Positions 1-36,163 of a DNA stretch of 36,163 bases are shown piece after piece. The translations under genes were made by a program, and so were the position numbers. Each line of letters opens with the position of its first letter. Positions within the stretch are counted from its first letter, which is position 1. This DNA comes from a virus: the IMG/VR virus record IMGVR_UViG_3300005581_003613, positions 1-36,163 of that record. One strand, given 5' to 3'. The notes under the pieces are model-generated. The model was not told where the DNA came from, did no database searches, and saw only the letters and a program-made list of their open reading frames with translations.

Positions 1-2
1 TC

Positions 3-269
3 AAATTGGCTCACGGAGGCGCTAAAAAGAACGCTGTAGAGGGCCATATGTTTATGGCTATGTTGACTCGTCAAAATGCGCAAAAGCATAATGACGTTTT
101 AGTCGATCACGCAGCCCATCTTGCAGAACGGGGTGTTGTGGTAACCACCGCATCCTACGGTTGTGGGCATTCTATTGTAAACAATTTATACAGAACCCCA
201 TTTGGTGTAGGCGACCATAGCCATTACGATTACAAATCTTCCCGTTGCCCCGCGTGTAGAGTAAGTTAA
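3..269 (+). CDS. Hypothetical protein, 5' end cut by window
   Basis: The reading frame is open from the first bases, so the gene probably begins upstream; a TTG at position 6 is the only possible internal start. About 88 residues are visible. The part seen is His-rich in the middle and ends with a Cys-Pro-Ala-Cys pair next to the C-terminus, which could be half of a metal site. I do not recognise the family. A T-rich stretch follows the stop, and the next gene appears to have its own promoter. Confidence 0.55.
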   Translation, partial: KLAHGGAKKNAVEGHMFMAMLTRQNAQKHNDVLVDHAAHLAERGVVVTTASYGCGHSIVNNLYRTPFGVGDHSHYDYKSSRCPACRVS

Positions 270-291
270 TATTTTTTTCTCAGTAACAACC

Positions 292-304
292 CAAGGCAGT
301 AGCC
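292..304 (+). repeat. 13-bp intergenic repeat, copy 1
   Basis: CAAGGCAGTAGCC occurs here and again at 1835-1847. Both copies lie between genes and both follow an AT-rich tract. Here the copy sits 11 bp before the -10-like box of the FkbM gene. It may be part of a promoter or a protein site; the sequence alone does not decide. Confidence 0.45.
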
Positions 305-312
305 GAAATACC

Positions 313-321
313 TGCTAGGCT
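313..321 (+). promoter_or_regulatory. Extended -10 element, leaderless start of FkbM gene
   Basis: TGC-TAGGCT ends exactly 6 nt before the ATG at 328. That spacing would put the transcription start on the A of the start codon. No Shine-Dalgarno sequence is present. The same layout recurs before several other genes here (4990, 8446, 36110), which is why I trust it. No clear -35 is seen, as is usual for extended -10 promoters. Confidence 0.55.
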
Positions 322-327
322 GCCCAA

Positions 328-1029
328 ATGAAGCAATTTGACGTCCTAGAGACCCTTGCCACCGTGCCTGATTACCACCAAGGCCAGAGTGCACAATTTC
401 GCTGCTACACCAATGACTTCATTTCTTACCACTTGCAACAGGGAATTGTCTGGGAACCGCATCTGCATCGCCTTTTTGAGGAAAATATCGCCCAAAATCA
501 CGTAGTTTTGGATATTGGAGCCAATATTGGCACTCATAGCGTCAAAATGGCCAAATTATCGGCCAGATTGCTCGCTTTTGAGCCTTTTAGACAGTCATAT
601 AGCCTTCTTAAGGAAAATTTACGAATTAACGGCTGTTCGAACGCAATTGCCTATGAGTACGCTCTCTCTGACTCAAATTACATTACAGAGTACAAATCAG
701 TGGAAAATGTCAATATTGGCGGCTCAATGCTCCAAAATGACCATTTGGCACCTAATACAGAGAGCATCGACGCTATTACCCTTGATTCTCTCTATTTAAA
801 CCAGGTTGACTTCATAAAAATTGATGTCGAGGGGTATGAGGCCAAGGTGATCTTGGGCGCGGTAGAGACAATCAAGCACCACAAGCCAACAATTGTTTTG
901 GAGTGCTGGGACAACTACCCTAATGTTTCATTAGCACACACATTGGAAGAGCACGCTTTCTTACTCTCCCTAGATTACACAGTCAAGCAAGTCAGTAATT
1001 GTGACTGGTTATTTAGCCCCAACGAATAG
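328..1029 (+). CDS. FkbM family SAM-dependent methyltransferase
   Basis: This 233-residue protein has the class I methyltransferase glycine motif DIGANIGTHS (starting at D62) and the FkbM signature around IDVEGYEAKVILGA (D166, E168). FkbM-type enzymes methylate hydroxyl groups, often on sugars or polyketides, using S-adenosylmethionine. In a phage the likely substrate is a glycan, either on host surface polymers or on virion glycoproteins; this is inferred from the family and from the glycosyltransferase and epimerase genes at the other end of the window. The protein is near-complete for the family core and should be cytoplasmic. The start follows a TAGGCT box by 6 nt with no ribosome binding site, so the mRNA is probably leaderless. 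Confidence 0.85.
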   Translation: MKQFDVLETLATVPDYHQGQSAQFRCYTNDFISYHLQQGIVWEPHLHRLFEENIAQNHVVLDIGANIGTHSVKMAKLSARLLAFEPFRQSYSLLKENLRINGCSNAIAYEYALSDSNYITEYKSVENVNIGGSMLQNDHLAPNTESIDAITLDSLYLNQVDFIKIDVEGYEAKVILGAVETIKHHKPTIVLECWDNYPNVSLAHTLEEHAFLLSLDYTVKQVSNCDWLFSPNE

Positions 1030-1052
1030 AGAGCATCAGACACACTGCGTTT

Positions 1053-1154
1053 ATGGATAAAGACCGTTTAGCCAGATGGACTTGTGAAATATGCGGCAAA
1101 GTCTTTGTAGTACCTGACTTAGCCAGAATGTGTGAAGATAAGCATTTAGAATAA
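1053..1154 (+). CDS. Small zinc-finger-like protein (33 aa)
   Basis: A 33-residue open frame starts at ATG 1053. It holds a compact C-x2-C motif (CEICGKVF) followed by a Cys and a His near the C-terminus, a plausible C2-CH zinc site resembling a C2H2 finger. Its last codons contain the TAGAAT box that precedes the next gene. There is no clear ribosome binding site, so the start is uncertain. Function is unknown; small zinc proteins are common in phage takeover regions. Confidence 0.5.
   Translation: MDKDRLARWTCEICGKVFVVPDLARMCEDKHLE
1147..1152 (+). promoter_or_regulatory. -10 element, leaderless start of tagged gene 1159
   Basis: TAGAAT (five of six matches to TATAAT) ends 6 nt before the ATG at 1159, giving a predicted transcription start at the A of ATG. 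It lies inside the last codons of the small gene upstream. No ribosome binding site is present. Confidence 0.5.
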
Positions 1155-1158
1155 CTTT

Positions 1159-1509
1159 ATGGCCGCTGAAGATAATCTTTCAATATCGCAACTAGAAGCG
1201 TTGCTTGCTAAATCTCAGGCTGAAAGAAAACAAAGAAGCGCAGTTCGTAAAGCAAGTCGCAAAGCGGAATTATCTATTACGCCATCTAATTGGACAAAAG
1301 AACACCACGAAGACACAGGTGTGACATACCATGTGCACGGTCCTAGCGGAGTAAAGGTTTGGAATACCTACAGGACTGTTGCTCACAAGTGGGAGATATT
1401 GGGAGAAGGCTCAGGCGTTCACGGCGAAATCTTTAGAACTGCGCAAGAAGCAAAGCACCGTGTTGAGACTAACCATCAGGAGAGACAAGAACGACAGGCA
1501 CGTGAGTAA
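1159..1509 (+). CDS. NLSxxQ(F/L)-tagged hypothetical protein (116 aa)
   Basis: The protein starts with MAAEDNLSISQL, one of the clearest copies of an N-terminal peptide shared by several unrelated proteins in this window. A charged, probably helical segment rich in Arg and Lys follows to about residue 45. Then comes a possible beta-rich domain (about 50-100: VTYHVHGPSGVKVWNTYR and onward) and a highly charged C-terminal helix. I do not recognise the globular part. The gene overlaps the next by GTGAGTAA, implying translational coupling. A TAGAAT box 6 nt before the ATG suggests it heads its own transcript. Confidence 0.7.
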   Translation: MAAEDNLSISQLEALLAKSQAERKQRSAVRKASRKAELSITPSNWTKEHHEDTGVTYHVHGPSGVKVWNTYRTVAHKWEILGEGSGVHGEIFRTAQEAKHRVETNHQERQERQARE

Positions 1510-1813
1510 TCTTTCTTCTGAGCAATTCAAGGGACATCTTTCATTTGATAGATGGCACGGTAAGGCTTTTCGCATTGCACAGACCCCAGAAGGGGCGGCT
1601 CACTCGGTAACAGGTGAGAAACTGCCTAATGATCCAGATCGATGGTCTATAGTTACTCCTGAGAATGGAGAAGCCTTCCACTGGCCCGAAGCCCGTAAAG
1701 ACCTGCAGATAGTGGCCAAACAACGGTGGAACAAGATTCAAAAAGATCCAGGGTCACAATACAAGATGGACCAGATTCGCCGCTCTATTGTTAAGGGTAC
1801 CTCCCCTAAGTAA
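1502..1813 (+). CDS. NLSxxQF-tagged hypothetical protein (103 aa)
   Basis: I start this gene at GTG 1502, overlapping the stop of the previous gene, because the product then begins VSNLSSEQF, the shared N-terminal peptide. An upstream ATG in the same frame (1379) lies deep inside the preceding gene and is less likely. The body contains WHGKAFRIAQTPEGAAHSVT and a Trp/Lys-rich C-terminal helix. No family is recognised. A perfect AT-rich palindrome directly after the stop may end transcription. Confidence 0.7.
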   Translation: MSNLSSEQFKGHLSFDRWHGKAFRIAQTPEGAAHSVTGEKLPNDPDRWSIVTPENGEAFHWPEARKDLQIVAKQRWNKIQKDPGSQYKMDQIRRSIVKGTSPK

Positions 1814-1825
1814 AAAATTTTTTAC
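1810..1825 (+). repeat. 16-bp perfect AT palindrome
   Basis: GTAAAAAATTTTTTAC is perfectly self-complementary and overlaps the stop codon of the gene ending at 1813. It could form a weak hairpin with a U-run, or be a binding site for an AT-preferring protein. It is followed by the second copy of the 13-bp repeat. Confidence 0.5.
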
Positions 1826-1834
1826 AATACAAAG

Positions 1835-1847
1835 CAAGGCAGTAGCC
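1835..1847 (+). repeat. 13-bp intergenic repeat, copy 2
   Basis: This is the second exact copy of CAAGGCAGTAGCC (first at 292-304). It lies in the 80-bp gap before the gene at 1894. A TATTAT box (1862-1867) and a strong ribosome binding site (AAGGAG, about 1881) follow. Confidence 0.45.
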
Positions 1848-1893
1848 CATACACTTATCACTATTATTAAGCACCAACTATAAGGAGATACCA

Positions 1894-2562
1894 ATGGCAG
1901 CAAACCCTTTTAAAGGATACTACGATAAAAACGGTAAGTTTACATTGGGCGGCGCCTATACCCATGAACCTGGTAATCCTCTTCGAAGAAAAGTAGGTTA
2001 CGACGAAGACGATATGAAAATTGGTCTTAGCGATCAGACTCGCTTCGTGGATGATCCGCGTCACATGGCGAATGAAGATGAGTACCTGTCAAGACACCCT
2101 ATCGGTAACCCAGGTAAAGCAATTTTCCATCCTGGAGTGGCGGGCTTTTACGATCATTTAACAAATGATCATGGAGGACATCGCACAGCACTTGATGTTC
2201 GCGGAGACATTCGTCACGGACTAACCGTTTTAAGACAAGCACATCCCAACGGAGTTCCTGGTGGACATACTTTTCAAGAGGCAGAAAGCGTTGGATACGC
2301 TGCTCGCTCTCACTTCTACATACAACGCCAACACGAAGCAGAAAAAAATTCACCTGCAGGACAACGTAGGGCTGCAATGGAAGCACAGGCTAATAAGAAG
2401 TACGACATGTGGGGACAGGAAGAATCACCAAAGCCCGCACCCGCACCTGCAGTAGTAACTTCAAGTAAAAAGACTCGGACAAAGACAAAGTTGCCAAATG
2501 ACACACTTCGTGCAGGCGTGACCGAAATGGTAAAACGAGTTCTTCCAACACGTAAGAAGTAA
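1894..2562 (+). CDS. Hypothetical basic-tailed protein (222 aa)
   Basis: The start is supported by AAGGAGAT about 8 nt upstream. The N-terminal part (1-70) is polar and Gly/Asp-rich. The centre (about 70-150) is unusually rich in His and Gly (DHGGHRTALDVRGDIRHG, GGHTFQEAESVGYAARSHFY). A Pro/Ala linker then leads to a strongly basic C-terminus ending TRKK. The basic tail suggests DNA or capsid-interior binding. I do not recognise the fold, and it lacks the NLSxxQF peptide of its neighbours. Confidence 0.7.
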   Translation: MAANPFKGYYDKNGKFTLGGAYTHEPGNPLRRKVGYDEDDMKIGLSDQTRFVDDPRHMANEDEYLSRHPIGNPGKAIFHPGVAGFYDHLTNDHGGHRTALDVRGDIRHGLTVLRQAHPNGVPGGHTFQEAESVGYAARSHFYIQRQHEAEKNSPAGQRRAAMEAQANKKYDMWGQEESPKPAPAPAVVTSSKKTRTKTKLPNDTLRAGVTEMVKRVLPTRKK

Positions 2563-2580
2563 TCTCACGCGAGGTGAACT

Positions 2581-3078
2581 ATGAGCGCCCCTAAAGATTT
2601 AGGTAAAGCAATCAAGGCTGGTTATATGCCTATGTTCATGACTGGACCCGAAATAAAAGAACACTTTGCTCCGTATGAAAAAGATAAACAAACGATTGCT
2701 CTCCCAGATAACGAAAAAGCCAATCGTTACGATATTGGTGAGCGCAAAGAGACTGATAACGAGTTGTGGGATCGCAAACTCAAAGAGGCCAAAGAAACAA
2801 CTGGCTTACAACGCTTTAACATAGCCAGAATGATTGGGCCAGACCTTGCAAAGCGCGGAGTTACACACAAGAGCACCCTAGAAAGTACTGCAAAGACTAC
2901 AGGTCTTCTTGGATCAATTTACGTAGCAAATCACGTTGGATACCCATCAGATAAGCAACAATTACTTGGTGGCCACCATCGCGTCGCTTTATCTGCAGAG
3001 CAGTTCCAAAGTCACATCTTCCCTGTGCAATATGCCAAAAGCATAGAAGAAGCGTGGGAAGATCCAAATTACCTATGA
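2581..3078 (+). CDS. ParB-like nuclease-domain protein
   Basis: This 165-residue protein carries GGHHRVALSAEQF near residues 137-149, matching the D/G-G-H-H-R motif of the ParB/sulfiredoxin fold. It is preceded by a helical region with QRFNIARMIGPDLAKRG. Phage ParB-like proteins bind or cut DNA, or act as nucleotide-dependent switches; which applies here is unknown. The ribosome binding site is GAGGTGA. The stop overlaps the next start by ATGA. The motif segment coincidentally reads LSAEQF, close to the N-terminal peptide of other genes here, but it is internal. Confidence 0.6.
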   Translation: MSAPKDLGKAIKAGYMPMFMTGPEIKEHFAPYEKDKQTIALPDNEKANRYDIGERKETDNELWDRKLKEAKETTGLQRFNIARMIGPDLAKRGVTHKSTLESTAKTTGLLGSIYVANHVGYPSDKQQLLGGHHRVALSAEQFQSHIFPVQYAKSIEEAWEDPNYL

Positions 3079-3209
3079 GCGCTCCAACACCTAAGAAGGT
3101 TATCAAAGTACAAGAACTACGGCGTAGTAATGCTTCAGGTCCTATACCCTCTAAGAAAGTCTATGATCGCAAGAAAGTAAAGAAGGTGAAAAATGAGCGC
3201 AGAGGATAA
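3075..3209 (+). CDS. Tiny highly basic protein (44 aa)
   Basis: It starts at ATG 3075 within the ATGA overlap with the ParB-like gene and runs 17 bp into the next gene. About 40% of the residues are Lys or Arg, clustered in KKVYDRKKVKKVKNERR, so it should bind nucleic acid or another polyanion. It is too short for family assignment. The overlaps on both sides support it as part of one translational chain. Confidence 0.5.
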   Translation: MSAPTPKKVIKVQELRRSNASGPIPSKKVYDRKKVKKVKNERRG

Positions 3210-3615
3210 TCTATCTCAAGAACTATTCTTTACTGCTCATCGCGGCATCGTTCATGAGAACCCAAAAGAGATAAATCAAAAGTATAATGTGGGAATGCAC
3301 TGGAGTGCTGACAGATCGATTGCAGAAGACTTTGCTGTAGATAACAACATGCCAGGAGTTACCAAGCCATATGTCTTCCATGCTGAAATACCTATCTCGT
3401 CAGTAGAAACAGATCCAGATGTTCTTGAGTATAAAAGTGTCGGCGGCGCGTTTAGCGGAGAAAAAGAAATCCCTGTCGGAGAAGGCAAACCGATCCGAAT
3501 AACTGGGCGCACCACGTTACGAAAAGATCCCAGCATTATTGGGGGTAAGAATCGTCATCGTTACCCAAAGTCACGCACACGCACGTACAAGCCGCCACGA
3601 GATGCAAAAGCATGA
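3193..3615 (+). CDS. NLS-tagged ADP-ribosyltransferase-like protein
   Basis: The N-terminus is MSAEDNLSQELF, the shared peptide, joined directly to an ART-like domain. Features that fit the ADP-ribosyltransferase fold are FFTAHRG (first NAD-binding strand), the GMHWSADRSIAEDFA segment (about residues 34-49, matching the common hW(S/T)-D-x2-x-A-x-x-(F/Y)A turn) and the late SGEKEIPV, where E-x-E could be the catalytic glutamate pair. Known phage ARTs, such as T4 Alt and ModA, modify host RNA polymerase and other host proteins. The C-terminal tail is very basic. The assignment is from motif order only; a catalytically dead relative is possible. Its start lies inside the preceding small gene. 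Confidence 0.6.
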   Translation: MSAEDNLSQELFFTAHRGIVHENPKEINQKYNVGMHWSADRSIAEDFAVDNNMPGVTKPYVFHAEIPISSVETDPDVLEYKSVGGAFSGEKEIPVGEGKPIRITGRTTLRKDPSIIGGKNRHRYPKSRTRTYKPPRDAKA

Positions 3616-3643
3616 GCATTTCACACCAAAGAAGCGCAAATGA
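3602..3643 (+). pseudogene. Possible remnant of a HEHFTPKK-tailed gene
   Basis: A short frame here reads MQKHEHFTPKKRK and stops. The only other place I see that ending is the C-terminus of the tagged protein at 6691-6951 (HEHEHFTPKKKGM). Its stop overlaps the ATG at 3640 by ATGA, so ribosomes finishing it could feed the next gene. I read it as the tail of a lost or recombined gene, or a mini-gene kept for coupling. Confidence 0.35.
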
Positions 3644-4011
3644 ATTTAAATCCACAGCAGTTTAAGTTCATCGCTAAGCCTCTAGACAACGAGACTACTA
3701 GTCATCAGTTACATGACAAGACTGGCAATGTTGTCGCATACGCTGACATCCATCATCCAGAGGGAGATGAAGCCGTCTATGTAAACTGGCTTAAGAGTCA
3801 CGAAGAGGGCAAGGGACACGCTCAAAATGTTATGAAGCACGTGTATGATTCATACCCTGACAAGGACATCCATTGGCAAAACCGTATAGGACCTGCCTCA
3901 GAGCATCTCTACGAGAAGTTTGGTGCAAGCGATGAGCACGGTGATCGCACTGCAGGTGATGCCGATAATGGCGAATGGGATGAAAACGGCAACTTTAGGG
4001 AAGGGTTCTAA
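3640..4011 (+). CDS. NLNPQQF-tagged GNAT-like acetyltransferase
   Basis: It starts MNLNPQQFKFIA, a variant of the shared N-terminal peptide. The rest (about 30-105) fits a compact GNAT: strands with GNVVAYADIHH and AVYVNWLKS, the acetyl-CoA loop in EEGKGHAQNVMKHVYD (about residues 64-79), and ASEHLYEKFGA, the usual C-terminal helix of GNATs. The tail is acidic. GNATs acetylate amines on proteins, small molecules or tRNA; the target here is unknown. At 123 residues it is short for the family. TAATG overlap with the next gene. Confidence 0.6.
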   Translation: MNLNPQQFKFIAKPLDNETTSHQLHDKTGNVVAYADIHHPEGDEAVYVNWLKSHEEGKGHAQNVMKHVYDSYPDKDIHWQNRIGPASEHLYEKFGASDEHGDRTAGDADNGEWDENGNFREGF

Positions 4012-4349
4012 TGGCTGCAGAAGATAACTTGTCTAAACCACTCTTCCATGGAACAACAGAGAACATCAAAGTTGGAGATGTCATCAAGCCTACACCTCAA
4101 GTAATCAGTGGGCTCACAGAGGCGTATGCAACACAGAACTATAATGAAGCGTACAACTATGCAGGCGCTCGTGCATTAAACCGCAATGCCCTCTTTGGCT
4201 CTGTCTACGAGGTAGAGCCATTAGAAAAAGACACGACTATTAAAAAGAAGAAGTCATTACTAGGCGATCAACGACAAAAACCTGTACGCACATCTGAACA
4301 AGGGTTTCGTGTAAAGCGTCATGTTGGATGGGCAAAGTCACACGCATGA
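4011..4349 (+). CDS. NLS-tagged Arr-like ADP-ribosyltransferase
   Basis: After MAAEDNLSKPLF comes a domain resembling the rifampin ADP-ribosyltransferase Arr over most of its length: FHGT (H13) followed by KVGDVIKP, an AYATQNYNEAYNYAG segment, FGSVYEVEPLE, and a late KPVRTSEQGFRVKRHVGW matching the Arr ending with its R-S-x-x-P-x-R-V-V pattern. Arr transfers ADP-ribose from NAD to a hydroxyl of rifamycins. In a phage the more likely target is a host protein or nucleic acid. H13 corresponds to the conserved NAD-contacting His. Length (112 aa) is slightly under Arr. Overlaps join it to both neighbours, so it belongs to a translationally coupled effector chain. Confidence 0.7.
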   Translation: MAAEDNLSKPLFHGTTENIKVGDVIKPTPQVISGLTEAYATQNYNEAYNYAGARALNRNALFGSVYEVEPLEKDTTIKKKKSLLGDQRQKPVRTSEQGFRVKRHVGWAKSHA

Positions 4350-4741
4350 AGCAGACACCTAGAGAACCAGATCACGATCCTAAAGAGCCGAGAAATCTGT
4401 CGGGCGTTCAGTTTCGGTTCATTCACGCTGGTGCGGCTAAACAGCACCCTAGGATTCATACTATGTACGCTAATGACGCAAATGGTCGTTACATAGGTCA
4501 CTTGGACTGGAACAAGCGAAGTGGTCAGATTGACAACATCAACGTGATCGGTCGCATGCAAGGTCTTGGTGTTGCAACCTCTCTGTATGAGAAGGCAACT
4601 AAACTTGCATCTGACACTGGGATCAAGTCGCCACAACACTCAACCTTTAGAACTGACAAGGGCGATGCCTGGGCGCACAAGGTAGGTGGCAACGTCCCGC
4701 CTCGTAAGGCAGAGCCAGAAGACGAAGAAGAACAAGCATGA
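4346..4741 (+). CDS. NLSGVQF-tagged GNAT acetyltransferase
   Basis: I choose ATG 4346, in the ATGA overlap with the previous stop, over an in-frame codon at 4328. About 15 residues precede RNLSGVQFRFIHAGA, so the shared peptide is slightly internal here. The GNAT core is clear: GRYIGHLDWN strand, IDNINVIGRMQGLGVATSLYEKA with the acetyl-CoA-binding R-M-Q-G-L-G-V-A loop (about 70-77), then a helix. The C-terminus is strongly acidic (EPEDEEEQA). It is the second GNAT in four genes; substrates are unknown. Confidence 0.7.
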   Translation: MKQTPREPDHDPKEPRNLSGVQFRFIHAGAAKQHPRIHTMYANDANGRYIGHLDWNKRSGQIDNINVIGRMQGLGVATSLYEKATKLASDTGIKSPQHSTFRTDKGDAWAHKVGGNVPPRKAEPEDEEEQA

Positions 4742-4968
4742 GCGCTGAAGACAACCTTTCTAAACCACAGTTTGAAGCATTGCACGTTGTTGCACAAGAG
4801 ATTCAACCAGGTGACTACTTAGACAGCAGACGCAAAATCCGTGTACACGCCGCACGTATGATTGGTGAAAACTTTACTGTGGCACACAAACTACGAGGCT
4901 CTAAAGCCCCTGGTATCACTGACTACAAGCCAGATCAAAAAGTTAGGGTGTGGAGAAAAAAATCGTAA
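4738..4968 (+). CDS. NLS-tagged small beta-rich protein (76 aa)
   Basis: It starts in an ATGA overlap with MSAEDNLSKPQF, a near-perfect copy of the shared peptide. The remaining 60 residues alternate hydrophobic and charged positions (QPGDYLDSRRKIRVHAARMIG, QKVRVWRKK), suggesting a small beta-barrel with a basic end. I do not recognise a family. It is the last gene of the coupled run 3075-4968; the HNH gene after it has its own promoter-like box. Confidence 0.65.
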   Translation: MSAEDNLSKPQFEALHVVAQEIQPGDYLDSRRKIRVHAARMIGENFTVAHKLRGSKAPGITDYKPDQKVRVWRKKS

Positions 4969-4974
4969 CCAGTG

Positions 4975-4983
4975 TGTTACGCT
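4975..4983 (+). promoter_or_regulatory. Extended -10 element, leaderless start of HNH gene
   Basis: TGT-TACGCT ends 6 nt before ATG 4990, the spacing that puts the transcription start on the A of ATG. No Shine-Dalgarno sequence is present. This argues for ATG 4990 over the in-frame GTG at 4972. Confidence 0.55.
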
Positions 4984-4989
4984 TTTTGC

Positions 4990-5370
4990 ATGGTTCCTCG
5001 TAAAGATCTAGACACTGAAGAAGGACGTCAAAAGGCTCGTAATGATCAGAAGAAACATTACAATCGCCACAAACCTTTTTACTTAGCACGGAACAAAGTT
5101 AAAAAGAACCATATACGTGACTTCTTACAAAAGTACAAAGAATTTCATGGGTGTATGGACTGTAAGACCAAGTTCCCCTACTACGTCCTAGACCTAGACC
5201 ATCGTGACCCTCACCAGAAACGTTTTGCGCCCAATCGCCTCGCCCTTAACCTTTCTTGGGATCAAGTCACTGAAGAGATTGCTAAGTGCGATGTTGTGTG
5301 CGCTAACTGCCATAGGATAAGGTCGTACCTTAAAGGGCACCATAATCACAGAAATGTCGTTACTGAATGA
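4990..5370 (+). CDS. HNH endonuclease
   Basis: The 126-residue product has a basic helical N-terminus (to about 50), then a zinc-braced HNH fold: CMDC pair near residue 56-59, LDLDHRDP (the catalytic His region, about 69-76), and VVCANCHRIRS with the second Cys pair and the final His (about 107-117). HNH enzymes nick or cut DNA. In tailed phages they are homing endonucleases or part of the packaging machinery. It is far from the terminase here and sits in the accessory block, so a free-standing homing-type or host-DNA nuclease is the better guess. The stop overlaps the next start by ATGA. Confidence 0.85.
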   Translation: MVPRKDLDTEEGRQKARNDQKKHYNRHKPFYLARNKVKKNHIRDFLQKYKEFHGCMDCKTKFPYYVLDLDHRDPHQKRFAPNRLALNLSWDQVTEEIAKCDVVCANCHRIRSYLKGHHNHRNVVTE

Positions 5371-5546
5371 AAGAATTAAACGCGTATTGCGTAATTTGCA
5401 AAGAAACAAAAACAACCTCGGCGTTTCAGTTAAGGACCACTGATTCAGGTCGTGGGATGGCATTTGGACAGTGCCCTTCATGTGGGGGTAACATTCAACG
5501 TCTATTGGCACCACTAAACCACTATGTACGAGGAGCATCAGAATGA
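5367..5546 (+). CDS. DUF5679-like zinc ribbon protein (59 aa)
   Basis: It starts in the ATGA overlap with the HNH gene. The sequence has AYCVICKET at the N-terminus and GQCPSCGGNIQRLL around residues 35-46: two Cys pairs about 26 residues apart, the layout of the DUF5679 zinc ribbons found in phages and actinobacteria. Function is unknown. It overlaps the next gene by ATGA, so three small genes are translated as a chain. Confidence 0.6.
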   Translation: MKELNAYCVICKETKTTSAFQLRTTDSGRGMAFGQCPSCGGNIQRLLAPLNHYVRGASE

Positions 5547-5683
5547 GGTATTTTAAAAAAGGTTGGATAAAAGGCGGCGTATCTGATAGTTGGGGTTTTG
5601 CATTAGAGGTCTATCCTAAAGAGCCAGCATTAACTATTACTTTTATACATTGGTGGTTTATTATTGAGAAAGACTACTCATGA
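5543..5683 (+). CDS. Small hypothetical protein (46 aa)
   Basis: Bounded by ATGA overlaps on both sides, which is the main evidence for it. The product is aromatic-rich, with a C-terminal hydrophobic stretch (ALTITFIHWWFIIEK) that could be a beta strand or a short membrane-associating segment. No family is recognised. Confidence 0.5.
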   Translation: MRYFKKGWIKGGVSDSWGFALEVYPKEPALTITFIHWWFIIEKDYS

Positions 5684-6174
5684 GTCACATCGTTAACTTA
5701 TCTAAAGAAGAAGTTCGTGCATGTGCTGATATTGCATTGAACAGATGGATGATAAAGTTTGGAAGCGTAGATCGCCCCAACTACACCAACAAAGCCATTC
5801 TTGAGCCAGAGATCGCTGCAAACGTACGAACTATTGTGGCTGAGTACGCTGTAGCCAAGTTGTACAAGAAATCGTTTACTTTTCCTTTTTACACCAACGA
5901 AGAGCACTACTACCGAAAAGATATTGCTGAAGTAAGTACAAACATTGAAGTAAAGTCAATTCGCACAAAAGATGAGATCCCAGTCTTTCCCAAGGACATT
6001 CGTGACGGATGGCTCCTCGTGGGCGCACGAGTGCTTGATCGTGATTATTACTCAGAGGTAGAAGTGTTTGGCTGGATGCGTATGGAAGATTGTCAACGTG
6101 AAGAGTGGAAATACGCACCAGAAGGATCTTGGCGTATTCCTCTTGACCAGTTTAACCAGTCTATGTTGGATTAG
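5680..6174 (+). CDS. Possible PD-(D/E)XK nuclease-fold protein
   Basis: This 164-residue protein begins with a helical region (NLSKEEVRACADIALNRWM). An alpha/beta core follows with IVAEYAVAKLYKK, then STNIEVKSIRTKDEIP (about 86-101), in which E-V-K could be the (D/E)-X-K of a restriction-like nuclease, with acidic residues about 10-20 positions upstream. GWLLVGARVLDR and YSEVEVFGWM look like the following core strands. Phages use this fold for recombination and host DNA breakdown. The call is from motif spacing only. It starts in an ATGA overlap. Confidence 0.45.
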   Translation: MSHIVNLSKEEVRACADIALNRWMIKFGSVDRPNYTNKAILEPEIAANVRTIVAEYAVAKLYKKSFTFPFYTNEEHYYRKDIAEVSTNIEVKSIRTKDEIPVFPKDIRDGWLLVGARVLDRDYYSEVEVFGWMRMEDCQREEWKYAPEGSWRIPLDQFNQSMLD

Positions 6175-6222
6175 GCAAACTTTTTCTTTTACTGTGAAAA
6201 ATGACTACTTGACTGGAATACT

Positions 6223-6606
6223 GTGTCTGTGAGTAAAAACGAAGAGTTTCAACAGGGACATAGCCCTATATGCCCAGAATTAGGATGCAACGATCCTGCA
6301 GATAGTCACATTCACTTTTCACAACAAGACATAGACAGTTTTAGGGGATGGGCGCAGGCTGGTGCGATGGCTGGTGCGATGGATCATCACCTGCGCACCG
6401 CACCAACAAATGTAGATGACCACGCAGCACTCCAGGCGCACATGCTCTCATCTGGGCACTACGCTCACCACCTAGATGTGCAGGATATGACTCACAAAGA
6501 GTTGCAGGCTCATCACGAAGAAGACCACGCAATTATGGATGCAGGTCCTGCAGATGAGCGTGAAAATTACACAAACCTTGGAAACGAACACATGCACAAT
6601 GAGTGA
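6223..6606 (+). CDS. His-rich hypothetical protein
   Basis: Two in-frame GTG codons (6223, 6229) can start it; no ribosome binding site decides between them. The 127-residue product has many histidines spread along it (HSPICPELGC, SHIHF, MDHHLR, HYAHHLD, HHEEDH) and many acidic residues, so metal binding is likely. The segment WAQAGAMAGAMDHHLR looks helical. No family is recognised. It ends in an ATG overlap with a tiny Cys-rich gene. Confidence 0.6.
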   Translation: MSVSKNEEFQQGHSPICPELGCNDPADSHIHFSQQDIDSFRGWAQAGAMAGAMDHHLRTAPTNVDDHAALQAHMLSSGHYAHHLDVQDMTHKELQAHHEEDHAIMDAGPADERENYTNLGNEHMHNE

Positions 6607-6694
6607 CTCAACTAGATGTATTAAATGTGATCATTGTCTTGAAATGGGAGTATGTAACGTTGACACTTGCAAGTGTATCTGTGAGTCAAAGTGA
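6599..6694 (+). CDS. Tiny Cys-rich protein (31 aa)
   Basis: The product has seven cysteines and one His in 31 residues (C7, C10, C13, C19, C24, C26, C28), including C-K-C-I-C near the end, a metallothionein-like density. Overlaps with both neighbours (ATG inside the previous end, GTGA at its own stop) support translation. It probably binds Zn or another thiophilic metal; function is unknown. Confidence 0.55.
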   Translation: MSDSTRCIKCDHCLEMGVCNVDTCKCICESK

Positions 6695-6951
6695 CAGATA
6701 ATTTAAATCCAGATCAATTTGATAAAACACCAAGGAAACGTTGGGTTCCAGATCAAACTGGACATTCAATCCCTTGGCATATTCTTAAGTGGCACATAAA
6801 GCGCGGTTCAAAAGGTGGAAAAGGTCAAAGTGGCCCAAGTAAGTACGATGACGAGGCATGGCATAAAATCCACATGCAAGCGCACGCGGATGGTGAATTT
6901 GAAGTAGATCACGAACACGAACACTTCACTCCAAAAAAGAAGGGGATGTAA
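6691..6951 (+). CDS. NLNPDQF-tagged basic/His-rich protein (86 aa)
   Basis: The GTG start lies in a GTGA overlap. The product begins VTDNLNPDQF, the shared peptide in its NLNP form. The body is basic and Gly-rich (KRGSKGGKGQSGPSK) and ends with an acidic-His run and HEHFTPKKKGM. The same ending appears in a short frame at 3602-3643. No catalytic motif is seen. The endolysin follows 1 bp after the stop. Confidence 0.65.
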   Translation: MTDNLNPDQFDKTPRKRWVPDQTGHSIPWHILKWHIKRGSKGGKGQSGPSKYDDEAWHKIHMQAHADGEFEVDHEHEHFTPKKKGM

Positions 6952-6952
6952 C

Positions 6953-7696
6953 ATGACAGAAAAAGGAACAGCAGCAGCAATTATTGAGATTGCTAAAAAA
7001 GAAGTTGGGACTATTGAAGGTCCAAAAGATAACGAAACAAAGTACGGCGCTTTTACAAAGGCTAACTACCTCGCATGGTGCGGAAGTTATGTAATGTGGT
7101 GTGCTGCACAAGCGGGCGTCAAAATCCCTAACACTGTATCTACAGTGGCAGGCGCAACAGCCTTTAAAAAAATGGGTACTTGGTTTGATGCTGATTGTGG
7201 TCAATCACCACAACCAGGAGATATTCTGTATTTTGATTTTCCAGGAGATGGCGTCAACCGAATTTCTCACGTAGGTATCTGCACAGGTATTGAGGCTGAC
7301 GGTGTTGTTTCAACTTTAGAAGGCAACACTAGCGGGAAGAAAAGAGGAGACCAGAGAAACGGCGGGGAGGTGTGCGCTCAGACTCGTGCGTACAAGCCAA
7401 ACAAGAAGAAGGTTCTTGTCTCAATTGTTGGTTGGGGACGTCCTAACTACAAGGGTAATGAAGTAACCGCTAAGGTACCTGTTACAAAAGCCCCAAAGTT
7501 TCCAGGACAGATCAAACCAGGCGCACAGGGTGAAGCGGTCAAGATTGTTCAAGAGGCCCTAGGATTGGCTACAGACGGCGACTACGGCCCAGCCACAAAG
7601 AAGGCAGTTGTGGCATTTCAGGACAATCACGACGTAGTGGACTCAAACGGCATCATTGGCCCTAAAACATGGGCAGAACTGGTCAAACTCCTCTAA
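6953..7696 (+). CDS. Endolysin: CHAP amidase/peptidase with PG-binding domain
   Basis: The 247-residue protein has an N-terminal CHAP/NlpC-type domain with catalytic Cys in WCGSYVMW (C43), His in ISHVGI (H106) and a polar third residue in LEGNTSG (E123/N125). A linker leads to a C-terminal peptidoglycan-binding domain (about 182-247) with PGAQGEAVKIVQEALG, DGDYGPATKKAVVAFQ and GIIGPKTWAELV. It would cut host peptidoglycan at the end of infection. No signal peptide is seen, so export needs a holin; candidates are at 10360 and 13680. A strong terminator follows, so it ends a transcript. Confidence 0.92.
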   Translation: MTEKGTAAAIIEIAKKEVGTIEGPKDNETKYGAFTKANYLAWCGSYVMWCAAQAGVKIPNTVSTVAGATAFKKMGTWFDADCGQSPQPGDILYFDFPGDGVNRISHVGICTGIEADGVVSTLEGNTSGKKRGDQRNGGEVCAQTRAYKPNKKKVLVSIVGWGRPNYKGNEVTAKVPVTKAPKFPGQIKPGAQGEAVKIVQEALGLATDGDYGPATKKAVVAFQDNHDVVDSNGIIGPKTWAELVKLL

Positions 7697-7710
7697 ACGG
7701 ACATTTCTGA

Positions 7711-7765
7711 CTTAAGACCCCCCAGGTTGCCCTAATGGTATCCTTGGGGGGTTCTTTACTTAAGG
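7711..7765 (+). terminator. Rho-independent terminator after endolysin
   Basis: The arms ACCCCCCA (7717-7724) and TGGGGGGT (7745-7752) pair perfectly, with two further G-C pairs inside and an outer CTTAAG repeated on both sides. A T-rich run (TTCTTTACTT) follows. The outer CTTAAG pairing makes the structure look partly bidirectional. Confidence 0.8.
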
Positions 7766-7772
7766 GGTGGAT

Positions 7773-8321
7773 ATGACAACGATTGTAGCGGTGCAATACG
7801 AAGACAAAGTTGTTTTTGCTGCAGATAATCAGGTAACTGGTGATGATGGCCGCATTTACCGCCATCCTAGAATGGAAAAGATTACAGAACGCAACGGTTA
7901 CTTAATTGCTGGCTCTGGAGAAGTTGCGCCATGCGATATTGCACAACACATATGGAATCCGCCAAAACCAACTGTAAAAGATATGCAGGATGTTTATCAC
8001 TTTATGATTGTTAAAGTAATGCCTTCTTTAAGAAAATGCCTTATAGACAATGGTTATGACTTTGCAGAGGGCAAAGGCGATGGAAAAGTTGATGGTAATC
8101 GGTTTAATTTTCTTGTAGCGGTGGGTGGCGAGGTATTTGATGTTGCCGATGATTGCTCTCTCTGTATGAGTGATGATGGGATCTACGGAGTAGGTTCTGG
8201 TTCTTCTTATGCTATTGGGGCTCTTCATGCAGGTGCTAAGCCGTTAAAGGCTCTAGCCGTTGCTGAGAAATTAGATATGAACACTTCAGGGCCGTTTTTA
8301 GTCAAAGAGCAATATAAGTAA
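7773..8321 (+). CDS. HslV/proteasome-like Ntn hydrolase
   Basis: I start at ATG 7773, 5 nt after AAGGGG; a GTG at 7767 is less well placed. The mature-type N-terminus MTTIVAVQYEDKVVFAADNQVT matches HslV and proteasome beta subunits, where Thr2 becomes the catalytic nucleophile. Later YLIAGSGEVA and YGVGSGSSYAIGALHAGA match the family's Gly-rich strands and the helix near the active site. Length (about 182) equals HslV. No HslU or other ATPase gene is in the window. Possible roles are host protein turnover, capsid maturation or self-standing peptidase; the first two are guesses. Confidence 0.8.
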   Translation: MTTIVAVQYEDKVVFAADNQVTGDDGRIYRHPRMEKITERNGYLIAGSGEVAPCDIAQHIWNPPKPTVKDMQDVYHFMIVKVMPSLRKCLIDNGYDFAEGKGDGKVDGNRFNFLVAVGGEVFDVADDCSLCMSDDGIYGVGSGSSYAIGALHAGAKPLKALAVAEKLDMNTSGPFLVKEQYK

Positions 8322-8326
8322 CTCTT

Positions 8327-8342
8327 TGTGATGCGAATCACA
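8327..8342 (+). promoter_or_regulatory. CRP/GlxR-type operator
   Basis: TGTGA-TGCGAA-TCACA is an exact match to the TGTGA-N6-TCACA consensus bound by CRP in proteobacteria and GlxR/Crp in actinobacteria. It lies 6 bp after the stop of the HslV-like gene, in a 124-bp intergenic gap upstream of the gene at 8446. If real, host cAMP state could modulate this phage transcript. Confidence 0.55.
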
Positions 8343-8430
8343 TCACTTATGAGTTAGATTAGTCACACAACTTCATAAGTGGCTCCTGGGTAAGAGCACG
8401 CAAAAACTACCTGTCCAATCTCCAGTGGCG

Positions 8431-8439
8431 TGATAGGGT
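8431..8439 (+). promoter_or_regulatory. Extended -10 element, leaderless start of 8446
   Basis: TGA-TAGGGT ends 6 nt before ATG 8446, repeating the layout seen at 313, 4975 and 36095. No Shine-Dalgarno sequence is present. The CRP-like site lies about 90 bp upstream. Confidence 0.55.
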
Positions 8440-8445
8440 GTAGAC

Positions 8446-8718
8446 ATGTCAAAGACACAAGATAAAAGACGCAAAAACAAAATTGATCATGCTGAGTTTC
8501 TTTGGGAAGAAGCGCAGATGAAAGCCGCTGCCATGCAGCAGATGCTTGATATTGCTGTTGGCGAGTTTGAAACGCACCAATCAGAGTTAGACCCTGAAAT
8601 TGTGGCAAAAATCCAAGAACAGATTGCTATTCGTAAAGAAGACATCAAGACTTACCTGATGAGCGAAAAAGACAAGTTTCTTGAACGAGTCCGAGTTGAC
8701 GTCGACAAAACCCAGTAA
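8446..8718 (+). CDS. Coiled-coil hypothetical protein (90 aa)
   Basis: The protein is almost entirely charged helix (RRKNKIDHAEFLWEEAQ, MQQMLDIAVGEFETHQ, VAKIQEQIAIRKEDIK), suggesting a dimeric coiled coil. No signal peptide or catalytic motif is visible. Position before the large metalloprotein suggests a partner or small structural role, but nothing fixes it. Confidence 0.65.
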   Translation: MSKTQDKRRKNKIDHAEFLWEEAQMKAAAMQQMLDIAVGEFETHQSELDPEIVAKIQEQIAIRKEDIKTYLMSEKDKFLERVRVDVDKTQ

Positions 8719-8724
8719 CTAACC

Positions 8725-8730
8725 GATAAT
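8725..8730 (+). promoter_or_regulatory. -10 element, leaderless start of 8737
   Basis: GATAAT (five of six matches to TATAAT) ends 6 nt before ATG 8737. The intervening GAGGTT could also act as a very close ribosome binding site, so this case is less clear than the others. Confidence 0.4.
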
Positions 8731-8736
8731 GAGGTT

Positions 8737-10314
8737 ATGCCTCTAGGAAAACAGTTTCAAAACACATTCCACACAGACGAACGTGGAAACATAATTTTTC
8801 ATACTGACGCTGCTGATATCCCTGACCAAACACCAGATGAACACGGTGCTGTAAACGCTGCTAAGGAACTTCATCCACATCAACCTGTGACAAGCGAAAA
8901 ACCTCATCAAGGAGTTTCTTATCAAGGAATGCTTTTTTCCCCGCACGCATTTACTGGGTTAAAAACTGATCCTACAATTTCTGAAGAACAACGTCGCAGT
9001 ACGATTCAAACGGCTTTGCATCTTGGAGCCGACGAATACTCAAAGAATATTAAAGGAGAGTTCCCAGCGCGAGAGACTGCTCGTGTAGAGCAAAGTCGTA
9101 TGGCAATTACAGATGCAGCACACGAAACTGCTATTCCTACACATATGTTTAAAGAAAATATTAATGTTAAAGCAGTTGCATCAACAAAACTTGGCAGTGC
9201 AACAGGTGGAGATTTTAGCGCTATGAGGAACAGGATTCGCACCCGTGTACGTGCAGACAGTGAAAAAGTTGGTGAAGAAACCTACATGGACCAAAGGTAC
9301 GAACGTGGTGAAGGATTTTTGTCTAATCCTACACATGAAAAAGATAATGAAAAAATTTCTTATGCATTAGGTGCTACTGGAACCCTGCATACTTCACTAG
9401 GAAAAATTCCTTCTGAGCATCTTTTTCCTGGTAGAGGTGAAGACACCGACGAGTACTCAACGCACAACATAAAGGTCCACGTCGGTTACACCGACAAGGG
9501 ACGTAGAAAATCAGCAATAGTTCATGCACGACGTCCAAAAGTTGCTGTCGGTGAACCAGTCGAAAGAACTCGCCCTATTTACCAAGATAAAATGGTTTCT
9601 TCTCAAGACACCATTGCTCACGAAATTGGGCACTCTATGGATACAACGTTAAGAATTGGGGCATTACGTAATCTAAATGGTGCTGACACTGTTCATGAGG
9701 CAATAGCCGATGGAGTATCAGATCGTTTTGTAAGACATGGGCACGATTACGAAAGAGCACTAGAACCCTCTCCTGAGCGTGCGAGAGAGATTAAAAACGA
9801 GGGCTATGGATTTGGCAGTAAAGATGTAGCAGGAACAGACATTAAAAAAGCCTTGTACGCAGCAGTCCGTACCCACGTTGCTATGGGGGACAAAAACTTT
9901 CAAGATATTTTAGATCGTAAGGCTCTGTACAAACAGGCTCCGTTGCCTACAGAACGCCGACAAAGTGCTAATATAAGTTGGGATAGAGAGGCTTCACACG
10001 AGGAGCAAACGCATCACGCTAATCATTTACTTTTAGGCCACCTGTACACCACCCACTCTCACGTGCGTGAATCACTTTCAAACCTTGGTCTTGCTCACAT
10101 TGGGGAAAATGCTGCCAATCATTACAGAACTCACATTACTGATGCGGGAAATGTTCCTTTGCCAGGGTTTGAGCACCACGGTTACGCAGACGCACCTGCG
10201 CGAAGTGAGTGGGCAAAAAATAATGAAAAAATCATGGCAGCACTTGAGGCCAGTGCATCAGAAATCCTGCCAGTGCGTCAGAGATCGCAACCCACGGAGC
10301 CTAAACTCAGGTAA
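8737..10314 (+). CDS. Large gluzincin-like zinc metalloprotein
   Basis: The 525-residue protein holds HEIGHSM (H295, E296, H299), the zincin motif, and VHEAIADGVSDRF 22 residues on, where E321 would be the third zinc ligand as in thermolysin-type gluzincins. The N-terminal 290 residues are polar and unrecognised, with a possible ART-like piece ending in IKVHVGYTDKGRR. The C-terminal 150 are helical and His-rich. There is no signal peptide. In phages such proteins can be injected or head-associated proteases, or toxins. No inhibitor gene is evident. I am confident of the zinc site, not of the role. Confidence 0.65.
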   Translation: MPLGKQFQNTFHTDERGNIIFHTDAADIPDQTPDEHGAVNAAKELHPHQPVTSEKPHQGVSYQGMLFSPHAFTGLKTDPTISEEQRRSTIQTALHLGADEYSKNIKGEFPARETARVEQSRMAITDAAHETAIPTHMFKENINVKAVASTKLGSATGGDFSAMRNRIRTRVRADSEKVGEETYMDQRYERGEGFLSNPTHEKDNEKISYALGATGTLHTSLGKIPSEHLFPGRGEDTDEYSTHNIKVHVGYTDKGRRKSAIVHARRPKVAVGEPVERTRPIYQDKMVSSQDTIAHEIGHSMDTTLRIGALRNLNGADTVHEAIADGVSDRFVRHGHDYERALEPSPERAREIKNEGYGFGSKDVAGTDIKKALYAAVRTHVAMGDKNFQDILDRKALYKQAPLPTERRQSANISWDREASHEEQTHHANHLLLGHLYTTHSHVRESLSNLGLAHIGENAANHYRTHITDAGNVPLPGFEHHGYADAPARSEWAKNNEKIMAALEASASEILPVRQRSQPTEPKLR

Positions 10315-10359
10315 ACTGGTACTACATTGAGGTGGGCTTTACACAGCCGAGGGGTTGAC

Positions 10360-10695
10360 ATGAAAAGTATAAACAATGTTCTTATGCGTATTGTTGCAGT
10401 TTTTGCAGCAAGCGGTCTTGGAGTAATTGGTGCTGGCGCAATTGCGGGTATCTCGGTTGCAAAAGCAATGTTAGTAGCAGGAATGACTGCCGTAGCAGCA
10501 GTAGTTGAGAAGTTGGCTCGTGCATTTATGGACGACGGAAAACTTACACTTGACGAAATTAACGCAGCATTCTCAGCAGTTGATACAAAGGCTAAGACAG
10601 TTGCTGACGTTGCAGTAGAAGAGCGTCGTGCAGCAGATAAGTCTGCAGCATCAAAGTCAGCGGCTGTCTCAAACGACGATCCAGACTACAACTAA
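10360..10695 (+). CDS. Holin-like small membrane protein
   Basis: I start at ATG 10360, 5 nt after GAGGGG; an in-frame TTG at 10327 lacks this. The 111-residue product has a long apolar, Ala/Gly-rich N-terminal segment (about 7-45) that can make one or two membrane helices. A soluble part follows with DDGKLTLDEINAAFSAVD, a pattern seen in putative holins of actinobacterial phages, and then an Ala/Lys-rich tail. It would fit as the holin for the endolysin at 6953, though four genes apart. It is convergent with, and overlaps, the minus-strand gene. Confidence 0.55.
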   Translation: MKSINNVLMRIVAVFAASGLGVIGAGAIAGISVAKAMLVAGMTAVAAVVEKLARAFMDDGKLTLDEINAAFSAVDTKAKTVADVAVEERRAADKSAASKSAAVSNDDPDYN

Positions 10696-10868
10696 TTTCC
10701 AGTTGAATAAAACCCTCCGCCTTTAAATTGAAGGCCAAAGGGTGAGAACACACGCTGAAGAGCGAAGCCACATGTATCGCAGACGTAATTAGGTTCTGCA
10801 TCATGAATGCTTCGCTCTTTGTCGTATTTAGTGTCACATTCAGGACAAGCATATTCGTATTTAGGCAT
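10692..10868 (-). CDS. FmdB-like zinc ribbon protein (58 aa)
   Basis: On the minus strand, GGAGG lies 6 nt before the ATG at 10868, which fixes the start. The product begins MPKYEYACPECDTKYD, has YVCDTCGFALQRVFS at 29-43 and ends GGGFYSTGN, the full FmdB/CxxC-CxxC regulatory family pattern with a rubredoxin-like zinc knuckle. FmdB proteins are putative regulators; function in phages is unknown. It is one of only two minus-strand genes here. Confidence 0.8.
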   Translation of the reverse strand: MPKYEYACPECDTKYDKERSIHDAEPNYVCDTCGFALQRVFSPFGLQFKGGGFYSTGN

Positions 10869-10900
10869 TAAAATCCTCCGAGTAGTAGCAAAATAGAGAC

Positions 10901-11038
10901 ATGACACAAAGCCTATCAAACGTACAATTTGGCGCACAGTCATCTGTAACTAAGATTGGCGCTATGCCTCTATCACGCAAGTTTGATGGCCCCTCTTCTG
11001 GGGACGATACCCCTGCTTCAAGCAAGGATCAAGGATGA
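10901..11038 (+). CDS. Small LSxxQF-containing protein (45 aa)
   Basis: An ATG at 10901 opens a 45-residue frame that ends in an ATGA overlap with the DUF7455-like gene. The start MTQSLSNVQFGAQ fits a looser form of the shared N-terminal peptide (S-L-S-x-x-Q-F). The rest is Ser/Asp-rich and probably unstructured. It starts 33 bp from the divergent FmdB start; CAAAAT lies 6 nt before its ATG, so it too may be leaderless. Confidence 0.5.
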   Translation: MTQSLSNVQFGAQSSVTKIGAMPLSRKFDGPSSGDDTPASSKDQG

Positions 11039-11235
11039 TTACTACTACAGATCATCCTTTAACTGCTGAACACCGCTGCGATAAGTGCGATGCACAAGCA
11101 ATGGTTCGAGCAACACTAGTAAGCGGCTTGTTGTATTTTTGTGGACATCACGGGCGTGAGATAAGTGAAAAATTAATCTCATCTTCTATCCACGTGTACG
11201 ATCCAGAAGGGGTATTTACATATGCCAATCGGTGA
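11035..11235 (+). CDS. DUF7455-like zinc protein (66 aa)
   Basis: The sequence carries AEHRCDKCDAQAMVRATL and GLLYFCGHHGRE, giving C-x2-C and C-x2-H metal ligands, and ends with a DPEGVF motif. This is the arrangement of the DUF7455 family, which is common in actinobacteria and their phages, and is one reason to assign an actinobacterial host. Function is unknown. It overlaps both neighbours. Confidence 0.75.
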   Translation: MITTTDHPLTAEHRCDKCDAQAMVRATLVSGLLYFCGHHGREISEKLISSSIHVYDPEGVFTYANR

Positions 11236-11563
11236 TGGTTATTTTGGTAGCCCAAAAGGAACCTTTGGAAAATATTTAACAGGTCCAGCAACAACACCTT
11301 TATCTGCTCAATTTGCAACATCAACAAATATTGAAGAACAACAACGCCGCCGATACAAGCGCAGACACGAATCAGGTTTTGTAGGGAACGGTTACACTTG
11401 GGGATACCCATATGTTGTTGGAACTTTAGGTGCAAACGCTTACCAAGATCCAGATGCAAACCGTGGAGAATCTGCAGGCAGTGGTACTGAAGTTGCTTCT
11501 GCTACGGATGGTATGGGTGTTGGCGGAACTGCCGCTGGTTTTGTAGGTGGTTTAGGTTCATGA
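11222..11563 (+). CDS. Hypothetical protein (113 aa)
   Basis: It overlaps the preceding gene by 14 bp. The product is Gly-, Tyr- and Arg-rich: GDGYFGSPKGTFGKYLTG at the N-terminus, a basic QQRRRYKRRHESG stretch, and a Gly/Ala-rich C-terminus (MGVGGTAAGFVGGLGS). No family is recognised. It could be a small virion component. ATGA overlap with the next gene. Confidence 0.6.
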   Translation: MPIGDGYFGSPKGTFGKYLTGPATTPLSAQFATSTNIEEQQRRRYKRRHESGFVGNGYTWGYPYVVGTLGANAYQDPDANRGESAGSGTEVASATDGMGVGGTAAGFVGGLGS

Positions 11564-11766
11564 TAGACCGTAGACCATTAATGATTAATCAACGCCGTAA
11601 TATTAAACAACATTTTAATTACTCTCCAGATTTTTCACCTAAATCAAAAGCAGAATCAAGTATTGTTTCTTGGGCAGAACGTGGTCGTGGTGTACAAGGT
11701 GAGTCAGTAAACTCAAAGAGTACTAACGACAAGTTTATCGTTAATAAAAATTGGAAACCGCTATAA
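11560..11766 (+). CDS. Hypothetical protein (68 aa)
   Basis: Starts in an ATGA overlap. The product is polar and basic with two short repeats of Arg-Arg (MIDRRPLMINQRRNIKQ) and is probably disordered in its C-terminal half. No family is recognised. A perfect TATAAT overlaps its stop codon and probably drives the next gene. Confidence 0.6.
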   Translation: MIDRRPLMINQRRNIKQHFNYSPDFSPKSKAESSIVSWAERGRGVQGESVNSKSTNDKFIVNKNWKPL

Positions 11767-11767
11767 T
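11762..11767 (+). promoter_or_regulatory. -10 box upstream of PA14 gene
   Basis: TATAAT at 11762-11767 overlaps the stop of the previous gene. The predicted start would be near 11774, leaving a leader of about 30 nt with GAGGGG 5 nt before the TTG start at 11806. No convincing -35 is seen. Confidence 0.4.
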
Positions 11768-11805
11768 TTAACTATTGAGGGCTTAAAGAATTCCGAGGGG
11801 AATAC

Positions 11806-13680
11806 TTGAAAGCATTGCGTAAATTCGCAGCATTATCTGTCATAACATACGCAGCATTTTTTCCGTTACTATTTCCAACACCTGCATCAGCAGCAGAAGG
11901 CTTGACTGCCCAGGTTCACAACGTGCTGGGACAAAATGGCTCTCCTTACATACCGCAGGGAGATACCGCAACAGTAACAACAAATGTATCTAACATTGAC
12001 TTTCAATGGGGTAGTGGCAGTGTCCTTGGTGGTCCATCAGAAGATGTCATTGTAAGATTTACTGGGTCTATACGCAGTAACACAACTCAAGACATATCAT
12101 TTTTAGCAACAGCAGACGACGGTACAAGGCTGTACATTGATGGAGTTTTAGTAACAGATGACTGGGTTGACAAAGGTGGTGGGGGAACAATCTCTTCTCC
12201 AGTACCCTTTACAGCAGGAATCCCAAAGACCATAGAGTTAATGTATTATGAGAATGGTGGTGGTGCCTGGGTTCAATTACTGTGGGATCAATCTGGATCA
12301 ATGCAGGTTATTCCAACAGAAGCCTTCACTTCACAAGCAGCCCCAGTTGTTAAAACTATTGGTCCCCCAAGAAATTTAACTATAGCGAGTAGCGATACAT
12401 CAACAGTGTTAACTTGGGAAGCACCAGACACTGGAAACACACAGCCAGAAAGATATGCAATAAGTTTTAACTGTTCTGGGTGCAATGGTTGGGGGATTGC
12501 CACTGGAAATGTTGGCGGACCAAATTCTTTAAATACAACAATAACAATTGACCATTCCTTGCTAGATGGCCTTCGCCCTGCAGGAACAGTGTGGTCATTT
12601 CATATTAGATCAGATAACGATACGTTAGCGCTTTACTCTGAAAATTCAAATGTTGTTACTGGGTCTACGTATGTAGCACCAACACCTACACCTACTCCAA
12701 CGCCAACACCTACTCCAACGCCAACACCTACTCCAACGCCAACACCTACTCCAACGGCGACCGTTGAGCCTCAGCCCACTCCGACTCCCACACCCACACC
12801 AGAACCAACGCCCCAGCCAACACCAACGGCGACACCAACACCAACACCAACACCAACACCAACACCAACCCCAGAACCAAATCCATCTCCTACTCCTTCT
12901 CCCACTCCAACGGTAGTTCCAGTTGAGCCCACCCCGACTCCAGAACCTCAACCTTCTCCTCAGCCAACACCAACGCCTGAGCCAACTCCTGAGCCAACTC
13001 CTGAGCCAACTCCTGAGCCAACTCCTGAGCCAACTCCTGATCCGTCTCCTGAACCAAGTGTGACTCCAGACCCTGAGCCAACGCCTGAACCTGAGCCATC
13101 ACCAGACCCAACACCTGAACCTGAACCTGAGCCAACTCCTGAACCTTCTCCTGAGCCAACGCCAGAACCCGAACCAACTCCTGAACCTGAGCCATCTCCT
13201 GAGCCATCTCCTGAGCCATCTGAACCTCCAATTGTAGAAGAAGAATCTACTGTAGCAGAAGAGGTAGAAGAAGCAGTAGCAGATGCTTTGGCAGATGGAG
13301 TAGTTACTGAAGCAGAAAAAGAAATTATTGCTGACGCGTTAGTTGCAACCCTTGCTCCAGGTGAGGCTCTTACTGCCGCAGAAATTGCAGATGCTGGAAT
13401 TACTTACGCAGATCTTCCTGCAGAGACCCCTGTGGAAGTTCGTACTGACGAAAACGGCGAGGCAATTGTTATTACTGCAGAAGTTGCGGATGCATTAACG
13501 CTTGTTGAAAATCCCGCAGATCTTTTGGGCGCTGTTTTTTCAGACCCAGAAAAGGCTCTTCTTGCCTTGTTTAGCGTTGGAGCCGATATGTCTCCAACTG
13601 AAAGAGAAGAATCACAGCAAGTAGTTGTTGCCGCAATCATCGTGGGAACAATCGCAACCCTATCCATAAGGAGAATGTAA
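11806..13680 (+). CDS. Secreted PA14-FN3-(PT)n membrane-anchored surface protein
   Basis: TTG start, supported by GAGGGG 5 nt upstream. The 624-residue protein has a Sec signal peptide (about 1-29, cleavage after ASA). A PA14-type carbohydrate-binding domain follows (about 30-180, with [16 protein letters not shown]). Next are an FN3-like domain (about 185-286), about 185 residues of PT, PEPT and PSPEP repeats (about 291-475), an acidic helical region, and a C-terminal hydrophobic helix (about 606-619) ending IRRM. This is the build of a bacterial cell-surface protein: an anchor, a wall-spanning Pro-Thr stalk and a lectin-like head. In a phage it may be displayed on the infected cell to block superinfection or cause adhesion. 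There is no LPxTG motif. Confidence 0.8.
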
Positions 13681-13847
13681 TGAAAGACTTCCTAAATGAC
13701 ATGATTGGCCAAGTTTTTACAATCCTTGGTTTCTATGTTGCATGGGTAACCCTTGATGGGTCAGCAAAACCTGTGGTTCTTCAAGCCACTGTTTTCTGCC
13801 TATTTATTTGGGTTTTGTCCTATCCACTACGCCGTAATAAGGAATAA
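13680..13847 (+). CDS. Small two-helix membrane protein, holin candidate (55 aa)
   Basis: Starts in a TAATG overlap with the surface-protein gene. Two hydrophobic helices (about 9-25 and 31-49) are separated by a short polar turn, with a positive C-terminus (RRNKE). This is the layout of small class II holins. It competes with the 10360 product for the holin role. Another membrane protein follows. Confidence 0.6.
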   Translation: MKDFLNDMIGQVFTILGFYVAWVTLDGSAKPVVLQATVFCLFIWVLSYPLRRNKE

Positions 13848-13881
13848 TTCCTTCCGTGCGTCCATTTAAGGAGAACCATTA

Positions 13882-14241
13882 GTGACAACCACTTTTGCAA
13901 CCATAGGCATCATTGCAGGTGCCCTCATTAGTATAGGAATTCTCTTGAGTCCTTTTTACAAGAAGTTGAAGCGATGGTCTGCGTGGTTTGAGCGATTTAT
14001 GCGGGATTGGGAAGGCGAAGAAGAGGAGCCAGGCCGCGCTCGCGTGCCTGGGGTAATGGAGCGCCTTAACAAGTTAGACGGCGAGTTAAGCAACAACGGT
14101 GGCAGCACAACCAAGGATAAAGTCGACCAACTGCATGACAATCAAGCAATCTTTATGAAAAGCGTCTCTGAACGTTTATCTGCTATTGAAAATTGCCTAA
14201 CGGTTACCCCCACAGACGGCCCTAAACAAGAGAAGATATAA
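13882..14241 (+). CDS. DUF2746-like membrane protein with coiled coil
   Basis: GTG start after AAGGAG (spacing about 8). The 119-residue protein has one N-terminal membrane helix (about 5-25). A basic-aromatic stretch with WSAWFERFMRDWEGEEEEPGR follows, then PGVMERLNKLDGELSNNGG and a helical C-terminus. The order TM, DWxGE, PGVMERL and NNGG matches the DUF2746 phage family of actinobacteriophages, which usually lies near lysis genes. It probably acts in the inner membrane during lysis or entry; function is not established. Confidence 0.65.
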   Translation: MTTTFATIGIIAGALISIGILLSPFYKKLKRWSAWFERFMRDWEGEEEEPGRARVPGVMERLNKLDGELSNNGGSTTKDKVDQLHDNQAIFMKSVSERLSAIENCLTVTPTDGPKQEKI

Positions 14242-14243
14242 CC

Positions 14244-14603
14244 ATGGCAAATGTTCCAGCAGGTCGCGGTAACGCTTTTGCGACACTTTATGGTGTTGCA
14301 AATTCACTGATGTCTCAAGTTGGCGGCCCTCAACAAGGCTCAATAAATCAAATTGCGCAAATGGCCGCAATGCACCACGCATCGCTGGATAATCAGAGTC
14401 ACCAAGCAGAGTTACAAGAAACTGCTTTAGCAAATGAACATAGCCGTAGGATCCAATTTTTTGATTCTATAATGAAACACGCACAACCAGAAACTGTAGT
14501 AAGTTTCAAACACAGAGATATGTCCCTATCCCTTACTAAATCACCGACAGCCCCAGGTCGAGTCCCTGTTAAAAAGAACAGGGGAGGAAAAAAGAAACGA
14601 TAA
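14244..14603 (+). CDS. Hypothetical protein, basic C-terminus (119 aa)
   Basis: It begins 2 bp after the previous stop. The first 80 residues are Ala/Gln/His-rich helix (NQIAQMAAMHHASLDNQSHQ), and the end is very basic (RVPVKKNRGGKKKR). The composition suggests a small nucleic-acid or capsid-binding protein. No family is recognised. Confidence 0.6.
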   Translation: MANVPAGRGNAFATLYGVANSLMSQVGGPQQGSINQIAQMAAMHHASLDNQSHQAELQETALANEHSRRIQFFDSIMKHAQPETVVSFKHRDMSLSLTKSPTAPGRVPVKKNRGGKKKR

Positions 14604-14628
14604 TGCCTTTTGGCAATAAGGAGAACAA

Positions 14629-14922
14629 ATGATTTGTGCAAGTTGTAAAAAAGATGCGATGTTTGAGTACCGTTTAACACGTGGAAAATCGATCTTTTAT
14701 TGTGGCACCCATTTACCTAGGTTTTTAGAGCCACAACGCAAAGCAGGATTGTTAAAGATTACAGAGAGCCATGCTACAAATGAGGCTTCTGCCCTTGCAG
14801 CGTTGTCTGGGACCCCCGTTACTCCTGTAGAAGAACCAGAAGTTACTGAAGACGTTTCATTTGTTGAAACTCCAGTTACCACCACAACTGTAAAGAAAAC
14901 TACTAAAAAGTCTGCAAAATAA
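14629..14922 (+). CDS. Zinc-binding protein with low-complexity tail (97 aa)
   Basis: AAGGAG is 7 nt upstream. The N-terminal 40 residues hold MICASCKKDAMFEYRL and IFYCGTHLPRFL, giving C-x2-C and C-x2-H ligands like the DUF7455-type protein at 11035. The C-terminal half is Thr/Val/Glu-rich and ends in TTKKSAK, so it is probably disordered. Function is unknown. The next gene starts right after its stop. Confidence 0.65.
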   Translation: MICASCKKDAMFEYRLTRGKSIFYCGTHLPRFLEPQRKAGLLKITESHATNEASALAALSGTPVTPVEEPEVTEDVSFVETPVTTTTVKKTTKKSAK

Positions 14923-15165
14923 ATGAAGTTAATTCGCAAGTTCGCGATGCAGGGACATGCTGTACCATCGGGAGTGCACAGTCCTAGAGGACCGTTTCCG
15001 CCTGAAGTTTTAGCCCAACCTCGGATGGATTACGGCGATCAACACTCGGATTCCTTACACGTTGGATTAGATGATGTACGCTTCTTCAAATGCAGGGCTT
15101 GCGAAGAAGTACTTTTAGAGACTGAACTAACCAATCATGATTGTGAGGAAATAAATGGCTACTAA
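14923..15165 (+). CDS. Hypothetical protein with C-terminal zinc site (80 aa)
   Basis: Starts directly after the previous stop. The N-terminal half is Pro/Gly-rich. The C-terminus has FFKCRACEEVLLETELTNHDC, giving a C-x2-C then H-x-C set typical of a small zinc knuckle. It overlaps the next, structural-looking gene by 11 bp. Confidence 0.6.
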   Translation: MKLIRKFAMQGHAVPSGVHSPRGPFPPEVLAQPRMDYGDQHSDSLHVGLDDVRFFKCRACEEVLLETELTNHDCEEINGY

Positions 15166-15856
15166 TAACAACGGTAATCTTCTAGATACCGCAGGTGAAG
15201 TTGCAATTGACTTTGTATGGGGAAATTTCCCTATTCAACCAAACGACGCTCGTCCAGATGCAGCAAGTGCAACTCTTTCGACAACAGTCGCTACAAGAGT
15301 AGCAGGTCGTCTAGACCCAGCAGCAGATAACCACATCATCGCTCTTTCAGGATGGAATGGTTTTCCACTTTACAACCCAGATACAGCAGGTGAAGATGTA
15401 GTTGGTGCAACCGACTATGTACTCGTACCTTCAGTACTCGGTCTTACAACAACAGAGGCAGTTGACGCAATGAAGGATGCTTCATTGACAGTTACAACCG
15501 CAGCAGGAGCAGTAAACGCTGCTTCAACAATCACAGCAGTATCACGTACAGGTACAGCAGCAACAATCACCTCAACAGGTGCTGGTGCTAAGTACCCAGT
15601 AGGTACAAAGATCACTGTTGCATCTCTTGCGTCTCCAAATACTGACCTAAACGGTACTTGGACAGTCACAGCAGTTGCTACAAACTCAGTGTCGTTCACA
15701 ACTACAACTACAGGAGCCCTGTCAACATCAGGACTTACAGTTGCTGGTTTGACTGGCGCAGCAGCAACAATCAAGACTCAATCTCTTGCAGCAGGTGCAA
15801 ACTCAATTGCTCCAGCAGCAGCAGTAACAGTTACACCTTGGGCAACAGCGTCATAA
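15155..15856 (+). CDS. PASTA-like structural protein with inserted beta domain
   Basis: The 233-residue protein begins with a region of about 85 residues (IDFVWGNFPIQPNDAR). A PASTA-like start follows, VPSVLGLTTTEAVDAMKDASL (about 90-110), and its expected closing strands come only at the end (IKTQSLAAGANSIAPAAAVTVTPWA). Between them sits a Thr/Ala-rich beta domain with YPVGTKITVASL and LNGTWTVTAVATNSVSF. PASTA domains bind peptidoglycan stem peptides. A domain inserted inside one is unusual. It lies upstream of the terminase and is probably a virion decoration or head protein. Confidence 0.6.
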   Translation: MATNNNGNLLDTAGEVAIDFVWGNFPIQPNDARPDAASATLSTTVATRVAGRLDPAADNHIIALSGWNGFPLYNPDTAGEDVVGATDYVLVPSVLGLTTTEAVDAMKDASLTVTTAAGAVNAASTITAVSRTGTAATITSTGAGAKYPVGTKITVASLASPNTDLNGTWTVTAVATNSVSFTTTTTGALSTSGLTVAGLTGAAATIKTQSLAAGANSIAPAAAVTVTPWATAS

Positions 15857-15870
15857 TTTAGGGGTTTAAT

Positions 15871-16506
15871 ATGGTTCGTCCGTCAGGCGGTGCAGCACGT
15901 GGTCAGAAGATCTCTGCGCCGCCTGCGGGCGACCTAAACCTTCAAATAGGTAATCAGTTTGGGCCTCGTCAATTAGCGGGCATTGCAAAGATAACAGGAT
16001 TAGATTTTGGCGGAATTCCTACCGCCGCATCATCAGGTGAATTTGGTGAGTACCAAGACATCATCTCGTTGATGAAAGAAAAAGCAACATTAAATTTTTA
16101 CGACCCTAGTACGGGCGTAGCATTTCAAAATTATGGTGAGACTCCAGATATGGAAGATGAAGGGCCAGCAGAACTCTCTGTTGTACCTACTTCAACAATA
16201 AACCCAGAACGACCACGCACAGTAGCCGCTGGCTACGACAAAGAAAACAATAAAATTACAGTAGTTTTTCGTGACGGAACGTACTACAACTATTACCAAG
16301 TAGACCCAAACGAATGGCAAGCATTTAAAGCACGCGTTTCCAAGGGTCGTTACATTTACAATTACTTAGACTCCAAGCCTCGTGGCCCTGCAGACATCGC
16401 AGGTATCTCAGCCACTGCTCAAAGAGCCTTTTATAGAATTGCTCGTGCAAGTCAGATACACTATAAAGGTCGACCAGGAAAACCCCCTAAACCAAAGAAA
16501 CCGTGA
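15871..16506 (+). CDS. KTSC-domain phage protein
   Basis: The 211-residue protein has a Gly/Pro-rich N-terminal half and a KTSC domain at about 117-172: VAAGYDKENNKITVVFRDGTYYNYYQ followed by WQAFKARVSKGRYIYNYL. It ends with a basic Pro/Lys tail (GRPGKPPKPKKP). KTSC is named for lysyl-tRNA synthetase C-terminal sequences and is widespread in actinobacteriophages upstream of terminase genes; function is unknown. The ribosome binding site is TTAGGGG. Confidence 0.75.
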   Translation: MVRPSGGAARGQKISAPPAGDLNLQIGNQFGPRQLAGIAKITGLDFGGIPTAASSGEFGEYQDIISLMKEKATLNFYDPSTGVAFQNYGETPDMEDEGPAELSVVPTSTINPERPRTVAAGYDKENNKITVVFRDGTYYNYYQVDPNEWQAFKARVSKGRYIYNYLDSKPRGPADIAGISATAQRAFYRIARASQIHYKGRPGKPPKPKKP

Positions 16507-16507
16507 T

Positions 16508-16903
16508 ATGCCCAAGGTACACAACATCGGATCAAATCATTTTGTTCAGTTCACTAAGTTCCCATACACCTGGGGTAGTAAGTTACTCGTACGTGGTTGG
16601 ACACAAGAAATTGAAGAACCTTACAGAACTTCTCAACCATTCATAGTAAGATTGCCTGGATATAAAGCATTAGTACTTGGACGTTGGAGTGGTATGAGAA
16701 ACGAAGAAGAGGCCTTAAACGGAGCACTAGAAAGACGGGATGTTACATACGATGATTTTACGGAAAAAGCAGGATGGACCGCCCCAGAGCAAAGTAGAGA
16801 AGCGGGTCGCCAGGATATCTACTCCCGATTTGATCTTATGGATGGAGCAATCGATGTACATATTGGGCAAGAACTTGACAGGTTGGCAAAAACATCAGAG
16901 TGA
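16508..16903 (+). CDS. Hypothetical protein (131 aa)
   Basis: I start at ATG 16508, just after the KTSC stop; an in-frame ATG at 16382 lies well inside the KTSC gene. The product is a mixed alpha/beta protein with KLLVRGWTQEIEEPYRTSQPFIVRL and LGRWSGMRNEEEALNGALE. No family is recognised. Position just before the terminase raises the possibility of a DNA-packaging role, but no helix-turn-helix of a small terminase is visible. Confidence 0.6.
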   Translation: MPKVHNIGSNHFVQFTKFPYTWGSKLLVRGWTQEIEEPYRTSQPFIVRLPGYKALVLGRWSGMRNEEEALNGALERRDVTYDDFTEKAGWTAPEQSREAGRQDIYSRFDLMDGAIDVHIGQELDRLAKTSE

Positions 16904-16979
16904 CGCTGATTTAGACGAACTGCTTATGGGCGCAGAAGCGTTCTACGCAATTGCTAAAGAATTAAAGAAACGCTCTTAA
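16854..16979 (+). CDS. Small hypothetical protein before terminase (41 aa)
   Basis: The frame is open from 16740, but GGAG at 16844-16847 lies 6 nt before ATG 16854, so I start there; ATG 16842 is the alternative. The product MYILGKNLTGWQKHQSDADLDELLMGAEAFYAIAKELKKRS-type helix is acidic in the middle and basic at the end. Its stop abuts the terminase ATG, consistent with coupling. Confidence 0.45.
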   Translation: MYILGKNLTGWQKHQSDADLDELLMGAEAFYAIAKELKKRS

Positions 16980-18566
16980 ATGGCAGAAGAATACGACGAC
17001 CAAAAATTTGAAGAGATCAACCCAGAATTTTATCAAAATGATGAAAAACCTGTTGATGACCCTCTTGATGAACAACTAGACGAACTTTCACAACAGTTTG
17101 TTGAAAAATTAATTGACAAAATGATGGATTTTTTAAAGGTCCTTGTTGGTCACGATCTTCACCCATACCAAAAACCTTTGGCTCGTCGTATCATGGAATC
17201 TGTAATTATTAACGATGGCGAAGAAGTAACGGCACTTGCTGCACGCCAGTCTGGTAAATCTGAAATTGTTGCCGACACAGTAGCCACACTTATGGTTCTT
17301 CTTCCTCGTTTGGCAAAACTGTACCCCGATTTGCTTAGTAAATTTAAAGACGGTTTATGGGTAGGACTTTTTGCACCTACAGAGACACAGGCGGAAACCC
17401 TGTACGGAAGAACAGTAAACCGCCTTACCTCTGAGCGTGCGATAGAGATTATGGGTGACGCAGAGATTGACGACGCCGCTATTCGTGTAGGAGGAGTTAC
17501 ACGCCAAATTCGACTTAAAAAGTCAGGCTCTACAATCACAATGATGACCGCTAACCCACGGGCTAAAATTGAGTCTAAGTCTTTCCACCTTATTATTATT
17601 GACGAGTGCCAAGAAGCAGATGACTTTGTAGTATCTAAGTCAATCTCCCCAATGCTTGCTTACTACGCTGGAACAATGGTTAAAACAGGCACACCAACAA
17701 CAAGCAAAAACAACTTTTATAAGTCTATTCAATTAAATAAACGGAGACAAACAACGCGAGGAAATAGACAAAACCATTTTCAATGGGATTGGAAAGAAGT
17801 TTCTAAGGTTAATCTTAATTATGAAAAGTTTATTAAAAAAGAAATGTTACGTATTGGAGAGGATTCTGATGAGTTCCAAATGTCCTACAACTGCAAATGG
17901 CTTCTTGAAAGAGGCATGTTTATTACTTCGAACGCTATGGATGAGTTGGGCGACACTTCTCAGGAATTGGTCAAGGTATGGCATAAAACCCCAGTCGTTG
18001 TCGGCATCGACCCTGCTCGTAAAACTGACTCTACAGTCGTTACTGTGGTTTGGGTTGATTGGGATCGTCCTGACGAGTTTGGTTATTTTGATCATCGTGT
18101 CCTTAACTGGTTAGAAATGCAAGGAGACGATTGGGAAGAGCAATACTTTCAAATCGTAAACTTCCTCAGTAACTACGACGTTCTTGCAGTTGGGGTAGAC
18201 GCAAACGGTGTTGGTGACGCAGTAGCCCAACGTTTAAAACTTCTTCTTCCTAGAACCGAAGTTATGCCAGTAACCTCCAGCCCTTCTGAACAGTCAAAGA
18301 GATGGAAGCACTTACAGGCCCTTATCCAAAGAAAAATGATTGCTTGGCCTGCGCATGCAAAAACACGCCGACTTCGTACTTGGAAGCGGTTTTACCAGCA
18401 AATGACAGATGCCGAAGTTCAATACAAAGGACCAAACTTTTTGGTAGCAGCACCTGACGAAAACTACGCTCACGATGACTTTGTAGACTCTTTGTCAATT
18501 GCTTGTGCCTTAACTCAAGATTTAGTCATGCCAGAAGTAGTTGCTTCTAGCAATCCTTTTTTCTAG
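16980..18566 (+). CDS. terL: Terminase large subunit
   Basis: The 528-residue packaging motor has an N-terminal ATPase with Walker A ARQSGKSE (K93) and Walker B FHLIIIDEC (D208, E209). The C-terminal nuclease carries acidic residues in VVGIDPARKTDST (D344), AVGVDANGVG (D407) and HDDFVDSLS (D499/D500), the expected RNase H-like triad. It pumps phage DNA into the prohead and cuts it. Full length for the family. It begins right after the small gene upstream; I see no convincing terS. Confidence 0.95.
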   Translation: MAEEYDDQKFEEINPEFYQNDEKPVDDPLDEQLDELSQQFVEKLIDKMMDFLKVLVGHDLHPYQKPLARRIMESVIINDGEEVTALAARQSGKSEIVADTVATLMVLLPRLAKLYPDLLSKFKDGLWVGLFAPTETQAETLYGRTVNRLTSERAIEIMGDAEIDDAAIRVGGVTRQIRLKKSGSTITMMTANPRAKIESKSFHLIIIDECQEADDFVVSKSISPMLAYYAGTMVKTGTPTTSKNNFYKSIQLNKRRQTTRGNRQNHFQWDWKEVSKVNLNYEKFIKKEMLRIGEDSDEFQMSYNCKWLLERGMFITSNAMDELGDTSQELVKVWHKTPVVVGIDPARKTDSTVVTVVWVDWDRPDEFGYFDHRVLNWLEMQGDDWEEQYFQIVNFLSNYDVLAVGVDANGVGDAVAQRLKLLLPRTEVMPVTSSPSEQSKRWKHLQALIQRKMIAWPAHAKTRRLRTWKRFYQQMTDAEVQYKGPNFLVAAPDENYAHDDFVDSLSIACALTQDLVMPEVVASSNPFF

Positions 18567-18580
18567 TTCGACCACACAGA

Positions 18581-18596
18581 CCACCTAAAAAGGTGG
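18581..18596 (+). other. Perfect hairpin after terminase
   Basis: CCACCT-AAAA-AGGTGG forms a 6-bp stem 15 bp after the terminase stop. A second near-palindrome (18610-18624, GGAAA/TTTCC) follows. No T-run comes after either, so they may act as RNA processing or stability elements rather than terminators. Confidence 0.45.
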
Positions 18597-18646
18597 AAAC
18601 TATTACCTAGGAAAAGGCCTTTCCACAACATCCTTAAGGAGTCTAA

Positions 18647-19042
18647 ATGACAATTTCACCAGCACCTCGCTTACCAGAGCGTGCACCTCAGATTTACGAA
18701 ATGAAGGGCGCAGATAACGCAACTCGCCGTGGACCACTTCGCTTTGAAGAAGGCGTTGCAACAGATACAGATGTTCCTAATGATTTTATCAAGGGAATGC
18801 AATCTGGATCAGCAGTTGCTCCAGGACGTCCAAACCGCAATGCCCCAGTATGGCAAAAGTCCGCTGCTGAAACTCTTTCAGAGCGTGCACACGTAGGTTC
18901 TGCTGCCTGGGTTGAAGCACCAACGTTCCTAGGTGAGTTCGCACATGGAACAATGAACGATTATTCTGCTGCTCAAATTGAGACAGTTGTTCGTTCTGGC
19001 GGTCGCACACAGCGTCCAAACGCAACAGTCGTAAACGACTAA
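18647..19042 (+). CDS. Hypothetical protein between terminase and portal (131 aa)
   Basis: AAGGAG about 7 nt upstream fixes the start. The product is Pro/Arg/Gly-rich at the N-terminus and largely polar, with WVEAPTFLGEFAHGTMNDYS near residue 88. The composition is like that of small virion or head-associated proteins. No family is recognised. It is followed by a strong hairpin. Confidence 0.6.
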   Translation: MTISPAPRLPERAPQIYEMKGADNATRRGPLRFEEGVATDTDVPNDFIKGMQSGSAVAPGRPNRNAPVWQKSAAETLSERAHVGSAAWVEAPTFLGEFAHGTMNDYSAAQIETVVRSGGRTQRPNATVVND

Positions 19043-19060
19043 TTTAATACTGACGCCGAG

Positions 19061-19086
19061 TTGCCCCTGCACTAATGTGGGGGCAA
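19061..19086 (+). other. Stem-loop after gene 18647
   Basis: TTGCCCC (19061-19067) pairs with GGGGCAA (19080-19086), extended inward by CAC/GTG with a 2-nt bulge. No T-run follows. It may be a weak terminator or an mRNA-processing hairpin lowering portal expression relative to upstream genes. Confidence 0.5.
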
Positions 19087-19108
19087 TAAGGCTATCTTTG
19101 GAGGAGAT

Positions 19109-19354
19109 ATGAAGAAACCCGCTAACCCTAAGTTGTATGCAATGATCGTTGCACAAGCACGGGCTAAGTATTCTTCGTACCCAAATCCTGGCGCATCAGC
19201 GTGGGTCCATAAGAAGTACGTTCAATCTGGTGGACAGTTTATTGAGACCACTGAAGCAACACGTCGTGCAGGTATGGAAAAGAAAAAAATAGACGCAAAG
19301 AAGCGCAAACACCTTGAAGAGAAAAAAAACGATAAGGATAAAGGCAAGAAGTAA
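19109..19354 (+). CDS. DUF5872-like protein (81 aa)
   Basis: GGAGGAG lies 5 nt upstream. The first 50 residues, with KPANPKLYAMIVAQARAKYSSYPNPGASAWVHKKYVQSGG cut across two helices, match the DUF5872 pattern: K-P-x-N-P, Y/F-x-x-Y-P and A-W-x-x-K-x-Y. The C-terminus is a run of Lys/Glu/Asp. Such proteins are frequent next to structural genes in large environmental phages; function is unknown. TAATG overlap with the portal gene. Confidence 0.6.
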   Translation: MKKPANPKLYAMIVAQARAKYSSYPNPGASAWVHKKYVQSGGQFIETTEATRRAGMEKKKIDAKKRKHLEEKKNDKDKGKK

Positions 19355-21090
19355 TGTCATTTCTTGATTTTAGTCCTCCCTCGTATAGAGCGGCTTCCTC
19401 TGACTTAACGATCTCTATTTCGCCGTTAGGGTTAGTAGAACTTGCGGATGAAGAGTTTGAAGTACACGGTCCACGCCTAAACCGTTATTCATTGAACTGG
19501 GCAATGTACCTTGGCCATCACTGGGGTTACCGCCGTGAACAAGGCGAAATGCAGATTGCGGTTAATTACTACCGTGCATTTAATGATTATCTTTCACGTT
19601 TTACATTTGGTAACGGTGTGCACTTCCGTTCACCAAAGGCTACAGAAGCAATTGTTCCAGACCGCTTAGAGCGTATTTGGGAAGTAGACAACGACAAAAT
19701 GCGTGTCCTTCTTGAAATAGGTCAACAGGGCGGAATTACAGGCGACGTATTCATTAAGGTTGCTTACGAAGAGCCTTGGACAGACTCTGCTGGACACTTC
19801 CACCCTGGTCGTGTTCGCTTACTTCCAATGAACTCTTCTTTTTGTTTCCCTGAGTTCCACCCTCACGATCGCTCACGCCTGTTGCGTTTTAAACAGAAAT
19901 ATCGTTTCTGGGGAACATCCTTAGAAGGTACGCGACAAGTATTTACTTACACTGAAATTCTTACAGACGATGTAATTGAAGAGTACGTTAACGATGAGTT
20001 GATTGACTCTCGTCCAAATCCACTTGGGTTAATTCCTGTGGTGCACATTCCAAATGTGCCAGTATCTGGTTCTCCATGGGGTCTCTCCGACGCGCATGAC
20101 ATCATCACTATCAACCGTGCATACAACGAAATTAGCACTGATGTCGCTGACATCATTAACTACCACGCATCACCTGTAACAGTAATCGTGGGTGCTAAAG
20201 CCTCTAACTTAGAAAAAGGCGCTAAGAAGGTTTGGGGCGGTCTTCCAAAAGATGCTCAAGTCTTCAACTTAGAAGGCGGTGCACAAGGTATCGAAGGAGC
20301 CTTGAAGTACCTAGAACTTTTAAAGCGCTCAATGCATGAAGTAATGAACATCCCAGAAACCGCACTGGGGCAAGTTCAAGCAATTTCAAATACTTCTGGT
20401 GTTGCTCTTTCTATTCAGTATCAGCCATTGATGAACCGCTATTCACAAAAGGTTGCTCAATACGGTAAGGGCATTGAACAGGTAAACCAGTTAGCCTTAC
20501 GTACTTTGTTTCTAAAAGAACCAGAAACAATGCTTTACAACCCTGATGAGGACGGCCCAATTAAAGAGGGTCAGTATCCACAGTTGGATCCAAACGACCC
20601 TATTTCTTATCAGAACTACGCACACTTCCCACAACCTTTGCCACTAGACAAGTTAATTGCTCTTAATGAGATTCAAACCAAGTTAGGTATGGGACTTGAG
20701 TCTAAAGAAGGCGCACTTCGCACTCTTGGAGAAGAATTCCCTGAAGAAAAACTTGAAGAAATTAGAGCAGAACTGATTGCCGATGCTGAAGCAGACGGCG
20801 CTTTGCAACTTGTTAAGATTCAAATTCAAAAGGCAATTATGGATATGACTGGCATGATGCCAGGTCCTGACGGAACCTCAGCCATCCCAATGCAGCCAAC
20901 CCAACTTGGCGATGGAGACATCATGGGAGACGGAATTGACGGCGCTCCAACGCCTGACAACATAGAGAACCCTGAAAACCAAGCCTCTCAGGGAATGGCT
21001 CAAGAAGCCGAAGCAGGTATAAGAAACAAACTTGTCACTGATGCCTATGGAACGAAACTTCCTCAAAGGAGATCAGTCGACAAGGAATAA
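19354..21090 (+). CDS. Portal protein
   Basis: The 578-residue length, position between terminase and scaffold/capsid genes, and features such as LNWAMYLGHHWGYRREQGE near the N-terminus, the central ITINRAYNEISTDVADIINYHASP and the following MNIPETALGQVQAISNTSGVA (the family's long stem/wing helix region) identify the dodecameric portal through which DNA is packaged. The C-terminal 80 residues are acidic, Met/Pro-rich and probably disordered. It starts in a TAATG overlap. A short hairpin follows the stop. Confidence 0.88.
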   Translation: MSFLDFSPPSYRAASSDLTISISPLGLVELADEEFEVHGPRLNRYSLNWAMYLGHHWGYRREQGEMQIAVNYYRAFNDYLSRFTFGNGVHFRSPKATEAIVPDRLERIWEVDNDKMRVLLEIGQQGGITGDVFIKVAYEEPWTDSAGHFHPGRVRLLPMNSSFCFPEFHPHDRSRLLRFKQKYRFWGTSLEGTRQVFTYTEILTDDVIEEYVNDELIDSRPNPLGLIPVVHIPNVPVSGSPWGLSDAHDIITINRAYNEISTDVADIINYHASPVTVIVGAKASNLEKGAKKVWGGLPKDAQVFNLEGGAQGIEGALKYLELLKRSMHEVMNIPETALGQVQAISNTSGVALSIQYQPLMNRYSQKVAQYGKGIEQVNQLALRTLFLKEPETMLYNPDEDGPIKEGQYPQLDPNDPISYQNYAHFPQPLPLDKLIALNEIQTKLGMGLESKEGALRTLGEEFPEEKLEEIRAELIADAEADGALQLVKIQIQKAIMDMTGMMPGPDGTSAIPMQPTQLGDGDIMGDGIDGAPTPDNIENPENQASQGMAQEAEAGIRNKLVTDAYGTKLPQRRSVDKE

Positions 21091-21094
21091 AGAT

Positions 21095-21112
21095 TCCTGA
21101 TAAAAATCAGGA
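21095..21112 (+). other. Hairpin after portal gene
   Basis: TCCTGAT-AAAA-ATCAGGA is a perfect 7-bp stem just after the portal stop, with no T-run. The 132-bp gap to the scaffold gene otherwise holds nothing I can support; a frame of 13 codons at 21126 has no ribosome binding site. Confidence 0.45.
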
Positions 21113-21222
21113 TATAGCGAGACAAATGCGCAAAAATGTAATGCAATTATCTCGTAATAACCAATAACGTGCTACGCCGAAAGGCATTTGGACAACGACC
21201 TAAGAAAGATAAGTGAATACTT

Positions 21223-22008
21223 ATGGACACTGATAATAAAGTAACAAATGCTGACCTTTTTTCTCCACAGATTGTGGACGCAATGGAGACAACAGCAACT
21301 GATGTTTTTCAGAATGAGGTGAACTCTGTGTATAGCGCAGACGACATTGCTAAGGCTCGTGAGCAAGAAAAAGCAAAGTTATATCCTCAAATGGAAAAGA
21401 TGAAAGAAGAACTCGCATCTTTAAAGAAGGCTCGTGAAGAACAGGAATCTAAGGAAGCAGAACGTGATTCACGTATTGCTGAAGAGACTGCTCGTCAGGA
21501 AGCATTAAAGAGAGCACACGAGGAATCGGAACTCTCTGCTAAAGAACTCCTCGCAAAGAAGGAGCAAGAATTTCAGGCTCTACTAGAGAATGAACGTCTT
21601 GAAAGAGAACGTGCTTTTGCACTTCTTGACCAAGAGCGAAAGTTTCAAGAATTAACAACTTATCGCCAGAATCGTTTAGAACAAGAACGAGATAGCATCG
21701 TTCCTGAACTTATCGATTTGATCCAAGGCAATAATGAATCAGAAATTGAGCAAAGTATTACGATGCTCAAGGATAAGTCTGCAAGCATTTCATCTTCTGT
21801 TCAACAGGCGATGCAAACCGCAAAACAGCAAATGGCAGGAACCCGCATTACAGCGCCTGCCGCAGGACCCCTCGATAATGACTCGTCACAACAATCCTAT
21901 ACACCCGATTCTATTCGGGACATGTCAATGGCAGACTATGCGAAACAAAGAGCCAAGTTACTTGGCAATGCAGCCAGCAACCGTGGTCAGGGACTGTTCG
22001 ATCGGTAA
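21223..22008 (+). CDS. Capsid scaffolding protein
   Basis: The 261-residue protein is mostly long charged coiled coil (about 45-170, Glu/Lys/Arg/Gln repeats). A shorter helical stretch and a basic C-terminal end follow (MADYAKQRAKLLGNAASNRG), which is the usual capsid-binding part of scaffolds. It sits directly before the major capsid gene. It would guide prohead assembly and then leave or be degraded. No protease domain is fused to it and none is adjacent. No strong ribosome binding site is visible. Confidence 0.85.
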   Translation: MDTDNKVTNADLFSPQIVDAMETTATDVFQNEVNSVYSADDIAKAREQEKAKLYPQMEKMKEELASLKKAREEQESKEAERDSRIAEETARQEALKRAHEESELSAKELLAKKEQEFQALLENERLERERAFALLDQERKFQELTTYRQNRLEQERDSIVPELIDLIQGNNESEIEQSITMLKDKSASISSSVQQAMQTAKQQMAGTRITAPAAGPLDNDSSQQSYTPDSIRDMSMADYAKQRAKLLGNAASNRGQGLFDR

Positions 22009-22047
22009 TCCCTCACAACCAACCCACTAAGAAAGGACTTGACCTAC

Positions 22048-23175
22048 ATGGCAAGTGCAATTACAGGTACTGGGCAACTCGCAGGAGCCCCAACCGCTTA
22101 TTCAGGTTCAAACTCATCTTTGAACCAAGCAATTCAAACAATCTGGTCGAAGGAAATTCTCTTCCAGGCAATGCCAATTCTTCGCTTCGAACAGTTTGCT
22201 GTTAAGAAGACAGAACTTGGAGTTGCTCCTGGTCTACGCGTTAACTTCCTCCGTTACAAGAACTTTGCTGTCGACCCATCACCTCTTACAGAAGGTGTGC
22301 GTATGACAACATCTGCACTCACAGCAGAGCAGATTGCAATCACAGTTGCAGAACACGGCTACGCAGTAGCAGTTTCTGAACTACTCCTAAACGCATCATT
22401 CGATGACGTTATGGCATCTGCTTCACGCCTTCTCGGTCGCCACATGGCGCAGTACCTTGACATCCAAGCACGTAACACACTTTCTGCAGCAACTTCTGCA
22501 GTATTTGGTTACGACCGCACAGGTGTACAGGGCGTCAACGACTGGTACAACGAAGGAACAGTAGCGACAGCAATTAGCGACCTTGATGGTGCGTTCAAGT
22601 TGTCAACAGGTGCTGTTAAGGATGCGGCTCTTACCCTTGCTGGTAAGAACATCCCTCGCTTAGGTGAGACTTACGTAATGTTCGTACACCCAAAGCAGTC
22701 ACGTGACATTCGTTCAAACCCAGAGTTTATCGAAGTTACAAAGTACGCAGCACCAGGAAACTTCATGCTAGGTGAAATCGGTCGTTTGTACGACGTAGTA
22801 TTCATCGAAACAACACAGGTTCGTTTGCTTGCTGCTTCAGGTTCATACACAACATCAACACTTGTTGGTGCTCCAGCAACTGCAGGAACAGTTCCTGTTA
22901 AGTCTAACACTGCTCCAGGTAGTGGTGGAAACCCAGAGTCTGCAGATTACACTGCAGAAGCAGGTTACCTAACATCCGCAACTGGTAACTCAGCAGATGT
23001 TTACGAATCAATCATGATTGGTGACAACGCATTTGGTCACGCAATCAGCCTTCCAGTTGAACTACGTGACGGTGGCGTTCTTGACTTCGGTCGTGAGCAC
23101 GCTCTTGCATGGTACGCAATCTGGGGTCTCGGTGTAATCACCGACCAGGCTATCGTCAAGGTTTACACAAACTAA
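22048..23175 (+). CDS. Major capsid protein, N4-gp56 type (HK97 fold)
   Basis: I start at ATG 22048, with AAAGGA 10 nt upstream; an in-frame TTG at 22039 is too close to that site. The 375-residue protein matches the N4-gp56 capsid family: an N-terminal region with LNQAIQTIWSKEILFQAMP, then FLRYKNFAVDPSPLTEGVR and ITVAEHGYAVAVSELLL, a His/Arg-rich helix, and a late VFIETTQVRLL strand. Codon use is strongly biased to C-ending codons compared with neighbours, as expected for the most abundant virion protein. A GC-rich hairpin follows the stop. Confidence 0.92.
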   Translation: MASAITGTGQLAGAPTAYSGSNSSLNQAIQTIWSKEILFQAMPILRFEQFAVKKTELGVAPGLRVNFLRYKNFAVDPSPLTEGVRMTTSALTAEQIAITVAEHGYAVAVSELLLNASFDDVMASASRLLGRHMAQYLDIQARNTLSAATSAVFGYDRTGVQGVNDWYNEGTVATAISDLDGAFKLSTGAVKDAALTLAGKNIPRLGETYVMFVHPKQSRDIRSNPEFIEVTKYAAPGNFMLGEIGRLYDVVFIETTQVRLLAASGSYTTSTLVGAPATAGTVPVKSNTAPGSGGNPESADYTAEAGYLTSATGNSADVYESIMIGDNAFGHAISLPVELRDGGVLDFGREHALAWYAIWGLGVITDQAIVKVYTN

Positions 23176-23189
23176 GACACCGATGTCGT

Positions 23190-23220
23190 CTGGGGGCTCT
23201 ACTCCTTCCTGGGCCCCCAG
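23190..23220 (+). terminator. GC-rich hairpin after capsid gene
   Basis: CTGGGGGC (23190-23197) pairs with GCCCCCAG (23213-23220). No T-run follows, so termination is probably partial; the hairpin may protect the capsid mRNA 3' end. Confidence 0.5.
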
Positions 23221-23260
23221 GCACATCACAACACAAAACTAACTTAGGAGAATACACACC

Positions 23261-23632
23261 GTGGCAAATACACCAACAAGTCCGCTTGATGCAACAGGCA
23301 AAGCAGCGGAAACAGCAGCAAAGAAAAATGCTGAACAATTAAGAAAGCGCAAAGACGAAATTTCTATTGCGGCACAAGTTGAGGCAGAAAGTTTGGAAAA
23401 GGATATTTTTGATCCTAAACATCCAGATGCTCCGCTAGTTCTAGACGAGATCGAAAACGTAGGCGTATCTACAGCAGGTGATATGGTCGTTATTCGTACC
23501 ATTACCGACATTGATGACATGACTTATGGAGTAGGTAACTCTTACTCCTTTAAGGCTGGCGTTAAGTACCGCGTTCCTGCAGCACTCGCTTCGTACCTAG
23601 AACAACTAGGTTACATTTGGCGCCCTAACTAA
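23261..23632 (+). CDS. Hypothetical head protein (123 aa)
   Basis: GTG start with TTAGGAG about 9 nt upstream. The N-terminal 45 residues are a charged helix. The C-terminal part, with MVVIRTITDIDDMTYG and YSFKAGVKYRVPAALASYLEQLGYIW, resembles the small protein that often follows the capsid gene in actinobacteriophages. A capsid-stabilising or neck role is plausible from position only. A strong terminator follows. Confidence 0.65.
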   Translation: MANTPTSPLDATGKAAETAAKKNAEQLRKRKDEISIAAQVEAESLEKDIFDPKHPDAPLVLDEIENVGVSTAGDMVVIRTITDIDDMTYGVGNSYSFKAGVKYRVPAALASYLEQLGYIWRPN

Positions 23633-23654
23633 AAAGTTAGCACGTCTCAAGTAG

Positions 23655-23708
23655 TTCGACCCTCAACTGGTTCCCGCCCTCCTCCCAGTTGGGGGTTGGA
23701 CCCTTTTT
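23655..23708 (+). terminator. Rho-independent terminator after head gene
   Basis: A stem of up to 16 bp (23655-23670 with 23685-23700, core CCCTCAACTGG with CCAGTTGGGGG, some G-T pairs) and a 14-nt loop is followed by CCCTTTTT. It ends the capsid transcript. Confidence 0.8.
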
Positions 23709-23713
23709 GCACT

Positions 23714-23732
23714 GTGTAAATATTGATTACAC
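23714..23732 (+). promoter_or_regulatory. Inverted repeat, possible operator
   Basis: GTGTAA-N7-TTACAC lies between the terminator and the neck gene at 23767. Its symmetry and place suggest a repressor or activator site on the promoter restarting transcription for the tail genes. No clear -10/-35 pair could be assigned. Confidence 0.4.
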
Positions 23733-23766
23733 GAGATGATGAGCACAGTAATTTTACGGAGGTTAT

Positions 23767-24825
23767 GTGGCTACAACAGCAGGATTGGCAGATCGCCTAC
23801 GTTACGAACTTGGTGACATTGGTCGATCGTTTGTTCATCAATTTATTGCTGATGGAACTACAAACCGTTTTTTAATCCCTTACTCTCCCCTTGATGGCGT
23901 TAATTTAGTTATTAATCGAGAGGGGGTCGACGTCTCAACTGATGCAGAGGTTGAAGAGGCCACGGGCCATATCGTCCTTGACGAAACCCCTGATGCAGGC
24001 GACGTCATTATTGTTGCTGGAAACTACTACAAGTATTTTACACCTGTTGAAGTTTGCCAGTACGTTGCAGACGCATTTGACCAGCACACTGCTTTTCACA
24101 CTGACAATTACGGCCGTACAATGAGCATTACAACGTTACCCACAATAGAAGAATACCCAGTAGTTATTTACGCATCTACTCTAGCAATGTATACGCTGGC
24201 TACGGATGCCTCATTTGACATTGATATTACAGCCCCAGATGGCGTGATGATCCCCCGCTCTGAACGCTACCGTCAATTAATGCAGATGATTGAAGTACGT
24301 AAAAATCAATACAAGGAACTTTGTTCTCAACTAAGTATTGGTCTGTACAAAATTGATGTGTTTACTTTGCGTCGGATTTCAAAAACTACCAACGAGTATG
24401 TCCCTATTTATCAACCACAAGAAATTGATGATAAATCAACTAAGACTAGAGTTCGTCTGCCTATCCCAACCTATGGAAATGTTAAGCCTGTTCCAACAAC
24501 TGTTGTTCAAGATCTAAATGTGTATTCAGGAGATGCATACGAATTTTCTATTCGTTTAGATTTTGAAGTTGACTTGTTAACTCCACTGGCGCAAATTAGG
24601 GTACTACCAGGCGCTTCTTTTGCAATCACTGATTTTACTGTGACAAAACCAGATACTACTGAAGATGGCGATAATAAGCGCACATTAGTTCTTTCTCTTA
24701 CAGGTGATCAAACACGTATACTGCCTGGAAAATCTTATTATGACGTACAATTAACAGACGCAGAAGGCGTTACCCACACGTACGTTTCTGGATTAATTAT
24801 TAAAACACCAGAGGTGAGCCAATGA
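23767..24825 (+). CDS. Head-tail adaptor (neck) protein with C-terminal Ig-like domain
   Basis: GTG start right after GGAGGTTAT; an overlapping ATG at 23765 is out of frame. Residues 1-200 look like a neck/adaptor: an N-terminal helix (LADRLRYELGDIG), a beta segment with FLIPYSPLDGVNLVINREGVDV, and long helices ending with RSERYRQLMQMIEVRKNQYKELCS. After about 225, beta strands resembling a BppU-like domain follow (YSGDAYEFSIRLDFEVDL, KSYYDVQLTDAEGVTHTY). This suggests a neck protein carrying or merging into a fibre-attachment domain. It overlaps the first fibre gene by ATGA. Confidence 0.65.
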   Translation: MATTAGLADRLRYELGDIGRSFVHQFIADGTTNRFLIPYSPLDGVNLVINREGVDVSTDAEVEEATGHIVLDETPDAGDVIIVAGNYYKYFTPVEVCQYVADAFDQHTAFHTDNYGRTMSITTLPTIEEYPVVIYASTLAMYTLATDASFDIDITAPDGVMIPRSERYRQLMQMIEVRKNQYKELCSQLSIGLYKIDVFTLRRISKTTNEYVPIYQPQEIDDKSTKTRVRLPIPTYGNVKPVPTTVVQDLNVYSGDAYEFSIRLDFEVDLLTPLAQIRVLPGASFAITDFTVTKPDTTEDGDNKRTLVLSLTGDQTRILPGKSYYDVQLTDAEGVTHTYVSGLIIKTPEVSQ

Positions 24826-25376
24826 GTCCAAATCAATACACCCGCCCAGGATCTGACACTGTTCCTATTGCGGTCAATAACGTTGTCCTCATTACTACTC
24901 CAGAAGGAACTGTCCACGCATCAGGTTGCGGTTGTGGAAGTTGTTCTGGTGGAGGCGCAACAACAGGAGCCCAAGGTACTCAAGGCGTTCAGGGTCGTCA
25001 GGGCACAACTGGTACTCAAGGTACACAGGGCGTACAAGGTACTCAAGGTCTTGGTACTCAAGGTGCAACAGGTGCTCAAGGCACTGCAGGTACTGCAGGT
25101 CTCCAAGGTATTTCTGGCGCTACATTGGACAATACAGATGATCTTACAGAAGGCGTTACAAATAAGTACTTTACAATTGGACGGGTATCGTACGAACACA
25201 CTCAAGGGGTCACCAGCGACTCTTGGGTAATTGCTCATAATTTAGGCTTCAAGCCTAACGTTACAGTTGTAGACTCTGCTGGTAACATAGTTGAAGGTGA
25301 AATTGCGTATACTAATTCGAACTCATTAACGGTCTCTTTTTCTTCCGCTTTCTCAGGTAAAGCCTACATATCTTAA
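24822..25376 (+). CDS. Short collagen-like fibre protein
   Basis: The 184-residue protein has an N-terminal 50 residues ending in a Cys/Gly knot (CGCGSCSGGG). About 55 residues of collagen-like Gly-X-Y follow, with GTQ, GVQ and GTT triplets (about 51-100), and then a C-terminal beta domain (SYEHTQGVTSDSWVIAHNLG onward) of the type that trimerises or caps tail fibres. The four cysteines before the repeats could cross-link the trimer, as in other collagen-like proteins. It starts in an ATGA overlap with the neck gene. Confidence 0.75.
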   Translation: MSPNQYTRPGSDTVPIAVNNVVLITTPEGTVHASGCGCGSCSGGGATTGAQGTQGVQGRQGTTGTQGTQGVQGTQGLGTQGATGAQGTAGTAGLQGISGATLDNTDDLTEGVTNKYFTIGRVSYEHTQGVTSDSWVIAHNLGFKPNVTVVDSAGNIVEGEIAYTNSNSLTVSFSSAFSGKAYIS

Positions 25377-25387
25377 GGAGATAGACC

Positions 25388-28216
25388 GTGGCCCGTAAAT
25401 TTTTAACACCGATTGATCTAGGAAAACTTGAACTACAGAATGCTCGTATTCAAAACCTAGCATCAGTATCGGCACCAGCATCACCAGTCGAAGGTCAGAT
25501 TTACTATGACACTAACGACAAGGTAGTAAAGACCTGGAACGGTACTGCTTGGATCAACGCAAGCCAAGGTACCCAAGGCACTACAGGAGCGCAAGGAACC
25601 ACTGGTACCCAAGGCACTACTGGTACCCAAGGCACTACTGGTACACAGGGCACTACAGGAACCCAAGGAACTGAAGGTGCCCAAGGCACTACAGGTACAC
25701 AAGGAACAAACGGCTCTAACGGTGCTCAGGGAACAACAGGAGCGCAGGGCGAAACAGGTACACAAGGAATTGAAGGAGCGCAAGGTACTACAGGTACACA
25801 GGGCACTACAGGTACACAGGGCACTACAGGTGCTCAAGGTACTGAAGGTGCTCAAGGTACTGATGGCGCACAGGGTACAACAGGAACCCAAGGTGAAACA
25901 GGTACACAAGGTATTACTGGTACCCAGGGTGAGACTGGTGTTGCAGGTTCATTTGGTGGCGTAACTGTTCAGTACTACATTGATACTACTAGTTACACTG
26001 TTGCCGACCCAGGCGATAACTACGTAAAGTTTAACAACGCAACACTTTCAAGTGCAACACACTTAGTAATTGATGACAATCCACTTGATGGAAACTTTGA
26101 TTTAACACCATTCTTAAGCACAATCGATGACTCAACTTCTACAATCAAGGGTCACGTTAAGATTTCTAAGAAGTTCGATGCATCAACATTTGCACTATTT
26201 ACAATCTCTGGGCTAACACATGTGGGTCCAGGAGCCGCTTCCTACCACGATGTAACCGTTGAGTATGTATCTGGTAACGGATCTTTTGCTGACAACGATG
26301 AGACACTACTTACCTTTGCTCGTACTGGTGATGTCGGTGCCCAAGGAACTACAGGTGCACAGGGAGAGACTGGTACACAAGGTACTGTTGGTGCCCAAGG
26401 AACCACTGGTACCCAGGGTGAAACTGGTACGCAAGGTACTACAGGTACTCAAGGAGAAACAGGACTTCAGGGTGCTGAAGGTCTACAAGGTCAAACTGGA
26501 GCCCAGGGCACTACAGGTTCACAGGGAACTACTGGATCTCAGGGAGAAACTGGTCTACAAGGTCAAACTGGTGCACAGGGAACTACTGGTACCCAGGGAA
26601 CCACAGGTACGCAAGGAGAAACTGGTCTACAAGGTCAAACTGGTGCACAGGGAACTACTGGATCTCAGGGAACTACTGGTACTCAAGGTGAGACTGGTAC
26701 ACAAGGAACCACGGGAGCCCAAGGTACAACAGGCTCCCAGGGAACTACAGGTTCACAGGGTGTACAAGGCCACTCAGATCGTTATAAGACAACCTCTACT
26801 ACTTCACGTACAATTGCGGTAGCAAACAACGTTTCGTTTGTACTTGCTGATGCTGCTCTTTCTTATTCTGTAGGACAAGACGTAGTAGTTGCTTACGATG
26901 CAAACAACCACATGTCTGCAACTGTAGTCAGTTACACATCAGGAACTGACACTCTTGTTGTAAATGTTAACGACATTGTTGGTTCAGGAACTTACGCTGC
27001 ATGGTCAATCAACCTTGACGGTGCTACAGGTGTACAGGGTACGACTGGTGCTCAAGGTACTGCTGGCGCCCAAGGTACAACAGGCACCCAGGGTACAACA
27101 GGTACTCAAGGTACGACTGGCACCCAGGGAACTACAGGCTCTCAAGGCACTACAGGTGCTCAGGGCGAGACAGGACTTCAAGGACAGACAGGAGCCCAAG
27201 GTACAATTGGAGCCCAAGGTACGACAGGCTTGCAAGGCGAGCAAGGTCTACAGGGTTACACAGGAGCACAGGGCACCATTGGTGCTCAAGGTGAGACTGG
27301 TACCCAGGGAACCACTGGAACTCAGGGAACCACAGGTTCACAAGGAACTACAGGCTCACAAGGTACAACTGGCGCCCAGGGAACAACAGGCGCCCAAGGT
27401 ATCCAAGGTGAGAATGCTGGAATCCTCTCTGTAGGTTCTGGTCTATCACTTTCAGGTGGTGGAGCACTCACAGTTGATACCACAACTATTGCTACAAAGG
27501 CATATGTTGATGCAACTGCAAGCGGACTAGATGTTAAAGCATCAGTTCGTGTAGCAACTGCAGTGGCTGGAACTCTTGCAACATCGTTTGAAAATGGCGA
27601 TGTGGTAGATGGAGTAACGCTTGCTACTGGCAACAGAATCCTTATTAAGAATCAGGCAACTGGCTCAGAAAACGGTATCTATACCGTAAATTCAACAGGT
27701 GCGCCTACTCGCGCAGAAGATGCAAATCTAAGCGCAGAAGTTACCGCTGGCCTATTTACCTTCGTATCAGAGGGTACAACCAATGGAAACACTGGTTGGG
27801 TTCTTACAACAGACGATGCAATAACACTTGACACTACAGCACTTACATTCTCACAGTTCTCAGGGGCTGGAACGTATCTGGCTGGGGACGGTATTGATTT
27901 AACTGGTTCAACATTTAGTGCAAAACTTGATACCGCTTCTGGACTTTCTAAGTCTGCAAATGGTCTTAAGATTGACACAGCAGTTGTTGTACGCAAGTAC
28001 GCATCTACCATTACACCAGCATCTCCATACTCTCAAACTCAATGGACGTTGACCCACGCTTTGGGAACAACAGACATTCAGGTCAAAATCTATGAAGTCT
28101 CTAGCGCAATGGAAGTTGTAACAGATGTTACATACATTACTGACACAACAGTGACTATCGGGTTTGCAGTTGCTCCTGCTTCAGGAGAAACTTACCGAGT
28201 AGTAGTCCAAGCGTAA
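25388..28216 (+). CDS. Large collagen-like tail fibre
   Basis: GTG start after AAGGAGAT. The 942-residue protein has an N-terminal virion-binding-like region (1-58, with IYYDTNDKVVKTWNGTAW). Three collagen-like blocks (about 59-187, 316-459, 545-674) of GTQ/GTT/GAQ/GET triplets are interrupted by two beta modules (188-315 and 460-544). A C-terminal fibre domain follows (675-942, with TTIATKAYVDATASGLDVKASVRVA, found in many phage tail proteins). The Y positions are mostly Thr or Gln and nearly free of Pro. Thr-rich triplets in other bacterial collagens are glycosylation sites. Module 188-315 recurs in the gene at 28450. Confidence 0.85.
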   Translation: MARKFLTPIDLGKLELQNARIQNLASVSAPASPVEGQIYYDTNDKVVKTWNGTAWINASQGTQGTTGAQGTTGTQGTTGTQGTTGTQGTTGTQGTEGAQGTTGTQGTNGSNGAQGTTGAQGETGTQGIEGAQGTTGTQGTTGTQGTTGAQGTEGAQGTDGAQGTTGTQGETGTQGITGTQGETGVAGSFGGVTVQYYIDTTSYTVADPGDNYVKFNNATLSSATHLVIDDNPLDGNFDLTPFLSTIDDSTSTIKGHVKISKKFDASTFALFTISGLTHVGPGAASYHDVTVEYVSGNGSFADNDETLLTFARTGDVGAQGTTGAQGETGTQGTVGAQGTTGTQGETGTQGTTGTQGETGLQGAEGLQGQTGAQGTTGSQGTTGSQGETGLQGQTGAQGTTGTQGTTGTQGETGLQGQTGAQGTTGSQGTTGTQGETGTQGTTGAQGTTGSQGTTGSQGVQGHSDRYKTTSTTSRTIAVANNVSFVLADAALSYSVGQDVVVAYDANNHMSATVVSYTSGTDTLVVNVNDIVGSGTYAAWSINLDGATGVQGTTGAQGTAGAQGTTGTQGTTGTQGTTGTQGTTGSQGTTGAQGETGLQGQTGAQGTIGAQGTTGLQGEQGLQGYTGAQGTIGAQGETGTQGTTGTQGTTGSQGTTGSQGTTGAQGTTGAQGIQGENAGILSVGSGLSLSGGGALTVDTTTIATKAYVDATASGLDVKASVRVATAVAGTLATSFENGDVVDGVTLATGNRILIKNQATGSENGIYTVNSTGAPTRAEDANLSAEVTAGLFTFVSEGTTNGNTGWVLTTDDAITLDTTALTFSQFSGAGTYLAGDGIDLTGSTFSAKLDTASGLSKSANGLKIDTAVVVRKYASTITPASPYSQTQWTLTHALGTTDIQVKIYEVSSAMEVVTDVTYITDTTVTIGFAVAPASGETYRVVVQA
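26264..26289 (+). repeat. 26-bp exact repeat shared by two fibre genes, copy 1
   Basis: The 26 bp encoding YVSGNGSF and flanking bases are identical here and at 29464-29489, inside homologous beta modules of the two long collagen-like fibres. Identity at DNA level suggests recent recombination or conversion between the genes. Confidence 0.75.
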
Positions 28217-28234
28217 TAAAAGGAGTTAACTAGT

Positions 28235-28450
28235 ATGGCCCGTAAGTTTGTTGTACCACTAGGCCTTTTGCCTGCTGCCAACGATCCTACGGGCCAGACT
28301 GCTGGTGATACTTATTACAACACCACATATAACACAATTAAGACTTATGATGGTGCAATGTGGAACTCTGTAGGTGACAGTGTTATAAATATTAATGGCG
28401 GAACTCCGTCTGAGACATATTTAATTGAACTTGATGGAGGTACACCATAA
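28235..28450 (+). CDS. Small fibre-associated protein (71 aa)
   Basis: AAGGAG lies about 8 nt upstream. The product begins MARKFVVPLGLLPAAND and continues YYNTTYNTIKTYDGAMWNS, clearly related to the first 55 residues of the long fibre at 25388, but no collagen repeats follow. It is either a stand-alone attachment domain or the remnant of a shortened fibre. The stop overlaps the next start (TAATG). Confidence 0.65.
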   Translation: MARKFVVPLGLLPAANDPTGQTAGDTYYNTTYNTIKTYDGAMWNSVGDSVININGGTPSETYLIELDGGTP

Positions 28451-29700
28451 TGGCAACAAAGATTCAAGTGCGTCGTGGTACTGGGACACAGTGGACAAAT
28501 GCTAACCCAACTTTAAGCGTGGGTGAAATTGGTTATAACACTACCAACAATCAATTTAAAATTGGTGATGGAAACACAGCATGGAATTCACTTGACTACT
28601 TCACAGGAGTTCAAGGAACCACTGGAACACAGGGAACTACGGGTACTCAAGGAACTACTGGAACCACTGGTACCCAAGGCACTACAGGCACCCAGGGAAT
28701 TCAAGGTACCGATGGTACCCAGGGAACAACAGGCGCCCAAGGAACAATCGGTGGAACTGGATTACAAGGAGTAGAAGGACCCGCAGGTACCCAAGGAGTT
28801 CAAGGAACTATAGGTTCTCAGGGAACCACTGGTACACAGGGAACCACAGGTACACAGGGCGCTACAGGTACACAGGGTACCGACGGTACCCAGGGAACAA
28901 CAGGTACACAGGGCACGACTGGTACACAGGGTACGACTGGTACACAGGGAGCAACAGGTACAACTGGAGCCCAAGGTGCTACAGGAACACAGGGAGAGAC
29001 TGGGTTACAGGGCGCAATCGGTGCTCAGGGTACAACAGGTACCCAAGGTACTACAGGAACCCAAGGTACGACTGGCACCCAGGGAATTCAAGGTACCGAT
29101 GGTACCCAGGGAACTACGGGTACTCAAGGAACTACTGGTACCCAGGGAATTACAGGACAAAACGGTAACTTTGGTGGCGCTACATTTGACTATACATATA
29201 GTACAACTGTAACTGCAACAGACCCAGGTGTTGGAAAGATTCAATTTAACAATGCAACTTTATCATCTGCAACGGTTTTGTACATTGACTCATCTAACGA
29301 TGAAAGCACCGATATCTCATCTTTCTTAAACACTATTGATGACTCTACATCTACCGTTAAGGGTCACTTCAGAGTTTCTAAAAAGTTTGATGCTTCAGTA
29401 TTTGCGCTTTATACAATAACTTCTCTTACTAACAATACGGGATGGTTTACAGTCAACTGTTCTTATGTATCTGGTAACGGATCTTTTGCAAACCTAGAAG
29501 ACATAATTATCACTTTTGCTCGTACTGGTGATCAAGGTGATACTGGTGCCCAAGGAACCACTGGTGCTCAAGGAACAACAGGTGCTCAAGGAACGACAGG
29601 TACACAAGGTACAACTGGAGCCCAAGGTGCTACAGGAACCCAAGGAACTACTGGTACAATTTCTCCTGATGATTCTTGGTATTACGCTCTAGTCTTCTAA
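28450..29700 (+). CDS. Collagen-like tail fibre, second long copy
   Basis: The 416-residue protein has an N-terminal domain common in phage fibres (RRGTGTQWTNANPTLSVGEI, then KIGDGNTAWNSLDYF, about 8-51). Collagen-like blocks at about 55-235 and 360-403 follow, separated by a beta module (about 236-360) homologous to residues 188-315 of the 25388 fibre. It ends shortly after the second block with DDSWYYALVF, so it lacks the large C-terminal domain of its sister. Confidence 0.8.
   Translation: MATKIQVRRGTGTQWTNANPTLSVGEIGYNTTNNQFKIGDGNTAWNSLDYFTGVQGTTGTQGTTGTQGTTGTTGTQGTTGTQGIQGTDGTQGTTGAQGTIGGTGLQGVEGPAGTQGVQGTIGSQGTTGTQGTTGTQGATGTQGTDGTQGTTGTQGTTGTQGTTGTQGATGTTGAQGATGTQGETGLQGAIGAQGTTGTQGTTGTQGTTGTQGIQGTDGTQGTTGTQGTTGTQGITGQNGNFGGATFDYTYSTTVTATDPGVGKIQFNNATLSSATVLYIDSSNDESTDISSFLNTIDDSTSTVKGHFRVSKKFDASVFALYTITSLTNNTGWFTVNCSYVSGNGSFANLEDIIITFARTGDQGDTGAQGTTGAQGTTGAQGTTGTQGTTGAQGATGTQGTTGTISPDDSWYYALVF
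29464..29489 (+). repeat. 26-bp exact repeat shared by two fibre genes, copy 2
   Basis: This is the second copy of the stretch at 26264-26289, again encoding YVSGNGSF within the beta module. Coding on both sides diverges at third positions, so the identity is local. Confidence 0.75.
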
Positions 29701-29715
29701 AAGAAAAGGATAAAA

Positions 29716-30051
29716 ATGGCTACATATACAACTAAGGAACTCAAAGCAGCCGCTACTCTCACAGCCAGCGCTGCTTCCTTGTACACTGTCCCTGCGTCCA
29801 CAACCACAACAGTAAAGACCATTCTTTTGGCTAATTACAGCGCTGTTGATGCTCGTGCGACTCTTCACATTGTTCCTAGTGCTGGTTCTGCTTCTGCTGC
29901 AAATAAAGTTTATGGTGAAGTTTTAGTTTCGGCTAATACCACACTACAGATTGATACTGCTATTGTTATCCCTACAGGTGCCTCCATCCATGGTCTTGCC
30001 TCTGCAACCAGTTCCATCAACGTTCACATATCTGGAGTAGAAATTTCATAA
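29716..30051 (+). CDS. Small beta-sandwich structural protein (111 aa)
   Basis: AAAGGA lies about 7 nt upstream. The Thr/Ala/Val-rich product has alternating strands (TTTTVKTILLANYSA, ARATLHIVPSAG, NTTLQIDTAIVIPTG, INVHISGVEIS), the pattern of small phage fibre or appendage beta-sandwiches. It lies between fibre and Gly-rich appendage genes, so it is probably a virion appendage component. TAATG overlap with the next gene. Confidence 0.6.
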   Translation: MATYTTKELKAAATLTASAASLYTVPASTTTTVKTILLANYSAVDARATLHIVPSAGSASAANKVYGEVLVSANTTLQIDTAIVIPTGASIHGLASATSSINVHISGVEIS

Positions 30052-31643
30052 TGTCCCTTTCATCCGTACCTATCGTGGTCAACACCCGCTTAGGCGGGTT
30101 GTTTGCATACGGTAATGGTTCAGACGGAAATGTGACCCTGACGGTTAATACGACTCTTACTAGAGACATGTATTACAACAATCTGACGATTAACTCAGGT
30201 GTCAATCTTGATCCTGCTGGCTACCGTATTTTTGTCAAAAGCACTTTGACCTTTGTTGATGGCACCTCTAAAATTTCTCGTCTTACTAATACAACTGCTG
30301 TTGGAACTATTGGTGGAGGAGCAACTGTTGGAAATAACGCCTCTAGTTCTTTAGGCGGCAATAGTGGTGACACAACTGCAACACAGATTGCTGCAGGAAA
30401 AGAGTTTTACTACAACATTACAAGTTTAATTTCAACCCTATACATCGATGCAACTACAGGTGATGTATCTGCTATTTCTGGTGGAGCAGGCGGATCAACT
30501 GGAGCAGCAGGTGCGACAGGTAATGCAGGAACTTCTAACTCTGGATCTGCAGGCTCTGCAGGAAGTTACCCACCAAGTGCAAACTCAGTTGGTGAGGCAG
30601 GTGGGAAAGGAGCAACAGGTACTGCAGGTACTGCAGGTACTGGAGGAGCAGGCGGTGCTGGAGGTTTGGGTGGGGCAGGTGGCGGAGTAGTTATAGTTCT
30701 TGCTAAGACTATTGTTGGTGATGGTGTCATTGCAGTAAACGGTGTAGCAGGTTCTGCAGGTTCTGCAGGTGCTCCAGGTAATGCAGGAACTGCTGGTACA
30801 GCAGGTGCTCCTGCTCCAACTTTATACTTAAGTGGTAATGCCTCTGTGTATAACTCTCCAACAACTCCTGTAGCAACGTATAACGCACCAAAGTATACAT
30901 ATACCGCAGGTAGTGGATCATTTTCAAATGCTAACAACGCACCTAAGTATACTTTTACTGCAGGTACTGGCGCAACAACAAATGCAAATAATCCACCTTC
31001 ATACAGTTATAGCCCAGGTAGTGGCGCATTTACAAATGCAAATAATCCACCTTCTTATACTTACACAGCAGGTAATACAAACCCACCTGGTTCAGTTTTA
31101 GAAGGTTTTGGTAACCAGGTTAGTGCGAATAAATGGAATGCTCCCACTTATAGTTTTAGTCCAGGAAACACTAATGCTGCTTCGTATACATATAGCCCAG
31201 GTAGTGGCGCAACAACAAATGCAAATAATCCACCTTCATACAGTTATAGCCCAGGTAGTGGCGCAACAACAAACCCTAACAACTCACCAACGTATACTTA
31301 CACCGCAGGTACTGGATCAACTGTAAATGCAAACAACGTACCTACATACACTTTTACTGCAGGTACTGGACTTACCTATAACACGGTCGCAGGGAATGCA
31401 TCTACGTATAACACGCCCCTTACCTATCCAGGAGGTGCGGGAGGTGCGGGAGGAACAGCCACATCTGGAGGAACAGGTGCAACAGGAAGTTCTGGATTTG
31501 TTGGTGGAGGTGGAGTTTTGTTTGTAATGTCCACCAGCACACTCCCAGTTGGGTTAACAACTAGTGCAGCACCTGGTGCTACAGGGCAGTCAGGAACTTC
31601 TTCTGCGGGTACAATTGTCCTTATTAATCATGAAGTAATCTAA
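30051..31643 (+). CDS. Gly-rich appendage protein with Pro/Tyr 18-residue repeats
   Basis: The 530-residue protein has an N-terminal domain (about 20-75) with GSDGNVTLTVNTTLTRDMYY and AGYRIFV, shared with the next gene. A Gly/Ala-rich region follows (about 145-260). Residues about 270-455 are built of imperfect 18-residue repeats of the form N-N-P-P-S-Y-S-Y-S-P-G-S-G-A-T-T-N-A. A Gly-rich C-terminal domain ends the protein (GGGGVLFVMSTSTLPVG). The N-terminal domain looks like a right-handed beta-helix start. The Pro-Pro and Ser-Pro-Gly sites make it a good substrate candidate for the hydroxylase at 34982. Confidence 0.7.
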   Translation: MSLSSVPIVVNTRLGGLFAYGNGSDGNVTLTVNTTLTRDMYYNNLTINSGVNLDPAGYRIFVKSTLTFVDGTSKISRLTNTTAVGTIGGGATVGNNASSSLGGNSGDTTATQIAAGKEFYYNITSLISTLYIDATTGDVSAISGGAGGSTGAAGATGNAGTSNSGSAGSAGSYPPSANSVGEAGGKGATGTAGTAGTGGAGGAGGLGGAGGGVVIVLAKTIVGDGVIAVNGVAGSAGSAGAPGNAGTAGTAGAPAPTLYLSGNASVYNSPTTPVATYNAPKYTYTAGSGSFSNANNAPKYTFTAGTGATTNANNPPSYSYSPGSGAFTNANNPPSYTYTAGNTNPPGSVLEGFGNQVSANKWNAPTYSFSPGNTNAASYTYSPGSGATTNANNPPSYSYSPGSGATTNPNNSPTYTYTAGTGSTVNANNVPTYTFTAGTGLTYNTVAGNASTYNTPLTYPGGAGGAGGTATSGGTGATGSSGFVGGGGVLFVMSTSTLPVGLTTSAAPGATGQSGTSSAGTIVLINHEVI

Positions 31644-31657
31644 GAAACGAGGATCTT

Positions 31658-32332
31658 ATGGGTAACTACGGCGTGTCAAGTGTAGGGTCTTCTACCTCAA
31701 CCTCAAGTTTTATTGCTGTTCCAGATGAAATCTATGGCTCTGGAAAAGATGGCAATGTAACTATTAGCACAAACACCACACTCACTCGTGACATGTATTA
31801 TAGCAATTTAACTATTGCAGATGGAATCCATCTCAATACTGCGGGATACCGTGTGTTTGTTCGTAACTCTTTATCTTTTTCTACTGCTGTTGGTAACAAA
31901 GCAACCACAAGTATTGGGTTAAAGAATGGATCATCTGCAGTAGGAACAGTCTCTAGCGGAGGACTTGCTTCCGTTACCACAAGTCTGGGAGGAGCCAGCG
32001 CTTCATACACAGCGACTGCACCCTCTCCTGCAGAGTACTTCTCATTAGCACGTCATGCAGTTGCTGGATACATCCTTTCTGCCTCTCAAACAACTCCTCT
32101 CTTTTTACGTGGCGGTGCTGGTAATAACACTAACTATGGTGGTGGAGTTGTAGTTGTCTGTGCTCGCAAGGTATCGGGTTATGGTACGATTTATGCAACG
32201 GGCTACACTGGTGGTTCGTATGTCACAGGTGGCGGAGTTATCGTGTATGTCTCACAGGCTACACGAACAAATGCTGTTGATTTAGATGTTTCTGGGTATG
32301 CTTCTGGAACCGCAAAGGAATTCGTCGTATAG
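31658..32332 (+). CDS. Paralogue of the Gly-rich appendage protein, without repeats
   Basis: GAGGA lies 6 nt upstream. The 224-residue protein shares GKDGNVTISTNTTLTRDMYY and AGYRVFVRNSLSF with the 30051 product and ends with the same kind of GGGVVVVCARK/GGGVIVYVS strands, but lacks the 18-residue repeats and most of the Gly/Ala region. It is therefore a short sister from tandem duplication. Probably a virion appendage protein. The modification cassette begins 10 bp downstream. Confidence 0.65.
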   Translation: MGNYGVSSVGSSTSTSSFIAVPDEIYGSGKDGNVTISTNTTLTRDMYYSNLTIADGIHLNTAGYRVFVRNSLSFSTAVGNKATTSIGLKNGSSAVGTVSSGGLASVTTSLGGASASYTATAPSPAEYFSLARHAVAGYILSASQTTPLFLRGGAGNNTNYGGGVVVVCARKVSGYGTIYATGYTGGSYVTGGGVIVYVSQATRTNAVDLDVSGYASGTAKEFVV

Positions 32333-32341
32333 GAGATAGTA

Positions 32342-33574
32342 ATGGCTTATCATGTGATGAAAAATGCTGATAGAGTAATCTTAAATGAACTAGAAAATGA
32401 GTATCGTTACAAATCACTTTTTGATACAAAGTCTGAAGATCGTGATTCTAAAACAATTTTTATTGCTATACCTTGTTATAGAGACGAAGAACTTGTAGCA
32501 ACTATTGATAGCGTGTATTTAAACGCTAAAAATCCTGAGCGTGTTTTTATCGGCGTTGGTCTTGTTTACAAAAAAGAAGATGTAGATTATTGGACTGCTA
32601 TCCAAAAGAAGTACAAAAACGTAAAGATTCTTGCTAAAGAAGCGCTACCAAAAAATGTAGGGCTTGGAAATCAGCGTGCAGACGCACTGCTTATGTTTAA
32701 CAACGAAGATTACTTTTTACAAATTGATGCTCATATGCGTTTTGACATGCATTGGGATGATTTACTTATTCACCATTATCAAAACCTCGTTGCTTTAGGA
32801 GAGCCAAAGCCTCTTATAACAGGTTATCCACGAGCCTATGCTCCAGATATTTTTCCTAGTGTTGATGGCGCTTACCCTTACTACAACCCGATGTCTAAAG
32901 AAGTTTACTTTAGACAGCGTAGGGGGCATAACAATGTCCCTTGTTTTCGTATAGGTTTAGGTCCTGCACAATTTTTTAAAGAGATAGGTTTTCCACGACA
33001 CGGAGATCGTCACTTTACTTTATTTGAGACTATTGCTTTTGCATGTGCGGTATCTCCTGCACAAATTTTTACAGCAGGGTCTTTTGTTAGTGAAGTGCCT
33101 GCAAATCGTGACATTAGGTTCCTTGAAGAAGAGCAGTACTATTCAATTTTGGCTTATATGAAAGGGTACAACTTCTATGTTCCTCGTGTAACGGGTGTTA
33201 TGCATTACTACAGTGAGGCAAATAAACAAGTTCTTATACAAAGTAGAAACCACCCAATTGACGACTTTCCTGAAACGTATGCAACTCACGGTTATAGAAA
33301 CAAAGAAAAAGGTAGTTTAAAGATTTTTGAGGAGTTAAAAAAGTTAAAGAAAACACCAAGATCATTTACTGACTACGAACAGTTTGCTGGTGTTGACTAC
33401 GACAATAGGCAATTACTTGCACCTGTAGACAAAATGCTGCACAATAAGATTACTGAGGCTATAAATTTTTCAACTGAAATTTATACGTATTCAATTAACG
33501 ACTATATTGATTGGATGTACGATGCGGATTATGACTGGTTTGAAGATGTTAAACAAAACGAAGGAAGAAACTAA
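32342..33574 (+). CDS. GlcNAc-transferase-like glycosyltransferase (GT60/PF11397 type)
   Basis: The 410-residue protein has an N-terminal GT-A domain: FIAIPCYRDEELVATIDSVY (about 38-57), VFIGVGLVYK, and YFLQIDAHMRFDMHWD with the metal-binding D-x-H (D129, H131). PLITGYPRAY and a long C-terminal region rich in aromatic residues follow. The QIDxHMRF signature is that of PF11397, whose known member Gnt1 adds GlcNAc to hydroxyproline of Skp1 in Dictyostelium. Cytoplasmic, with no membrane segment. The neighbouring prolyl-hydroxylase-like gene makes the same two-step chemistry plausible here. Its 3' end overlaps the next gene. Confidence 0.75.
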   Translation: MAYHVMKNADRVILNELENEYRYKSLFDTKSEDRDSKTIFIAIPCYRDEELVATIDSVYLNAKNPERVFIGVGLVYKKEDVDYWTAIQKKYKNVKILAKEALPKNVGLGNQRADALLMFNNEDYFLQIDAHMRFDMHWDDLLIHHYQNLVALGEPKPLITGYPRAYAPDIFPSVDGAYPYYNPMSKEVYFRQRRGHNNVPCFRIGLGPAQFFKEIGFPRHGDRHFTLFETIAFACAVSPAQIFTAGSFVSEVPANRDIRFLEEEQYYSILAYMKGYNFYVPRVTGVMHYYSEANKQVLIQSRNHPIDDFPETYATHGYRNKEKGSLKIFEELKKLKKTPRSFTDYEQFAGVDYDNRQLLAPVDKMLHNKITEAINFSTEIYTYSINDYIDWMYDADYDWFEDVKQNEGRN

Positions 33575-34268
33575 TCAAGTCATACAGTTTATCTGTGAGG
33601 AAAAAGACTTAGATTATTTTCCACAACCATCACCCGCCAGTAAACACATACCTGATTGGTACAAAAAACTACCGACACACGTAAACAATCAAAGAATCTA
33701 CCAAGAGAGTGGAGCCAATCAAACTGTAAAAAAATGCATGCCTGTATTTGATGCTATGACAGCGGGGTACATTATTACTCTACCTTGTGATGTATTTGTG
33801 TCTCGTGATGCTCAGGGGGCTCCTTCATTTACTTGGCCAATTCAAACTAAAATGGTCACATCTCATACTCACGAACAGGCTTCGACCCTCAATATCCCTA
33901 AAGGATATGGGCCAGAGTTTCTTAAGTGGTTTAACCCATGGATTGTAAAAGTTCCAGATGGTTGGAGCGTTCTATTTACACAGCCAATGCATAGAGATGA
34001 TTTGCCTTTTTCTATTCTTCCTGGGATTGTAGACGCCGATCACTTTAAATTGTCTGTACAGTTTCCTTTTTTACTTCAAGCAGGATTTGAAGGCGTTATC
34101 CCTGCGGGAACTCCTGTGGCTCAGATCATCCCATTTAAGCGGGCTGAGTGGACGGCAGAGTACTCTTCTCTTGAATCAGGACAAAAAACAAAAAACTTAG
34201 AGGCTCACTCTGTTTTATTTGAAAATCGATACAAGAAAACTTTTTGGAATAAGAAGGTGTTTAAATGA
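33546..34268 (+). CDS. Uncharacterised phage protein, paralogue 1 (240 aa)
   Basis: The start is uncertain: ATG 33546 lies inside the glycosyltransferase gene and avoids a longer overlap from ATG 33507; no ribosome binding site is clear. The protein has PQPSPASKHIPDWYKKLPT near the N-terminus, CMPVFDAMTAGYIITLPCDV in the middle, LPGIVDADHF, and IPAGTPVAQIIPFKRAEW near the end. Each segment has a counterpart in the next gene. It may belong to the DUF6065-like family; I am not sure. A compact beta-rich fold with a conserved A-G-T-P-x-A-Q-I-I-P-F strand is suggested. ATGA overlap with its paralogue. Confidence 0.7.
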   Translation: MLNKTKEETNQVIQFICEEKDLDYFPQPSPASKHIPDWYKKLPTHVNNQRIYQESGANQTVKKCMPVFDAMTAGYIITLPCDVFVSRDAQGAPSFTWPIQTKMVTSHTHEQASTLNIPKGYGPEFLKWFNPWIVKVPDGWSVLFTQPMHRDDLPFSILPGIVDADHFKLSVQFPFLLQAGFEGVIPAGTPVAQIIPFKRAEWTAEYSSLESGQKTKNLEAHSVLFENRYKKTFWNKKVFK

Positions 34269-34981
34269 AATTTACAATTAACATAGACTCTCCCAGCCAT
34301 GACCTGGGACCAGAGCACCACATAAACGAGTATAAACCAACTCCAGCAGAAGAACATCTTCCTGAATGGTTTAAAGGGTTAACGACTAACGACACAATGA
34401 AGACCGCTAAAACTTGTCGTGGTTTATATGACATTATGACTTCTGGCTATATGGTTGTTTGGCCTTTTGATGTAACAATCACTAGAGATGAGAACAACAA
34501 ACTCTTTGTTAAAAGAACACGAGACGATAACCGAGAGGGGTTATTTAGTTCTCATCCTCAAGTGCAACTAGGTATGTACCCAGACGCAGCCGTTTCTATG
34601 CAGAAGTTTGGTGTAGAAAAAGTTGTTCTTCCTTACAAAGTAAAGACCTCAAAAAATACAAGCATCATGATGATCCAGCCTCCGTACAGGCCTGACCTAA
34701 AGACAGAGGTTATGCCAGGAATAATTGACACAGACAAGTTCTACACACCTTTAAATGTGCTGTTTACAATTAAGCCTTTTGAGTACACCAGAGAGGTAAA
34801 GATTGCTGCGGGAACTCCTTTAGCACAAATCATTCCTTTTGTTAGAAGTGCTTGGGAAATAGGGTACAATAAGATAGACTCAAAGTTAGATCAGATTACC
34901 CAAGAAAACATACAAAGCATAGATAGGTATTACCAAAAAAAACTTTGGACTAGAAAACTATTTAAACGAAAGGTACAGTAA
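34265..34981 (+). CDS. Uncharacterised phage protein, paralogue 2 (238 aa)
   Basis: This is a tandem duplicate of the upstream product: PTPAEEHLPEWFKGLTT, CRGLYDIMTSGYMVVWPFDV, MPGIIDTDKFYTPLN and IAAGTPLAQIIPFVRSAW align in order. Both end in a basic aromatic helix (KLWTRKLFKRK here, TFWNKKVFK upstream). Their place between a glycosyltransferase and a 2-oxoglutarate oxygenase suggests a shared pathway, perhaps substrate presentation or a further modification step, but no catalytic motif is recognised. Its stop abuts the oxygenase start. Confidence 0.7.
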   Translation: MKFTINIDSPSHDLGPEHHINEYKPTPAEEHLPEWFKGLTTNDTMKTAKTCRGLYDIMTSGYMVVWPFDVTITRDENNKLFVKRTRDDNREGLFSSHPQVQLGMYPDAAVSMQKFGVEKVVLPYKVKTSKNTSIMMIQPPYRPDLKTEVMPGIIDTDKFYTPLNVLFTIKPFEYTREVKIAAGTPLAQIIPFVRSAWEIGYNKIDSKLDQITQENIQSIDRYYQKKLWTRKLFKRKVQ

Positions 34982-35587
34982 ATGGAGCATACGGAACTTG
35001 GTATTGGAGTATATCAATACGATTTGCCAGAAATTTTAGCCAAAAACATTGTAGACATGTGCCGACAAAGTACTGAATTACCGTGGAAAAAAAGCGACGT
35101 AGGTCACGGAGAGCACCCTGAGCAAGAAATTCGTACCAGTAGAGGGTTACGTTTTCCAGAGGTATTTCCTTTTTGGGATGATGAGATTCGAAAACACACC
35201 ACACCTGCAATTAACCATTACTCAAGCAAAAACGAAATCTCTATAACACAAGATGAAGGTTTTAACATGCTTCGTTATGGGATAACTCAGAAGTATGATT
35301 ACCATGTAGATACTAACTGGGACATCTACAGAACAGCCTCTATTCTTGTTTACTTAAACCCACATGAGTACGAGGGTGGCGGAACACATTTTAGGAATTT
35401 TGACTTGTTGGTAAAACCAACAAAACCTGCGATTGTTATATTTCCAGCAAACTATGCGTACATACATTCTGCAACTCCTGTGACAGAGGGAGAAAAGTTT
35501 GTTCTTGTAAGTTGGATGAACGATCTTCCTAGCGGTGTTCGACCAGAGGCATTGCACCAAATTGCAAAGATTATGGGAAAAATTTAA
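34982..35587 (+). CDS. 2-oxoglutarate/Fe(II) oxygenase, prolyl 4-hydroxylase-like
   Basis: The 201-residue enzyme carries the full iron site: YHVD (H108, D110), then SILVYLNPHEYEGGGTHF (the strand-turn after the HxD), and IHSATPVTEGEKFVLVSW with the distal His (H162) and the basic residue binding 2-oxoglutarate (K172). The layout is that of the P4Hc family, which hydroxylates proline or other residues using O2, Fe(II) and 2-oxoglutarate. Cyanophages also carry such genes. It would act in the cytoplasm on new virion proteins, or on a host protein. It ends convergently, 1 bp from the YkgJ-like gene. Confidence 0.88.
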   Translation: MEHTELGIGVYQYDLPEILAKNIVDMCRQSTELPWKKSDVGHGEHPEQEIRTSRGLRFPEVFPFWDDEIRKHTTPAINHYSSKNEISITQDEGFNMLRYGITQKYDYHVDTNWDIYRTASILVYLNPHEYEGGGTHFRNFDLLVKPTKPAIVIFPANYAYIHSATPVTEGEKFVLVSWMNDLPSGVRPEALHQIAKIMGKI

Positions 35588-35588
35588 C

Positions 35589-36056
35589 CTATAAAGCAGG
35601 TTGGTTTTTGTACTTACCCTCCATAGTTTTACAAAACTCAGGTGTTCCAACCCAAGACTGATGACCATCTATGTTCCAAGAAAGATTTACTTGGTGAGTT
35701 TGTGCGTATTCAATTCCCCAAGTTAAAACTTTTGTGTCTAAAGGTTTTCCTGCTTCTGTTAAGAGTACGTAAAAAATTCCTTCTACTACTTGTCTAGTAA
35801 ACAATGCTTGTGAATTGGCGGGGCTTAACCACTCATCAAAATATGGGTTACGACGCCATTCACATTCAAATGTAACGCAAGGCTCTAGTGGACGGTTTTT
35901 ATAGTCATTGCATCCAACGTCTTTAATAACAAAAGGACAGGGGTTACCTAAAGACACATTATGCCCTTTGATATTTGTTGAAAGGTAACCTTCACAGCAC
36001 TTTGTGCACCCTGAGCAAGACTTAGTATTTAAAATAGCCAATAAGTCACGTGTCAT
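35589..36056 (-). CDS. YkgJ-like Zn/Fe-cluster protein
   Basis: Minus strand, 155 residues. The N-terminus has SCSGCTKCCEGY (the C-x2-C-x2-CC motif), GNPCPFV, GCNDYKNRPLEPC and FECEWR: the eight-Cys set of the YkgJ/UPF0153 family, a putative Zn or Fe-S binding fold. The second half is alpha/beta with no recognised domain. Function is unknown; it may supply or sense iron for the oxygenase next door, but that is a guess from position. The start has no ribosome binding site but has TAAGAT 6 nt upstream. Confidence 0.75.
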   Translation of the reverse strand: MTRDLLAILNTKSCSGCTKCCEGYLSTNIKGHNVSLGNPCPFVIKDVGCNDYKNRPLEPCVTFECEWRRNPYFDEWLSPANSQALFTRQVVEGIFYVLLTEAGKPLDTKVLTWGIEYAQTHQVNLSWNIDGHQSWVGTPEFCKTMEGKYKNQPAL

Positions 36057-36062
36057 AAAAAC

Positions 36063-36068
36063 ATCTTA
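36063..36068 (-). promoter_or_regulatory. -10 element, leaderless start of YkgJ-like gene
   Basis: On the minus strand TAAGAT ends 6 nt before the ATG at 36056, the same geometry as the other leaderless starts. No ribosome binding site is seen. Confidence 0.45.
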
Positions 36069-36094
36069 CACTAGGCTGTAGATTATTAAAAGTT

Positions 36095-36103
36095 TGTTAG
36101 GCT
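36095..36103 (+). promoter_or_regulatory. Extended -10 element, leaderless start of epimerase gene
   Basis: TGT-TAGGCT ends 6 nt before ATG 36110. The box is identical to the one before the FkbM gene at 328. Back to back with the minus-strand promoter at 36063, it makes a 53-bp divergent promoter region with no leaders on either side. Confidence 0.5.
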
Positions 36104-36109
36104 AATGGT

Positions 36110-36163
36110 ATGCCTAATATTCTTGTTACTGGAGGCCTCGGTTACATTGGGAGATCTACTGTA
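36110..36163 (+). CDS. NAD-dependent epimerase/dehydratase, 3' part outside window
   Basis: Only 18 codons are visible: MPNILVTGGLGYIGRSTV. This is the GxxGxxG Rossmann start typical of UDP-glucose 4-epimerase (GalE-like) and related sugar-nucleotide enzymes. It could supply sugar donors for the glycosyltransferase upstream. The substrate cannot be told from this stretch. Confidence 0.75.
   Translation, partial: MPNILVTGGLGYIGRSTV

Follow-up and report, generated by a model that had tools for sequence, protein, structure and literature searches.

A predicted unfoldase-independent proteasome homolog encoded beside the endolysin of a likely actinobacterial phage

What does a proteasome-type hydrolase do among the late genes of a phage, and does it need an unfoldase? 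The question is raised by a 182-residue protein encoded in a 36 kb virus record from IMG/VR (IMGVR_UViG_3300005581_003613), the whole 36,163-nucleotide stretch of which is called the window here; longer relatives of the record extend up to 94–98 kb. The capsid protein and terminase of the window are ~61–63% and ~52% identical, respectively, to proteins of BRock-type Streptomyces phages, and judging from these identities this freshwater phage likely has an actinobacterial host. That a phage can carry a proteasome homolog without its ATPase has been known since 2021, when Fuchs, Alva and Lupas (PMC8665760) described 22 new proteasome homologs, PPH and AAH among the phage-borne ones, with neither a co-occurring AAA+ protein nor an informative gene context. 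In the same work, AAH was found in no Actinobacteria-specific phage (PMC8665760). The features of the window on which the argument draws are as follows.

7773–8321, plus strand: gene for a proteasome-like (group I) threonine hydrolase of 182 residues (profile matches, predicted fold)
7762–7767, plus strand: Shine-Dalgarno sequence AAGGGG, 5 nt 5' of the ATG (read from the sequence)
7776–7778, plus strand: codon for Thr2, presumed catalytic Thr1 once Met is removed (67/67 relatives)
7824–7826, plus strand: codon for Asp18, equivalent to proteasome Asp17 (67/67 relatives)
7878–7880, plus strand: codon for Lys36, equivalent to proteasome Lys33 (67/67 relatives)
7917–7919, plus strand: codon for Gly49, equivalent to the oxyanion-hole Gly47 (67/67 relatives)
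8049–8102, plus strand: Gly-rich, low-confidence loop, residues 93–110, from helix H2 to strand S7, at the pore-loop position (AlphaFold2 model)
8193–8213, plus strand: GSGSSYA motif, residues 141–147, with G141 and G143 invariant (alignment of relatives)
8274–8285, plus strand: Asp168 (Asp166 equivalent) to Thr171 (alignment of 67 relatives)
6953–7696, plus strand: endolysin (CHAP and peptidoglycan-binding domains), directly 5' of the proteasome-like gene (domain matches)
8446–8718, plus strand: 90-residue conserved neighbor of the proteasome-like gene (kept in relatives)
10327–10695, plus strand: 122-residue holin candidate (two hydrophobic stretches and position; downstream in relatives)

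The proteasome-like gene at 7773–8321 is real and goes beyond a chance match. In the list of open reading frames its product begins MTTIVAVQY. An in-frame GTG at 7767 was considered as the start and rejected, given that relatives do not conserve it and that the Shine-Dalgarno sequence runs into it; with one relative starting at a GTG and reading VTTIV, this identifies Met1-Thr2 as the true start. The first-pass annotation had seen an MTTIV start with an N-terminal threonine, and that reading of a proteasome-superfamily threonine hydrolase is borne out: Thr2, Thr3, Asp18, Lys36 and Gly49 are invariant in all 67 aligned relatives. Loss of the Lys and Asp partners of the active site had been set beforehand as the result that would overturn the idea, and both are intact; the GSGSSYA strand it had singled out is also present. 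Pairwise dN/dS values of 0.05–0.18 against 14 relatives, several with saturated dS, show purifying selection on the gene. The position of Asp168 is less constant, with D in 40/67 relatives and N in 19/67, and Asn, Thr or Ser together in 27/67, which counts to some degree against the peptidase reading; position 171 holds T or S throughout (67/67).

Profile searches place the protein in the proteasome superfamily and outside HslV in the strict sense. It matches Pfam Proteasome (PF00227) at 7.4e-6, above the gathering score, and over residues 1–176 it matches phrog_1040, "peptidase HslV family", at 5.4e-27 in PHROGs, a wide annotation category that also captures the protein of a sister clade (clade B, below). 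Against the NCBIfam HslV models it scores only 26.3 bits where TIGR03692 requires 157.75, and 26.7 bits against 137 for NF003964. The earlier assignment to HslV thus does not hold in its strict form, the equivalog cut-off being missed by ~130 bits. A PDB profile search with a query built from ten relatives returned BPH, the betaproteobacterial proteasome homolog (5ovs, 5ovu), at 5e-11 and 1e-10, followed by HslV at 1.5e-7 and then proteasome beta chains.

An AlphaFold2 model, built from an alignment of 67 relatives from the window and viral contigs, has a mean pLDDT of 91.7 and a pTM of 0.88, and a Foldseek search of the PDB with it again puts BPH at the top (8e-10) and HslV next, with Anbu only further down the list. 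The VIA-align Z values are ~18 to BPH, ~17–18 to HslV and ~17 to proteasome beta5, so near to one another that the fold alone cannot separate the three. The protein has the proteasome fold, an N-terminal threonine and the equivalents of Asp17, Lys33 and Gly47 that define the proteasome family. The model contains both H1 and H2, the helices seen in ring-forming members, and lacks a helical insertion at S3/S4. These features argue against a non-protease that would put the N-terminal threonine chemistry to another use, such as a ligase of the connectase type or an amidohydrolase; connectase does show that the same fold can serve as a monomeric ligase, and such a function is very improbable here.

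The most distinctive part of the model is the 18-residue loop 93–110, which connects helix 74–92 to strand 111–117 and is the sole low-confidence stretch (lowest in the block 101–110, mean pLDDT 60). BPH shares this long H2–S7 pore loop as well as the N-terminal threonine and the Asp17 and Lys33 equivalents, and like the window protein it is without a known unfoldase partner. The two are only ~20% identical, and while the pore loop of BPH is highly acidic, that of the window protein is Gly-rich and of mixed charge (4 acidic and 3 basic of 18 residues), a difference that counts against the BPH-like reading. BPH forms a tetradecameric double ring, and a ring in the window protein is predicted by analogy. 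HslV resembles the window protein in fold, catalytic residues and length; it differs in having a short linker in place of the flexible loop and in having HslU as a partner, which the window does not encode.

The protein is a group I proteasome homolog of the BPH/AAH/PPH kind, and stands nearer to BPH, AAH and PPH than to HslV proper. AAH and PPH are group I homologs in phages and bacteria for which no AAA+ partner was found (PMC8665760), and the window protein is 29–32% identical to rhizobial and Streptomyces plasmid proteins of this kind. Those labels were assigned by taxon, however, and the rhizobial and Streptomyces proteins fall in a separate clade; PPH proteins are also shorter, at ~140 residues and without H2.

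A phylogeny against HslV, Anbu and proteasome beta subunits had been proposed at the outset. In a tree of 47 rows, the window's clade (clade A) and sister clade B are joined at 99/94; with clade C and two other actinophage proteins added, the group has support of 91/90. The separate clade (100/98) holds the rhizobial, Streptomyces plasmid, Moorella phage, D'Alembert and T5-like proteins. BPH (87/56, weak support) and HslV (91/78, from a single row on a long branch) lie outside the A/B/C grouping. Of the proposed comparisons, the tree covers that with HslV. Its deep part consists of long branches whose order is uncertain.

A scan of viral sequences confirmed at least 589 relatives. Cultured carriers include Arthrobacter phage Hum25 and Microbacterium phage LeeroyJenkins. 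When the genome_contigs set was scanned with the family alignment under strict patterns, 24 pattern hits yielded no confirmed relative, which weakly hints that the clade is restricted to phages. A tblastn search of plasmids with BPH gave no match. Separately, the rhizobial relatives sit in a nif cluster, flanked by nifQ on one side and iron-sulfur/nifS genes on the other (L312:5001–5546 and L317:2001–2546), a setting for which a literature search found no report.

The absence of an unfoldase gene, which the first-pass annotation had pointed out, was confirmed for the window, and related records were searched as well. There is no PF00004 AAA match anywhere in the window and no AAA_2 match over the cut-off among 20 records, many of them fragments. 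Across the searchable sequence there is no dedicated HslU/ClpX-type unfoldase, with none in the window and none clear in the longer relatives. An AAA gene of the relatives was considered as a possible partner but dismissed: its best score is to AAA_5 (8.7e-21), of the MoxR/CobS type, it lies ~11–12 kb off on the opposite strand, and records that lack the proteasome-like gene have AAA matches too. PADLOC gave no match.

Characterised HslV and 20S rings use AAA+ unfoldases for folded substrates, and with no dedicated ATPase in the window it could be supposed that the protein is a catalytic ring whose ATP-dependent degradation relies on a borrowed host unfoldase (HslU, Mpa/ARC or a Clp ATPase). 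Mpa and ARC bind the 20S proteasome through its alpha ring. The window protein is a beta-type subunit, which makes the earlier suggestion of borrowing Mpa/ARC unlikely. BPH, the nearest characterised relative, has no known unfoldase either. HslV is not marked for Actinobacteria (PMC8665760, Table 1), and the host therefore probably lacks HslU as well. Taken overall, there is only a small chance that a host ATPase is borrowed. The suggestion that the enzyme works alone is still the best reading, as predicted by analogy with BPH. BPH binds epoxomicin by the proteasome mechanism and has no known unfoldase partner (PMC5777263). Its authors propose a specialised substrate range, with no physiological BPH substrate reported there (PMC5777263), and by extension the activity of the window protein may be narrow too.

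The genomic setting places the gene among late genes, next to those for lysis. In most relatives compared, the order endolysin, proteasome homolog, 90-residue protein and holin candidate is kept. Among 96 clade A loci compared, the endolysin is directly upstream in 78 of the 92 with room there, usually 70–90 bp away; eight more have an endolysin match at another place in the locus. This synteny mostly reflects shared descent and does not amount to 78 independent events. The conserved order could point to a lysis-linked regulator that times lysis by cleaving the holin, endolysin or antiholin. However, in clade B the gene keeps company with the portal, the gene lies elsewhere in clade C, D'Alembert and T5-like phages, and three clade A relatives keep an endolysin match without the gene. 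A dedicated role in lysis timing is accordingly improbable.

Those three absences come from loci found through a late gene of the window (15155–15856) in which the endolysin is visible: the proteasome-like gene is present in 21/24 and absent in 3/24. Two more phages found in this way carry a more distant subtype (E ~1e-36 to 1e-40), which in one of them adjoins that late gene instead. A further phage, G005, whose capsid protein is 92% identical to that of the window, has the endolysin region and no proteasome-like gene in 77 kb. The gene is accessory, and from the absences together with the distant subtypes it appears to have been gained more than once. At one locus (L473:9376–9942), a distant subtype adjoins a homolog of the 15155–15856 gene in a phage whose terminase is 81% identical to the window's.

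Other parts of the window vary among relatives as well. A 525-residue protein encoded at 8737–10314, with a HEIGHS zinc-protease-like motif and a weak Reprolysin_3 match, has no homolog in the relatives compared and is a probable cargo insertion between the 90-residue gene and the holin candidate. Three small adjacent open reading frames at 3640–4741 recur as relatives in related phages, where their order differs; one has a weak match to an Arr-type ADP-ribosyltransferase (E 0.03), another a weak match to a GNAT protein (E 0.001), and the remaining one has none. At 11806–13680, a 624-residue protein carries a long Pro-Thr-rich repeat, and its relatives vary in length.

Clade B, found in ct2KA10-like phages, presents a different late-gene setting. 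The gene lies directly 3' of the portal in 75/78 loci, typically ~20 bp away. Among 70 close relatives of the clade B portal, found through the portal itself and with room downstream, the gene is adjacent in 60 and absent in 10, and in these 10 the portal is followed directly by the next genes. The ct2KA10-like, portal-adjacent setting (L037:20001–20537) is not mentioned in PMC8665760.

Head-maturation proteases are usually encoded at this post-portal position, which is the best support for the suggestion, made in the first pass, that the protein matures the capsid; it would trim scaffold or capsid protein in the manner of the ClpP-like and S78 proteases of other phages. The accompanying claim that a classical prohead protease is lacking also stands: no S78, ClpP or S49 match was found in the window or in one clade B record searched. 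Between portal (19354–21090) and capsid (22039–23175), the window encodes only a 261-residue charged protein with no family match, scaffold-like by composition and place. Several observations stand on the other side. In clade A the gene is 9–14 kb from the head genes and adjoins the endolysin, the window's capsid protein has no long N-terminal extension relative to its Streptomyces phage homologs, and both G005 and the 10 clade B portal relatives do without the gene. LeeroyJenkins has its own annotated capsid maturation protease besides its proteasome relative, and DSL-LC01 has an S78 match besides its own. Head maturation is therefore unlikely as the general function and unlikely for the window phage, for which the suggestion is disfavored; in clade B, where the gene adjoins the portal, it is less improbable.

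In other carriers the neighboring genes do not resemble late genes, which counts against a late role throughout the family. It lies beside WhiB in DSL-LC01, beside thyX in Pumpernickel, near thymidylate synthase in a T5-like phage and upstream of the terminase in LeeroyJenkins. No one partner or process is common to all these settings.

The explanation favored here, with moderate confidence, is that the gene encodes an accessory, late-expressed, unfoldase-independent threonine peptidase of the BPH-like kind. Once the methionine aminopeptidase of the host had taken off Met1, the exposed Thr2 would form the catalytic triad with Asp18 and Lys36. By analogy with BPH, the subunits would assemble into a closed ring barrel, with access to its interior set by the long H2–S7 loop in place of an AAA+ cap, and unfolded or specific short substrates may be cut without ATP. 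Probably expressed late and encoded beside the endolysin, the enzyme would help certain phages at some late step of infection, useful without being essential.

A bolder proposal, which we consider unlikely though worth stating, is that the phage-only subfamily forms a dedicated late-infection or virion-morphogenesis protease, ATP-free and self-compartmentalising, whose clade A members would act on lysis proteins and whose clade B members would act on portal or internal virion proteins. If true, it would be the first proteasome-type enzyme with a role in phage assembly or lysis. The sequences of phage proteasome homologs have been known since 2021 with no function assigned. What is added here is a clade that one strict scan did not retrieve from bacterial genomes, two late-gene contexts (endolysin or portal), examples of phages without the gene, and its occurrence in probable actinophages. 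The two contexts together with the clean absences make function testable, and these phages offer small, apparently unfoldase-free proteasome-type enzymes for study.
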